Origin: an uncultured Anaerolineae bacterium
GTDB taxonomy: Bacteria; Chloroflexota; Anaerolineae; Anaerolineales; Villigracilaceae
Length of the DNA: 47,020 nucleotides
Direction: 5' to 3'
Assembly (NCBI GenBank): GCA_903910795.1
Contig: CAIWAX010000103.1
Span: 1-47,020 of the forward strand
This document shows, piece by piece, positions 1 through 47,020 of this stretch (within the stretch, counting starts at the first letter, position 1; each line of letters opens with the position of its first letter). The position numbers were made by a program, and so were the translations under genes. Below the pieces are notes generated by a model, which saw only the letters and a program-made list of their open reading frames with translations, had not been told where the DNA came from and ran no database searches.

Positions 1-36
1 ATAAAGGACGATCTGGAGCAAGTCAATATTAATCAT
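1..36 (-). CDS. kdpA: KdpA, potassium-transporting ATPase A subunit (first 12 codons only)
   Basis: The reverse strand reads MINIDLLQIVLY from an ATG at 36 and runs off the window edge. KdpA is the K+-selective channel-like subunit of the KdpFABC P-type ATPase in the inner membrane. The start overlaps the kdpF stop as ATGA, the usual coupling in kdp operons, and the residues fit a KdpA N-terminus (acidic residue, LLQ, then hydrophobic). Only 12 residues are visible, so the call rests mainly on the adjacent kdpF. Confidence 0.7.
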   Translation of the reverse strand, partial: MINIDLLQIVLY

Positions 37-116
37 TCAAACCACTCCGGCTTTAACAAGGCTGCGCACAAATAGATCAGCAAACCAGTAACAAGGATTG
101 CAGCAAGAATAATCAT
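33..116 (-). CDS. kdpF: KdpF, small subunit of the K+-ATPase
   Basis: A 27-residue ORF consisting of one transmembrane helix followed by LLKPEWFE. Known KdpF proteins are 25-30 residues: one hydrophobic helix ending in a short polar tail of the (L)xPExF type, which this matches closely. KdpF stabilises the KdpABC complex in the membrane. Its ATG (116-114) overlaps the TGA of the upstream 31-aa ORF as ATGA, and its own TGA (35-33) overlaps the kdpA ATG the same way, so all three genes look translationally coupled. It is easily missed by gene callers because of its size. Confidence 0.8.
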   Translation of the reverse strand: MIILAAILVTGLLIYLCAALLKPEWFE

Positions 117-208
117 TTACCCTCCATGAGACGCCTACAAAGGTCAAGCAATCCCCAGCAAGCGAGAATAAAAATTATGATGGTTAGGAATACAAATAAG
201 TCTGGCAT
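113..208 (-). CDS. 31-aa membrane protein preceding kdpF
   Basis: The ORF encodes 31 residues: a short polar start (MPD), one hydrophobic helix (about residues 4-22, containing ACWGL) and a basic end (CRRLMEGK). The ATG at 208 has a good AGGAGA ribosome site about 6 nt upstream, and the stop overlaps the kdpF ATG as ATGA, so translation is very plausible. Small hydrophobic ORFs of this kind are, from memory, often found ahead of kdpF and are annotated as hypothetical. I cannot assign a function. A second small Kdp-associated subunit or a leader that couples translation are both possible. Confidence 0.6.
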   Translation of the reverse strand: MPDLFVFLTIIIFILACWGLLDLCRRLMEGK

Positions 209-227
209 AGGGTTCTCCTAATTCAGA

Positions 228-233
228 ATTATA
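228..233 (-). promoter_or_regulatory. Probable -10 element of the kdp operon
   Basis: A perfect TATAAT on the minus strand lies 19 nt before the ATG at 208, predicting a leader of about 13 nt that contains the AGGAGA site. There is no good -35 at 17 nt (TTGAGA is 21 nt away), as expected if an activator such as KdpE is needed. TTGA-containing direct repeats around 275-293 could be such a site, but this is speculative. Confidence 0.5.
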
Positions 234-376
234 GGAAGAATTGCTTCAGTTTTTTCTCAAGAGTTGAGGGTGGATTATCAAGAAATATTCAAGATAGGTT
301 CTTATTCACCGATAAACCTGCCGCCTACACCCCGTGGGCAACAAAAACTACAGTTTGCCAGAATAAGTGAAGATAT

Positions 377-416
377 TAAAAAAAATCACGGTCACAATGC
401 TTTGCATCATGACCGT
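377..416 (-). terminator. Rho-independent terminator after the lipoprotein gene
   Basis: On the minus strand ACGGTCA (416-410) pairs with TGACCGT (394-388) and ATGC with GCAT, closed by a 3-nt loop with one internal CA/CA mismatch, followed by GATTTTTTTT. The 3' arm and flank contain the 10-mer ACGGTCACAA (plus-strand 388-397), which also occurs in the arms of the element at 5068-5153. Confidence 0.75.
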
Positions 417-557
417 ACAGGAACACAAAACCAGGAAAGTTATTTTTGACTGGTGCTATATCGCGCCATATTGAAATACCGGAAACTTAAAAGAACACTA
501 CCTTCAAGACCTTGGCGCTTCTTCTCCATTGATTCTCGTGCAGAATTGATCCTCAGG

Positions 558-1109
558 TTACTTCTTTGTTCCAGCCCCACCCCGAACATATGTAATCATA
601 TACGAGCTGGTTTTAGAATCAAAGCTCACCGAAATGATCAGTTCGATATCTTTTCCCTGGGTATCAACCTTGGAGAAAGTACAGGCGGCTTCCGGAGGAT
701 TTCTATCAGCAAGAAGCAGACACCCGCCGTCAGTCGAACCTGTGCTGGTCTGGGAACCCTGCCCATGACCAACCGAAAATTGGCTGACAACTCCATAAGA
801 CTGCGGCTTCCAACCCTGCCTGGCAAATACATCGTTTGTGTAGAAAGCCACGACATCGGCAGGCTTTTTATCGGTGTGATAGATCATACTCGACTGGCCG
901 GGCACAAAGGAATTAATCGCCCAATTGGTTTTCAAGTCTGGTGTGGAATCAGGATAAACCGGCACATCCGGCCACAGAGTGGAAACACCGGGTTGCGGTA
1001 GAATGGGAGAGGCAGGGGTAGCGCTGGGCCCAAACGGGCTGAGACCGCAAGCCAGGGCTGCCAAACCCAGGACAGCTATTGCAATTAATATAATGCCAGT
1101 ATTTTTCAT
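558..1109 (-). CDS. Secreted lipoprotein of unknown function
   Basis: The chosen start (ATG at 1109) gives 183 residues beginning MKNTGIILIAIAVLGLAALAC, a lipoprotein signal peptide with the candidate lipidated Cys near residue 21. The longer reading frame starting at 1199 only adds residues that do not look like a signal peptide. A Pro/Ser/Thr-rich linker follows, then a globular part with VPVYPDS, a YHTDKKPADVVAFY segment and a hydrophobic C-terminal strand. The 'PADVVAFY...GW' pattern resembles small lipoproteins of Chloroflexota that I cannot name. It is probably anchored on the outer face of the membrane. It has no operon partner and is followed by the terminator at 377-416. Confidence 0.75.
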   Translation of the reverse strand: MKNTGIILIAIAVLGLAALACGLSPFGPSATPASPILPQPGVSTLWPDVPVYPDSTPDLKTNWAINSFVPGQSSMIYHTDKKPADVVAFYTNDVFARQGWKPQSYGVVSQFSVGHGQGSQTSTGSTDGGCLLLADRNPPEAACTFSKVDTQGKDIELIISVSFDSKTSSYMITYVRGGAGTKK

Positions 1110-1255
1110 TTTTCTTTTGTATCCTCGATAAGCTAATTGTTGCCCAAAATGGCGCCTAAACATAAAAAATGGGCTGGCCAAGTTTATTTTAAACCACAAA
1201 AAAGTGACAGGTTACTTTCGGGGGGAATGAGCAAATACGGACAATGCATCGGGAT

Positions 1256-1292
1256 AAAAAAAACGATTGCCACATGAAAAGTGACAATCGTT
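1256..1292 (-). terminator. Terminator of the tRNA-Glu transcript
   Basis: Minus-strand hairpin AACGATTGTCAC / GTGGCAATCGTT (one mismatch, 7-nt loop) followed directly by eight T. It begins 10 nt after the 3' end of the tRNA. Confidence 0.85.
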
Positions 1293-1301
1293 ACGGGTGT
1301 G

Positions 1302-1374
1302 TGCCCCCACAGGAATTCGAATCCTGGTCATAACCTTGAAAGGGTTGCGTCCTAGTCCACTAGACGATGGGGGC
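1302..1374 (-). tRNA. tRNA-Glu (anticodon UUC)
   Basis: The 73-nt sequence folds as a cloverleaf: acceptor GCCCCCA/TGGGGGC with discriminator A; D arm GTC-TAGTGGACTAG-GAC; anticodon arm CAACC-CTTTCAA-GGTTA with anticodon TTC; 4-nt variable region TGAC; T arm CAGGA-TTCGAAT-TCCTG. The 3' CCA is not encoded. The outermost anticodon-stem pair is a C27-A43 mismatch. The gene has its own promoter and terminator and is not part of a tRNA cluster. Confidence 0.95.
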
Positions 1375-1392
1375 ATTACTTGAGCGGGCAGG

Positions 1393-1421
1393 ATTTTATC
1401 ATTACCCTGTGCTCAGGTCAA
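1393..1421 (-). promoter_or_regulatory. Sigma70-type promoter of tRNA-Glu
   Basis: TTGACC (1421-1416), 17-nt spacer, TAAAAT (1398-1393) on the minus strand. The predicted start lies about 12 nt before the mature 5' end of the tRNA. Confidence 0.75.
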
Positions 1422-1440
1422 GCATTTGACAAAATTGGTT

Positions 1441-1737
1441 TTACTCGGTGGAGGTCGGCCGATTTTGACCGCGCCTGGAGGGGGGGACCCTGCGGCGGGG
1501 AGGATTGGGAAGTGTGGTCTGCCCGGCGTTCGGGCTGAGCAGGGTTGTCAACCAGTTGACTGCCCGCTCATCGTATTCGCGTTTACCACACACATCGCAT
1601 ACCCAGGCCGGAAAATTGGGAACGGTCACCAGTTCCTCATCCAGCCAGGTAAAGTAGGTGATGAATTGCAACCGCATCATACCAGCCTGACATTCATTGC
1701 AAGCAAAAGAAGCTGGCTCGTTAATTGTTTCGTTCAT
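1441..1737 (-). CDS. YgiT-type zinc-finger protein
   Basis: 98 residues with two zinc-knuckle pairs: C13-x2-C16 (CNEC) and CDVC around residues 47-50, separated by a stretch containing [10 protein letters not shown]. This is the arrangement of YgiT-type/MqsA N-terminal zinc domains, which bind structural zinc and often accompany toxins. There is no HTH after the zinc domain and no toxin gene beside it, so an antitoxin role is not supported. After about residue 68 the tail is Pro/Arg-rich and looks disordered. The ATG overlaps the deoC stop as ATGA, so it is the last gene of the lepB-deoC unit. Confidence 0.7.
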
Positions 1738-2483
1738 ACAATCCCAATTTCTTTCAGAATTGATACACCGGCGCTGGCGCCCAACCGGTTGGCTCCGGCG
1801 GCGATCATACGCTGGGCATCCTGGTATGTACGGATACCTCCCGCAGCCTTAACGCCCATCTCAGCGCCCACCAGCCGGCGCATCAGGCTCACATCATCCA
1901 GCGTGGCGCCGCCTGCGCCAAAACCAGTGGATGTTTTCACGAAATCAGCACCTGCTTGTTTGCTCAACAAGCAGCCGATTATTTTTTCACGTTGATCAAG
2001 ATAGCACATTTCAAGGATGACTTTGACATGCGCTTTGCCAGCCGCGGCTTCAACGACCGAACTCACATCGCGCAGCGCCAGAGCAAAATCAGCGCTTTTC
2101 AGAGCGCCAATGTTGATGACCATGTCAATCTCGGTTGCACCCTCAGCAATCGCCTGGCGTGTTTCAGCAGCCTTGATTTCGGGGAAGGTGGCGCCAAGCG
2201 GGAAACCAACGACTGAACAAATACCCACTCCTGAACCGTACAACGCTTTGTACGCCAGTGACACGTAGGCAGGGTTGATGCAAACGGTGGCAAAGTGAAA
2301 CTGCCGAGCCTCTTCACACAACTTATACACCTGGTTGGCAGTGGCGTCCGGCTTCAAGATAGTGTGATCAATCCAACCAGCCAAGGCAGCGCCTATCGGA
2401 AACGCTTGCTGAGGCAGGGCTGGCGGCAGTTCGTGAAGATACTGATCCGCTTTTTCGAGAACATTATCCAGGCTGGAGCTCAT
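1734..2483 (-). CDS. deoC: Deoxyribose-phosphate aldolase
   Basis: 249 residues. DeoC cleaves 2-deoxy-D-ribose 5-phosphate to glyceraldehyde 3-phosphate and acetaldehyde in deoxynucleoside catabolism, in the cytoplasm. The family signatures are clear: [11 protein letters not shown] (about 38-48), [11 protein letters not shown] (118-128), the Schiff-base lysine K183 in [14 protein letters not shown], and VKAAGGIR near 209 with the second catalytic Lys. The start at 2483 is chosen because its ATG overlaps the lepB stop as ATGA; the frame extends 14 codons upstream into lepB but that part is not conserved-looking. The C-terminus overlaps the zinc-finger gene, so the three genes form one coupled operon. 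Confidence 0.93.
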
Positions 2484-3085
2484 TGAACTGCCTTCGAAAA
2501 ACTGTAATGATCTATCATTTTCCACGCGTCAAAAGGCCAATAAATAAACAGAGCCTTGCCCACAATCTCATTCTTGGGCAGCATACCCCAGGAATGAGAA
2601 TCAGACGAGTCGTTGCGATTATCGCCCATAACAAATAAATCATCGACCGGGACAACCCACTCACCGGAATACAACGGCGGGGCAGCAATATATGGCTCAG
2701 TCAGGGGATGGTCGTTGACAGATACTACTCCATTCGCTACCGTGACCCGGTCACCGGACAAGCCAATGATACGTTTGATCAGATCCTGGCTGGCAGGATC
2801 AGGTGGAAAATGAAAAACGATGATATCGCCGCGTTGAGGTTCACCAAAACGGTACGCCAGGCGGTTGACCAGCACAAATTCGCCATCCTGGAGAGTTGGT
2901 TTCATCGAAAATCCATCTACACGCACACGGGCAGATAGAGCGTTAATCGCCAAAAACAACACTGCTGAAAGCAGTAGTGTTTCGAGCACATCTAAAAAGA
3001 AACGTCCCCAACCTGGGGATGCGGGTGCACTTGTTTCAGTGGCTTCAGGTGTTACAACAGGGGGTTCAACAATAGGTTCTTCCAA
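2480..3085 (-). CDS. lepB: Signal peptidase I
   Basis: 201 residues. LepB removes signal peptides from exported proteins at the outer face of the cytoplasmic membrane. A Pro/Glu/Thr-rich N-terminus of about 25 residues precedes a single TM helix (about 30-50). The catalytic serine is S60 in GFSMKPTL and the general-base lysine is K104 in [11 protein letters not shown]; the later box [16 protein letters not shown] is also present. The first in-frame start is TTG at 3085, preceded by GGAGG, and no suitable in-frame ATG exists upstream of the TM segment, so a TTG start is inferred. It is the first gene of the lepB-deoC-zinc finger operon. Confidence 0.93.
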
Positions 3086-3104
3086 ACTGCCTCCAAGTGC
3101 GCTG

Positions 3105-3110
3105 ATTATA
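3105..3110 (-). promoter_or_regulatory. Probable -10 of the lepB operon
   Basis: TATAAT on the minus strand, 19 nt before the TTG start of lepB, giving a short leader that carries the GGAGG site. The -35 is not recognisable. Confidence 0.45.
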
Positions 3111-3122
3111 CCATCTCAATGA

Positions 3123-3854
3123 TCACACCACACCCCAAGCATAGAACGTTGGTACATACAAAACTCGCTCACCGCGTGCACGAGCCTGCCCATCCAGCGC
3201 CTTCAAACGTTGAAAATCCTCTCCAGCGACCTGCTCTGGCAAATCTTCGGCCAATACCTGCCATTCCAGACCTGGGCCAGAATCCGCACTATCATCTTGC
3301 CACTGCGCGCCGAGAATACCAGTTTCCACCTGCCTTAACCCCGACGAGTGGAAAATTCCAGCCAGCTTTCGGCCCAGTTCAGGGTCGGCCCCCTGCTCGC
3401 GCAGCGCCTTTTGCTGCCGGTGCCCCAGTTCGGCCAAACCGGACGGGTAGTCAATCCGTCCGCCATAATCCGGCTCGGCCAGAGCCAGCACGGCCCCACC
3501 CGGGCGCGTTACTCGCCGCATCTCGGATACAACTTGTCCGGGGTCTGCCGTCCATAATAACAAATAATGGCAGAAAACAATATCAAAAACCGAACTGGAA
3601 TAGGGCAGACAGGTTCCATCACCAGCAGATAAATTAACACCTGGCGCATGTCTGGCTGCCTGACTCAAAGCAGCCAGGCTCACATCCAATCCGTGTAATT
3701 CATGTTTTGATGGAAAATCTATCAACAGCGCCCCTGTTCCACAACCAGCTTCCAGTATCCGCCGTGCTGAGTTCAACCCGGCTTTATCAAACAGATAAGA
3801 CCGCAGTTGTTCTGTCCAGCGAGCTTGTTGAATATACCGCGCATGCCAATCCAT
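3123..3854 (-). CDS. Class I SAM-dependent methyltransferase
   Basis: 243 residues from the ATG at 3854. The Rossmann-fold SAM-binding motif I is ILEAGCGTGALL (about 33-44), an acidic residue follows strand 2 (HGLDVS), motif II is FDIVFCHYLLLW, and the post-II segment is RVTRPGGAVLALAEPDYGG. It therefore transfers a methyl group from SAM, but the substrate cannot be read from the sequence; the family includes ubiquinone/menaquinone-type and small-molecule enzymes. A perfect TATAAT lies only 6 nt before the ATG, which suggests a leaderless mRNA and supports this start over the upstream in-frame ATG at 3917. It stands alone, separated by about 37 nt from lepB downstream. Confidence 0.85.
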   Translation of the reverse strand: MDWHARYIQQARWTEQLRSYLFDKAGLNSARRILEAGCGTGALLIDFPSKHELHGLDVSLAALSQAARHAPGVNLSAGDGTCLPYSSSVFDIVFCHYLLLWTADPGQVVSEMRRVTRPGGAVLALAEPDYGGRIDYPSGLAELGHRQQKALREQGADPELGRKLAGIFHSSGLRQVETGILGAQWQDDSADSGPGLEWQVLAEDLPEQVAGEDFQRLKALDGQARARGERVLYVPTFYAWGVV

Positions 3855-3860
3855 ACCACC

Positions 3861-3866
3861 ATTATA
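3861..3866 (-). promoter_or_regulatory. -10 element for the methyltransferase gene (leaderless geometry)
   Basis: TATAAT then GGTGGT then the ATG: the predicted transcription start coincides with the start codon. The same TAnnnT-N6-ATG layout occurs at 20507-20512 and 46984-46989. Confidence 0.5.
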
Positions 3867-3957
3867 TAATGCCCACACCCGCAAAGATGGATGACAATAT
3901 GTCGCTTTTGTGTACACTTAAAGTAAATTTGAAGTATATAAACGTGGGGAATATTTC

Positions 3958-4518
3958 TTACAGCTCAATCCATTTCAGGACAAAATCCCGCTGCTGCAAA
4001 GTCTCAGGGGATTGTGGGTTGCGAGCCGATTTTGGAACTTTCTGCCATAGGCCGGCCAGTTCCTGAAGAGCCTGTTGACCGGTGCGGCCGTGCCGAACCA
4101 TAAAACAACCAACTGCCAGGCCAGTCCGTCCAATACCAGCATAACAATGCAGGTAAACGTTGCGCTGGCGCTCCAGGGCCAGATCCAGCGCATCCAGGAT
4201 TTCAATCATCACGGGTGGTCGGGGCAGGCCAAAGTCGCCAATCGGAAATTGCAGACACTCAACCGTCAGATCAGAATAACCAGCCCGCTCTCTCAAGAGA
4301 GAAGCATAATCTTCTACTTCACCTTCCCTGGTCAGATTAATGAAAGTGTTTATGCCTTTTTCAAGGAACGAATCCAGCCGGCGAACGGTCAATGATTGGT
4401 CGTAGGGCCGGGCCGGGTATTCGCCCGCCAGGAAACGTCCAGGGATCACCCAATAAGATTCCAGAATAGGCAAAAGAGGAAGCGCGCCTTGCTGTGAGGG
4501 CACAGGGCTGGTCATCAT
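3958..4518 (-). CDS. Dual-specificity/tyrosine protein phosphatase
   Basis: 186 residues. The Cys-based phosphatase signature HCYAGIGRT (HCx5R, residues 124-132; nucleophile C125, phosphate-binding R131) is intact, and a candidate general-acid Asp (D95 in PIGDFGLP) sits in the expected loop. N-terminal segments (YWVIPGRFLAGEYPA, FINLTREGE) are those of cyclin-dependent-kinase-inhibitor-3-like/DSP-type bacterial phosphatases. It would remove phosphate from Tyr/Ser/Thr of proteins or from another small phosphoester. The start ATG overlaps the stop of the PilZ gene as ATGA, so the two are co-translated and may belong to one signalling module. The substrate is unknown. Confidence 0.85.
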   Translation of the reverse strand: MMTSPVPSQQGALPLLPILESYWVIPGRFLAGEYPARPYDQSLTVRRLDSFLEKGINTFINLTREGEVEDYASLLRERAGYSDLTVECLQFPIGDFGLPRPPVMIEILDALDLALERQRNVYLHCYAGIGRTGLAVGCFMVRHGRTGQQALQELAGLWQKVPKSARNPQSPETLQQRDFVLKWIEL

Positions 4519-4898
4519 CCTTTTGAAGATAAAATGGGGTTGTCTGGATTAGCGCGGTTAAATTCGTAGGCTTCCATCATCTCTTCCAGAATGCGAGACT
4601 GAAGCTCGTCAACACTGTTAAATTCAAAACCAACATTATAAAAAGATGGATCGATATCACGGCTGGACCAGGCCACTGTAGAATCGATATCCAGGTGGTC
4701 CGCCGAAAAGAGAGGCGGATCTGGTAGATCAAAGCGCAGGCCGACATTATTGCCAACTGGCAATGGGTTATCACTGATGATCATGGCGCCCTTCCGACTC
4801 AGGTCAGACAGATACCCAAGCACCCGACCTGAAATACGGTCAAAAACCCGCGAATACACCGCCAAATATTTACGATTGATTGTTCTACGTTCATTCAT
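4515..4898 (-). CDS. PilZ-domain c-di-GMP receptor
   Basis: 127 residues from the ATG at 4898, chosen because AGGAGA lies just upstream; an ORF extension to 4934 has no ribosome site. Both halves of the PilZ c-di-GMP binding signature are visible: RxxxR (R5-R9 in RRTINR) and DxSxxG (DLSRKG, residues 32-37), followed by the beta-barrel strands (VGLRFDLP, TVAWSS, YNVGFEF). The protein is a stand-alone PilZ domain with a short C-terminal helix, so it should act by c-di-GMP-dependent binding to a partner. It is coupled to the phosphatase gene downstream. Confidence 0.85.
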   Translation of the reverse strand: MNERRTINRKYLAVYSRVFDRISGRVLGYLSDLSRKGAMIISDNPLPVGNNVGLRFDLPDPPLFSADHLDIDSTVAWSSRDIDPSFYNVGFEFNSVDELQSRILEEMMEAYEFNRANPDNPILSSKG

Positions 4899-5067
4899 AG
4901 TATCTGTCTCCTGTTGATTATAGTTTATCCACAATTGACGGTTATTTCAAGGATCATTCGCAGGGTGATGCAAAATGACGGATTCAATGCGGCAAAACAC
5001 TGCTACAATTATTTTTTCAAAATGGCTATTTATACAGACAAGTCATTCAGGTCATGATATATAATGC

Positions 5068-5153
5068 CACGGTCACAAACGAAGTGCTGCGCACTGCGGT
5101 TTTCCACTTAATCAAAAAACCGAAACATAGTCCCTTGTCGATTTGTGACCGTG
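5068..5153. repeat. 86-nt inverted-repeat element with two inner hairpins
   Basis: Outer arms CACGGTCACAAA (5068-5079) and TTTGTGACCGTG (5142-5153) are perfect 12-bp complements. Between them two more hairpins can form: AGTGC/GCACT (5083-5095) and CGGTTTT/AAAACCG (5097-5122). As RNA or single-stranded DNA this would be a three-way junction. The right arm lies within the spacer of the promoter at 5135-5164. The arm 10-mer ACGGTCACAA recurs in the terminator at 388-397. It could be a repeat element, a paired operator or an RNA; I cannot tell which. Confidence 0.6.
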
Positions 5154-5164
5154 AAGAGTATAAA
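5135..5164 (+). promoter_or_regulatory. Candidate promoter of the membrane glycosyltransferase-like gene
   Basis: TTGTCG (5135-5140), 18-nt spacer, TATAAA (5159-5164). The inverted-repeat right arm 5142-5153 lies in the spacer, so anything binding or folding there would affect this promoter. Confidence 0.45.
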
Positions 5165-5193
5165 ATAAATTTTCTTATCTGTTTGGACTGAAA

Positions 5194-7260
5194 GTGAGCA
5201 GCAAAATGAAATTTTTATCGAAACGCAATTATCAAAGACTTATTGAAATAATTTTAATTATTGTGATCGCTGCGCTTGCCTATTTACCGAATATCACCAA
5301 GTCCTCTATTTATCGTGATGACTGGTACTATGCGATGGATCGCACCATCGGCGGGCCGGGCATCTTCCAGGAAATGTTCAGCATCGATCGCCCGGCACGC
5401 GGACCTTTATTTGAAGCGTATTACCTGCTGTTTGATGTGCAACCGCTTTCGTACCACATCAGCAGTTTCGTCTGGCGGCTATTGGGCGGCCTGGCAGCGC
5501 TGTATCTCTTTAATCTCCTGTGGCCGGGGAAAAAACGCGCGGCGTTATTCATGGCCCTGGCTTTCATGCTTTTCCCCGGCTATTCACGCTGGCTTGAGGG
5601 TTTTGAAAACCAACCCAGAATACTCAGTTCATTCCTGGAAGTTATATCTATTGCGCTGACCTTGCAGGCTATAAAATCAAAGCGATTCGCCCCAAAAGCT
5701 GCGGCCTGGATAGGCTCGATCTTAACCGGCTGGGCCTATATAGCGTTTGTGGATTTTGCAATTGGCATGGAGTTTTTCCGATTGCTATGTGTTTTCTTGA
5801 TGATCAGCCATGAAATGCCAGGACGGCCAATCATCCAAAAATCCATCCAGACGCTGCGAGCCTGGGCGGTGGCGGCATTGATACCAGGTTTGTTTTTGAT
5901 CTGGCGGTTGTTCATTTTCCACAACCAGCGACCTACAACAGATGTAGGCTTGCAGCTGAGTTACCTGCTCAACTCGCCGCTGCATACCGGTTTGTCGTGG
6001 CTGATCCGCCTTTTCCAAAGTTCAATCAATATCGCCCTGCTGGCATGGAGCATGCCAACATCCCAGACCTTGTTTAATTATGGGGTTTCAGAAATATTGT
6101 GGGGTTTTATCCTGGCATTTCTTGCGGTTGGCTTTTTATTTGCAGCCGAATTCATCCTGAATAAAGAGGTAACGGACGGCCAAAATCGCGCGGTCGATCC
6201 CTGCGAGCATTGGCAAATCGAAGCCATCCTGATCGGTTTGGCCGGTGTCATTGTGGGAGTGATGCCAGTCATCATGGCAAACCGCTACGCCACTTTAGGG
6301 AACTATTCGCATTATGCGCTGCCTGCCTCGCTGGCAAGTGCCGCCTTCTTGGGCGGAGTGGTTTTCTCCATCCTCTCAAACCGCATCCGCCTGGGGGTAA
6401 TTTCGGTTCTGGTGCTTTTCGCTGTGCTGACCCATTATTCCATTTCCCTGCGTATTACCCAGGAGGAAACAACTGTTTCTAATTTTTGGCAGCAAGTTGT
6501 CTGGCGCGCACCTGGCTTGCAGGCCGGGACAACCCTGGTTGTCAACTATCCAGGGATTGATTTTGGGCAAGATATAGATACTGTCGCAGGGCCCGCGAAT
6601 TACCTGTACTTTCCACAATTAACCAGACAGATTCCCGCCATCTATCAGCTTTCAGCGCTGGAACAGGGCGAAAATTCGAGCAAGGATGTTCTCAACAACC
6701 CCGGAAAAGCCTATGTATTCAGGTACCGAACTCACAAAAGCGATGTGAACTACAACAATCTTTTGGTAATGACTCAGCCTACACCCGATTCTTGTGTGCA
6801 CATATTGAACCCTAACTGGCTTCAAATCAGCAATTCTGATCCTTATCCGATCAGCTCTGTGGCCGGGCTCTCAAAAATTGAGCGGGTTGTGACAAACACT
6901 ACAGCACCAGTACCAGCCAAATCCATTTTTGGATCAGAACCAAAACACGAATGGTGCTATGCCTACGAAAAAGCCGACCTGGCCCTGCAAAACGGTGACT
7001 TTAATAAGATTGCCAGCCTGGGAGACGATGCGATAAAGCAGGATCTTCACCCAGGTGATGTCATCGAATGGCTGCCATTTTTGCAGGCTTATGCGATATC
7101 AGGTAACATCCCGGTCATTGATAAAATTGCAAAATCCTTCAAACAGGAACCGCTTTACTCCAAAGAAGTCTGCCTAACTCTGGACAAGATGAATTCCGGC
7201 CAATACCCTTTATCTTCTTCAGTACTGGATGAAACCAACCGTCTCTTTTGCACAAAATAA
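5194..7260 (+). CDS. Polytopic membrane protein, GT-C glycosyltransferase-like
   Basis: 688 residues starting at a GTG (ATG at 5206 is an alternative). After a first TM helix (about 18-35) comes an extracytoplasmic loop with IYRDDWYYAMDR, an Asp-Asp motif in the position where GT-C glycosyltransferases keep their catalytic acidic residue. Eight or more further hydrophobic helices follow up to about residue 425, then a soluble C-terminal domain of about 260 residues. It may transfer sugars from a lipid carrier to a surface polymer, but no specific family can be named. It is a single-gene transcript that converges on the Rieske/suf operon, with a shared terminator. Confidence 0.7.
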   Translation: MSSKMKFLSKRNYQRLIEIILIIVIAALAYLPNITKSSIYRDDWYYAMDRTIGGPGIFQEMFSIDRPARGPLFEAYYLLFDVQPLSYHISSFVWRLLGGLAALYLFNLLWPGKKRAALFMALAFMLFPGYSRWLEGFENQPRILSSFLEVISIALTLQAIKSKRFAPKAAAWIGSILTGWAYIAFVDFAIGMEFFRLLCVFLMISHEMPGRPIIQKSIQTLRAWAVAALIPGLFLIWRLFIFHNQRPTTDVGLQLSYLLNSPLHTGLSWLIRLFQSSINIALLAWSMPTSQTLFNYGVSEILWGFILAFLAVGFLFAAEFILNKEVTDGQNRAVDPCEHWQIEAILIGLAGVIVGVMPVIMANRYATLGNYSHYALPASLASAAFLGGVVFSILSNRIRLGVISVLVLFAVLTHYSISLRITQEETTVSNFWQQVVWRAPGLQAGTTLVVNYPGIDFGQDIDTVAGPANYLYFPQLTRQIPAIYQLSALEQGENSSKDVLNNPGKAYVFRYRTHKSDVNYNNLLVMTQPTPDSCVHILNPNWLQISNSDPYPISSVAGLSKIERVVTNTTAPVPAKSIFGSEPKHEWCYAYEKADLALQNGDFNKIASLGDDAIKQDLHPGDVIEWLPFLQAYAISGNIPVIDKIAKSFKQEPLYSKEVCLTLDKMNSGQYPLSSSVLDETNRLFCTK

Positions 7261-7285
7261 ATCAAATAATTATCAAAAATGAAAC

Positions 7286-7328
7286 AAAAAACTACCTGCA
7301 GCAGAGTTTTCCACTGCAGGTAGTTTTT
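7286..7328. terminator. Bidirectional terminator
   Basis: A 15-bp perfect stem AAAAACTACCTGCAG / CTGCAGGTAGTTTTT with a 12-nt loop between two convergent genes. Both strands end in a T run, so it serves the gene at 5194-7260 and the suf-Rieske operon from the other side. Confidence 0.9.
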
Positions 7329-7340
7329 CTACACGCAAAT

Positions 7341-7685
7341 TTATTCTCGGGGTATTCCGAGCAATATCTTTCCATCCACAATTTTGACTGGATAAGCCGG
7401 AATATCAACTACCGCTGGCATCTGAACAGCTTTGCCATTACGAACATCAAATTCAGCGCCGTGACGCGGGCAAACGATATTCTTATCTTCCAACAAGCCA
7501 TCGCCCAGCGGGCCATCATCATGGCTGCAAACATCGCCAATAGCATAATATTTGCCAGCGATATTGAAAACAACAATCGGTCTGCCATCAATTTCAACAA
7601 ATAGGCGCTCGCCATTCGGCAAGTCGGCCTCGCCAATTTTATAAAATTCCAGCTTTGATTCTTCCTGTATTGTGTAATTAAACAT
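7341..7685 (-). CDS. Rieske [2Fe-2S] ferredoxin-type protein
   Basis: 114 residues. The Rieske cluster ligands are complete: C53-S-H55 (CSHDDGPLGDG) and C72-PR-H75 (CPRHGAEFD), and the protein has neither TM helix nor catalytic domain, so it is a small soluble electron carrier of the NirD/BphF type. ATG at 7685 is chosen because GGAG lies 5 nt upstream; the frame extends into the preceding gene. It is the last gene of the suf transcript, 14 nt after the glycosyltransferase gene, and could supply electrons to Fe-S assembly or simply be a client. Its redox partner is not visible. Confidence 0.9.
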   Translation of the reverse strand: MFNYTIQEESKLEFYKIGEADLPNGERLFVEIDGRPIVVFNIAGKYYAIGDVCSHDDGPLGDGLLEDKNIVCPRHGAEFDVRNGKAVQMPAVVDIPAYPVKIVDGKILLGIPRE

Positions 7686-7699
7686 AAAGCTCCAAATTT

Positions 7700-9220
7700 C
7701 TACTGACCAGGATAACGGTAAACTACCCAATCGTCAACTTTCAATGAATTGCCATATAACTTTTTAACTTGATCCATCAAGCCCGGCACAGGATTATCAC
7801 GATAGGCAAAACGAAAATCGGATAATTTGTCTCCGGAACGAAGAACAATCAACCGTGGCTTTTTATCGAGGATTTCCTGTAGAAATTCAGTGGTAGTGTT
7901 TTTATTTTTTTCGTTATAGAGTGGTGTTTGATAAACAAACCGGCTCGGGCTGGCGCGGCGGGCGGCAAAATTATAGGCCGCTTCTGCGCCCCACATCAAA
8001 ACATAATCTCCTGGCGCAGAGTTTTGATCAATATAAGTTACCAGACCAGAATCGCCGTTTGGCTGAGCAAAACTGGTCACAATTTCAGTGTAATCAGCAA
8101 TAAAAACAGAACCCAAACTGAATACCATCATGATCAAAAGCAAAGCCGAGGCAAAACGAGGGATATCTTTTGATATGCTATCAAAAATGATCCAAATGGT
8201 AAATCCAGCAAAAAATGACAGGATGGGCAGGAGAACCAGAAAATAAGGGATGCGGGGACGACCACCAATGCTCACCATTACAAGTTCCAACGGCAAAGCC
8301 ACCAATGCCATCCAGATCGTAGACTGTGACATTTTCTGAATTCGTTTGCGATTAAAAACGAGCAGCGCCAACGCCGATCCCCAGCCAATAAAAGCAATTT
8401 GAGCCAGACCCACATTTTCCAACTGGTTAAGGCCCTGGATGAGCGCATTTATCCGGTCTGTGGTGCCTTTCTCATCGGCATAGGAAAAGTTATAAACAAA
8501 GGCTGTATCCCAAAAGGCGGGAAGAGCCCCCTTCATTGCAAAATAGCCCACAATGATGCCAGTAACGAGCAGACCACCAGCCAGTACCACCAGCGCTTCA
8601 AAGAAAAAACGCTTATATTGGCGTTGCAGGAGCCGGGTCACGATCAGATAAATCCCGATCGCGATCGGGATCGCAATTGTATTTTGACGCGTAAAAAAAA
8701 GCAGCCCGGTAAAAGCGCCAACCCAGAAACCATACCAGCCATAACGCGGCTTGTTTTCAGCCTGATAGAATAGCCACAAAAGTAAGAATTGGAACGGAAG
8801 AACATATTCCTCCGTCATATTGCCCCCGGCTAATAAATAAAAAGCAGAAAACATCCAGATGAAAGAGATAAAGATGGCCGGGAAAAGTCCATAAATTCGC
8901 TTGATCAGGATATAACCTGTCAGCGCCGCTACTCCCATCGAAAATACTTCCACCAGCCAGACGCCCCAGCTTGATCCGGGTGTTAATCCAAGACCAAACG
9001 CATCCAGATAGTAAATGACGGGCGGTTTATGATCCCAGATTTGAGTATATGGAATATCCCCATGCAGAACACGCCAACCTGCATACAGGAACACGCCTGA
9101 ATCACGGCTTGGCAAGCTATTATCGCTGGGGCTCAGCGGCAATAAGACTACCAGGATGATGGTAAGTAAAAGCAGAATTTCAAGCGCAAAAAAAAGGCGA
9201 GGCTTGATGTTCGTTTTCAT
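7700..9220 (-). CDS. Membrane glycosyltransferase, family 39 / ArnT-PMT type
   Basis: 506 residues with a signal-anchor helix (about 9-29) and some ten further hydrophobic helices. The first extracytoplasmic loop carries PSRDSGVFLYAGWRVLHGD and IWDHKPPVIYYLDA; D40 and the D63-H-K-P cluster are the conserved acidic and basic residues of dolichyl/undecaprenyl-phosphate-sugar transferases (GT-C fold). A short soluble C-terminal domain follows. It would transfer a sugar from a polyprenyl phosphate to protein or lipid on the outer face. Its ATG overlaps the sufU stop as ATGA, so it is coupled to Fe-S assembly genes, with no obvious functional link. Confidence 0.85.
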   Translation of the reverse strand: MKTNIKPRLFFALEILLLLTIILVVLLPLSPSDNSLPSRDSGVFLYAGWRVLHGDIPYTQIWDHKPPVIYYLDAFGLGLTPGSSWGVWLVEVFSMGVAALTGYILIKRIYGLFPAIFISFIWMFSAFYLLAGGNMTEEYVLPFQFLLLWLFYQAENKPRYGWYGFWVGAFTGLLFFTRQNTIAIPIAIGIYLIVTRLLQRQYKRFFFEALVVLAGGLLVTGIIVGYFAMKGALPAFWDTAFVYNFSYADEKGTTDRINALIQGLNQLENVGLAQIAFIGWGSALALLVFNRKRIQKMSQSTIWMALVALPLELVMVSIGGRPRIPYFLVLLPILSFFAGFTIWIIFDSISKDIPRFASALLLIMMVFSLGSVFIADYTEIVTSFAQPNGDSGLVTYIDQNSAPGDYVLMWGAEAAYNFAARRASPSRFVYQTPLYNEKNKNTTTEFLQEILDKKPRLIVLRSGDKLSDFRFAYRDNPVPGLMDQVKKLYGNSLKVDDWVVYRYPGQ

Positions 9221-9612
9221 TCCAAAAGATCATCGCTGGCAGAACCCAGACCGTATACCCCAGCTTTCAGAACTTTGAGGGAAAGCAAAGCGCATTTCAA
9301 CCGAACGGGACCAAGTTCGATGCCAAGCAAATTTAAGATATCCTGCTTATTGAGATGCTTGATTTCCTCAAGGGATTTGCCAATCACCGATTCAATTAAA
9401 AGATCAGCCGAGGCCTGAGAGATAGCACAGCCATGTCCATCAAAACGCGCGTCACTGACAGACCCTCTATCATCAACGCGTAAATTGATTTCGATGTGGT
9501 CGCCGCACAGAGGGTTATTATCTGCGAAGCTGATATCGTTTGGGTCCAGATGGCCGCGGTAGGAAGGGTTTTTATAATGTTCGATGATGATTTCGCGGTA
9601 AAGGTCGTCCAA
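9217..9612 (-). CDS. sufU: SufU/IscU-type Fe-S scaffold or sulfur acceptor
   Basis: 131 residues with the three conserved Cys: C36 (NPLCGD, with D38), C62 (GHGCAIS) and C107 (RLKCALL). Spacing C62-C107 is 45 residues, as in IscU; Bacillus-type SufU has an insertion of about 20 residues there, absent here. The residue before the third Cys is Lys, as in SufU, not His as in IscU. It accepts sulfur from SufS, or scaffolds clusters, and passes them to SufBCD. It sits 21 nt after sufS and overlaps the next gene by ATGA. Confidence 0.92.
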   Translation of the reverse strand: MDDLYREIIIEHYKNPSYRGHLDPNDISFADNNPLCGDHIEINLRVDDRGSVSDARFDGHGCAISQASADLLIESVIGKSLEEIKHLNKQDILNLLGIELGPVRLKCALLSLKVLKAGVYGLGSASDDLLE

Positions 9613-9633
9613 CTGTCACTCCTGTAGAGTTTT

Positions 9634-10860
9634 CTAACCAAAATATTCTTTTACTTTATAAATTCCATTGACGAGCGCATCAATTTCTTCCCGGGTATTG
9701 TAGAGATAAAAGGAAGCGCGCGAGGTAGCGGGGATATTGTATTTTTCATGCAGCGGCTGGGCACAGTGATGCCCGGCTCTGACCGCTACACCCAGACTAT
9801 CAAGAATTTGTGCAACATCGTGGGGGTGAACGCCAGTCAATGTAAAGGCTGCCACCCCGCCTTTCTTTTCAGCCACAGGGCCAAAGACTTTCACGCCAGG
9901 GATTTCTTCCAGCCGTTCCAGAGCATAGGTGATCATTTCCTGTTCATGGGCAGCAATAGCATCCATGCCAAGACCTTCCAAGTATTTGACCGCTGCGCCA
10001 AAACCAATCGCTTCTGCGATGGCCGGAGTTCCAGCTTCAAACTTATATGGCAGATCATTCGGCCGGAAGGAGCGCAGTTTCACTTCCTTGATCATATCGC
10101 CACCCCCTAAAAAAGGCGGCATGGCTTCGAGCAATTCAGTTTTACCATAAAGAGCGCCGATCCCGGTTGGGCCAACCATCTTGTGCGCCGAAAAAGCCAT
10201 GAAGTCAACATCCAGAGCCTGTACATCGATCTTGAAGTGCGGCACAGATTGCGCGCCATCCAGTAAGGCAAGTGCGCCGGCTTCATGAGCGAGCTTAATG
10301 ATATCAGCAGCCGGGTTAATCGTCCCCAGCACATTGGACATGTGAGTGAACGAAACCAGTTTGGGCCCCTGGCTTAATAAATTTCGATATACATCCAGAT
10401 CAAGCAATCCCTGGTCATCCACCGGGATAAACTCCAAACGGATGCCCTTTTCGGCTGCCAGGATATGCCAGGGAACCAGATTACTGTGATGTTCCATCTC
10501 AGTCAAGATAACGAGATCGTTGTTTTTTAAATTGGCCCGTCCCCAACTGTAGGCTACCAGGTTGATGGATTCGGTTGTGTTACGGGTATATATGATCTGG
10601 CGGGGTGATTTTGCGTGAATAAAGCGGGCGATCGCCTCGCGCGCATTTTCATACATCGCCGTAGATTCCTCGGCCAGAACATGAACACCGCGGTGAATAT
10701 TGGCATTAGAATGCCTGTAAAACTCATCCATCGCCGCCAGAACACTTACCGGCTTCTGAGAAGTGGCAGTAGAATCAAGATATACGAGCTTTACACCCGG
10801 GCGAATTTCTCGCTCCAGAATGGGGAAATCCTGTCTGATTTTCGAGATATCAAGCGTCAT
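9634..10860 (-). CDS. sufS: Cysteine desulfurase SufS (group II)
   Basis: 408 residues, the usual length. This PLP enzyme converts L-cysteine to alanine and a protein-bound persulfide. The PLP lysine is K227 in FSAHKMVGPTG, the preceding DGAQSVPH motif binds the cofactor, and the catalytic Cys is in RAGHHCAQPLH on the short group II loop. The N-terminus (IRQDFPILEREI, VYLDSTATSQKP) is typical of SufS, although most family members have LDNAAT or LDSAAT. It lies between the small unknown gene and sufU in the operon. Confidence 0.97.
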   Translation of the reverse strand: MTLDISKIRQDFPILEREIRPGVKLVYLDSTATSQKPVSVLAAMDEFYRHSNANIHRGVHVLAEESTAMYENAREAIARFIHAKSPRQIIYTRNTTESINLVAYSWGRANLKNNDLVILTEMEHHSNLVPWHILAAEKGIRLEFIPVDDQGLLDLDVYRNLLSQGPKLVSFTHMSNVLGTINPAADIIKLAHEAGALALLDGAQSVPHFKIDVQALDVDFMAFSAHKMVGPTGIGALYGKTELLEAMPPFLGGGDMIKEVKLRSFRPNDLPYKFEAGTPAIAEAIGFGAAVKYLEGLGMDAIAAHEQEMITYALERLEEIPGVKVFGPVAEKKGGVAAFTLTGVHPHDVAQILDSLGVAVRAGHHCAQPLHEKYNIPATSRASFYLYNTREEIDALVNGIYKVKEYFG

Positions 10861-10875
10861 GCAAGTAACCTGGGA

Positions 10876-11244
10876 CTAATAATCTGGAACGTCTTTCTTG
10901 ATGACCGGGGTCTTTTTGCCGGTGCCAGCCGGGCGGATCTGGTCTGAATTTGTGGGATACCATAGAATACGGTCAGGCACCATCCAGCCATCTGTCAAAA
11001 AAACATTCGAGCGGAATTGAACCGCCACCATTTTACTGTTATCAACCTGGACAACGATCCCCTTGAGCCAGCCGCGAACCCGTTCGCTGCTTTTCTCATG
11101 ATCGCAAAATGCCTCGACCGCATCGCCAACATCAAATACATACACAGCACTTGGGGAGCGCATAAAAGCGTAAGGCACGCTGTTACCTCTTACACTGCGT
11201 TTGGGTGCGGGATGAACAGGATTTATTGGACGGGTTGTTTTCAT
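10876..11244 (-). CDS. Small protein of unknown function within the suf operon
   Basis: 122 residues, from an ATG with GAGG 5 nt upstream. The N-terminal 25 residues are basic and Pro-rich. The middle (YVFDVGDAVEAFCD to MVAVQFRSNVFLTDGWMVPD, about 38-98) looks like a small five-strand SH3-like barrel, with WLKGIVVQVD as a typical strand-turn-strand. The C-terminus is again Lys/Pro-rich. It has a single Cys. I do not recognise the family. It lies 15 nt before sufS and about 100 nt after sufD, separated from sufD by a stem-loop, so it is co-transcribed and may be expressed with SufS/SufU. Confidence 0.65.
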   Translation of the reverse strand: MKTTRPINPVHPAPKRSVRGNSVPYAFMRSPSAVYVFDVGDAVEAFCDHEKSSERVRGWLKGIVVQVDNSKMVAVQFRSNVFLTDGWMVPDRILWYPTNSDQIRPAGTGKKTPVIKKDVPDY

Positions 11245-11281
11245 GGCTGCCTCAATTATAGATGAATTCTTTTATATGTGC

Positions 11282-11316
11282 TTCATCCCCTTTCAACAAG
11301 TTGAAAAGGGGATGAA
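11282..11316 (-). other. Intercistronic stem-loop between sufD and the small gene
   Basis: Arms of 16 and 17 nt (TTCATCCCC... / ...GGGGATGAA) pair with one bulged A and a minimal loop around CAAG. No T-run follows on the minus strand, so it is more likely an RNA processing or stabilising element than a full terminator. Confidence 0.6.
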
Positions 11317-11345
11317 CTAATGCGTAAATTGTAAATGCGCGCTGG

Positions 11346-12686
11346 TCAGGCGCTCATTTTGTTGAGAATGGCCTGTAAGAATCGCTCACGGACACCTTCA
11401 AACGGGATACGCTGCATAATCGGGTCAAAAAAACCCTCCACTACCAATCGCTCGGCATCCTGTTGCGGAATACCTCGTGATTTCAGGTAAAACAAAGGTT
11501 CCTGCTCCAATTTCCCTACCGTTGCGCCGTGGGTACAGCGCACATCATCTGCCAAAATTTCAAGGCCAGGGATTGAATCTGCCCGGGCGTGCTCACTCAG
11601 TACAAGGTTACGATTGGCTTGATAGCCATCAGTTTTTTGAGCACCCGGAGCAACATAAATCATACCTTGCCATACCGAACGGCTCTTCCCCTTCAACGCA
11701 CCTTTGAAAAGTAAATCACTGGTTGTATTGGGCGCCAGGTGATTCTGCTGCGTATCGTGATCGAGATGCTGGGAACCATCCGTAAAATAGAAGCCCGACA
11801 TTCGGCCAGTGGCTCCCTGCCCCACCAGATCCAGCTCAGAGAAATTTTTAGTCAGGCGCGAACCAACAGCGCCGAAAATCCAATCCAGTTTTCCATCTTT
11901 TTCAACCCGGATGCGCTCATGGCTGAAATTCCAGACATTTCTACCCCAGGATTGAAGTTCGACAAAGCGAAGATTCGCACCCTGCATAACCTGGATTTCA
12001 ACCACCCCGGCATGCATGGAGTTTTCCCCCATGGCATCCGGTGAGGAGGCTTCGTGAACATAAGTAACTGATGCGCCTTCATCTACTAAAACAAGCAGGT
12101 GAGAAATGTGTGCAAGATCAGACCCGGGTCCCCACAACACACTGTGCAATGGTTCCACCACACTGACACCCTTTGGTACATACAACACTACACCATTTTG
12201 AGATAAAGCCACAGCCAGAGAAGCGAACTTTCCTTCTTCGGGATTGACGGTTTTGCCGATCATTTTGGCCAGCAATTCCGGATATTTCTGCTCTGCTGTT
12301 TTGAGATCAGTAAAGATGACACCTTGTCTGACGAGCTTTTCATCAAGCTCAACGCTCGAACCACCTGGAACCAGCACAATCTGACCACCATGCTGATCAG
12401 CAACCAGCGGTTTCAACAGATATTCCGGCACTGCTGGCAGGTTCTCAAAAGCCTTATCCTTGGGCAACTGGAATATATCTGCGGGTAAAGCATGCAAATC
12501 AGTTCGCCGCCAGGCTTCTTCAGTGGTTGCAGGAATAGCAAGACGCGTATACGCCTGCCAGGCATGTTTTCGATAATCGCTCAGGATACCAGAAGGGATT
12601 TGATCTTCTGTAAAAACAAAGTGTTTAGCTTCGGCGCCAGTGCGTCTTGAGCGGCTAGTTACAATAACTTTGGGTTTCTCTTCCAT
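11346..12686 (-). CDS. sufD: Fe-S assembly protein SufD
   Basis: 446 residues. SufD pairs with SufB and SufC to build and transfer [Fe-S] clusters in the cytoplasm. The N-terminal helical part contains EEAWRRTDL, the middle is the right-handed beta-helix, and the C-terminal motifs are those of SufD: HLDHDTQQNHLAPNTTSDLL, FKGALKGKSRSVWQG, RCTHGATVGKLEQEPLFYLKSRG and a final helix VEGFFDPI. The HG in RCTHGATV is the conserved His region at the SufB-SufD interface. Its ATG lies 1 nt after the sufB stop. The gene has the length and architecture of an intact family member. Confidence 0.95.
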   Translation of the reverse strand: MEEKPKVIVTSRSRRTGAEAKHFVFTEDQIPSGILSDYRKHAWQAYTRLAIPATTEEAWRRTDLHALPADIFQLPKDKAFENLPAVPEYLLKPLVADQHGGQIVLVPGGSSVELDEKLVRQGVIFTDLKTAEQKYPELLAKMIGKTVNPEEGKFASLAVALSQNGVVLYVPKGVSVVEPLHSVLWGPGSDLAHISHLLVLVDEGASVTYVHEASSPDAMGENSMHAGVVEIQVMQGANLRFVELQSWGRNVWNFSHERIRVEKDGKLDWIFGAVGSRLTKNFSELDLVGQGATGRMSGFYFTDGSQHLDHDTQQNHLAPNTTSDLLFKGALKGKSRSVWQGMIYVAPGAQKTDGYQANRNLVLSEHARADSIPGLEILADDVRCTHGATVGKLEQEPLFYLKSRGIPQQDAERLVVEGFFDPIMQRIPFEGVRERFLQAILNKMSA

Positions 12687-12687
12687 A

Positions 12688-14097
12688 TTATCCGATCGAC
12701 CCTTCCATCTGGAGTTGGATCAAACGATTCATTTCAACCGCATATTCCATGGGTAATTCCTTAACAAGCGGCTCAATAAAACCAGACACCACCATGGTGG
12801 TGGCCTCTTCCTGGCTAAGACCGCGACTCATCAAGTAAAAAAGTTGTTCTTCTCCAACCTTGGAGACAGAAGCCTCGTGACCGACGGTAACATCATTCTC
12901 ATCAATCTCAATAGTTGGGTAAGTATCCGAGCGAGACTTGGGATCCAACAGCAATGCATCACACACAACACTGGATTTGGAGCCCTTGGCGCCATTATAA
13001 ACTTTAAGCAATCCCCGGAAGGAAGCACGACCGCCGCCCTTCGAAATGGATTTAGAAACCACTTTGCTGGTTGTGTTTGGAGCAAAATGAACCATCTTGG
13101 TCCCGGCATCCTGGATTTGCCCGGGTCCGGCAAAGGCCATTGAAAGCATCTCTCCATGCGCACCGGGCTCCATCAGGTAACAGGATGGGTACTTCATGGT
13201 CAATTTTGAGCCAAGATTGGCATCCACCCATTCGTGAGTGGCATTTTCAAAAACCTTGGCGCGCTGAGTTACCAGGTTAAACACGTTTGTGGACCAGTTT
13301 TGAATGGTTGAATAGCGCGAACGAGCGCCTTTTTTGACAATAATTTCAATCACACCACTGTGGAACGAATTGGTGGTGTACTGCGGGGCTGTGCAGCCTT
13401 CAACATAATGAACCTGAGCGCCTTCGTCAACGATGATCAGGGAGCGTTCAAACTGGCCCACGTTGGCAGTATTCAAACGAAAATATGCCTGGAGCGGTAA
13501 GTCAACCTTAACGCCCTTTGGCACATATACAAAGGAACCACCCGACCATACTGCGCTGTTTAACGCAGCAAATTTATTATCTTCAATCGGTATGACAGTT
13601 GCAAAATATTCGCGGAACAGGTCAGGGTGCTGGCGTAACCCATCCTCGATGGAAAGAAAGATAACGCCCTGTTTCTCCAGGTGTTCCAAAACTGAGTGGT
13701 ACACCATTTCAGATTCATATTGGGCACCAACACCCGCCAAGAACTTGCGCTCCGCCTCGGGGATGCCCAATTTATCAAAAGTACGCTTGATATCGTCGGG
13801 CACATCCTCCCAGGATTTCTCATTTTTTTCAGTAGGCTTGACGTAATAAAAAATCTGATCAAGGTTCAATTCATCGAGAGTTGGACCCCAGGCTGGCATT
13901 GGCCGGCTCAGGTAATGCTCAAGCGCCTTCAGGCGAAAACCCAGCATCCATTTAGGCTCGCCCTTCATGCGTGATATATTTTCGACAACTTCACGGCTTA
14001 AGCCGCGCTGCGATTTAAAAACGTAATTATCATCGCGGTCGTGAAACCCATACTTGTAATCACCGATATCTTCAAGGATCTTTGCGTCTTCGCTCAT
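12688..14097 (-). CDS. sufB: Fe-S assembly protein SufB
   Basis: 469 residues. SufB is the scaffold subunit of the SufBC2D complex. Diagnostic segments are [19 protein letters not shown] at the start, [27 protein letters not shown] with the conserved Cys, [14 protein letters not shown], and the C-terminal [20 protein letters not shown]. Both the beta-helix core and the C-terminal SufC-binding helices are present. The ATG at 14097 is preferred because GGTG lies 7 nt upstream; a GTG 9 nt earlier (14106) is an alternative. The order sufC-sufB-sufD is standard. An 85-nt gap from sufC contains a weak 7-bp stem (14133-14168). Confidence 0.97.
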
Positions 14098-14182
14098 GTT
14101 ATTCACCAGGGATAAAATTCAATCTCTCACTTCGCCTGAATAAAAAAATATACCGATAAAGTCAGGCGCCAATTTTATAAAC

Positions 14183-14956
14183 TCAGGCCGCAGGTTCTTC
14201 GTATTTTTCTCGAACCCAGTCGTAACCGGATTCTTCCAGATGCAGAGCCAGCTCCGGGCCGCCGCTTTCAACTATTCGTCCGCCCATCATGATATGCACG
14301 AATTGCGGTTTGATGTAATTTAACAGGCGTTGGTAATGCGTAATCACCAGCACTCCCATTTCCGGACCGCTGAGAGCATTCACACCTTCAGAAACAATGC
14401 GCAAAGCATCGATGTCCAACCCGGAGTCTGTTTCATCCAGAATGGCAATTTCTGGCTTCAACGCGGCCATTTGTAAAATCTCGGCTCGTTTTTTCTCACC
14501 GCCCGAGAAACCATCATTTAAATACCTGCCAGCGAAAACGCTGTCCATTTTGAGCAATTCCATTTTCTCCTTGAGCATCTTTCTGAACTCAGGGATCGGA
14601 ACGCCCTTATCCTCGGGGTTGATAGCTCGACGGCGAGCGTTAATGGCTGTCCGTAGAAAGTTTGCAACCGTCACGCCTGGAATGGAAACCGGATATTGAA
14701 AAGCCAGGAAAATCCCGGCGCGTGAACGTTCATCGGGTGCCAATTCGAGTAAATTTTGATCTTTAAACCACACTTCGCCGCCAGTTACCGCGTAACTTGG
14801 ATGACCCATCAACGTGTAAGCCAACGTAGATTTGCCTGTACCATTTGGCCCCATAATTGCATGTACTTCACCCTGTCTGATCGTCAGGTTCAGCCCCTTC
14901 AGGATTTCCTTGCCTTCAATGCTCACATGCAAATCTTTAATCACCAACTCAGACAT
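14183..14956 (-). CDS. sufC: Fe-S assembly ATPase SufC
   Basis: 257 residues, an ABC-type ATPase without membrane domain that drives conformational change in SufBD. Walker A is GPNGTGKST (about 37-45), the Q-loop is [10 protein letters not shown], the signature is FSGGEKKR, Walker B is [12 protein letters not shown] and the H-loop is [10 protein letters not shown]; the SGGEKKR and ETDSGLD variants are specific to SufC. The ATG at 14956 is chosen since AGGAG lies 5 nt upstream, overlapping the alternative GTG at 14962. It is the first gene of the operon, about 50 nt after the predicted transcription start. Confidence 0.97.
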
Positions 14957-15013
14957 ATTCACTCCTCGCTAAATTCTTTATCGCCTTTAAAGCGTAATTT
15001 TCGTCAGGTCAGC

Positions 15014-15042
15014 ATTATAGCAAATTGGAGCTAAAATGTCAA
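15014..15042 (-). promoter_or_regulatory. Consensus sigma70 promoter of the suf operon
   Basis: Minus strand TTGACA (15042-15037), exactly 17 nt, TATAAT (15019-15014): a perfect match to the housekeeping consensus. Transcription should start near 15007. With such a strong core promoter, control is more likely by a repressor (SufR/IscR/RsuA-like), but I cannot identify an operator with confidence. Confidence 0.88.
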
Positions 15043-15102
15043 TATTTATGATATTTTTCTAGTTAATTAATTTCTTACCCTAACCGGTGTTCACCCAAAA
15101 TA

Positions 15103-15138
15103 AATAGCCCCTGCCAGACTGAAATGACAGGGGCTATT
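15103..15138 (-). terminator. Terminator after guaB
   Basis: AATAGCCCCTG / CAGGGGCTATT arms (15103-15113 and 15128-15138) with one additional mismatch-extended pair region, followed on the minus strand by TTATTTT. It separates guaB from the suf promoter. Confidence 0.8.
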
Positions 15139-15148
15139 AAAACCTTAC

Positions 15149-16609
15149 TTATAAGCGTTTAACATCATGAGAACCACTCTCTCGGATGCCGGCCGGGGTG
15201 ATCTCGATGAATTCAGCATTCTCTTGAAGTTCAAAAATGTTGTGAGCGCCGCCATAGCTTAGCCCGGAGCGCAACCCGCCGATCAGTTGATGCAGAACCT
15301 CACCCACATTTCCGCGGTACGGCACTACAGCTTCCACACCTTCAGGAACAACCTTCATCCAATCTTCTGAATCCTCAGCGCTCTCATCGTGATTTTGTTC
15401 GGATATCCGGCGACCCATCGTGGCCGCCAGCGAAGCCATGCCACGCACTACCTTGACCTTTTGACCATCGCGGATCACTGGTGAGCCAGGCGCTTCTTCA
15501 GTGCCTGCAAACATACTTCCGATCATAACTGTTTCAGCGCCGGCCGCCAGGGCTTTCACCATATCACCAGCCTTCTGAATGCCACCATCCGCAATGAGCG
15601 GAATGTTTCGGCCTGAGTCTTTCACACCTTGCGCGCTATCAATAATGGCCGTCAGTTGAGGAACCCCAAAGCCTGTCACCAGCCTGGTTGTGCAAATAGA
15701 GCCCGGGCCAATCCCTACTTTAATTGCATCCGCGCCAGCTTCAGCCAGTTCCTGCGCGCCCTCTCTGGAAGCAACATTCCCGGCGATAATTTGAGAATTG
15801 GGAAATTGTTTGCGCAGCTCGCGCACCATATTCACACAATGATCGGCATGTCCATGAGCAATATCAAGCACCAGTACATCCGCGCCAGCCTCCAGCAAGG
15901 CAGCCGCACGCTCCATTTCGCCATGTGTTACGCCAATCGCAGCGCCAACCCGCAAGCGTCCTTTCTCGTCCAACGCTGCAAAAGGATTTTTGAGCGGCTT
16001 GAGGACATCCTGGGCGGTAATTAAACCCCGTAAAGTGCCATCCGGATTGACAACCGGTAGTTTTTCAATCCTGTTCTCAAAGAGCAGCCTGCGCGCTTCC
16101 TCCAGCATAAAGTTGGCTTTGATGGTAACAAGCCGGTCAAGTCCAGTCATGATTTCCTTAACCAATTTGAGATTATCTGGAACCAGGTTGATATCGCGCG
16201 TGGTAATGATCCCCATTACCTTGCCATTTTCATCGGTAACAACCAGCCCTCCAACATGGTAACGGCGCATACTTTCCCGTACCTGCTCTACATTTGCGTT
16301 GATATTGATGGTGTATGGATTTTCTACCATCACTGCCTGAGCTCTTTTTACCTGTTTGATCTGCTTTACATGCAGGTCAATTGGCATAAAGCGGTGGATA
16401 ATGCCAATTCCACCCACTTTTGCCATAGCAATTGCCATGGCTGTTTCAGTCACCGTATCCATATTCGCACTAATGACCGGAATATTGATCCGAATTTTCT
16501 CTGTCAACCGAGTAGATGTGTCCACCTGCTGGCGCGAAGTAATCGAAGACCGGCGCGGCACAAGCAAAACATCCTCAAATGTAAGTCCCTTGGATGCGCG
16601 AATAATCAT
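15149..16609 (-). CDS. guaB: Inosine-5'-monophosphate dehydrogenase
   Basis: 486 residues from the ATG at 16609, preceded by GGGAGG; the frame extends 44 codons upstream without conservation. The enzyme oxidises IMP to XMP with NAD+, the committed step to GMP. The N-terminus [12 protein letters not shown] is standard, a CBS pair occupies about 95-205 (regulatory), the catalytic Cys is C306 in GPGSICTTR, and the C-terminal flap contains [24 protein letters not shown]. The gene is monocistronic, with its own terminator. A weak promoter (TTGTTT-N15-TAAAAT) is possible about 50 nt upstream of the start. Confidence 0.97.
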
Positions 16610-16827
16610 ATTGTGAACCTCCCGAAGAATTTCTAACCCTAAAATTGAACGTCTAAATTTTATCTTAAATATGCTCAAAACAAGACTGGAACCCAACAAG
16701 AATTGTTCAGACAACCCAGGGTTCATGAGCATACATAGCAAAACGACCGCCAGACTTGTTGCTCTGTCGATCGTTCTATCTCCAAACTGTAGAAATTATG
16801 TATCCCGGCGTCAAGCCATGGCGGCTT

Positions 16828-17613
16828 TTATAATATCTTTCCCAACATTGCAGACACGGTTTGATAAACAATTGAACTATCAGGCAAATCAACAAGCGGG
16901 CGTCCGCTATAGTCAAAATCCGTCAGTTCCTGGTCAGCCGGGATAGTTCCCAACAAAGTGATTCCCATTTTCTCAACGAAGTTTACAGCTTCGACAGGCA
17001 ATTCGCCCCGCAGACGATTGATAATCAGGTAGGAATGTTCAATTCTGACATCCAGTTCCTTACTCATATCATAAATGCGTTGGGCTGCCACCAACCCGCG
17101 TTGAGATGGATCACTGACAATGAGCAAATGTTGTACATCCCGCGTAGTGCGCCGGGAAAGGTGCTCCATGCCAGCTTCATTGTCAATCACCACATAAGCA
17201 TAATGTTTGCTCATCCCGTCAATCACTTCACGCAAATTGTGATTGACCGCGCAGTAACAGCCCTGCCCTTCGCCGCGCCCCATGGCAATCAAATCAAAGC
17301 GCGAGCCCTCCGACAAGGATGAGCGCACATGATATTCCAGGTATTCACGCTTTGAGATGCCGCCGGGCAAACCTCCCATGGCCGCGCCGCCCTGCGCCAG
17401 GGTCTCTTTCACCTGATGGAGCATATCCTCGCGGATTTCGCCCACAGTGAAATCCAGTTCTAACCCCAAAACCATGTTTAGATTGGATGAGGGATCGGCA
17501 TCAATTGCCAAAATCGAACCGGGCTGGTTTTGAGCCAGGTATTTGATCAACATCCCGGCCACGGTGGTTTTTCCTACGCCGCCTTTGCCTGCCAGAGCAA
17601 TCGTTGTTGTCAT
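16828..17613 (-). CDS. cooC: CooC-type nickel-insertion ATPase (CODH/ACS maturation), copy 1
   Basis: 261 residues of the MinD/ParA-like P-loop class. The deviant Walker A GKGGVGKTT (9-17) includes the signature lysine, switch I is DADPSSN, and the metal-binding CxC is C119-Y-C121 in GQGCYCAVN, the motif through which CooC dimers bind Ni(II). CooC/AcsF proteins load nickel into CODH or ACS at the expense of ATP. The gene lies 37 nt after a paralogue with the same motifs, in a cluster divergent from the CODH/ACS operon. Which of the two serves CooS and which serves AcsB cannot be decided by reading. Confidence 0.92.
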   Translation of the reverse strand: MTTTIALAGKGGVGKTTVAGMLIKYLAQNQPGSILAIDADPSSNLNMVLGLELDFTVGEIREDMLHQVKETLAQGGAAMGGLPGGISKREYLEYHVRSSLSEGSRFDLIAMGRGEGQGCYCAVNHNLREVIDGMSKHYAYVVIDNEAGMEHLSRRTTRDVQHLLIVSDPSQRGLVAAQRIYDMSKELDVRIEHSYLIINRLRGELPVEAVNFVEKMGITLLGTIPADQELTDFDYSGRPLVDLPDSSIVYQTVSAMLGKIL

Positions 17614-17650
17614 AATTCGGTTTCCTTTACGAATAAAATTTTGAGCAAAT

Positions 17651-18433
17651 TTATTGGTCGCGTTCCATCTTCATAAGCTGCGCTGTAATATTCTCAGCAG
17701 ATACCCTCAAAGATTGCACATGATCATAAACCGGAATGCCCAACCGGTCAGCTTCCTGGACAGCCAGATCGGCCGGAAGGAAACCCAGGATCGGCATACC
17801 AGGCGTTTCAGCTTTCAAAAATGCAGATTCATCCTCATTGCGTACTTTATTCCCAACCAGATAAAGACGGTTTAGGCCAATGTCGTTGGCAAGTTTTTTG
17901 ATCTGCAGGGCGGTGCCTAACGAACGCCGGGTGGGTTCCACCACAATCAGCATGGCATCCACAAAATCGACAGTCGCCCGACCGAGATGCTCCACCCCAG
18001 CGTACATATCAAGCAGCAATATCTCATCTTTGCGAAACATCAGGTTTGTAAACAGGGTTTTCAGCATGGCAGCTTCCGGGCAAATGCAGCCTGAACCACC
18101 GGTTTCTACGCTGCCCATCTCGAGCAGACGCACTCCACGGTGCAGCACACTGAAACGTTCGGGAATATCATCCACACGCGGATTGATGGTGAAAAAACCG
18201 CCAATCTGCCCCTTTTTCGCGCCGGTACGTTCCAAAATTAAATCATCCATTTCAGCGATTGGAGCCAACCTGGCGCGAAGTTCATCCGGGAAACCCAACG
18301 CCCCAGCCAGACAAGGGGACGGATCGGCATCGACAGCCAGAACTTCATGCCCCTGATCAGCACAAACCTGCGCAATCAGGGCCGTAAGGGTCGTTTTCCC
18401 AACGCCGCCTTTACCTGTGATAGCAATTTTCAT
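17651..18433 (-). CDS. cooC: CooC-type nickel-insertion ATPase (CODH/ACS maturation), copy 2
   Basis: 260 residues from the ATG at 18433 (GGAG upstream). Walker A is TGKGGVGKTT (6-15), switch I is VDADPSPCL and the nickel-binding CxC is C116-I-C118 in GSGCICPEA, followed by switch II DMYAGVEHLGRATV. The SxxGGSGC(I)CPEA context differs from copy 1 (GQGCYCAVN), indicating distinct subfamilies rather than a recent duplication. An additional Cys lies beside the switch (SPCLAG). It is 27 nt after the DUF3786 gene and 37 nt before copy 1, so all are probably one transcript. Confidence 0.9.
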   Translation of the reverse strand: MKIAITGKGGVGKTTLTALIAQVCADQGHEVLAVDADPSPCLAGALGFPDELRARLAPIAEMDDLILERTGAKKGQIGGFFTINPRVDDIPERFSVLHRGVRLLEMGSVETGGSGCICPEAAMLKTLFTNLMFRKDEILLLDMYAGVEHLGRATVDFVDAMLIVVEPTRRSLGTALQIKKLANDIGLNRLYLVGNKVRNEDESAFLKAETPGMPILGFLPADLAVQEADRLGIPVYDHVQSLRVSAENITAQLMKMERDQ

Positions 18434-18460
18434 ATTTATCTCCAACCAATAATAATTTGA

Positions 18461-19105
18461 TTATTTGACTGGCTTATTTTTGATCACCCTATGAACCAGC
18501 CCGTTGCCGATAATCGCGCAACCTTCTATGGGGTAAAAATGCGTAATCGCTGCATCAAAAAGAATTTTACACGAAGATGGAAAATCTTCATCACCAAGCC
18601 AGTAAACAATTTGAATCGATATCTTTGGCAGCACCTGGAAAACAAAGGCCGCATCTCCGAACACCACCGGCTGGCCACTCGCCTTTAAACAGGCGGTTTT
18701 AAAGGCCTCGATGTTTTCGCCAAAGACCTTGACCACCTCATTGCCAGTATAACCCTGGAAAGCCTGATCGTATATCCTACCGCCAGGCAAATCAGCAAAA
18801 GAAACATAACGGTCTGCGTGTGGGAACCCCTCGGCTGCAACAAAGTAGTAAAGTAATTCCAATTGCTGAAATTCGGCCAATTCTTGTCCCGATTCAAAAA
18901 AAAATTTCATTTCGGGGAATACCGCGCGAATGGACTGACCATTAAATAAAAAAATGAAACAACTTTTGGTAGAGTCGTAGAACGTTCCAGTCCGTTCAGC
19001 CAACACCTCTGCGGAAAAATGTTTCATTTCACTGCGCAATTCATCAGCCCGTCGCGAGAAACCAGGTGCCGACTGAGGCTTAAGGTGTCTGGTGAATTCT
19101 TTCAA
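18461..19105 (-). CDS. DUF3786-family protein, CODH/ACS-associated
   Basis: 214 residues, a predicted soluble alpha/beta protein. The pattern fits DUF3786: an N-terminal helix; FIFLFNGQSIRAVFP; a LLYYFVAAEG helix; the Phe/Gly-rich centre with GGRIYDQAFQGYTGNEVVKVFG; then YWLGDEDFPSSCKILFDAAITHFYPIEGCAIIGNGLVHRVI. Proteins of this family have no established function, and from memory they often sit beside corrinoid or CODH/ACS genes in acetogens and methanogens. Here it lies between a RAM-domain gene (3 nt gap) and two cooC genes, which points to maturation or sensing of the ACS complex. Confidence 0.75.
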   Translation of the reverse strand: MKEFTRHLKPQSAPGFSRRADELRSEMKHFSAEVLAERTGTFYDSTKSCFIFLFNGQSIRAVFPEMKFFFESGQELAEFQQLELLYYFVAAEGFPHADRYVSFADLPGGRIYDQAFQGYTGNEVVKVFGENIEAFKTACLKASGQPVVFGDAAFVFQVLPKISIQIVYWLGDEDFPSSCKILFDAAITHFYPIEGCAIIGNGLVHRVIKNKPVK

Positions 19106-19108
19106 GTG

Positions 19109-19339
19109 CTAAATCTCCACTGCCAGGCAGGTAAGGGTTTCTTCCACTCCCGGAATGGGCTGGATTGATCCCGCCAAAATTTTTCCGAGATCATCAATAT
19201 CCTTGGATTCTACAATTGCCACCGCATCATACGGTCCAAATGTCATGTTTACATCTTTTATCTGGGGAATTTTTTGGAGCTGGTGAATAACATCATAAAG
19301 TTCACCAGTTCGAATATTGATCAATACAAATGCCTTCAT
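19109..19339 (-). CDS. Stand-alone Lrp/AsnC effector-binding (RAM) domain protein
   Basis: 76 residues from the ATG at 19339, preceded by AGGAG. The beta-alpha-beta-beta-alpha-beta pattern (FVLINIRTGELYDVIHQL, KDVNMTFGPYDAVAIVES, IPGVEETLTCLAVE) is the ligand-binding RAM domain of Lrp/AsnC regulators, but the DNA-binding HTH is missing. The GPYDAVAIVE loop is the usual effector and oligomer interface. Such proteins form ring-like oligomers that bind small ligands. As first gene of the set with DUF3786 and cooC it may sense a metabolite of the pathway. A partner DNA-binding protein is not seen nearby. Confidence 0.82.
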   Translation of the reverse strand: MKAFVLINIRTGELYDVIHQLQKIPQIKDVNMTFGPYDAVAIVESKDIDDLGKILAGSIQPIPGVEETLTCLAVEI

Positions 19340-19480
19340 AAACGCTCCTTGAGTGCGCGATTCGTAGACTAAGGGTACAACGCACCCAAAAAGCATACAA
19401 AGGCCAATCGTCACCTTCTCGGCATATCATAAGTCACGAATTGCGGATTTCTATTATGCTGACTTAAAAAGAAATGATTA

Positions 19481-20500
19481 TCAATTCTTCCTTCCCATCC
19501 AGACAAATACGATCCCCAACACCAGCGCAGCAAGCACGATCGCAATCAAAATGGAGGTGCTGCCTTTTGAAAAGGGCGAAACAATGGGAACCTGTGTGGC
19601 AGTCTGGGTAGGAGCAGATGTTGGCGTGTTCGTCAGCGTTGGCAAACCAGTCGCTGTAGCGGTTGAAGTGAAAGTAGGCGGTAATGGGGTGACAGTGTCA
19701 ATTTGCTTAATGTATAACTTATTACCCGGATAAATATTTTGAGTTTCAGCCAGGTTATTCCATCTGCGCAGTTCTATTATTTTGACACCATATGAAACCG
19801 CGATCAGCCAAAGTGTTTCACCCGGCTTGACGATATGATAAACCTTGCCATTTGCCAGGGGAGTGTTGGGAATCAATGTGTTGAAGATCAGCGGTGCTGC
19901 GGCGGCTGTGGCACCTGCGGCGGCCAGCCCACCAGGCACGGGTGTATAAGACTGCGATTGACGGCCGGCTGTTGGACGAGCGCAGTCGATGTCATAATAA
20001 ACGTAATTACCCACAACCACCACGCCCGCGCCAATTTCCATTAAGCTGGTAGAAAGCATAGTCAGCAAGTGCGGGGCATCGCCTTGCCAGCTTGTGACTG
20101 CATCCTGAACGGACATATTTCCACCAGCGGTAATATTTTCAGAATACAAACCGCCCCGAGAGAGGTCACCCGCCAGAGGGTACCCAGCCGCCAAACCACG
20201 CTGCCAGGGACTGGATCCGCCGGCACCATAATGCGACACCCCTGCCACCGACATGTACTGAGCATGCTGCTGGGCGACTGACATCAATATTGGGTTTACT
20301 GTATATGCAGGTAACCCATTGGCTGCGCGCAGCGCGTTGACAGCGCTGATCAGTGCATACGGGTCGGCTGTTAACATGGAGCTGGCCGCCCGAACAGAAT
20401 AACTGCCTTTTGTTCCTGCAGGTGAGACACCCAAAAACAACAATAATAAGAGAACGGTAAAAACTATTTTACGGCCTTTATGTGGAAATGTTCGGAGCAT
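19481..20500 (-). CDS. Secreted CAP/SCP-domain protein with LysM and C-terminal membrane anchor
   Basis: 339 residues. A signal peptide (hydrophobic about 12-26) precedes a CAP (cysteine-rich secretory/antigen 5/PR-1) domain at about 45-170, with SVAQQHAQYMSVAGVSHYG, GLYSENITAGG and DYYDIDCA-like end segments. A LysM peptidoglycan-binding repeat follows at about 218-262 (YHIVKPGETLWLIAVSYGV ... YPGNKLYI), then a Thr/Pro-rich stalk of about 40 residues and a C-terminal TM helix with basic tail (about 313-339). It is therefore cell-surface anchored and wall binding; the CAP activity is unknown. TATAAT lies 6 nt before the ATG, implying a leaderless mRNA. Confidence 0.9.
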   Translation of the reverse strand: MLRTFPHKGRKIVFTVLLLLLFLGVSPAGTKGSYSVRAASSMLTADPYALISAVNALRAANGLPAYTVNPILMSVAQQHAQYMSVAGVSHYGAGGSSPWQRGLAAGYPLAGDLSRGGLYSENITAGGNMSVQDAVTSWQGDAPHLLTMLSTSLMEIGAGVVVVGNYVYYDIDCARPTAGRQSQSYTPVPGGLAAAGATAAAAPLIFNTLIPNTPLANGKVYHIVKPGETLWLIAVSYGVKIIELRRWNNLAETQNIYPGNKLYIKQIDTVTPLPPTFTSTATATGLPTLTNTPTSAPTQTATQVPIVSPFSKGSTSILIAIVLAALVLGIVFVWMGRKN

Positions 20501-20506
20501 AAGGTT

Positions 20507-20512
20507 ATTATA
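20507..20512 (-). promoter_or_regulatory. -10 element of the CAP/LysM gene (leaderless geometry)
   Basis: TATAAT followed by AACCTT and the ATG on the minus strand. The -35 is weak (TGTAGA at 17 nt). There is no ribosome site between them. Confidence 0.5.
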
Positions 20513-20619
20513 AAATGAAATTCTTCTGTTCTACATAATACCTGTAAAATTAGGCGCGCTACTTTGTGATATATTGCACAACGTCATATTTTAATCAGAG
20601 AAAGATAGTAACATTTGGA

Positions 20620-20652
20620 ACTATTATATATTTTATAAACCAATATAATAGT
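20620..20652. promoter_or_regulatory. 10-bp inverted repeat, possible operator
   Basis: ACTATTATAT (20620-20629) and ATATAATAGT (20643-20652) are perfect complements separated by 13 nt. AT-rich dyads can arise by chance, so this is a weak call; it lies about 42 bp upstream of the CRP-like site. Confidence 0.35.
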
Positions 20653-20693
20653 CAATAATAGCTTATCCACATGATATAAGGAATTCGAATAAA

Positions 20694-20711
20694 TTGTGAT
20701 TTTTTTCACAA
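20694..20711 (+). promoter_or_regulatory. CRP/FNR-superfamily binding site upstream of the CODH/ACS operon
   Basis: TTGTGA-TTTTTT-TCACAA, a perfect dyad that contains the canonical CRP half sites TGTGA and TCACA with N6 spacing. The centre (20702.5) is about 42 bp before the transcription start predicted from the TAAAAT at 20733-20738, the class II activator position. CooA (CO sensor), CRP (cAMP) and related factors share this fold and site geometry. The regulator itself is not in the window. Confidence 0.7.
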
Positions 20712-20732
20712 TCAAAATTGTTCAAAGAAGAC

Positions 20733-20738
20733 TAAAAT
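20733..20738 (+). promoter_or_regulatory. -10 element of the CODH/ACS operon
   Basis: TAAAAT with no good -35 upstream, as expected for an activator-dependent promoter. The predicted start near 20744 gives a leader of about 75 nt. Confidence 0.5.
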
Positions 20739-20753
20739 ATTAGTACATCTTAC

Positions 20754-20781
20754 TGATATATCAAGCACTAATTACGAGTGC
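20754..20781 (+). promoter_or_regulatory. Palindrome and small stem in the operon leader
   Basis: TGATATATCA (20754-20763) is a perfect 10-nt palindrome, followed at once by GCACT-AATTACG-AGTGC (20765-20781), which can form a 5-bp hairpin in the leader RNA. Either could be an operator or RNA element. Confidence 0.3.
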
Positions 20782-20819
20782 ATCCGTTCAAGTCATAATT
20801 TACTTTTCAGGAGGCTCAC

Positions 20820-21197
20820 ATGCAGAAATCCACATTTAATACACCTGCACTATTTGGTGATCACCATGTCACTGAAGTCAGGCGTATGTTGTTATCAGTG
20901 CCTGGTGTAAGAGACGTATACGCCAGCAGCGCCTTCCAGATTGTCCAGGTTGAATTTGACGATCAGCAAGTCAAGCATGAGGACCTGCTGAGGGTACTGG
21001 AAAACTCTGGTTATCTCGGAGAGATTCAGATGGTCATGGAATCCAGCGTAGCAATGGAAAGCGAAAGCGCCTTTCGAACTACGGCCACTTACGCCACTGT
21101 GAAAAAAACAGTTAGTTTTTCTCAAAAAACCCCATATGCCGGCCGGCCGCTTTGGAACTGCCCGGGTATGGGTGTTGTCAAAAAAATGGATGAATAG
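20820..21197 (+). CDS. HMA-like small protein at the head of the CODH/ACS operon
   Basis: 125 residues, ATG preceded by AGGAGG. Residues about 4-70 fit the beta-alpha-beta-beta-alpha-beta heavy-metal-associated fold (VTEVRRMLLSVPGVRDVY, FQIVQVEFDD, HEDLLRVLENSGY). The usual metal-binding CxxC loop is replaced by LFGDHHV (G13-D-H-H16). After a linker of about 30 residues the C-terminus has TPYAGRPLWNCPGMG with a single Cys (C114). It lies 9 nt before cooS. By fold and position a metal or cluster delivery role for CODH is plausible, with His rather than Cys ligands; this is inference, and I know no named family member. Confidence 0.7.
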   Translation: MQKSTFNTPALFGDHHVTEVRRMLLSVPGVRDVYASSAFQIVQVEFDDQQVKHEDLLRVLENSGYLGEIQMVMESSVAMESESAFRTTATYATVKKTVSFSQKTPYAGRPLWNCPGMGVVKKMDE

Positions 21198-21206
21198 AGG
21201 TAAATA

Positions 21207-23207
21207 ATGGCCAAGAAACGGGAAATTACTGAGTACACGATCGATCCTGCGGCACAGAAGATGATCATCCGTGCCGAGTCAATGGGCATCGGCACTGCCT
21301 TCAGCCGCGCAGATAATATGGTGCCTTGCAACATCGGTGCTGCGGGTATGTGTTGCAAGCAATGCGGTATGGGCCCCTGCCGTTTGACCAAGAACGGTGA
21401 TGTCGGTGTGTGCGGCGCCAGTATGGACACTATCCAGGCCCGCAATCTCACTCGCTCCATAGCGGCTGGCTCTGCCGCACACTCGGATCACGGACGCGAC
21501 ATGGCCTTCACCCTCAAGGCTGTTGCCAATCACGAAACCGAAGGTTATACCATCAAGGATGTTGCTAAACTCCGGCAGGTTGCCAGTCTTAACAATATCA
21601 AGGTTGAAGGCCGTTCACCAGATGAGATCGCCAACGAGCTTGCCGACCTGTATATCTCCCAGTTTGGTCAACAGCGCGGTGTGCTTGTTCCTACAAAGCG
21701 TGCCACCAAGAAACGTCAGGAGCTGTGGCGCCAAACGGGTGTCCTACCCCGCGGTGTGGATCGAGAAGTGGTGGAAGCCCTGCATCGTACCCACATTGGT
21801 GATGACCAGGATTACGCTCATATCCTCGACCACGCCATCCGCACCTCCATGGCTGACGGCTGGGGCGGCTCCATGATCGCCACTGATATTTCAGATATTC
21901 TGTTTGGCACCCCGGCCCCCATTCTAGGACAGGCCAACCTGGGTGTACTAAAGACCGACATGGTGAATGTGGTTGTTCACGGGCATGAGCCCACCCTCAG
22001 CGAAATGATTGTGGCCGCCACCCAGGATCCTGAAATTATCGAATATGCTCATGCTGCAGGCGCCAAAGGCATTCAACTCTCCGGCATTTGCTGCACCGCC
22101 AATGAAACCCTGATGCGCCAGGGCATTCCTGCCGCCGGGAACTTCCTGCACCAGGAGCTTTCCATTATGACTGGGGCCGTGGAAGCCATGGTAGTAGATG
22201 TACAGTGCATCATGCAAGCACTGGTGGAACTGGCCAGCCATTTCCACACGAAGATCATCACCACTTCCCCCAAGGTGAAAATTACCGGCGCCACCCACAT
22301 CGAGTTTGATGAACACCACGCTCTGACAGTTGCCAAGAACATTCTTAAGGTTGCCATTGATAACTACAAGAATCGCGGCGAGATCCAAATCCCAGATGAC
22401 AAAGAAGATTTGATCCCTGGTTTCTCACACGAATATATCAACTATATGCTTGGCGGTTCTTACCGGGCTTCCTTCCGCCCGCTCAATGACGCCATTATGA
22501 GCGGACGCATCCGCGGCGTAGCAGCAATCGTGGGCTGCAACAACCCGCGCTCCAAGCAGGATTACCTGCACGTTAAAGTTGTCCGCGAACTGCTCAAACA
22601 GGATGTTCTGGTTGTTCAGACCGGCTGCGGCGCGATTGCTTCCGCCAAGCTCGGCCTGATGTTGGGCGAAGCCGGCCTGGATCAGGTTGGCCCCGGTTTG
22701 CGTGAAATCTGCGAAACAATAGGCATCCCACCAGTTCTGCATATGGGTTCCTGCGTGGATAACACCCGCATCCTGACCGTCCTGACCCAAATGGCTGAAG
22801 AAGGTGGCCTCGGTGATGATATCGATCAAATCCCGGCTGTTGGTCTGGCACCCGAATGGATGTCTGAAAAGGCTCTTGCCATTGCTACATACTGCGTGGC
22901 TTCCGGCGCATATGTAATTTTCGGCGGTCAATCGCCTATCGGCGGCATGCCCGACCGCGTGAAGGATAGCGATCACGTGTTGAACTATATTTCCGAAGGC
23001 TGGGAAAAGCAATTTGGTGGCAAGCTGGAATTCATTCCCGATCCGGAAGAAATGATCAAGGCCTCTCTGGCTCATATCGATAAGAAGCGCGCGGCCCTGG
23101 GCCTGCCAGCCTGGGATCCCACAAAGTTTGGTAAATCCGGTGACAGCCGCATGCTTGAACTGGAAGCCCTCCCACTTGAACAACGGCGCGAAGCCATTTA
23201 TGGATAG
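21207..23207 (+). CDS. cooS: Anaerobic Ni-Fe carbon monoxide dehydrogenase catalytic subunit
   Basis: 666 residues. CooS/AcsA interconverts CO2 and CO at the NiFe4S4 C-cluster. The N-terminal Cys pattern is complete: C41 and C49 (D-cluster at the dimer interface), C50, C53, C58 and C69 (B-cluster). The C-cluster ligand regions are all present: VHGHEP (His), SGICCTANE, VVDVQCIM, VGCNNPR, QTGCGAIAS and MGSCVDNTR. The start has GAGG upstream. With acsB next, CO should be channelled to acetyl-CoA synthase. It is the second gene of the operon. The antisense 263-aa ORF on this gene is a composition artefact. Confidence 0.98.
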   Translation: MAKKREITEYTIDPAAQKMIIRAESMGIGTAFSRADNMVPCNIGAAGMCCKQCGMGPCRLTKNGDVGVCGASMDTIQARNLTRSIAAGSAAHSDHGRDMAFTLKAVANHETEGYTIKDVAKLRQVASLNNIKVEGRSPDEIANELADLYISQFGQQRGVLVPTKRATKKRQELWRQTGVLPRGVDREVVEALHRTHIGDDQDYAHILDHAIRTSMADGWGGSMIATDISDILFGTPAPILGQANLGVLKTDMVNVVVHGHEPTLSEMIVAATQDPEIIEYAHAAGAKGIQLSGICCTANETLMRQGIPAAGNFLHQELSIMTGAVEAMVVDVQCIMQALVELASHFHTKIITTSPKVKITGATHIEFDEHHALTVAKNILKVAIDNYKNRGEIQIPDDKEDLIPGFSHEYINYMLGGSYRASFRPLNDAIMSGRIRGVAAIVGCNNPRSKQDYLHVKVVRELLKQDVLVVQTGCGAIASAKLGLMLGEAGLDQVGPGLREICETIGIPPVLHMGSCVDNTRILTVLTQMAEEGGLGDDIDQIPAVGLAPEWMSEKALAIATYCVASGAYVIFGGQSPIGGMPDRVKDSDHVLNYISEGWEKQFGGKLEFIPDPEEMIKASLAHIDKKRAALGLPAWDPTKFGKSGDSRMLELEALPLEQRREAIYG

Positions 23208-23218
23208 CCTCCTCACGA

Positions 23219-23242
23219 GCCGGTTTGGTAAAACAGACCGGC
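23219..23242 (+). other. Intercistronic stem-loop, cooS-acsB
   Basis: GCCGGTTTG / CAGACCGGC (9 bp with one T-G pair) around a 6-nt loop in the 58-nt gap, ending 24 nt before the acsB start. No T-run follows, so it is not a classical terminator. Confidence 0.55.
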
Positions 23243-23265
23243 AAATGAAAGACTAAGGAGAATTT

Positions 23266-25536
23266 ATGTCACGCTATATCGCAACAAGAGCCATTCGTGG
23301 TGCAAACGCCCTGGTAACCGAAGCTGAATTCATGCTGGAAAGAGCCATCGCAGAAAAAGGCGCCGAGACCCCCATTTCATTTCCAAACACTGCGTATTAC
23401 TTGCCGACCATCTACGCACTAATCGGCATTCCGGTCGAGACCCTCGGTCAGCTCAAAGATGTCATCAAACACGCCCGTGAGCTGTTGCATCCCTCCCCGG
23501 CCAAGAAACACTGGACACCTTATCTGGGTGAAACCCTGGATAGCGGCATGGCTACCCTGTTCGCTGCAGAGACTATTGAAGCAATACGCTTTATTTATAA
23601 CCTGCAACCAGAGCGGAAACCCGGATTCACCCTGGCCGGGGGCACCGCTTATCCCGCCCTTGGTGATCAGGGCGGCTATTTGAACGGCCCCATCGATGAT
23701 ATCCGCCTGCGCTCATGGGGTATCTCGCTGGTGGACGGGCGCATGCCTGGTTTTGCCGCCATCGTTGGCTGCGCAAAATCCAATGAAGTCGCAGTAAAAA
23801 TCGTGCGCGAACTCCAGAAACGCAACATTTTGACCTTCCTGTGCGGCAACGTGAACGGCCGTTCGATCATCGATCAACTCCAGGAGGAAGGTGTCGAATT
23901 GGGTTACGATACCTATACCGTGCCCTTTGGCACCGATACTATTTCAGCCATTTACCCGTTGGGCTTTGCAGCCCGCTCTGCCTTGACCTTTGGTGGTATG
24001 AAACCCGGTATGGCCCAGGATATCCTGCTCTATAACAAGGAACGCGTTTTTGCCTTTGTTCTGGCGCTGGGCGAGGTAGATGATCTGAAATATGCCGCAG
24101 CGGCTGGTGCCATCAACTTCGGGTTCCCCGTCATAGCAGATACAGTTATCCCCGAAATCCTGCCCACCGGTGTCACTACCTATGAACATGTGGTTTCGAT
24201 GCCTTTCGACAAAATCGATGGTGTCGATGATCTGGAACGCGCCGAACGTCTCATCCAAAAATGCATCGAGGTGCGCGGTGTCAAAATTAAGATGACCGAA
24301 GTGCCGATCCCGGTCTCGTATGGTTCCGCCTTTGAAGGCGAGGTAGTACGCAAGGCTGATCTACGCGTAGAATTTGGCGGTAAGCACAGCCGCTGCTATG
24401 AATATCTGTACACCGCGCCGTTAGAAGAAGTTGTTGATGGCAAGGTGGATGTTGTCGGCCCCGATTTCAGTGCCATCCCCGCCCAGGGCAATATGAGCGT
24501 TGGTGTGGTCATCAAGGTAGCTGGCAGATCGATGCAAACCGACTTCGAGCCGGTGCTCGAACGCCAGATACACTACTTTGTTAACGGCGCTTCCGGTATC
24601 CAGCACGTTGGACAGCGTGACATCGCCTGGATCCGCATTTCAAAAGCCGCCGCGGATAAAGGCTTCAGCCTTTCAGACATCGGCAAAATCCTGCACGCCC
24701 GCTTCCACGCTGATTTTGGCGCCATTGTTGACAAAGTACAGGTAACGGTTTACACAGATCCGGTTGAATTTGAAAAATGGCTGGAAACCGCTCGCGGCAC
24801 GTATGACTTCCGCAATAAACGCCTGGCTGATTTGACGGATGACAAGGTGGAAGAGTTCTACTCTTGCACCCTGTGCCAGAGTTTCGCCCCCAACCATGTT
24901 TGCGTGGTCAGCCCGCAGCGCCTGGGTTTATGCGGCGCCTATAACTGGCTGGACTGCAAAGCATCCTTTAACATCAATCCCACCGGTCCAAACCAACCCA
25001 TCAAACTCGGCAAATCCATCGACTTTAAGAAGGGTTACTGGTCTGGCACGAATGATTACGCGGCCATGGGCTCGCACGGCGTGGTCAACGAAGTATCGAT
25101 GTACTCCATTATGGAGAACCCGATGACGGCCTGCGGCTGCTTCGAATGCATCGTGATGCTGATTCCGGAAGCCAATGGTGTAATGATCGTCAGCCGCGAA
25201 GATACCAGCATGACCCCGGCTGGCATGACCTTCAGCACCCTGGCGGGCATCGCAGGCGGCGGTTTGCAAACTCCAGGAGTGATGGGCGTAGGCAAGTTCT
25301 ACCTGATCAGCCCCAAGTTCATCTCGGCCGACGGCGGCTTCAAGCGCGTGGTCTGGATGTCTTCGGTACTCAAGGAAACCATGGCAGATGAGTTCGCCAC
25401 TGTTGCCAACCGCGAAGGCGACCCGGATTTGATCGAGAAGATCGCCGATGAACGCAGCGCTGGCACAGTCGATGAGTTATTAGCCTGGTTGGAAGCCCAC
25501 CAGCACCCGGCCATGATCATGGAGCCCATGTTCTAG
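23266..25536 (+). CDS. acsB: Acetyl-CoA synthase, CODH/ACS complex beta subunit
   Basis: 756 residues, the full bacterial three-domain form (Moorella AcsB is about 729). It joins CO, a methyl group and CoA into acetyl-CoA. The A-cluster ligands are C534, C537, C546 and C556 for the [4Fe-4S] and C623-G-C625 for the distal nickel; the 67-residue distance between the two parts equals that in Moorella. The N-terminal domain that contacts CODH and forms the CO tunnel is present, unlike archaeal CdhC. AAGGAG precedes the start. Loading of nickel would need the CooC/AcsF proteins encoded at 16828-18433. Confidence 0.98.
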   Translation: MSRYIATRAIRGANALVTEAEFMLERAIAEKGAETPISFPNTAYYLPTIYALIGIPVETLGQLKDVIKHARELLHPSPAKKHWTPYLGETLDSGMATLFAAETIEAIRFIYNLQPERKPGFTLAGGTAYPALGDQGGYLNGPIDDIRLRSWGISLVDGRMPGFAAIVGCAKSNEVAVKIVRELQKRNILTFLCGNVNGRSIIDQLQEEGVELGYDTYTVPFGTDTISAIYPLGFAARSALTFGGMKPGMAQDILLYNKERVFAFVLALGEVDDLKYAAAAGAINFGFPVIADTVIPEILPTGVTTYEHVVSMPFDKIDGVDDLERAERLIQKCIEVRGVKIKMTEVPIPVSYGSAFEGEVVRKADLRVEFGGKHSRCYEYLYTAPLEEVVDGKVDVVGPDFSAIPAQGNMSVGVVIKVAGRSMQTDFEPVLERQIHYFVNGASGIQHVGQRDIAWIRISKAAADKGFSLSDIGKILHARFHADFGAIVDKVQVTVYTDPVEFEKWLETARGTYDFRNKRLADLTDDKVEEFYSCTLCQSFAPNHVCVVSPQRLGLCGAYNWLDCKASFNINPTGPNQPIKLGKSIDFKKGYWSGTNDYAAMGSHGVVNEVSMYSIMENPMTACGCFECIVMLIPEANGVMIVSREDTSMTPAGMTFSTLAGIAGGGLQTPGVMGVGKFYLISPKFISADGGFKRVVWMSSVLKETMADEFATVANREGDPDLIEKIADERSAGTVDELLAWLEAHQHPAMIMEPMF

Positions 25537-25561
25537 GCCATTACCTTAAGAGTTGTATAAC

Positions 25562-25597
25562 ATGGGGATTGGGACCTGCGAAAGTCCCAGTCCCCAT
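25562..25597 (+). other. Intercistronic stem-loop, acsB-CBS gene
   Basis: ATGGGGATTGGGAC / GTCCCAGTCCCCAT, 14 bp with one G-T pair and an 8-nt loop (CTGCGAAA). There is no T-run on either strand. Its 3' end lies 17 nt before the start codon of the CBS gene. Confidence 0.7.
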
Positions 25598-25614
25598 TTG
25601 AATGTAAAAAAAAC

Positions 25615-26112
25615 ATGCAACCTAAACTCGTGCGCGACTTAATGACTGTTGGTGTTCCAACATGCAAAACCACGACCAATATTGTGGATATTGCTCGTTT
25701 TATATTGGAACAAAGTGTTGAAGAAATGGTTGTGCTGGGGGTTGAAGGCGAGGGCGTCGGCATTGTCGGTTATGAACAATTGGTCAGCGCTTACAACCGC
25801 GAAAATGTAAAATCCTTGACCGCCGAAGATATCATGCGCGAGGGCGTACCTGAATTACCAGCAGACATTCCACTTGAGCTGGCTGCCCAGATGTTGAAAG
25901 ATAAAGGCATCCGCGTAGCGTATATGACGCACAATTCCGCGGGCATCATTTATCCCGCCGCGCTGATTTCCTATAAGCACATTCTCCGCCACCTGGTTGC
26001 GAATAATGATTCTGAGCTAAAAGATCTCGGCCTGGCTGCTGAGCGCAAAAGCCCCATAGATACCTTTCTTGCACGTCGAGACGAAGCCCGCCGAAAAGCC
26101 GGGCTGACCTGA
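25615..26112 (+). CDS. CBS-pair protein in the CODH/ACS operon
   Basis: 165 residues made of a tandem CBS pair: LVRDLMTVGVPTCKTTTNIVDIARFILEQSVEEMVVLG and ExxGxVGIV-type end for the first, TAEDIMREGVPELPADIPLELAAQMLKDKGIRVAYMTH for the second, then a charged C-terminal helix (about 137-165). CBS pairs bind adenosine nucleotides or SAM. No catalytic domain is attached, so it probably senses energy charge and acts on a partner. It is placed between acsB and acsD; the preceding stem-loop and lack of a clear ribosome site (only A-rich sequence before the ATG) suggest that its translation is controlled separately. Confidence 0.85.
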   Translation: MQPKLVRDLMTVGVPTCKTTTNIVDIARFILEQSVEEMVVLGVEGEGVGIVGYEQLVSAYNRENVKSLTAEDIMREGVPELPADIPLELAAQMLKDKGIRVAYMTHNSAGIIYPAALISYKHILRHLVANNDSELKDLGLAAERKSPIDTFLARRDEARRKAGLT

Positions 26113-26153
26113 GTTAATCTCAAATTTGTTAACAGAACGAAAAGGAGTACATC

Positions 26154-27098
26154 ATGCCAGTAGAAATCCCAAAAGATAAATGGACAGGCAAGGTACGAAC
26201 CGTGACCCTGGGAGCAACTGCCGCGGAAGGCGGCACACGTACCAAAAGCATTGTCGTCGGTGGTGATACCACCATGCCGTTCATGCAGTTTGAGGCGCCA
26301 ACCGCTCACACACCCGTGATAGCCATCGAAATCAAATCTCGCAAGCCCGATGATTGGTCTTCCCTGCTCGAAGAAACCTGGGGCAGTGTGATGAGTGATC
26401 CAGCCGCCTGGGCCAAAGCTGCTGAAGCCGCTGGCGCAGATATGATCGTCCTGTGGTTGTCGCTTGAAGATACTGCAGACGATGCTATGCGGGCTGTCAA
26501 GTCCGTTCTGGCCGCGACCGGTTTACCCCTGGCTGTTTATGGGCCCGGACAGGTGGATAAAGACAATGAACTTCTGGTGGCCGTTTCTGAATCCGCCAAT
26601 GGCGAAAAACTTCTCCTGGGCATCTGCGAGGACAAAAACTATCGCACTATCGCGGCGACTTCCATGGCGAATGGGCACCTCATCACGGCCCGCACAGCCA
26701 TGGATGTGAACCTGGCCAAACAGTTGAATATTCTGATCAGCGATATGGGATTGCCGCTGGATCGTGTGATCATGGATCCCACCACCGGCGCGCTTGGCTA
26801 TGGAATGGAATATGGATATTCCGTCATGGAACGCTTGCGCCTGGCTGCCCTGCAGGGCGATGCCATGACACAGCTTCCGATGATGGTTACTCCTGGTTTT
26901 GAGACATGGAAAACTAAGGAATCAAAGGTAGGTGTGGGTGTGCCGGAAGCCTGGGGTGATTGGAAAGAACGCGCCATTCACTGGGAAACACTAACTGCGA
27001 CAGCCCTGCTTGAATCGGGCGCTTCCATCGTTGTGCTGCGTCACCCCGAGTCATTGAAACGGGTTCGCACAGCCATAACCGAACTCATGACCGCTTAG
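26154..27098 (+). CDS. acsD: Corrinoid/iron-sulfur protein small subunit
   Basis: 314 residues, the delta subunit of CODH/ACS. With AcsC it forms the CFeSP heterodimer that carries the methyl group on cobalamin from methyl-THF to the A-cluster of AcsB. The TIM-barrel elements are clear: FMQFEAPTAHTPVIAIEIKSR, ADMIVLWLSLEDTADD, LITARTAMDVNLAKQLNILISDMG, and MDPTTGALGYGMEYGYSVMERLRLAAL near the C-terminus. AAAAGGAG lies upstream. It is followed after 9 nt by acsC, with that gap containing the acsC ribosome site. Confidence 0.97.
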   Translation: MPVEIPKDKWTGKVRTVTLGATAAEGGTRTKSIVVGGDTTMPFMQFEAPTAHTPVIAIEIKSRKPDDWSSLLEETWGSVMSDPAAWAKAAEAAGADMIVLWLSLEDTADDAMRAVKSVLAATGLPLAVYGPGQVDKDNELLVAVSESANGEKLLLGICEDKNYRTIAATSMANGHLITARTAMDVNLAKQLNILISDMGLPLDRVIMDPTTGALGYGMEYGYSVMERLRLAALQGDAMTQLPMMVTPGFETWKTKESKVGVGVPEAWGDWKERAIHWETLTATALLESGASIVVLRHPESLKRVRTAITELMTA

Positions 27099-27107
27099 GA
27101 GGACGAC

Positions 27108-28433
27108 ATGGCACTCTCAGGTATTCAAATCTATAAGATGCTCCCGCAGACCAACTGCAAAGAATGCGGTTTCCCCACCTGCCTGGCTTTTGCAATGAAA
27201 TTGGCCGCCAAACAGGTTGAACTTTCAGGCTGCCCGTATGTCAGCGCCGAATCAAAAGCCAAGCTCGCAGAATCATCTGCGCCGCCAGTACGCCTGATCA
27301 CCCTCAAAGGGATCGGCATCGATGTGAAAGCTGGCAACGAAGTCTGCCTTTACCGGCACGAGAAGACTTTTTACAACAAAAGTGGTCTATTTGTGCGGAT
27401 TAAATCCTCTCAAACTGACATCGCTGCCCAGGTTGCCAGGGCTGACGCCTATAAAGTCACGTATGTCGGTATCGATTTCACCGTGGATGGCTTCGCGGTT
27501 GAAGCCGATGATCCGTCCAAATTCGCCGAGGCCATCAAGGCTGTGCGCGCTGCCACCAAACGCCCTTTGATTCTTATTTCAAGTGACCCGGCCGTATTGT
27601 CGGCTGGGGCAGCAGTCTTGCCAGGTGAAACACCGCTGCTATGTGGTGCCACTTCCGCAAATTGGGAAGCCATGGCTGAAGTTGCCAAAACCGCAAAAGC
27701 CGCCCTGGCTATCAGCGGTGATAGTCTTGATGAACTGGCCGATCTTACTGAAAAAATCAAAGCCAAAGGCGTTGAAGACTTGGTGTTGGCTCCGGGTGGA
27801 AAGACTATGGGCGGCTCTCTGATTTTGGCAACCCAGATCCGCCGCCTGGCGCTCAAAAACTTCCGCGCGCTTGGCTACCCAATGCTAACCATGCCAGGCA
27901 ACGCCGGTTCTCCCGAACGTGAAAGCCTGCTGGCGGCTCAAGCGATTACCAAATACGCCGGTTTCGTTGTGCTCGACAAGTTCAGCCCTGAACTAATGTA
28001 TGCGCTTCTCGTGCTGCGCGAAAATATCTACACCGATCCCCAAAAACCGATCCAGGTTACACCCGGCCTCTTTGATATCAATAACCCCAAACCGGAATCC
28101 CCCGTACTGGTCACAACCAACTTCAGCATCACCTACTTCTCGGTGGCCAACGAAGTTGAAGGTTCTGGACTTCCTGCACGACTATTAGTTGTAGACGCTG
28201 ACGGTATGTCAGTTTTGACCGCCTGGGCCGCTGGGAAATTTGATGCGGAACGCATTGCCAAAGCCGTCAAGGCCTTTGGTGTCGAGGCGAAGACAAATAA
28301 AAAGCAGATCGTAATCCCCGGTCATGTTGCCGTGCTGTCTGGCGAACTGGAAGAAGAACTCCCTGGCTGGGAAATCCGGGTCGGTCCGCGCGAAGCTGTG
28401 GATTTGCCTGCTTTTATGAAAAAGGCTTTATAA
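27108..28433 (+). CDS. acsC: Corrinoid/iron-sulfur protein large subunit
   Basis: 441 residues, the gamma subunit. The N-terminal [4Fe-4S] motif is C17-x2-C20-x4-C25-x16-C42 (NCKECGFPTC), which delivers reducing equivalents for reactivation of Co(II). The middle is a TIM barrel and the C-terminus a B12-binding Rossmann-like domain; FRALGYPMLTMPGNAGSPERE and FSITYFSVANEVEGSGLPA are typical. AGGAGG precedes the ATG. It follows acsD closely, in the order acsD-acsC, then after about 107 nt its activator acsV. Confidence 0.97.
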   Translation: MALSGIQIYKMLPQTNCKECGFPTCLAFAMKLAAKQVELSGCPYVSAESKAKLAESSAPPVRLITLKGIGIDVKAGNEVCLYRHEKTFYNKSGLFVRIKSSQTDIAAQVARADAYKVTYVGIDFTVDGFAVEADDPSKFAEAIKAVRAATKRPLILISSDPAVLSAGAAVLPGETPLLCGATSANWEAMAEVAKTAKAALAISGDSLDELADLTEKIKAKGVEDLVLAPGGKTMGGSLILATQIRRLALKNFRALGYPMLTMPGNAGSPERESLLAAQAITKYAGFVVLDKFSPELMYALLVLRENIYTDPQKPIQVTPGLFDINNPKPESPVLVTTNFSITYFSVANEVEGSGLPARLLVVDADGMSVLTAWAAGKFDAERIAKAVKAFGVEAKTNKKQIVIPGHVAVLSGELEEELPGWEIRVGPREAVDLPAFMKKAL

Positions 28434-28456
28434 CCCGGCTGGCATGGCCCAGCACG

Positions 28457-28505
28457 GAGAAATTTTTCTCGAAATCCGGGCTGTTGGAAATTGAAATTTT
28501 TCAAT
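28457..28505 (+). other. Two tight palindromes in the acsC-acsV gap
   Basis: GAGAAA-TT-TTTCTC (28457-28470) and ATTGAAA-TT-TTTCAAT (28490-28505) share the same GAAATTTTTC core. Each can form a short stem with a minimal loop. They are the only structure seen in this 107-nt gap, whose ribosome site is weak. Confidence 0.4.
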
Positions 28506-28540
28506 AGCTAAACAAATAGGCCTGAAAGAAAAGATTGATA

Positions 28541-30466
28541 ATGGCTGAACACACTGTAACCTTCACTACTGCAGATGGCAAAACGGCTACTGTGCATGCG
28601 CAAACGGGTTTATTACTCGCTGAAGCTGCACAAAATGCTGGCATTGACATTGGTCAGCCTTGTGGAGGCCAGGGCCGCTGTGGGCGCTGCGCGGTACAGG
28701 TAACTGCAGGAAATGTACGCCGGCGCTCCACATTGCGGCTCTCCTCCGAAGCCCTCGAACTCGGATATGCGCTTGCCTGCCAATCGGTTGTGGAAGGTGA
28801 TGTTTCTATTTTCGTTCCCGAACAGGAAAAGATCGAGCGCAAACTTACCACCGATCGCGTGGCCGCCGAGGTCAGCATCCCGGCCGGTTACGATTTCAAC
28901 TGGTCTCAGACCATCCGGCGCTACAATGTGCGCTTGAATGAACCATCGATGGATGACCAAACAGACGATTGGAGCAGGCTCCAAACAATTCTCAGACAAC
29001 AACACAAACTTGAAAGCGTCACTTGCAGCCTTCAGCTTCTGCGCCGTTTAGGTGCCATCTTGCGCGATGCCAAATGGCAAGTAGGCGTGGTTGGTAACCT
29101 GCGCGATAAAAACATGCTGGAAATCATCGATGTTCTGCCTGAAATGGTGGATGAAGATGAACCGCTATATGCAGCCGCGATTGATATCGGCACAACCACG
29201 GTAAGTTTCTGGCTGGTTGACCTGATGACCGGCAAAGTGGTTTCACAGGTGGCTGAGTATAACGGCCAGATTTCACGCGGCGAGGATGTCATTTCACGCA
29301 TTATCTATTCAAGTAAAGGAACAGGCCGGGATGAACTCCAAAAAAGAGTCACCGATACGATTAACGCGCTATGTGCAACAGCCTGCAAGCGTGTCAAATC
29401 CCGGCCAGCAGAAGTGATCAAAGCTACAATTGCCGGAAACAGCACGATGATCCATCTACTGCTGGGCATTCCCGCAGCCTCGATCCGTTATTCGCCCTTC
29501 ATCACCGCCTGTAATCACCCACCAATTACCACCGCTCGCGAGCTGGGTTTGAATTTCAGCCCGGACGCCTTGATAGATTGCTTGCCTGGCGTAGCCAGTT
29601 ATGTTGGATCCGACATTACCGCGGGTGTTCTCTCAAGCCGGATCGATTCGGCTGAGGATGTAACTTTGTTCATCGATGTCGGCACAAACGGCGAGATCGT
29701 TCTGGGAAACCAGGACTGGCTGGTCACCTGCGCCTGTTCGGCTGGCCCAGCGTTTGAAGGGGCAGGCGTAGTGCACGGAATGCGCGCCACAAACGGTGCG
29801 ATTGAAGAAGTCTGGATCAACGGCGACACCTACGAACCGACTACCCGGGTAATTGGTAACAGCAAACCCAAAGGAATTTGCGGTTCCGGTTTAATCTCCC
29901 TGATCGCAGAGATGTTCCTGACCGGCGTTCTTGATAAAGCCGGAAATGTCAACCTGACGATCCCAACCAACCGGGTGCGCGAAGGCGAACACGGCGGAGA
30001 ATACGTACTCTCCTGGGCCAGTGAAAGTGAAACCGGCCAGGATATCACCATCACCCGGGTGGATGTAGACAATCTATTGAGAGCCAAAGCCGCCATTTAC
30101 GCTGGTTTCAGTGTTCTGGCCGAGCAGGTTGGTATGACGCTTGCGGATGTCCAGCAAATGTATATCGGCGGTTCGTTCGGTAAATATATCAATGTTGAAA
30201 AAGCTGTGCAAATTGGCCTCCTGCCAGATATGCCCTGGGAAAAGTTCAATTTCCTTGGAAATACATCCATCAAAGGCGCCTACTACACCTTGCTGAACGC
30301 CGATGAACGAGAACGCATCAAGGATATTGCCAACCGCATGACTTATATTGAATTATCGGCTGATAACACTTTCTACGACGCTTTTACATCGGCATTGTTC
30401 CTGCCGCATACTGACATGGCAAAATTCCCGACCGTTCAAAGCGCTTTCGCGAACCAGTCTTCCTGA
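28541..30466 (+). CDS. acsV: Corrinoid protein reductive activator (RACo/AcsV type)
   Basis: 641 residues; the TTG at 28535 is less likely than this ATG. The N-terminal [2Fe-2S] ferredoxin domain has C41-x5-C47-x2-C50 (CGGQGRCGRC) and the distal Cys near 80 (YALACQSV). A linker domain follows, then an actin-like ASKHA ATPase domain with phosphate motifs AAIDIGTTTVSFWLVD and FIDVGTNGEIVLG and the end motif GGSFGKYINVEKA. Such proteins use ATP to reduce inactive Co(II) corrinoid to Co(I). Its place right after acsC fits a role in keeping CFeSP active. Confidence 0.95.
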   Translation: MAEHTVTFTTADGKTATVHAQTGLLLAEAAQNAGIDIGQPCGGQGRCGRCAVQVTAGNVRRRSTLRLSSEALELGYALACQSVVEGDVSIFVPEQEKIERKLTTDRVAAEVSIPAGYDFNWSQTIRRYNVRLNEPSMDDQTDDWSRLQTILRQQHKLESVTCSLQLLRRLGAILRDAKWQVGVVGNLRDKNMLEIIDVLPEMVDEDEPLYAAAIDIGTTTVSFWLVDLMTGKVVSQVAEYNGQISRGEDVISRIIYSSKGTGRDELQKRVTDTINALCATACKRVKSRPAEVIKATIAGNSTMIHLLLGIPAASIRYSPFITACNHPPITTARELGLNFSPDALIDCLPGVASYVGSDITAGVLSSRIDSAEDVTLFIDVGTNGEIVLGNQDWLVTCACSAGPAFEGAGVVHGMRATNGAIEEVWINGDTYEPTTRVIGNSKPKGICGSGLISLIAEMFLTGVLDKAGNVNLTIPTNRVREGEHGGEYVLSWASESETGQDITITRVDVDNLLRAKAAIYAGFSVLAEQVGMTLADVQQMYIGGSFGKYINVEKAVQIGLLPDMPWEKFNFLGNTSIKGAYYTLLNADERERIKDIANRMTYIELSADNTFYDAFTSALFLPHTDMAKFPTVQSAFANQSS

Positions 30467-30543
30467 TCCATGAACTCGCTTCAAAAAAACATGACCCATC
30501 AGACTCATCACCAGACCATCTGGAACTACTTTTTGGAGGAAAA

Positions 30544-31467
30544 ATGTACATCATTGGCGAAAATATCCACATCATTTCGGAAAAAGTCAAAGAAGCATTA
30601 ATCAATCGTGATCGCGAATTCTTCATGGATCTCGCGGTCAAGCAGGTTGAAGCAGGTGCAAGCGCAGTTGATATCAATCTTGGCCCCCGCAAAAAAGATT
30701 GGGCCGAAGTCTTCCCCTGGATGGTCGAAGCGGTTGAATCTGTAGTGGATGTGCCATTATCCATCGACACCACCAATATAGACGGCATGGAAGCAGCTCT
30801 TAAAACAATCAAAAAAAATCAGCCAATTTTGAATTCCACATCTGCCGAACCAGAACGACTGCAAAAAATTCCGCTGTTGGCCAAGAAATATGGCGCCAAG
30901 GTGATCGCCCTGACTATGGCCGCCGAGGGCATCCCTGTTTCAGCGGATGACCGCGTAAATATAGCGGTTGAGAAATTGATCCCCCGTATGATGGAGATTG
31001 ATTTCCCCATGAGCGACCTGATCATCGACCCGCTGGTGTTGACCACCTCCGGCTGCCAGCAATACTGCCCGCATTTGATCGAAACCGTCCGCACCTTGCA
31101 GTACGCCTGGGAACCGGCCCCCATTATCTCGGTTGGGCTTTCAAATGTTTCCAACGCCGTACCCAACGAAAATCGGCCGTTGATCAACCGGGTTTACCTC
31201 TCCATGTTGATGGGTGTTGGTTTGCAAATGATGATTGCCAATCCGTTTGACAAGGATCAGAACAACGTCATCAAGTGGATCGAAACAAAGGATATGTCCA
31301 CATCTCTTTCCCGGTTATATAATAAGATTGCGGAGCGCATCGCCGCATCTGATGAACCACAACCTGAAGATTTCGATATGCAAGACCCGGAACAAGGAGC
31401 GATCTGGAAAACTACTCAGATCCTCTTGAACAAAGTTATTTACGCTGATGGGTATCTTAACCAGTAA
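30544..31467 (+). CDS. acsE: Methyltetrahydrofolate:corrinoid/iron-sulfur protein methyltransferase
   Basis: 307 residues, with GGAGG upstream. The enzyme moves the methyl group from CH3-THF to Co(I) of AcsCD. It is a pterin-binding TIM barrel: MYIIGENIHIIS at the start, ASAVDINLGPRKKDW, VPLSIDTTN, PILNSTSAEPER, DLIIDPLVL and SVGLSNVSNAVPNENRPLIN, all typical of AcsE/MeTr. Moorella AcsE has about 262 residues, so this one carries a C-terminal addition of some 40 residues (SDEPQPEDFDMQDPEQGAIW and following). It directly precedes the fused methylene-THF reductase. Confidence 0.96.
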   Translation: MYIIGENIHIISEKVKEALINRDREFFMDLAVKQVEAGASAVDINLGPRKKDWAEVFPWMVEAVESVVDVPLSIDTTNIDGMEAALKTIKKNQPILNSTSAEPERLQKIPLLAKKYGAKVIALTMAAEGIPVSADDRVNIAVEKLIPRMMEIDFPMSDLIIDPLVLTTSGCQQYCPHLIETVRTLQYAWEPAPIISVGLSNVSNAVPNENRPLINRVYLSMLMGVGLQMMIANPFDKDQNNVIKWIETKDMSTSLSRLYNKIAERIAASDEPQPEDFDMQDPEQGAIWKTTQILLNKVIYADGYLNQ

Positions 31468-31485
31468 CCACCGCATAAAGCCATC

Positions 31486-31525
31486 ATTTGCCGTATGGCA
31501 CTTGAATTTGTGCCATACGGCAAAT
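31486..31525 (+). other. Intercistronic stem-loop, acsE-metVF
   Basis: A perfect 16-bp stem ATTTGCCGTATGGCAC / GTGCCATACGGCAAAT with an 8-nt loop (TTGAATTT). No T-run follows. It lies in a 148-nt gap, 90 nt before the next start. Confidence 0.75.
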
Positions 31526-31615
31526 CCCGAAAATATCCTGAGTAATTCATGCAGGGCAATTTGGATTAATTTCTGAACGAATATCTTTATCCAATCCTAA
31601 AAACTGGAGCTCGCT

Positions 31616-33109
31616 ATGCCCATTTTTACCCCCGGTCGACGCTGGCAACCCGCATACTCGCCTTTTAAACAAGAGTCTTTTGGCAACCTCGTATTGGAAA
31701 ATATCGAATATGCCATCAAAAGCCCTTTATTTGGCTGCCGTATGTGTGGCAATTGTTTGCTGCAGGAAACTGCTTTCATCTGCCCGATGGAATGTCCAAA
31801 GGGGCTCCGAAATGGCCCTTGTGGCGGATCTACACCCGAACACTGTTATGTAGATAAAACCCGACCCTGTATCTGGTATAAAATATACGAACGGTCATTC
31901 AAACTCGGACGTGAAGAAAAATTACTGGAAGTGCTGCCGCCGCTCGATTGGGAGAAGGTTGGAACCGAAACATGGGGTGATGTTGCAGCTACCGTGAAAA
32001 AAAATGGGGCTGGCAAGGTATTCAAAAGCATTGTTCTCAATCAGGGCGAATCCCGCTGGAAAACCTGGGAGTTGGTATTCGGTGCTGTCCGCCAACCTGA
32101 TTGGTGGAAAGGCGACAGTGAGTATCACGCACCGGGCTATTCCGAGCCTGTTTCCAGGCTTGAAAAAGCTTTTAAAAATGGTGAGTTTGTGGTGGCCTGT
32201 GAAATTGCGCCGCCATTAAGTGTATCCACGAAGAAATTAATTGAAAACATCAACATTGTCAAACCTTATGTTACGTCCATCAACTTTACTGATAATGCCT
32301 CCGCCACGCCACGCATGACTTCCTGGGCCTGCAGCAAGATCGCGATTGATAATGGTGCCGAGCCCGTCATGCAGATTGCCGCGCGTGACCGCACCCGAGC
32401 CAGCCTGCAAGGTGAGATACTGGGCGCATCTGCGCTGGGGGTTCGTAACATGCTGTGCATCACTGGCGACAGCCCGATTTTGGCTCCTCAGCCGCGCGGC
32501 CGCATGGATATTAACGACATGGATGCCATTCAGATGATCTGGATTTTGCGCCGCATGCGCGATGAAGGCCATTATCTGGATGGGCGCGAAATTAAATTTC
32601 CGCCCAAGTTCTTCTTGGGCGCGGCAGCGGCACCTTTTGCATCCGATCCAAAATTCCAGGCGATTCGTGAACACAAGAAATTTAATGCCGGGGCTCAGTT
32701 TTTCCAGACCAACCTGGTTTACGACCCGGAGCGCATGGAAATCTGGCTAAACGAACTGGGTAAACGAAACATTTTGGGAAAAATCTACATCATGATCGGC
32801 ATCACACCATTAAAGAGCGCAAAAATGGCGCATTATATGACCCAGGTTCCAGGCGTTTTTGTGCCCAAGGCCATTCTTGACCGCATGGATCAAGCTGACC
32901 AAAAAGGCGGGCCTGCTGGTGCTCAAGAAGAAGGTCTTAAGATCGCGCTCGAAATTATCGAAAAAATCAAAGGGAAGCAAGGCATCCAGGGATTGCATAT
33001 CATGCCCGTTGGCTGGGAAGATATCGTTCCACGAATTGTCACGGAAGCCGGTTTGTTGCCCAAAGGTTTTGTAAAGCCGGAAGCAGTCAGCCCAAAAACT
33101 GCAGCCTGA
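31616..33109 (+). CDS. metF: MetV-MetF fusion, methylenetetrahydrofolate reductase
   Basis: 497 residues, ATG with GGAG upstream. The N-terminal 100 residues are a MetV-type zinc/Fe-S domain (methylene-THF reductase C-terminal-like family) with FGCRMCGNCLLQ, FICPMECPKGLRNGPCGG and TPEHCYVDKTRPCIWY, nine Cys in all. From about residue 175 on, a MetF TIM barrel follows (FVVACEIAPPLS, INFTDNASATPRMTS, MQIAARDRTRASLQGE, LCITGDSP, FFLGAAAAPFA, GAQFFQTNLVYD). In Moorella the two are separate subunits that associate with Hdr/Mvh proteins. This enzyme makes the methyl-THF used by AcsE. Confidence 0.92.
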   Translation: MPIFTPGRRWQPAYSPFKQESFGNLVLENIEYAIKSPLFGCRMCGNCLLQETAFICPMECPKGLRNGPCGGSTPEHCYVDKTRPCIWYKIYERSFKLGREEKLLEVLPPLDWEKVGTETWGDVAATVKKNGAGKVFKSIVLNQGESRWKTWELVFGAVRQPDWWKGDSEYHAPGYSEPVSRLEKAFKNGEFVVACEIAPPLSVSTKKLIENINIVKPYVTSINFTDNASATPRMTSWACSKIAIDNGAEPVMQIAARDRTRASLQGEILGASALGVRNMLCITGDSPILAPQPRGRMDINDMDAIQMIWILRRMRDEGHYLDGREIKFPPKFFLGAAAAPFASDPKFQAIREHKKFNAGAQFFQTNLVYDPERMEIWLNELGKRNILGKIYIMIGITPLKSAKMAHYMTQVPGVFVPKAILDRMDQADQKGGPAGAQEEGLKIALEIIEKIKGKQGIQGLHIMPVGWEDIVPRIVTEAGLLPKGFVKPEAVSPKTAA

Positions 33110-33146
33110 TCCACAACTACACTGCCCGCCAGGAGGAGCCAACAAA

Positions 33147-33713
33147 ATGCTTATCAAAGAAATAGAAACCCATCGTGAAGTCGTCACCTTGAAAGACGGT
33201 GTGCGTGTTTTGTTAAGGCCAATGGTTCGGGAAGACCGTCAGCACTTGATCGAATTTTTCAGCGCAGTTGGCGATGATGATTTGCGTTATATGCGTCACA
33301 ACGTTCGCGATCAGGCGCTTGTAAATTCCTGGTGTGATAACCTGAATTACGATAAAGTACTGCCACTGTTAGCCGTTGTCAAAGAGAAAATAGTTGGCAG
33401 CGCCGCGTTATATTTCAACGAAGGGCCAAAACGTCATATCGCAGAATACCGGCTCTTTCTCTCCAAGGACTTCCGAAAGAGAGGGCTGGGGATGAAAATG
33501 ACACGCGGGTTGCTCGATATCGCTCGCAAGCAAAACGTGCGCATTGTAATTGGCGAGGTTATCGCCGAACAAACCAAGGTGGTCCGGGCCTTTGAACAAT
33601 TGGGTTTTAAATCATTAGCCCTGCTCGAAGATTTCTTTATGTTCCCGGATGGAGACACCTGTGATGTCTCATATTTAATGATAAACTTAAATCCCAAAGG
33701 TGATGAATTCTAA
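33147..33713 (+). CDS. GNAT-family acetyltransferase in the CODH/ACS operon
   Basis: 188 residues, with AGGAGGA upstream. The GNAT fold elements are in order: VRVLLRPMVREDRQHLIEFF, LPLLAVVKEKIVGSAALYF, AEYRLFLSKDFRKRGLGMKM (acetyl-CoA binding motif A, R/Q-x-x-G-x-G/A type), and VRAFEQLGFKSLALLEDFF (motif B). Regulatory or ligand-binding domains are not attached. It is closely related in pattern to the C-terminal GNAT domain of the 917-aa synthetase encoded at 34276. Placement beside the acetyl-CoA-forming enzymes suggests lysine acetylation in feedback, but the substrate is unknown. Confidence 0.85.
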   Translation: MLIKEIETHREVVTLKDGVRVLLRPMVREDRQHLIEFFSAVGDDDLRYMRHNVRDQALVNSWCDNLNYDKVLPLLAVVKEKIVGSAALYFNEGPKRHIAEYRLFLSKDFRKRGLGMKMTRGLLDIARKQNVRIVIGEVIAEQTKVVRAFEQLGFKSLALLEDFFMFPDGDTCDVSYLMINLNPKGDEF

Positions 33714-33742
33714 ATTTTACTGGCATAAGGTAATCTGGTTTA

Positions 33743-34036
33743 ATGACTAGGCATTCGCTTCATCAAATTGTAAAGAATTCAACCGGGCAAGATGTCTACA
33801 GGTGCAGACAGTGTCAATTGTGCGATCTGGAACCTCAAGAAGACATGGATATCCCTTTGACCACGGTCATACAAATGATCATGTTCGATGATGAAGAGGT
33901 TCTAACCACGCGAACTGTTTGGTCCGAGAGGGTGCTCGGTGAGTCAACCTATGCCTGCCGCAGAGGTTTGAATTTACAGACAATATTGCTGGCCTTGCGC
34001 TCAGAAGCCAAACAGCGCGGCATTGAATCTACATAA
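33743..34036 (+). CDS. Reduced HdrC-like [4Fe-4S] protein
   Basis: 97 residues. The N-terminal part has C21-RQ-C24-QL-C27 (YRCRQCQLC), and the C-terminal part YACRRGLNLQTILLALRSEAKQRG matches the end of heterodisulfide reductase subunit C (CPRGV...ROI-type helix), giving a fourth Cys, C72. HdrC proteins normally have two CxxCxxCxxxCP motifs; here the second cluster and most ligands of the first are lost, so at most one cluster remains. It is the last gene before the terminator. An electron-transfer link to MetV-MetF is plausible. The start codon is weakly supported by a ribosome site. Confidence 0.65.
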   Translation: MTRHSLHQIVKNSTGQDVYRCRQCQLCDLEPQEDMDIPLTTVIQMIMFDDEEVLTTRTVWSERVLGESTYACRRGLNLQTILLALRSEAKQRGIEST

Positions 34037-34080
34037 AAAAGGCTCACACCTGAATAAAAATAATGGTGTGAGCCTTTTTT
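34035..34080 (+). terminator. Terminator of the CODH/ACS operon
   Basis: AAAAAAGGCTCACACC / GGTGTGAGCCTTTTTT, a perfect stem of 10 GC-containing pairs plus A/T pairs, with a 14-nt loop and a T-run. It overlaps the end of the HdrC-like gene by 2 nt. Confidence 0.92.
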
Positions 34081-34164
34081 ATTGAAAAGAAAAGACAACA
34101 CCAGCGACCCGGCTTTATTGCATCACCTGACTTAAATACAGGACATTACGCATGTAAAATAAGT

Positions 34165-34182
34165 GACAAGTGGGTGCTTGTC
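34165..34182. promoter_or_regulatory. Dyad overlapping the -35 of the acyl-CoA synthetase promoter
   Basis: GACAAG-TGGGTG-CTTGTC is a perfect 6-bp dyad with N6 spacing. It covers the expected -35 region of the TATAAT at 34198-34203, as for a repressor or class II activator. Confidence 0.45.
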
Positions 34183-34197
34183 GTTGCTTTTTACGCG

Positions 34198-34203
34198 TAT
34201 AAT
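34198..34203 (+). promoter_or_regulatory. -10 element of the acyl-CoA synthetase gene
   Basis: TATAAT, with poor -35 sequence at the usual distance. The leader is about 65 nt up to the ATG at 34276. Confidence 0.5.
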
Positions 34204-34275
34204 AGAAATGTTTTGTTCTTTTTTTCACAATCAAATTTATCCGCATCGCGGAACTCTGAAAAGGATATCGAACCT

Positions 34276-37029
34276 ATGTCTACACCTAATACCCCAACCT
34301 CCTGGTCAAAATTTGACCCTTCACATGACGTCTACCAATATACAGCCAACCCGCTCAAGAGCATTTTCGCGCCACAAAATGTGGCCGTGATTGGTGCAAC
34401 AGAAAAGGAAGGCAGCGTTGGCCGCACCATCCTATGGAATCTGATCAGCAGCCCCTTCGGCGGCGCGGTATTTCCCATCAACCCCAAGCGCCCCAGCCTT
34501 TTAGGCATCAAAGCCTATCCAAGCATTAAGGATGTGCCCGATCAAGTTGACTTGGCTGTCATCGTCACACCCTCCACAAGTATTCCGGGGATTATTGCAG
34601 AATGCGCAGAAGCCGGTGTAAAAGGCGCTATTGTCATTTCGGCAGGCTTTAAGGAAATCGGCCCTGAAGGCGTTGAGTTGGAGCGCCGGTTGCTCGAAAA
34701 TGCCCGCAAAGGCAATATGCGCGTGGTTGGCCCCAACTGCCTGGGCGTTATGAACCCTATCAGCGGTCTGAATGCCACTTTCGCGGCTGGCATGGCCCGC
34801 AAAGGACACGTTGCATTCATCAGCCAATCAGGCGCGTTGTGCACAGCCGTCCTGGATTGGTCTTTCAAGGAAAATGTTGGCTTCTCGGCTTTCGTTTCAG
34901 TTGGCTCGATGTTAGATGTGGATTGGGGCGATTTAATTTATTACCTCGGTGATGATCCCCACACTGATAGCATTGTAATTTACATGGAAAGCATCGGCGA
35001 TGCTCGTTCCTTTATTTCAGCCGCCCGCGAAGTTGCCCTGAGCAAACCAATCATCGTTATCAAACCTGGCCGCACCGAAGGCGCCGCTCGAGCCGCAGCA
35101 TCCCATACCGGTTCTCTGACCGGTTCGGATGAAGTCCTCGACGCAGCCTTCCGCCGCGCCGGCGTTTTGCGCGTCAACAGCATCAGCGAAATCTTTTCAA
35201 TGGCGGAAGTGCTTGGCCGCCAGCCGCGGCCAAAGGGTCCACGCCTGACCATCCTGACGAACGCAGGCGGCCCAGGCGTTCTTGCCACCGATACACTTCT
35301 GACTACCGGGGGTGAACTGGCTGAGATCTCAGCTGAAACGATGGCGAAATTAAACGAGTTTCTGCCTTCATCCTGGAGCCATAATAACCCAATCGACATC
35401 ATCGGAGATGCAGACCCACAACGCTACGCCAAATCCCTGGAAGTGGCAGCTCAGGACCCAAATAGCGATGGTTTATTGGTGATCTTGACCCCCCAGGCAA
35501 TGACCGACCCGACCGCCACCGCGGAAGCACTCAAGTCCTATGCCAAGAGTTATGAGAAACCCATCCTGGCCTCCTGGTCGGGTGGGAAAGAAGTTGCCGC
35601 AGGTGAAGCCATCCTCAATAAAGTTGGTATCCCGACCTTTGAATATCCGGATGATGCCGCCCAGGCTTTCACCTTTATGTGGCAATCCACCTTTAACTTA
35701 AAAACATTGTATGAAACCCCCAGTCTGCCGGATGATGAAGGCGAAGGCCCCGATCGCGTTACTGCCAAGGCCATTATCGACCACGCTCGTGAAACTGGCC
35801 GGGAACTTTTGACCGAAGCCGAGTCGAAACAACTCCTGGCTGCTTACGGAATCCCCACCACCCCAACCTTAATAGCCACTTCCGCAAAAGAAGCTGGCGA
35901 AATGGCGGCAAAGCTTGGGTTCCCGATTGTAGTCAAATTACACTCTGAAACCATTACCCATAAGACGGATGTCGGCGGTGTTAAATTAAACCTGCAAACA
36001 CCGGCTGAAGTAGCAGAAGCGTTTGATGCCATTAAAGTTTCTGTAACAGAAAAAGCCGGCGCCGAGCATTTCTTGGGCGTGACCGTTCAACCAATGATCA
36101 AAATGGAAGGTTATGAGCTGATCATTGGATCCAGCATTGACCCACAGTTTGGCCCGGTATTGTTATTTGGAACCGGCGGTCAGTTGGTGGAAGTTTTCAA
36201 AGACCGAGCCCTGGCCCTCCCTCCCCTCAATACAACCCTTTCCAGGCGCATGATCGAACGGACAAAAATCTACACAGCACTCAAGGGTGTTCGCGGTAGA
36301 AAACCCGTTGATCTGGATGCCCTGGAGAAGCTGCTGGTTCGCTTCAGCCAACTCGTAGTTGAGCAGCGCTGGATTAAAGAATTGGATATCAACCCCTTGA
36401 TTGCCTCCCCAGAAGGCTTACTGGCGCTCGATGGCCGCGTGGTATTATTTGGCAAGGATGTGGTCGAAGCCAACCTGCCCAAACTGGCTATTCGTCCTTA
36501 CCCGAACCGTTACGTCGGAAAATGGGCTATGAAAAACGGACAGGAAGTTGTTATCCGCCCGATCCGCGCCGAAGACGAACCGCTGATGTTCCACTTCCAT
36601 GAAGTACTGTCTGACCGTTCGGTTTATTTGCGTTACTTGTCCCCAATGTTGTTGAGCGAACGTGTTACCCATGAGCGTCTCTCACGTGTCTGCCACTGCG
36701 ATTATGCCCGTGAGATCGCCCTGGTAGTGGAAGGTGATGATGGAGACCAGCGCGCTATTTTTGCGGTAGGTCGTTTGAGCAAATTCCGCGGCGATGACGA
36801 AGACGCCCGCATGAGCTTGCTGGTTAGCGACAAATTCCAGGGCCAAGGCATTGGCGTTGAACTCATTCGCCGACTGATCATCGCTGCAAAACATGAAAAA
36901 ATTCGAAGAATCATCGCTGTGATGTCAAAAGAAAATGAAGCTATGCAGAAATTATGCCGAAAGGCCGGGTTCTCCAGCTTTTCAACCAACTCCCAGACCG
37001 GTATGATCGAAGCCTCGCTGTCACTGTAA
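34276..37029 (+). CDS. ADP-forming acyl-CoA synthetase fused to a C-terminal GNAT domain
   Basis: 917 residues from the ATG at 34276 (AAAGGA upstream); the frame continues upstream without a plausible start. Domains: CoA-binding Rossmann domain (about 25-160, [14 protein letters not shown]), succinyl-CoA-ligase-like domains (about 165-470) with the phosphohistidine H277 in [14 protein letters not shown]-grasp (about 490-720, [21 protein letters not shown]), and GNAT (about 755-917, [29 protein letters not shown]). ACD enzymes convert acetyl-CoA, ADP and Pi into acetate, ATP and CoA. Pat/YfiQ lysine acetyltransferases share this layout; in well-studied Pat proteins the equivalent His is replaced, while here it is retained, so both activities are possible. 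Confidence 0.9.
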
Positions 37030-37057
37030 TTTCATCTCCAAAATTAGAAAAATGGTT

Positions 37058-37091
37058 AAAAAGGGTTGCCTATTTCCAGGCAGCCCTTTTT
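37058..37091 (+). terminator. Terminator of the acyl-CoA synthetase gene
   Basis: AAAAAGGGTTGCCT / AGGCAGCCCTTTTT with a 6-nt loop, one T-G pair and a T-run. Confidence 0.88.
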
Positions 37092-37252
37092 ACTTTCCTG
37101 CTCAAGTCAGGTTGGATCAAAAATTAGCTACGTAAGCGAATTTTTGTTATATACTATTAACATTCCTGTTCACAAATCGTGAGTTTAAAACCACTCTAAA
37201 GATCAGTAGAGTCTTCATCCTTGAAAAATTTTAAATAAAAAGGTATGCCCGT

Positions 37253-40006
37253 ATGTCCATTATCCTCCCCACCGGTACAGTCACCTTTCTGTTTACAGAT
37301 ATCGAAGGCAGCACACGCCTGGCAGAAGAGAATCTGGAAAAATGGAGCTGGCTGCAATCTCGTCATCACGAAATCATGCGAGATGCAATCGAATCTTGCC
37401 AGGGGTATACATTCCAAACTGTTGGAGACGCATTCTGTGCCAGCTTTGATACTGCTATCGACTGTTTGCGGGCTGCTGTAAAAGCCCAGACAAATTTGAT
37501 CAAAGAAGAATGGGGGAATACTCCCATCAAAGTCAGGATGGGTATCCACACTGGCAGCGCGGAAATCCTCCCAATTGGCGATTACACAGGATATCTAACG
37601 CTCAGCAGGGTGCAGAGGTTGATGTCTGCTGGTCATGGCGGCCAAATTTTGATTTCCGAATCCAGCCAGAACCTGGTGCAAGATGAATTACCTGAAAACA
37701 TCACATTGCACGACCTGGGCGAGCAGCGCTTGAAAGATTTAACCCACTCCGAACATATCTACCAGGTAGTCACGCCCGGTCTTCCATTCGAGTTCCCAAC
37801 ATTGAAAACCCTGACTACCCAACTTAATAATCTACCCAACCAGCCAACGCCGTTTATCGGCCGGGAACGTGAAATTTCAGCCGTTCTGGGGTTACTTCGA
37901 AACCCGCAGGTCAGGCTGGTGACACTTTCAGGACCGGGTGGAACCGGAAAAACCAGATTATCCCTGCAAGCCGGCGCAGAGCTGGTGGATGAATTTGAAC
38001 ATGGAGTCTGGTTTGTCGAACTCGCTTCCCTGAAAGATCCCAAATTATTACTTCCAACCATCGCAGCCGCTTTGAAAGTAAGTGAATCATCCGGCACCAC
38101 AGTAATTCAGGCTCTCAATGAGTTTCTTCACGATCGGAATTTGTTGCTTATCCTGGATAACTTTGAACATATCATCAGCACAGCTCTACTGCTCGGCAAC
38201 CTGTTGGGCTCTGCGCCAAAAATTAAAATATTAGTAAGCAGCCGCGAAGTTCTGCGCCTGAGAGGCGAGCACGATTACCCTGTACCGCCTATGGGTCTGC
38301 CGGAACTAAAAAGAAAGCAAACTGCGGCTGTGCTTGCGCAATATGAAGCCGTGGCTTTGTTCATTCAAAACGCCCGGGCCGCCAACCCGGCCTTCACATT
38401 TAATGAAGATAACGCAGAGATCGTGGCTCAAATATGCACAAAACTAGACGGCTTGCCGCTGGCAATTGAGCTGGCTGCGGCCCGGTCGCGTCTGTTAAAA
38501 CCGGCTTTAATGTTGGAAAAGTTAAAAAACCGGCTGGAGACACTTACAGGAGGTGCCCGCGATTTGCCTGGCCGCCAACAAACCATTCGCAATACCATTG
38601 ATTGGAGTTATGAACTGCTTGACGAAACTGAAAAAAAATTCTTCTCCAGATTGGGTGTGTTTGTAGGCGGATGGACACTGGAAAGCGCCGAAGCCGTTTG
38701 CGGACAGGATCTAGTGATTGATATTTTAAGTTTGATCGAATCATTGATGGATAAAAGCCTGATCAAACAGGTGGATAGTAAAAACGACGAGACACGCTTT
38801 ACCATGTTGGAAACCATACACGAGTATGCTTTTGAAAAGTTAACCCTAAGTGGTGAATTACAGAACATTCAGACGGAGTTGGCGAAAAGGATCACCGATT
38901 TGCTGGATAAAACCCTGCAAGCACAGGGCGGAACGAATGAGGTTGCTTTTTTTGCAAAACTAGATGATGAACTCGATAACCTGCGATCAATGATGGAATT
39001 GAGCCTTGATAAAAAGCAGCCAAATTTGGCTTTCAAAGTCAGTCGCTTATGGGAATACTGGGTTCAACGAGTAAATAAGCTGGAGCCGTTGCATTGGGTT
39101 GAGAGCGCGCTATTAATGGAGACAAATGTTTCTGACCTGGAGAGAGCTTATGCTTTCAATGGCGCAGGTAACCTGGAAATTGGGATAGCTGAATGGCACC
39201 GCGCAGAAAAATATTATGAAACAGCTTTGGAACTCTTCAGAAAGCTCAACAATCGAGATGGAATTTCGCGCTGTCTGAATAACCTGGGGAATATTGCCAA
39301 GAGCGACAAAGAATTTGAGAAAGCGCGCCGACTCTATGAAGAAAGTATGAAATATCACGATGCTGGATCTTTTACCATATCACTGACTCTGGACAATCTC
39401 GGAAATATTGCCCGCATCCTGGGAGATTGGGAGACAGCCAGAGGATATTTCCTGCGCTCGAGGGAAATTTGCGAGCACCTGGGCGCATCAGCCGGAATTT
39501 CTTACGCAGATTGGTTTCTGGGAGTTGTAGCGCTGGCACAAATGAACTTGAGTGAAGCCAAAACTCGTTTCTCAAGCGCCGCCAAGGCAAATTATATCGA
39601 TACCAATGCCATGATGAGGGATAATTATATTGGCTTGATCGGGTATGTATACCTTTTGGAAGGAAATGAAACCAAGGCCCGCCCCATGCTAAGAACAGGT
39701 CTCAACGCCCTGCCTGAATTTTTGAGATCAGGTTCCGACATCACAGATATCTGGTTTATGATCGATGGACAGGCACGTCTGGAACTTCTGGATGGTAACC
39801 CGGAGCGAGCAGCACAGCTCTTTGGGGTTTCATCGTTTTTACGCCAAAAAGATGATTATCCTATTTCCGATGCAGAACGGTCAGGCTATGAAGCCTGCCT
39901 TACTGCCGCTCGTGTTGCGCTGGGCGAAAGCAGTTTTGAGCAATTATTTCAAAAGGGGTTCGCAATGGGTATCAAGGAAGCGATCGCCTTTGCCACCAGA
40001 GAATAA
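37253..40006 (+). CDS. Cyclase-like/NTPase/TPR signalling protein
   Basis: 917 residues in three parts. Residues 5-180 are a class III nucleotidyl cyclase domain with both metal Asp (D16 in FLFTDIEGSTR, D59 in TVGDAF). The usual VNRAARL segment with the catalytic Asn is replaced by YLTLSRVQRL, so cyclase activity is doubtful. Residues about 195-520 are a STAND/NB-ARC-type NTPase: Walker A GPGGTGKT (227-234), Walker B LLLILDNFEH, SSREVLRLRGE, GLPLAIELAAAR. The C-terminal 350 residues are TPR repeats (GNLEIGIAEWHRAEKYYETAL, CLNNLGNIAKSDKEFEKARRLYEES). Similar proteins are abundant in Chloroflexota and are presumed sensors. It forms its own transcript. Confidence 0.88.
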   Translation: MSIILPTGTVTFLFTDIEGSTRLAEENLEKWSWLQSRHHEIMRDAIESCQGYTFQTVGDAFCASFDTAIDCLRAAVKAQTNLIKEEWGNTPIKVRMGIHTGSAEILPIGDYTGYLTLSRVQRLMSAGHGGQILISESSQNLVQDELPENITLHDLGEQRLKDLTHSEHIYQVVTPGLPFEFPTLKTLTTQLNNLPNQPTPFIGREREISAVLGLLRNPQVRLVTLSGPGGTGKTRLSLQAGAELVDEFEHGVWFVELASLKDPKLLLPTIAAALKVSESSGTTVIQALNEFLHDRNLLLILDNFEHIISTALLLGNLLGSAPKIKILVSSREVLRLRGEHDYPVPPMGLPELKRKQTAAVLAQYEAVALFIQNARAANPAFTFNEDNAEIVAQICTKLDGLPLAIELAAARSRLLKPALMLEKLKNRLETLTGGARDLPGRQQTIRNTIDWSYELLDETEKKFFSRLGVFVGGWTLESAEAVCGQDLVIDILSLIESLMDKSLIKQVDSKNDETRFTMLETIHEYAFEKLTLSGELQNIQTELAKRITDLLDKTLQAQGGTNEVAFFAKLDDELDNLRSMMELSLDKKQPNLAFKVSRLWEYWVQRVNKLEPLHWVESALLMETNVSDLERAYAFNGAGNLEIGIAEWHRAEKYYETALELFRKLNNRDGISRCLNNLGNIAKSDKEFEKARRLYEESMKYHDAGSFTISLTLDNLGNIARILGDWETARGYFLRSREICEHLGASAGISYADWFLGVVALAQMNLSEAKTRFSSAAKANYIDTNAMMRDNYIGLIGYVYLLEGNETKARPMLRTGLNALPEFLRSGSDITDIWFMIDGQARLELLDGNPERAAQLFGVSSFLRQKDDYPISDAERSGYEACLTAARVALGESSFEQLFQKGFAMGIKEAIAFATRE

Positions 40007-40039
40007 ACAGCAAATCAAAAGGCATCAATAAATTCGATA

Positions 40040-40678
40040 ATGGCGAAACGTTTCGAGATTAGACTATGCGAAAACCAAAATTGTGGTCTTCGCTATCCAC
40101 TTGTCAAAGGGCATCCTTTTGGAGAGCGCTGTCCAGTATGCTTGGGCACTACTAAACCTGTACAAATTGGCAGTCTTTCGGAAGAAACACCGAATTCGAC
40201 TGTCGAAACACCTCTTAAGATTGAGGCTCTGCTTGATAATATTCGGTCAGCCTGGAATGTGGGAGCTATCTTTCGAACAGCGGATGGGCTGGGAGTTGCA
40301 AAACTACATTTGTGCGGTATCACACCCACACCCGATCATCCATCCGTGGCAAAAACCGCATTAGGCGCAACCACAAATCTCGACTGGGTTTACTCCAGGA
40401 ACGCGCTCCTGACTGCCCGTCAAATCATTGAAAGCGGGTCACACTTATGGGCCCTGGAACAGGATGATAGGGCAGTACCGATTTACTCAGCCTTTAAATG
40501 GGATGGAAAACCAATCGCGCTGGCAGTTGGGAATGAAGTCTGCGGTGTAGATCCTGAACTGCTTGATTTGTGTGAGCGCATTGTTTTTATCCCAATGCTA
40601 GGCAAAAAGCGCTCCTTGAATGTTGAAGTAGCCTTTGGAATCGCCGTCTCTGCGCTGAGGGCCACTATTCCTGAATGA
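40040..40678 (+). CDS. SPOUT (TrmH/SpoU) family RNA methyltransferase with zinc ribbon
   Basis: 212 residues. An N-terminal zinc ribbon has C10-x4-C15 and C31-PV-C34; such a fused ribbon is uncommon in TrmH proteins. The SpoU motifs follow: motif 1 NIRSAWNVGAIFRTADG, motif 2 IALAVGNEVCGV, and motif 3 IFIPMLGKKRSLNVEVAFGIAV with the knot. It should methylate a ribose 2'-OH of tRNA or rRNA using SAM; the target base is not apparent. The gap to the preceding signalling gene is 33 nt and the ribosome site is weak, so co-transcription is possible. It converges on the GNAT/TPR gene. Confidence 0.88.
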   Translation: MAKRFEIRLCENQNCGLRYPLVKGHPFGERCPVCLGTTKPVQIGSLSEETPNSTVETPLKIEALLDNIRSAWNVGAIFRTADGLGVAKLHLCGITPTPDHPSVAKTALGATTNLDWVYSRNALLTARQIIESGSHLWALEQDDRAVPIYSAFKWDGKPIALAVGNEVCGVDPELLDLCERIVFIPMLGKKRSLNVEVAFGIAVSALRATIPE

Positions 40679-40718
40679 AACACAGCATTTCCCCCCTTAT
40701 AACAACATCGAAAATCGT

Positions 40719-41816
40719 TTATCCCAGTGTTTTGATAATCTCTTTCCAGGCATCGGTATCGTGCAAACTGAGCAGATATTTTGAAGACTGGATTTGTTCC
40801 AAATCATCAAAACCATGTGCAATTGCCTGGGTCAAGTAATCGATGGCTTTATCAGACTGGCCAATCATGGCAGCATCACAAGCGGTCGCCCAATACACCT
40901 GATCAGGCACTTCCCCCAAGGCTAATGACTTTTCATAAAATGCCAGCGCCTCAGCATATTCTCCGCGCCCGTGAGCAAAATACCCATTCCTGGCAATATT
41001 TACAGCATCATCAAACCAGCCAATAAAGACCGGATAATCCGCCACTTTTTCGAAACCGGATTTTAACGCAGTGGCGATTGCCCCAGTATTGTTGCTTCCG
41101 CAGTGCCAACCAATAATTGCCACATCCTTTTTACGAGCCATCTCCAGAAAAGCCCTGGTCAGCAAGGTGGCAAAGCCTGCGCGTCGATAACCCTCATCCA
41201 CACTAATTCGGACCTCGCTGCGATGGCCGGTATTGAATTCTGACAAGCACCAGGCCAAAATCAGATCGCCATGAACCAGACAAACTCCAAAGCTTTTTTC
41301 CAAAAATTCTTTAACGGTTTCTCTCTCAGAAACCATATCATCCAACAACAAATCCAGATTTTTCCATTTCCCAGCCAACAAAGCTGCATCCACTGACCGG
41401 ATTGAATAACCTTCCGGCGCAGCCTGGAATTCAGATCGATTAGCCTTGCAGGAAAAGTAAGATCGTTGTGATGGAATCGGGTATTTTTGCTGGAGCATGG
41501 CCTTGATAAAACCCGACCATTTTTCAGTGGGGTAATATATGATGTATGATTCAATGCCTGCTTGCCAGGCAGACATGGCAAAATTCTCCAGGAATATCTT
41601 GCGAGCAAAAGCAATCAAATCTGTGTTTCCTGGCGAACCAGCCAGGTAAAAACGATGCCCAGTCCAAGTAATGGCAACCTGAGGGTGCAGAGGGTTATCA
41701 ACAAAGATAGGCGCATTTACACTTCCAGCCAGAATGGCCTGGAGTGGCAGATGAATATCCATTTTACGAAATAACGGACGAACACGTTCATAATCAACTT
41801 GATTTAGCGCTTTCAA
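40719..41816 (-). CDS. GNAT acetyltransferase with TPR-like C-terminus
   Basis: 365 residues. An N-terminal domain of about 130 residues (ILAGSVNAPIFVDNP, VAITWTGHRFYLAG) and a GNAT core (about 150-270, RSVDAALLAGKWKN, CLVHGDLILAWCLSEF, EVRISVDEGYRRAGFATLLTRAFLEMA, WHCGSNNTGAIATALKSGFEKV) match the two-part GNAT proteins of Firmicutes and Chloroflexota sometimes annotated GNAT_acetyltran. A TPR-like pair of helices follows (about 278-350, GRGEYAEALAFYEKSLALG, AAMIGQSDKAIDYLTQAI). The substrate is unknown. No operon partner is visible; 65 nt separate it from the upstream FAD dehydrogenase gene on the same strand. Confidence 0.85.
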   Translation of the reverse strand: MKALNQVDYERVRPLFRKMDIHLPLQAILAGSVNAPIFVDNPLHPQVAITWTGHRFYLAGSPGNTDLIAFARKIFLENFAMSAWQAGIESYIIYYPTEKWSGFIKAMLQQKYPIPSQRSYFSCKANRSEFQAAPEGYSIRSVDAALLAGKWKNLDLLLDDMVSERETVKEFLEKSFGVCLVHGDLILAWCLSEFNTGHRSEVRISVDEGYRRAGFATLLTRAFLEMARKKDVAIIGWHCGSNNTGAIATALKSGFEKVADYPVFIGWFDDAVNIARNGYFAHGRGEYAEALAFYEKSLALGEVPDQVYWATACDAAMIGQSDKAIDYLTQAIAHGFDDLEQIQSSKYLLSLHDTDAWKEIIKTLG

Positions 41817-41881
41817 TATTTTTTCTCCAGGCTGACTGAAAGATACACTGGTCAGCAGGTTTCATTCTATCAGATACGTCT

Positions 41882-44809
41882 TCAGGAAGTCAGTCTTTTT
41901 GAAACCAACTGGACCGAATGCTGGGCGCTTACCCCTGTACCATCTTCAATCTGCGAACGACAGGAAGTTCCAATCGCCGCAACTGCTATCTTGCCGGCCT
42001 TATTTCTGGAGCGTATTGCAGGAAATAATTTCAATTCTCCAACTTGCATGGATAAATCGAAATGTTCAGACTCGTATCCAAAGGCGCCTGCCATTCCGCA
42101 ACAACCAGTATTGAGAATCTCAACTTCATAACCAGCCGCTCTCAATAATTCCGCGGAAGCGTTTATGCCAATCGGAAAACCATCAGCATGCGGTGGCTGC
42201 GCCTTCTGGTAGCAATGACCATGTAAAAGTATTTTATTGTTACGCATCGGGTCTGGGGTTAAACCAGCTCTGGTTATGCGCACACCCTCAACACCAGCAG
42301 CTTTGCGGATCAGATACTCATCTATTAGCCAGGCTCGTAACATCAAAGATTCAATTTTCGAAGAGTGCTCTGGCAGTAAATCCAACAATTCATCACGCAA
42401 TGTGTAAATTTCCGATGGTTCAAGACCAACCAGGGGTAATTTACCCGCAGGATCTGCAATGGAAATTTGATCAAGAAGATGTCTGACATGCTGCCGGGCA
42501 GGGCCAATAAAACCTTTAGAAATCAAGGTCCGCCCAGCTCCAAAAACTGGCAGGATTTTAACCCGTATGCCGCAGGCTGCCAGTAAATTTAGGGCATCCG
42601 CTTCAATCTCAGGCTCAAAAAAATGTGTGAAGGTATCAGGAAGAAAAAGACATTCTTCAATCGCTGTAAAAGGTGAGTTGTCATTCAACCTCATCTTTTG
42701 CTGATGCCGGATCCCGAATTTCGGAAAAACGCGTTTGGCCGAAACTCCCAACACTTTTTGGGCCATTCCCCGAACTAAACCCAGATCAGTGACCCAATTA
42801 AAAATTCTTCCAAATGGCGCACCCAGGGTTGCCAGAGTGCCGATGTAGCCGAACAAATAATCCCGGATTGGGCGGCGGTGATTTTCGTAATAATGTGATT
42901 GGAATTCATATTTCAATTTAGCCATATCAACATTACTCGGACACTCAGCCTTGCAACCCTTACAGGCCAGGCATAAATCAAGCGCTTCTTTCACATGCTC
43001 TGAAGCCAACCCGCGTGATTCAACCGAAATCAACGCTCGCAGAAGATTCGCCCGGCCGCGCGTAGAGTTCGCTTCTTCGCGTGTTGCCTGAAAAGACGGG
43101 CACATCACCCCATCGGCTTTCCGACAAACACCCTGTCCATTACATTGTTCAATGGCTCCCGCCAGCCCGCCAGCCCGACTGTAACTCATTGCCGGTGCCC
43201 ATAGCTTTGTGCGGTAATCAGTACCAAATCGCAGATTTGTATCCATCTGCGGTGCGTTGAATAGATTTGATGGGTTCAGGATGAAATCGGGGTCTGCAAC
43301 TTGCTTCAACTGTTTCATGGCTGAAATCACCTGACCACCATAGATTTGCTGAAGCCATTCAGAACGTGCAAGACCATCCCCATGCTCGGAAGACATCGAT
43401 CCACCTACACGCAATGTGAGGAGAAGCACTTCTTGCGAAATAGAGCGTAAATCGCGTACTCCTTCCAAAGTCTTCAAATTCAGAATCGGGCGGATGTGTA
43501 AACAGCCAGCGCTGGCATGCGCATAAAAAGCAGCATGGGTGTGGTGATCAGCCAAAATCGCCTCCACACCTCGCACAAATTCCCCCAGCCGGTCAACAGG
43601 GATGGCACAATCTTCAATAAAAGCAATCGGGCGCGCTTCAGCCGCAGATGAGTCAAAAATTCCTAAGCCTACTTTACGAACAGTCCAGATGCGGGCCTGA
43701 TCTGCGGGCGCTTCTGCAATTAGCACATCCGGCCTTAGCGCCCTAGCCCTTTCCCTCAAGACATCCATATCATCCCCAGAGAACTCAACCACCAGCAACG
43801 CCGCAGGGTCATTTTTGGCAAACCCTAATTGACTGGCATACGCAGGTACGTTCCTGGCCAAATGAATAAGAAGTTGGGGGATCAGTTCAATCGCGGATGG
43901 TCCTTTTCGCAATAAATCAGGCACAGCATCACAGGCGTCCACCAGGCTGTCAAAATTCAAAACACCCAGGATGGTGTATCCTGGCTTCGGAACTAACCTG
44001 ACAGTCGCCTGGCGCATGACCGCCAGTGTGCCCTCGCTACCCGCAAGAAGGGCAGCCATGCTGGCCTTTTCAGATGGATAGGCCCCTTTCCACTGGGGTG
44101 GCTGAGTGGCAGACCAGGGCAGCAGGTAATTTAAACGATAACCAGCCGAATTACGCCAGGCTCTCGGCCAATTTTCCTTTATAACTTCGGCATCGGATTC
44201 ACGGATGGCAGTCAGCGTTCTGACCACTTCAGCCTGCCGGGAGCTGGCCCCTACCAGTGCCTCATTAAAGTTGCCCCAGGTCGCCAGGCTTCCATCCGCA
44301 AGGATGACATCAGCTGATACCAGATGATCTGCTGTCATTCCATAAAGAATGGAGTGAGCCCCGGTGGCGTTATTACCGATCACCCCACCCATCGTTGCTC
44401 GTTCAGCAGAAGCCGGGTCTGGGCCAAACATCAAACCAAACCTGGCCGCTTCTTTATTCAATCTGGCAAGAATAACACCTGGCTCAACTACGGCGGTCTG
44501 GGACTCAACATTAATCCCAAAGGGAAGGTGATCGAGGTATCGGGAACAATCGAGGATTAACGCCTTTCCAATAGCCTGTCCCGCCAGCGACGAACCAGAA
44601 CCACGCGGTAAAATCGGCACTTTGTACTTCGCTGCCAATTCAACCACCGCGATCAAATCTTCCTGGGTGCGTGGAATTACCACACCCAGCGGTTCAACCT
44701 GGTATATGGAGGCATCCGTGCTGTACAAAATGCGACTGGCAACATCTAAACGAATATCACCGATAAAATGCCTGCGTAGTTCTGCAACAAAATCCTGATC
44801 AAGTGTCAT
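41882..44809 (-). CDS. FAD/Fe-S dehydrogenase of the D-2-hydroxyacid type (YdiJ-like)
   Basis: 975 residues. The N-terminal half is a FAD-linked oxidase: FAD_binding_4 (about 35-180, VVIPRTQEDLIAVVELA, PRGSGSSLAGQAIG, TMGGVIGNNATGAHS) and the vanillyl-alcohol-oxidase-type C domain with HGDGLARSEWL. The C-terminal half is GlpC-like: [4Fe-4S] motifs CNGQGVCRK...CPSF and CLACKGCKAECPSNVD, then two CCG domains (HGHCYQKA, LNTGCCGMAGAFGYE). This architecture is that of bacterial D-2-hydroxyglutarate or D-lactate dehydrogenases, so it oxidises a D-2-hydroxyacid and passes electrons through Fe-S clusters; the substrate is uncertain. Confidence 0.9.
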   Translation of the reverse strand: MTLDQDFVAELRRHFIGDIRLDVASRILYSTDASIYQVEPLGVVIPRTQEDLIAVVELAAKYKVPILPRGSGSSLAGQAIGKALILDCSRYLDHLPFGINVESQTAVVEPGVILARLNKEAARFGLMFGPDPASAERATMGGVIGNNATGAHSILYGMTADHLVSADVILADGSLATWGNFNEALVGASSRQAEVVRTLTAIRESDAEVIKENWPRAWRNSAGYRLNYLLPWSATQPPQWKGAYPSEKASMAALLAGSEGTLAVMRQATVRLVPKPGYTILGVLNFDSLVDACDAVPDLLRKGPSAIELIPQLLIHLARNVPAYASQLGFAKNDPAALLVVEFSGDDMDVLRERARALRPDVLIAEAPADQARIWTVRKVGLGIFDSSAAEARPIAFIEDCAIPVDRLGEFVRGVEAILADHHTHAAFYAHASAGCLHIRPILNLKTLEGVRDLRSISQEVLLLTLRVGGSMSSEHGDGLARSEWLQQIYGGQVISAMKQLKQVADPDFILNPSNLFNAPQMDTNLRFGTDYRTKLWAPAMSYSRAGGLAGAIEQCNGQGVCRKADGVMCPSFQATREEANSTRGRANLLRALISVESRGLASEHVKEALDLCLACKGCKAECPSNVDMAKLKYEFQSHYYENHRRPIRDYLFGYIGTLATLGAPFGRIFNWVTDLGLVRGMAQKVLGVSAKRVFPKFGIRHQQKMRLNDNSPFTAIEECLFLPDTFTHFFEPEIEADALNLLAACGIRVKILPVFGAGRTLISKGFIGPARQHVRHLLDQISIADPAGKLPLVGLEPSEIYTLRDELLDLLPEHSSKIESLMLRAWLIDEYLIRKAAGVEGVRITRAGLTPDPMRNNKILLHGHCYQKAQPPHADGFPIGINASAELLRAAGYEVEILNTGCCGMAGAFGYESEHFDLSMQVGELKLFPAIRSRNKAGKIAVAAIGTSCRSQIEDGTGVSAQHSVQLVSKRLTS

Positions 44810-44825
44810 CGGTTGATTTTAATCG

Positions 44826-44860
44826 AAAAACCTCGAAGGTTTATAAAACCCTCGAGGTTT
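44826..44860 (-). terminator. Terminator after gpmA
   Basis: AAACCTCGA (44828-44836) and TCGAGGTTT (44852-44860) pair, with additional AGGTTT/AAACC pairing inside, followed on the minus strand by a T-run (TTTTTC). Confidence 0.75.
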
Positions 44861-44885
44861 GCGTTTTAGAAATTAATGGATTGAC

Positions 44886-45641
44886 CTACTTTTTGCTGGC
44901 CTGAGCCGCAACCGCAGCCGCAGCCTTTGCCACAGCCTCAGCATCGCCCAGATAATAACTCTTAATGGGCTTTAAATCAGCATCAAGTTCATAAACCAGC
45001 GGAATCCCTGTAGGAATATTGAGTTCCGTAATTTCAGCATCAGGAATATTATCCAGGTATTTAACCATTGCGCGCAGGCTGTTGCCGTGAGCAGCAATCA
45101 AGACCCGTTTGCCAGTCTTTATCATGGGAGCCAGTGTGCTGTGCCAGTACGGCAACACACGATCCAATGTAATTTTCAAGGATTCAGTGGCAGGCAATTC
45201 TTCAGGCGTTAAACCAGCATAACGCCGGTCAAAGCGCGGGTGGCGTTCATCATTCAGCTCAAGGGCAGGTGGCGGCACATCGTAACTGCGCCTCCAAACC
45301 TTGACCTGCGCTTCGCCAAATTTTTCAGCAGTTTCGGCCTTGTTCAAACCCTGCAAGGAACCATAGTGGCGTTCGTTTAACTGCCAGGCACGCACCACCG
45401 GGATCCACTCCAACCCCATTTCCTCCTGGACAATTCCCAGGGTCTTGATCGCCCTTTTCAGCACAGAAGTATAGGCAATATCAAAATCATATCCGCCATC
45501 TTTCAGTAACTTACCGCCATTTTTAGCTTCTGAAACTCCGAGATCGGTTAAATCCACATCTGTCCAACCAGTGAATCGGTTCTCCAGATTCCATGTACTC
45601 TGGCCATGACGCACCAGTACCAACTTGAATTTTGTTTCCAT
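44886..45641 (-). CDS. gpmA: 2,3-bisphosphoglycerate-dependent phosphoglycerate mutase
   Basis: 251 residues. It interconverts 3- and 2-phosphoglycerate in glycolysis or gluconeogenesis. The phosphohistidine motif is [12 protein letters not shown] (R11-H12-G13), followed by [25 protein letters not shown] holds the catalytic Glu, and [18 protein letters not shown] the second His. Length and motifs match dPGM; the C-terminus has an Ala-rich tail ending QASKK. It is a single gene between two terminators, downstream of the ABC transporter ATPase. Confidence 0.97.
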
Positions 45642-45664
45642 AAAAAAACTCCAATAGACAAAAT

Positions 45665-45697
45665 AAACCGCCAGGAGCGTTTGCCCTCTGGCGGTTT
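45665..45697. terminator. Terminator after the ABC ATPase gene
   Basis: AAACCGCCAG / CTGGCGGTTT with a 13-nt loop and T-rich flanks on both strands (TTTATTTT on the minus strand). Confidence 0.82.
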
Positions 45698-45712
45698 TTG
45701 GTTTACAAACGA

Positions 45713-46813
45713 TTAGCGAATTGCTTTCTCAGTGTCAGGATCGAAAATGTGGAAGTTGTCCATATTAAGAGCAACCTGAACATCCTCATTTGCTTTGAAA
45801 CTTGTTCGAGGATCAACGCGAGCTACAAAGTTGTTACCACCGCTCACCATGTAGAGATAGATTTCGTTACCCATTAATTCGATAACGTCAACCTTGGCGG
45901 GCATCTTCTCACCATGAATGTTCGGCGGCATGAATTCAGGATTCTTTACATCTTCAGGACGAATGCCGAATACAACCTTCTTGTCAACATAATCAAAATA
46001 GGGTTTGGCGCGTTCATCGGGAATAGCCACTGAGAAACCAGCGGTTTCAACAAAGAGCTTGCCGCCCTCTTTTTTGATCTTGCCAGGGAAAAAGTTCATA
46101 GCCGGAGAGCCGATAAAACCGGCGACAAACATGTTCGCAGGGCGATCATACATCGATTGCGGGGTATCCAACTGCTGGAGCATGCCCTTATTGGTGACCG
46201 CGATGCGGGTCGCCATTGTCATCGCTTCAGTCTGATCATGTGTAACATAAATAAAGGTGGTTTGCAGACGTTGGTGCAACTTGCTGATCTCGGCGCGAGT
46301 CTGAACACGCAGCTTGGCATCCAAGTTCGACAGTGGTTCATCGAAAAGGAATACTTTGGGGTGGCGCACAATTGCGCGGCCTACGGCCACACGCTGACGC
46401 TGGCCACCGGATAGCTGGCGAGGCTTGCGCTCGAGGAGTTCGTTGATGCCCAGAATGTCAGCAGCCTCACCTACCCGCTTCTTAATCTCATCTTTAGATG
46501 TACCGCGCAGTTTTAAACTGAAAGCCATATTATCAAAGACAGTCAGATGCGGATATAGAGCGTAAGACTGGAAAACCATCGCGATGTCACGATCTTTCGG
46601 AGCCACATCGTTGACTACACGATCTCCGATTAAAATCCGACCACTGGTGATTTCCTCAAGACCGGCAAGCAGGCGCAAAGCAGTCGTCTTACCACAACCA
46701 GAAGGGCCAACGAAGACAAGGAATTCCTTATCTCCGATTTCCATATTCAGGTCATTGACAGCTCTCACATTACCAAACTCTTTTGTTACATGATCGTACG
46801 TTACACTGGCCAT
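45713..46813 (-). CDS. ugpC: Sugar ABC transporter ATPase (UgpC/MsmK type)
   Basis: 366 residues from the ATG at 46813, preceded by GGAGGAAG. Walker A is GPSGCGKTT (36-44), the Q-loop [12 protein letters not shown], the signature [15 protein letters not shown], Walker [17 protein letters not shown] and the H-loop [10 protein letters not shown]. The C-terminal 130 residues form the regulatory OB/TOBE domain ([29 protein letters not shown]) that distinguishes MalK/UgpC/MsmK from other ABC ATPases. It energises uptake of oligosaccharides or glycerol phosphate. No permease or binding-protein gene is nearby, so it may be a shared ATPase serving several transporters. Confidence 0.93.
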
Positions 46814-46847
46814 AACTTCCTCCGTTTCATGAAAATATAGTGAATAT

Positions 46848-46875
46848 ATTATAGCGCATTTCACAAGAAATACAA
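46848..46875 (-). promoter_or_regulatory. Promoter of the ABC ATPase gene
   Basis: Minus strand TTGTAT (46875-46870), 16-nt spacer, TATAAT (46853-46848). The predicted start is near 46841, giving a leader of about 28 nt with the GGAGG site. A TTTCATGAAA palindrome (46825-46834) lies in the leader. Confidence 0.65.
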
Positions 46876-46983
46876 ACTTTTCGCCAACCCTTTTATCCTA
46901 TTTTTCACAAACCTTTAGCCCCAATATCTCGTTAAGCCTTCAAAACTGGCAAACTTTTTTTCTCAATCTCTCCCTTCACGTAG

Positions 46984-46989
46984 TAGAAT
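46984..46989 (+). promoter_or_regulatory. Possible -10 element of a gene entering at the window edge
   Basis: TAGAAT, 6 nt before the ATG at 46996. The geometry matches the two leaderless candidates in this window. The -35 is not evident. Confidence 0.3.
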
Positions 46990-46995
46990 CCAGTC

Positions 46996-47020
46996 ATGTC
47001 CAATGATGATGTCACCCCTG
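46996..47020 (+). CDS. Possible start of a gene continuing beyond the window
   Basis: ATG followed by an open frame reading MSNDDVTP to the end of the window. There is no ribosome site, only the TAGAAT noted just upstream. With eight codons nothing can be said about the product. Confidence 0.3.

Follow-up and report, generated by a model that had tools for sequence, protein, structure and literature searches.

What controls expression of the CODH/ACS operon in Anaerolineales is the question raised by this locus, a stretch of 47,020 nucleotides from an uncultured member of this order that is referred to in its entirety as the window. A limited search of the literature, in which sources were available in part, returned no account of Wood-Ljungdahl pathway control in Anaerolineales. 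A preliminary description of this DNA had pointed to a perfect TTGTGA-N6-TCACAA dyad ahead of the operon, had placed it in a class II position relative to a -10 hexamer without a -35, and had proposed a CRP-type activator responding to CO, cAMP or redox state. Here we follow up each part of that proposal in the window, in the genome from which it derives and in related genomes.

The operon and its upstream region

The operon (Table 1) starts with a gene for an HMA-domain protein and not with cooS, and the gaps between its genes measure at most 148 bp. The constant presence of the HMA gene 5' of cooS raises the question of metal delivery to CODH. The nearest named relatives of CooS come from Anaerolineae/Anaerolineales MAGs, and the host assembly comprises 5.0 Mb in 496 contigs and is 92% complete; it also holds a second CooS homologue (G000:C430:837-2711), which is 43% identical and has one internal TAG. 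CAP/LysM, Lrp-type and IMPDH genes adjoin CODH/ACS in the window (15149-20500) and acetate-CoA ligase in the related genome G001 (L129); since the neighbours differ between the two, these blocks have been rearranged.

Table 1. Features of the window, in order of position
Feature	Position	Strand	Remarks
Intergenic region, 319 bp, 72% A+T	between CAP/LysM gene (19481-20500, -) and first operon gene (20820)		
Second dyad TTGTGATATATTGCACAA	20564-20581	+	one mismatch; overlooked in the preliminary description
26-bp block AGATAGTAACATTTGGAACTATTATA	20603-20628	+	identical in three species; inverted repeat ATAGT..ACTAT inside
TATAAT, possible upstream promoter P1	20644-20649	+	overlooked in the preliminary description
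Dyad TTGTGATTTTTTTCACAA, predicted Rex-type operator	20694-20711	+	where relatives have the proximal copy of the tandem element
-10 hexamer TAAAAT of promoter P2	20733-20738	+	21 bp 3' of TTGTGATTTTTTTCACAA; 36 bp from TGA of the dyad
HMA-domain protein, 125 aa, first operon gene	20820-21197	+	match 5' of cooS in 30/30 loci (three partial)
cooS, anaerobic CO dehydrogenase catalytic subunit	21207-23207	+	TIGR01702, 597 bits
Acetyl-CoA synthase (CdhC, ACS_CODH_B_C)	23266-25536	+	
CBS-domain protein	25615-26112	+	
Two CdhD-family corrinoid protein subunits, 314 and 441 aa	26154-28433	+	
RACo-type corrinoid activator	28535-30466	+	
Pterin-binding methyltransferase	30544-31467	+	
Methylenetetrahydrofolate reductase (MTHFR)	31616-33109	+	
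Imperfect Rex-type site TTGTTCTTTTTTTCACAA	34213-34230	+	9 bp 3' of TATAAT (34198-34203), upstream of the ADP-forming acetate-CoA ligase gene

The dyad at 20694 is the only perfect one in the window, where chance would be expected to supply 0.003 (base composition) to 0.0045 (first-order Markov). When the 319-bp intergenic region was shuffled 20,000 times, a perfect site arose in none of the 20,000 shuffles, and two sites with at most one mismatch, as observed here, likewise in none. Shuffles and expected counts together rule out a chance palindrome, and the observation made in the preliminary description is confirmed. Between the dyad and the first start codon of the operon are 108 bp; the dyad stands 5' of the -10 and overlaps the -35 region of P2. 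Its centre (20702.5) is 33 bp from that of the -10 hexamer (20735.5), which, given the predicted start at 20744-20745, places it at about -42. A consensus promoter scanner reported no plus-strand promoter using the TAAAAT at 20733-20738. The best match to TTGACA at a spacing of 15-20 bp reaches only 3/6, which confirms the earlier reading of a -10 that stands without a -35.

Farther upstream, a dyad at the place of the second dyad occurs, among the 30 loci compared, only in the window and in its two nearest relatives, G008 and G004. The TATAAT of P1 is 35 bp from the TAACA of the 26-bp block in all three species (counted by eye), a distance that is constant even though the spacer between block and hexamer has diverged among them. 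From these alignments, positions 20603-20649 can be read as a possible second operon promoter with a control site of its own.

A conserved tandem element in front of cooS

We searched for CooS in 81 genomes of the order, found a match in 38, and took 30 loci. Three of these (L039, L045 and L060) break off within the first gene and were set aside, which left 27 usable upstream regions, 22 from the family of the window and five from other families. An element aligns at the place of the dyad in 21 of the 27, and all 22 usable family loci carry it, three of them (the window, G008 and G004) being recognized solely by position in the alignment. Its usual form is a tandem pair, a distal ACATTTRTC followed 22 bp on by a proximal TGACAATnnTCACAA, and 3' of the pair stands TAGAAT or TAAAAT, often as TGCTAGAAT, that is, as an extended -10. 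The offset of this -10 is 36 bp (11 loci), 37 (two), 42 (seven) or 43 (one) in the 21 aligned loci, and L038 has TAGAAT at 41 bp; nine of 22 loci are thus spaced at 41-43 rather than 36-37 bp, roughly half a helical turn more. Such a hexamer would fall at those offsets by chance in about 1% of cases per locus, a test that is not independent because the alignment in which the anchors were chosen by eye also contained the -10.

A model, R1, was built from sequence alone on 18 loci; the window, G008 and G004 were left out of it, as was the -10. It recovers the element in the held-out L038 and has no match in the window, L032 or L033. Of 80 named loci fetched, 60 were searched 5' of cooS, and 12 matched R1, 11 of them with a -10 at 36 or 42 bp; five of the 12 repeat training sequences, and six of the other seven have the -10, L239 being the one without. 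The five usable loci from other families (L050, L051, L055, L057 and L058) show no element, by alignment or by R1. Within the 30 loci, the perfect dyad precedes cooS in the window and in G008 and a dyad with one mismatch in G004 and G001, the rest having another element or none. The dyad is thus present in close relatives, and the conserved spacing supports the class II-like geometry, with the dyad near -42 at the predicted start, that had been proposed.

Its perfect palindrome, its conserved position, the near-fixed spacing to the -10 and the missing -35 make the dyad the predicted operator of the CODH/ACS operon promoter. What is new here is the conserved tandem element that these alignments place 5' of CODH/ACS. 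Two copies 22 bp apart, often before an extended -10, fit a pair of activator dimers.

Rex as a possible regulator of the dyad

TTGTGA-N6-TCACAA is printed as the Rex motif for Calderihabitans (PMC7306483) and TTGTGAA-N4-TTCACAA as that for Parageobacillus (PMC13077300); in the portions of both papers available to us, Rex is a repressor released by NADH. The dyad TTGTGATTTTTTTCACAA is perfect with respect to the Calderihabitans form and one base off the stricter Parageobacillus form. The window's genome contains one rex gene (PF06971, 68.9 bits; NF003995, 265 bits at a cut-off of 126), whose product matches the PDB Rex 3ikv with E 2e-45. Among 21 relatives tested, rex is present in 20; in G022 the relatives' element is present and rex was not found.

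Genome-wide, 12 sites match TGTGA-N6-TCACA against 0 for a reversed control pattern and 19 match TTGTG-N8-CACAA against 2, and seven of these 19 are perfect TTGTGA-N6-TCACAA sites where 0.3-0.5 would be expected. Taken over both patterns, 22 sites lie outside the window, and eight of them precede redox or fermentation genes, named here from reading translations and not from family searches: hydABC-type (two sites), gapA-pgk, ldh, pfkA, Rrf2-cydAB, a membrane oxidoreductase complex and hdrCBA. The sites of ldh, pfkA, gapA, cydAB and hdr fall short of the perfect 18-mer. The remaining 14 have no such target, and several lie inside genes or between gene ends (e.g. L061, L067, L071, L022 and L030). 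In four congeners (G001, G002, G004 and G008) the perfect motif precedes hydABC-type clusters, and the perfect 18-mer of congeners is also found ahead of a carboxylase, fdhD, a membrane complex, PPDK, UDP-glucose dehydrogenase and others. The hydABC-type cluster that follows two such sites in the window's genome includes DRTGG, CBS and PHP genes. HydABC-type promoters of the genus (L072, L196, L197 and L201) share TGACATTTGTTAG upstream, besides the Rex-type site 3' of the -10, an arrangement that looks like a meeting point of two regulators.

In 13 of 20 listed Rex-type sites, the list being confined to sites with an assignable target and not including PPDK, UDP-glucose dehydrogenase, acetate-CoA ligase and several more of the perfect sites, the site lies 0-12 bp 3' of a -10-like hexamer, which is a repressor position. 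The window's dyad, unlike these 13, lies 5' of its -10, as do some of the rest. It scores 25.5 bits on a matrix of Rex-type sites against 16.7 on a matrix of the relatives' element, a result that is partly circular because the former was made from 19 chosen sites, 17 of them perfect 18-mers found by pattern. On the same Rex matrix, cooS loci other than those of the window, G008 and G004, 18 in all, score from 15.6 down to -10.8. The elements of relatives are thus mostly poor Rex sites, so that Rex control would be lineage-specific, and Rex is disfavoured as the regulator of the relatives' element.

Whether Rex controls the CODH/ACS promoter through the dyad in the lineage of the window is, on the evidence of motif, gene and target genes, evenly balanced in our judgement. 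The regulator was probably misnamed in the preliminary description, the dyad being more likely to read NADH via Rex than CO or cAMP. Under such control, Rex with NAD+ bound would occupy about -51 to -33 and would block RNA polymerase at a promoter that has no -35. As NADH rises, Rex would leave and the reduction of CO2 to acetyl-CoA would come on as an electron sink. An activator may still act through the same dyad or through the block at 20603-20628. If Rex does control CODH/ACS here, the pathway is an NADH-driven electron sink and not a response to CO.

Other candidate regulators

The same geometry would suit an activator. A CRP/FNR dimer, other than CooA and cAMP-CRP, could sit at about -42 as a class II activator replacing the -35, with two dimers in the relatives, a reading that we consider doubtful on balance. 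It accords with the near-fixed spacing to an often extended -10 and with the lack of a visible -35 in the relatives, a pattern repeated in six of the seven further loci outside the model, and with the GA-N6-TC geometry that the tandem copies share with CRP/FNR sites. Orthologues (E below 1e-60) of a CRP/FNR protein with an RExxxR triad occur in 20 of the 24 family genomes that have this cooS and in 12 of the 25 that lack it (Fisher p 0.016, kinship uncorrected); in genomes at least 90% complete the counts are 18 of 21 and 12 of 20 (p 0.085, again uncorrected for kinship). A recognition helix TVREVVARSL, or a close variant, with the CRP residues Arg180, Glu181 and Arg185 was read in 10 genomes; R180/E181 are the subject of the specificity rule given in the part of PMC1274295 available to us. 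This protein is accordingly a candidate, judged from its distribution and its helix, for the regulator of the ancestral element. Against a CRP/FNR activator, searches for the RExxxR protein gave nothing in G004, G013, G029 or the 92% complete genome of the window, and G013 has a strong element yet only one full CRP/FNR protein, which belongs to another cluster. PF13545 gave 10 matches in the window's genome, of which seven were read as other HTH families and three are full CRP/FNR proteins; these three score well under the NCBIfam thresholds that define CRP and FNR and have R/Q, R/G and R/V at positions 180/181, none with Glu181. The two spacing classes also count against it. When CRP/FNR proteins of 13 element-bearing genomes were clustered at 40% identity, no cluster covered all of them and the widest was present in 10, so that a single CRP/FNR orthologue for all was not found; of the 53 loci entered, L221, L224 and L169 were dropped as having no CRP-like protein, and weak matches stayed outside the comparison (one of G018, L152 of G013, L170, L226, L228 and L229). 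CRP-family genes do exist in the genome, but the CRP-family regulator proposed for the dyad is not supported there, where Glu181 is missing from the three proteins and the motif is that of Rex; such an activator may apply to the ancestral element.

CO control via CooA, which the preliminary description had found attractive, is hardly credible. Operon content alone argues for it, CooA being a CRP-family protein. The published CooA operator is TGTC-N8-GACA; none of the 27 loci has it in the stretch of up to 300 bp ahead of the operon, and its sole match in the window (28280) is intragenic. The genome's CRP/FNR proteins match CooA structures weakly, L007 with E 1e-7 and L008 with E 4e-5, in both cases after many other structures; for L006 CooA is not among the best 60 of 164 chains, and no CooA was found among the PF13545 matches of the 92% complete genome. 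An FNR-type operator, TTGAT-N4-ATCAA, is likewise absent from the 27 upstream regions. It is also conceivable, though unlikely, that an inherited activator and Rex compete for the dyad, so that the operon would be expressed only when a high NADH level coincides with the signal of the activator; G008 has the RExxxR protein, rex and a dyad fitting both matrices (22.8 on the Rex-type matrix, 20.3 on that of the relatives' element), but two regulators are needed and one of them was not found in the window's genome. Finally, the core TGTGACA-TT-TGTCACA can equally be read as a 7-2-7 inverted repeat, which may resemble NarL-type sites, and the absence of a CRP/FNR cluster common to the 13 element-bearing genomes would, like the two spacing classes, suit another dimer, such as a NarL-type response regulator, as the regulator of the ancestral element. 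We think this quite improbable, the perfect TTGTGA-N6-TCACAA of the window's lineage being better explained by Rex.

A possible hand-over between regulators

How the preferred regulator, Rex, could have come to the place of an older element is suggested by the window, G008 and G004. In these three, the distal copy is weak or gone and the -10 is not extended by TG; as a Rex palindrome, the proximal copy is perfect in the window and G008 and near-perfect in G004, and all three have the second Rex-like dyad. The class II geometry may thus be that of an inherited activator site turned Rex operator in the lineage of the window.

Elsewhere in the relatives, 14 regions matching R1 were read, and seven of them adjoin cydAB (L127, and L132 with a further reductase gene in between), an Rrf2 gene (L133), NuoEF/formate-dehydrogenase genes (L128, and L130 and L131, which are the same sequence found on two contigs) or acetate-CoA ligase (L129). 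One region lies by feoAB and a DtxR-type gene (L136), and the other six have no clear or related target. On this thin evidence, the R1 sites look like a separate regulon.

The acetate-CoA ligase promoters may illustrate the same shift. In the window, the ADP-forming ligase probably starts at ATG 34276 and not at GTG 34174, with the TATAAT and the imperfect Rex-like site lying between. In G001, G002 and G009, a dyad (with one mismatch in G009) is situated about 185-204 bp 5' of the ligase gene, and TAGAAT follows at 36-37 bp. In the window and G008, TTGTTC-N6-TCACAA stands 9 bp 3' of a TATAAT, and in G005 TAGTTC-N6-TCACAA stands 7 bp 3' of one. Among the 14 genomes searched, G004 and six others gave no match, G033 has neither form, and the match in G006 is without the gene start. 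These promoters would fit a shift towards Rex, which we put forward as a hypothesis because the left half-site is imperfect.

Taken together, we tentatively suggest that a redox regulator of the family controls energy and C1 genes (CODH/ACS, a formate-dehydrogenase cluster, cydAB and acetate-CoA ligase) from operators arranged in tandem at a distance of 22 bp (ACATTTRTC / TGTGACATTNNTCACAA), and that Rex took these operators over in the lineage of the window, so that the Wood-Ljungdahl pathway would have been handed over from one regulator to another. The conserved tandem element provides a concrete operator sequence with which the family's own regulator could be fished out.

Comparison with known systems

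A CRP class II site is a 16-bp TGTGA-N6-TCACA palindrome centred at about -42, without a -35. The palindrome, the centre near -42 at the predicted start and the lack of a -35 are alike in the window; however, a protein with the CRP recognition triad was not found in its genome, and the relatives have two spacing classes. The HcpR-type site, wTGTGAnnnnnnTCACAw, is the same palindrome as the dyad, but its main targets in the excerpts of the source, hcp and frdX, are unlike the CODH/ACS operon (PMC1274295).

The closest parallels are Rex operators predicted, in the available parts of the two reports, upstream of Ni-CODH/ECH clusters in Parageobacillus (PMC13077300) and of cooS2-ech1 in Calderihabitans (PMC7306483). 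These systems have in common with the window the motif TTGTGA-N6-TCACAA, a rex gene in the genome and redox enzymes as targets. The two differ from it, as far as those parts extend, in what is controlled and from where: their clusters couple CO oxidation to hydrogenase, whereas the window encodes the CODH/ACS of the Wood-Ljungdahl pathway in Chloroflexota, and the site in Parageobacillus-type operons is predicted 31-37 bp upstream, whereas the dyad of the window stands 108 bp before the first start codon and 5' of the -10.
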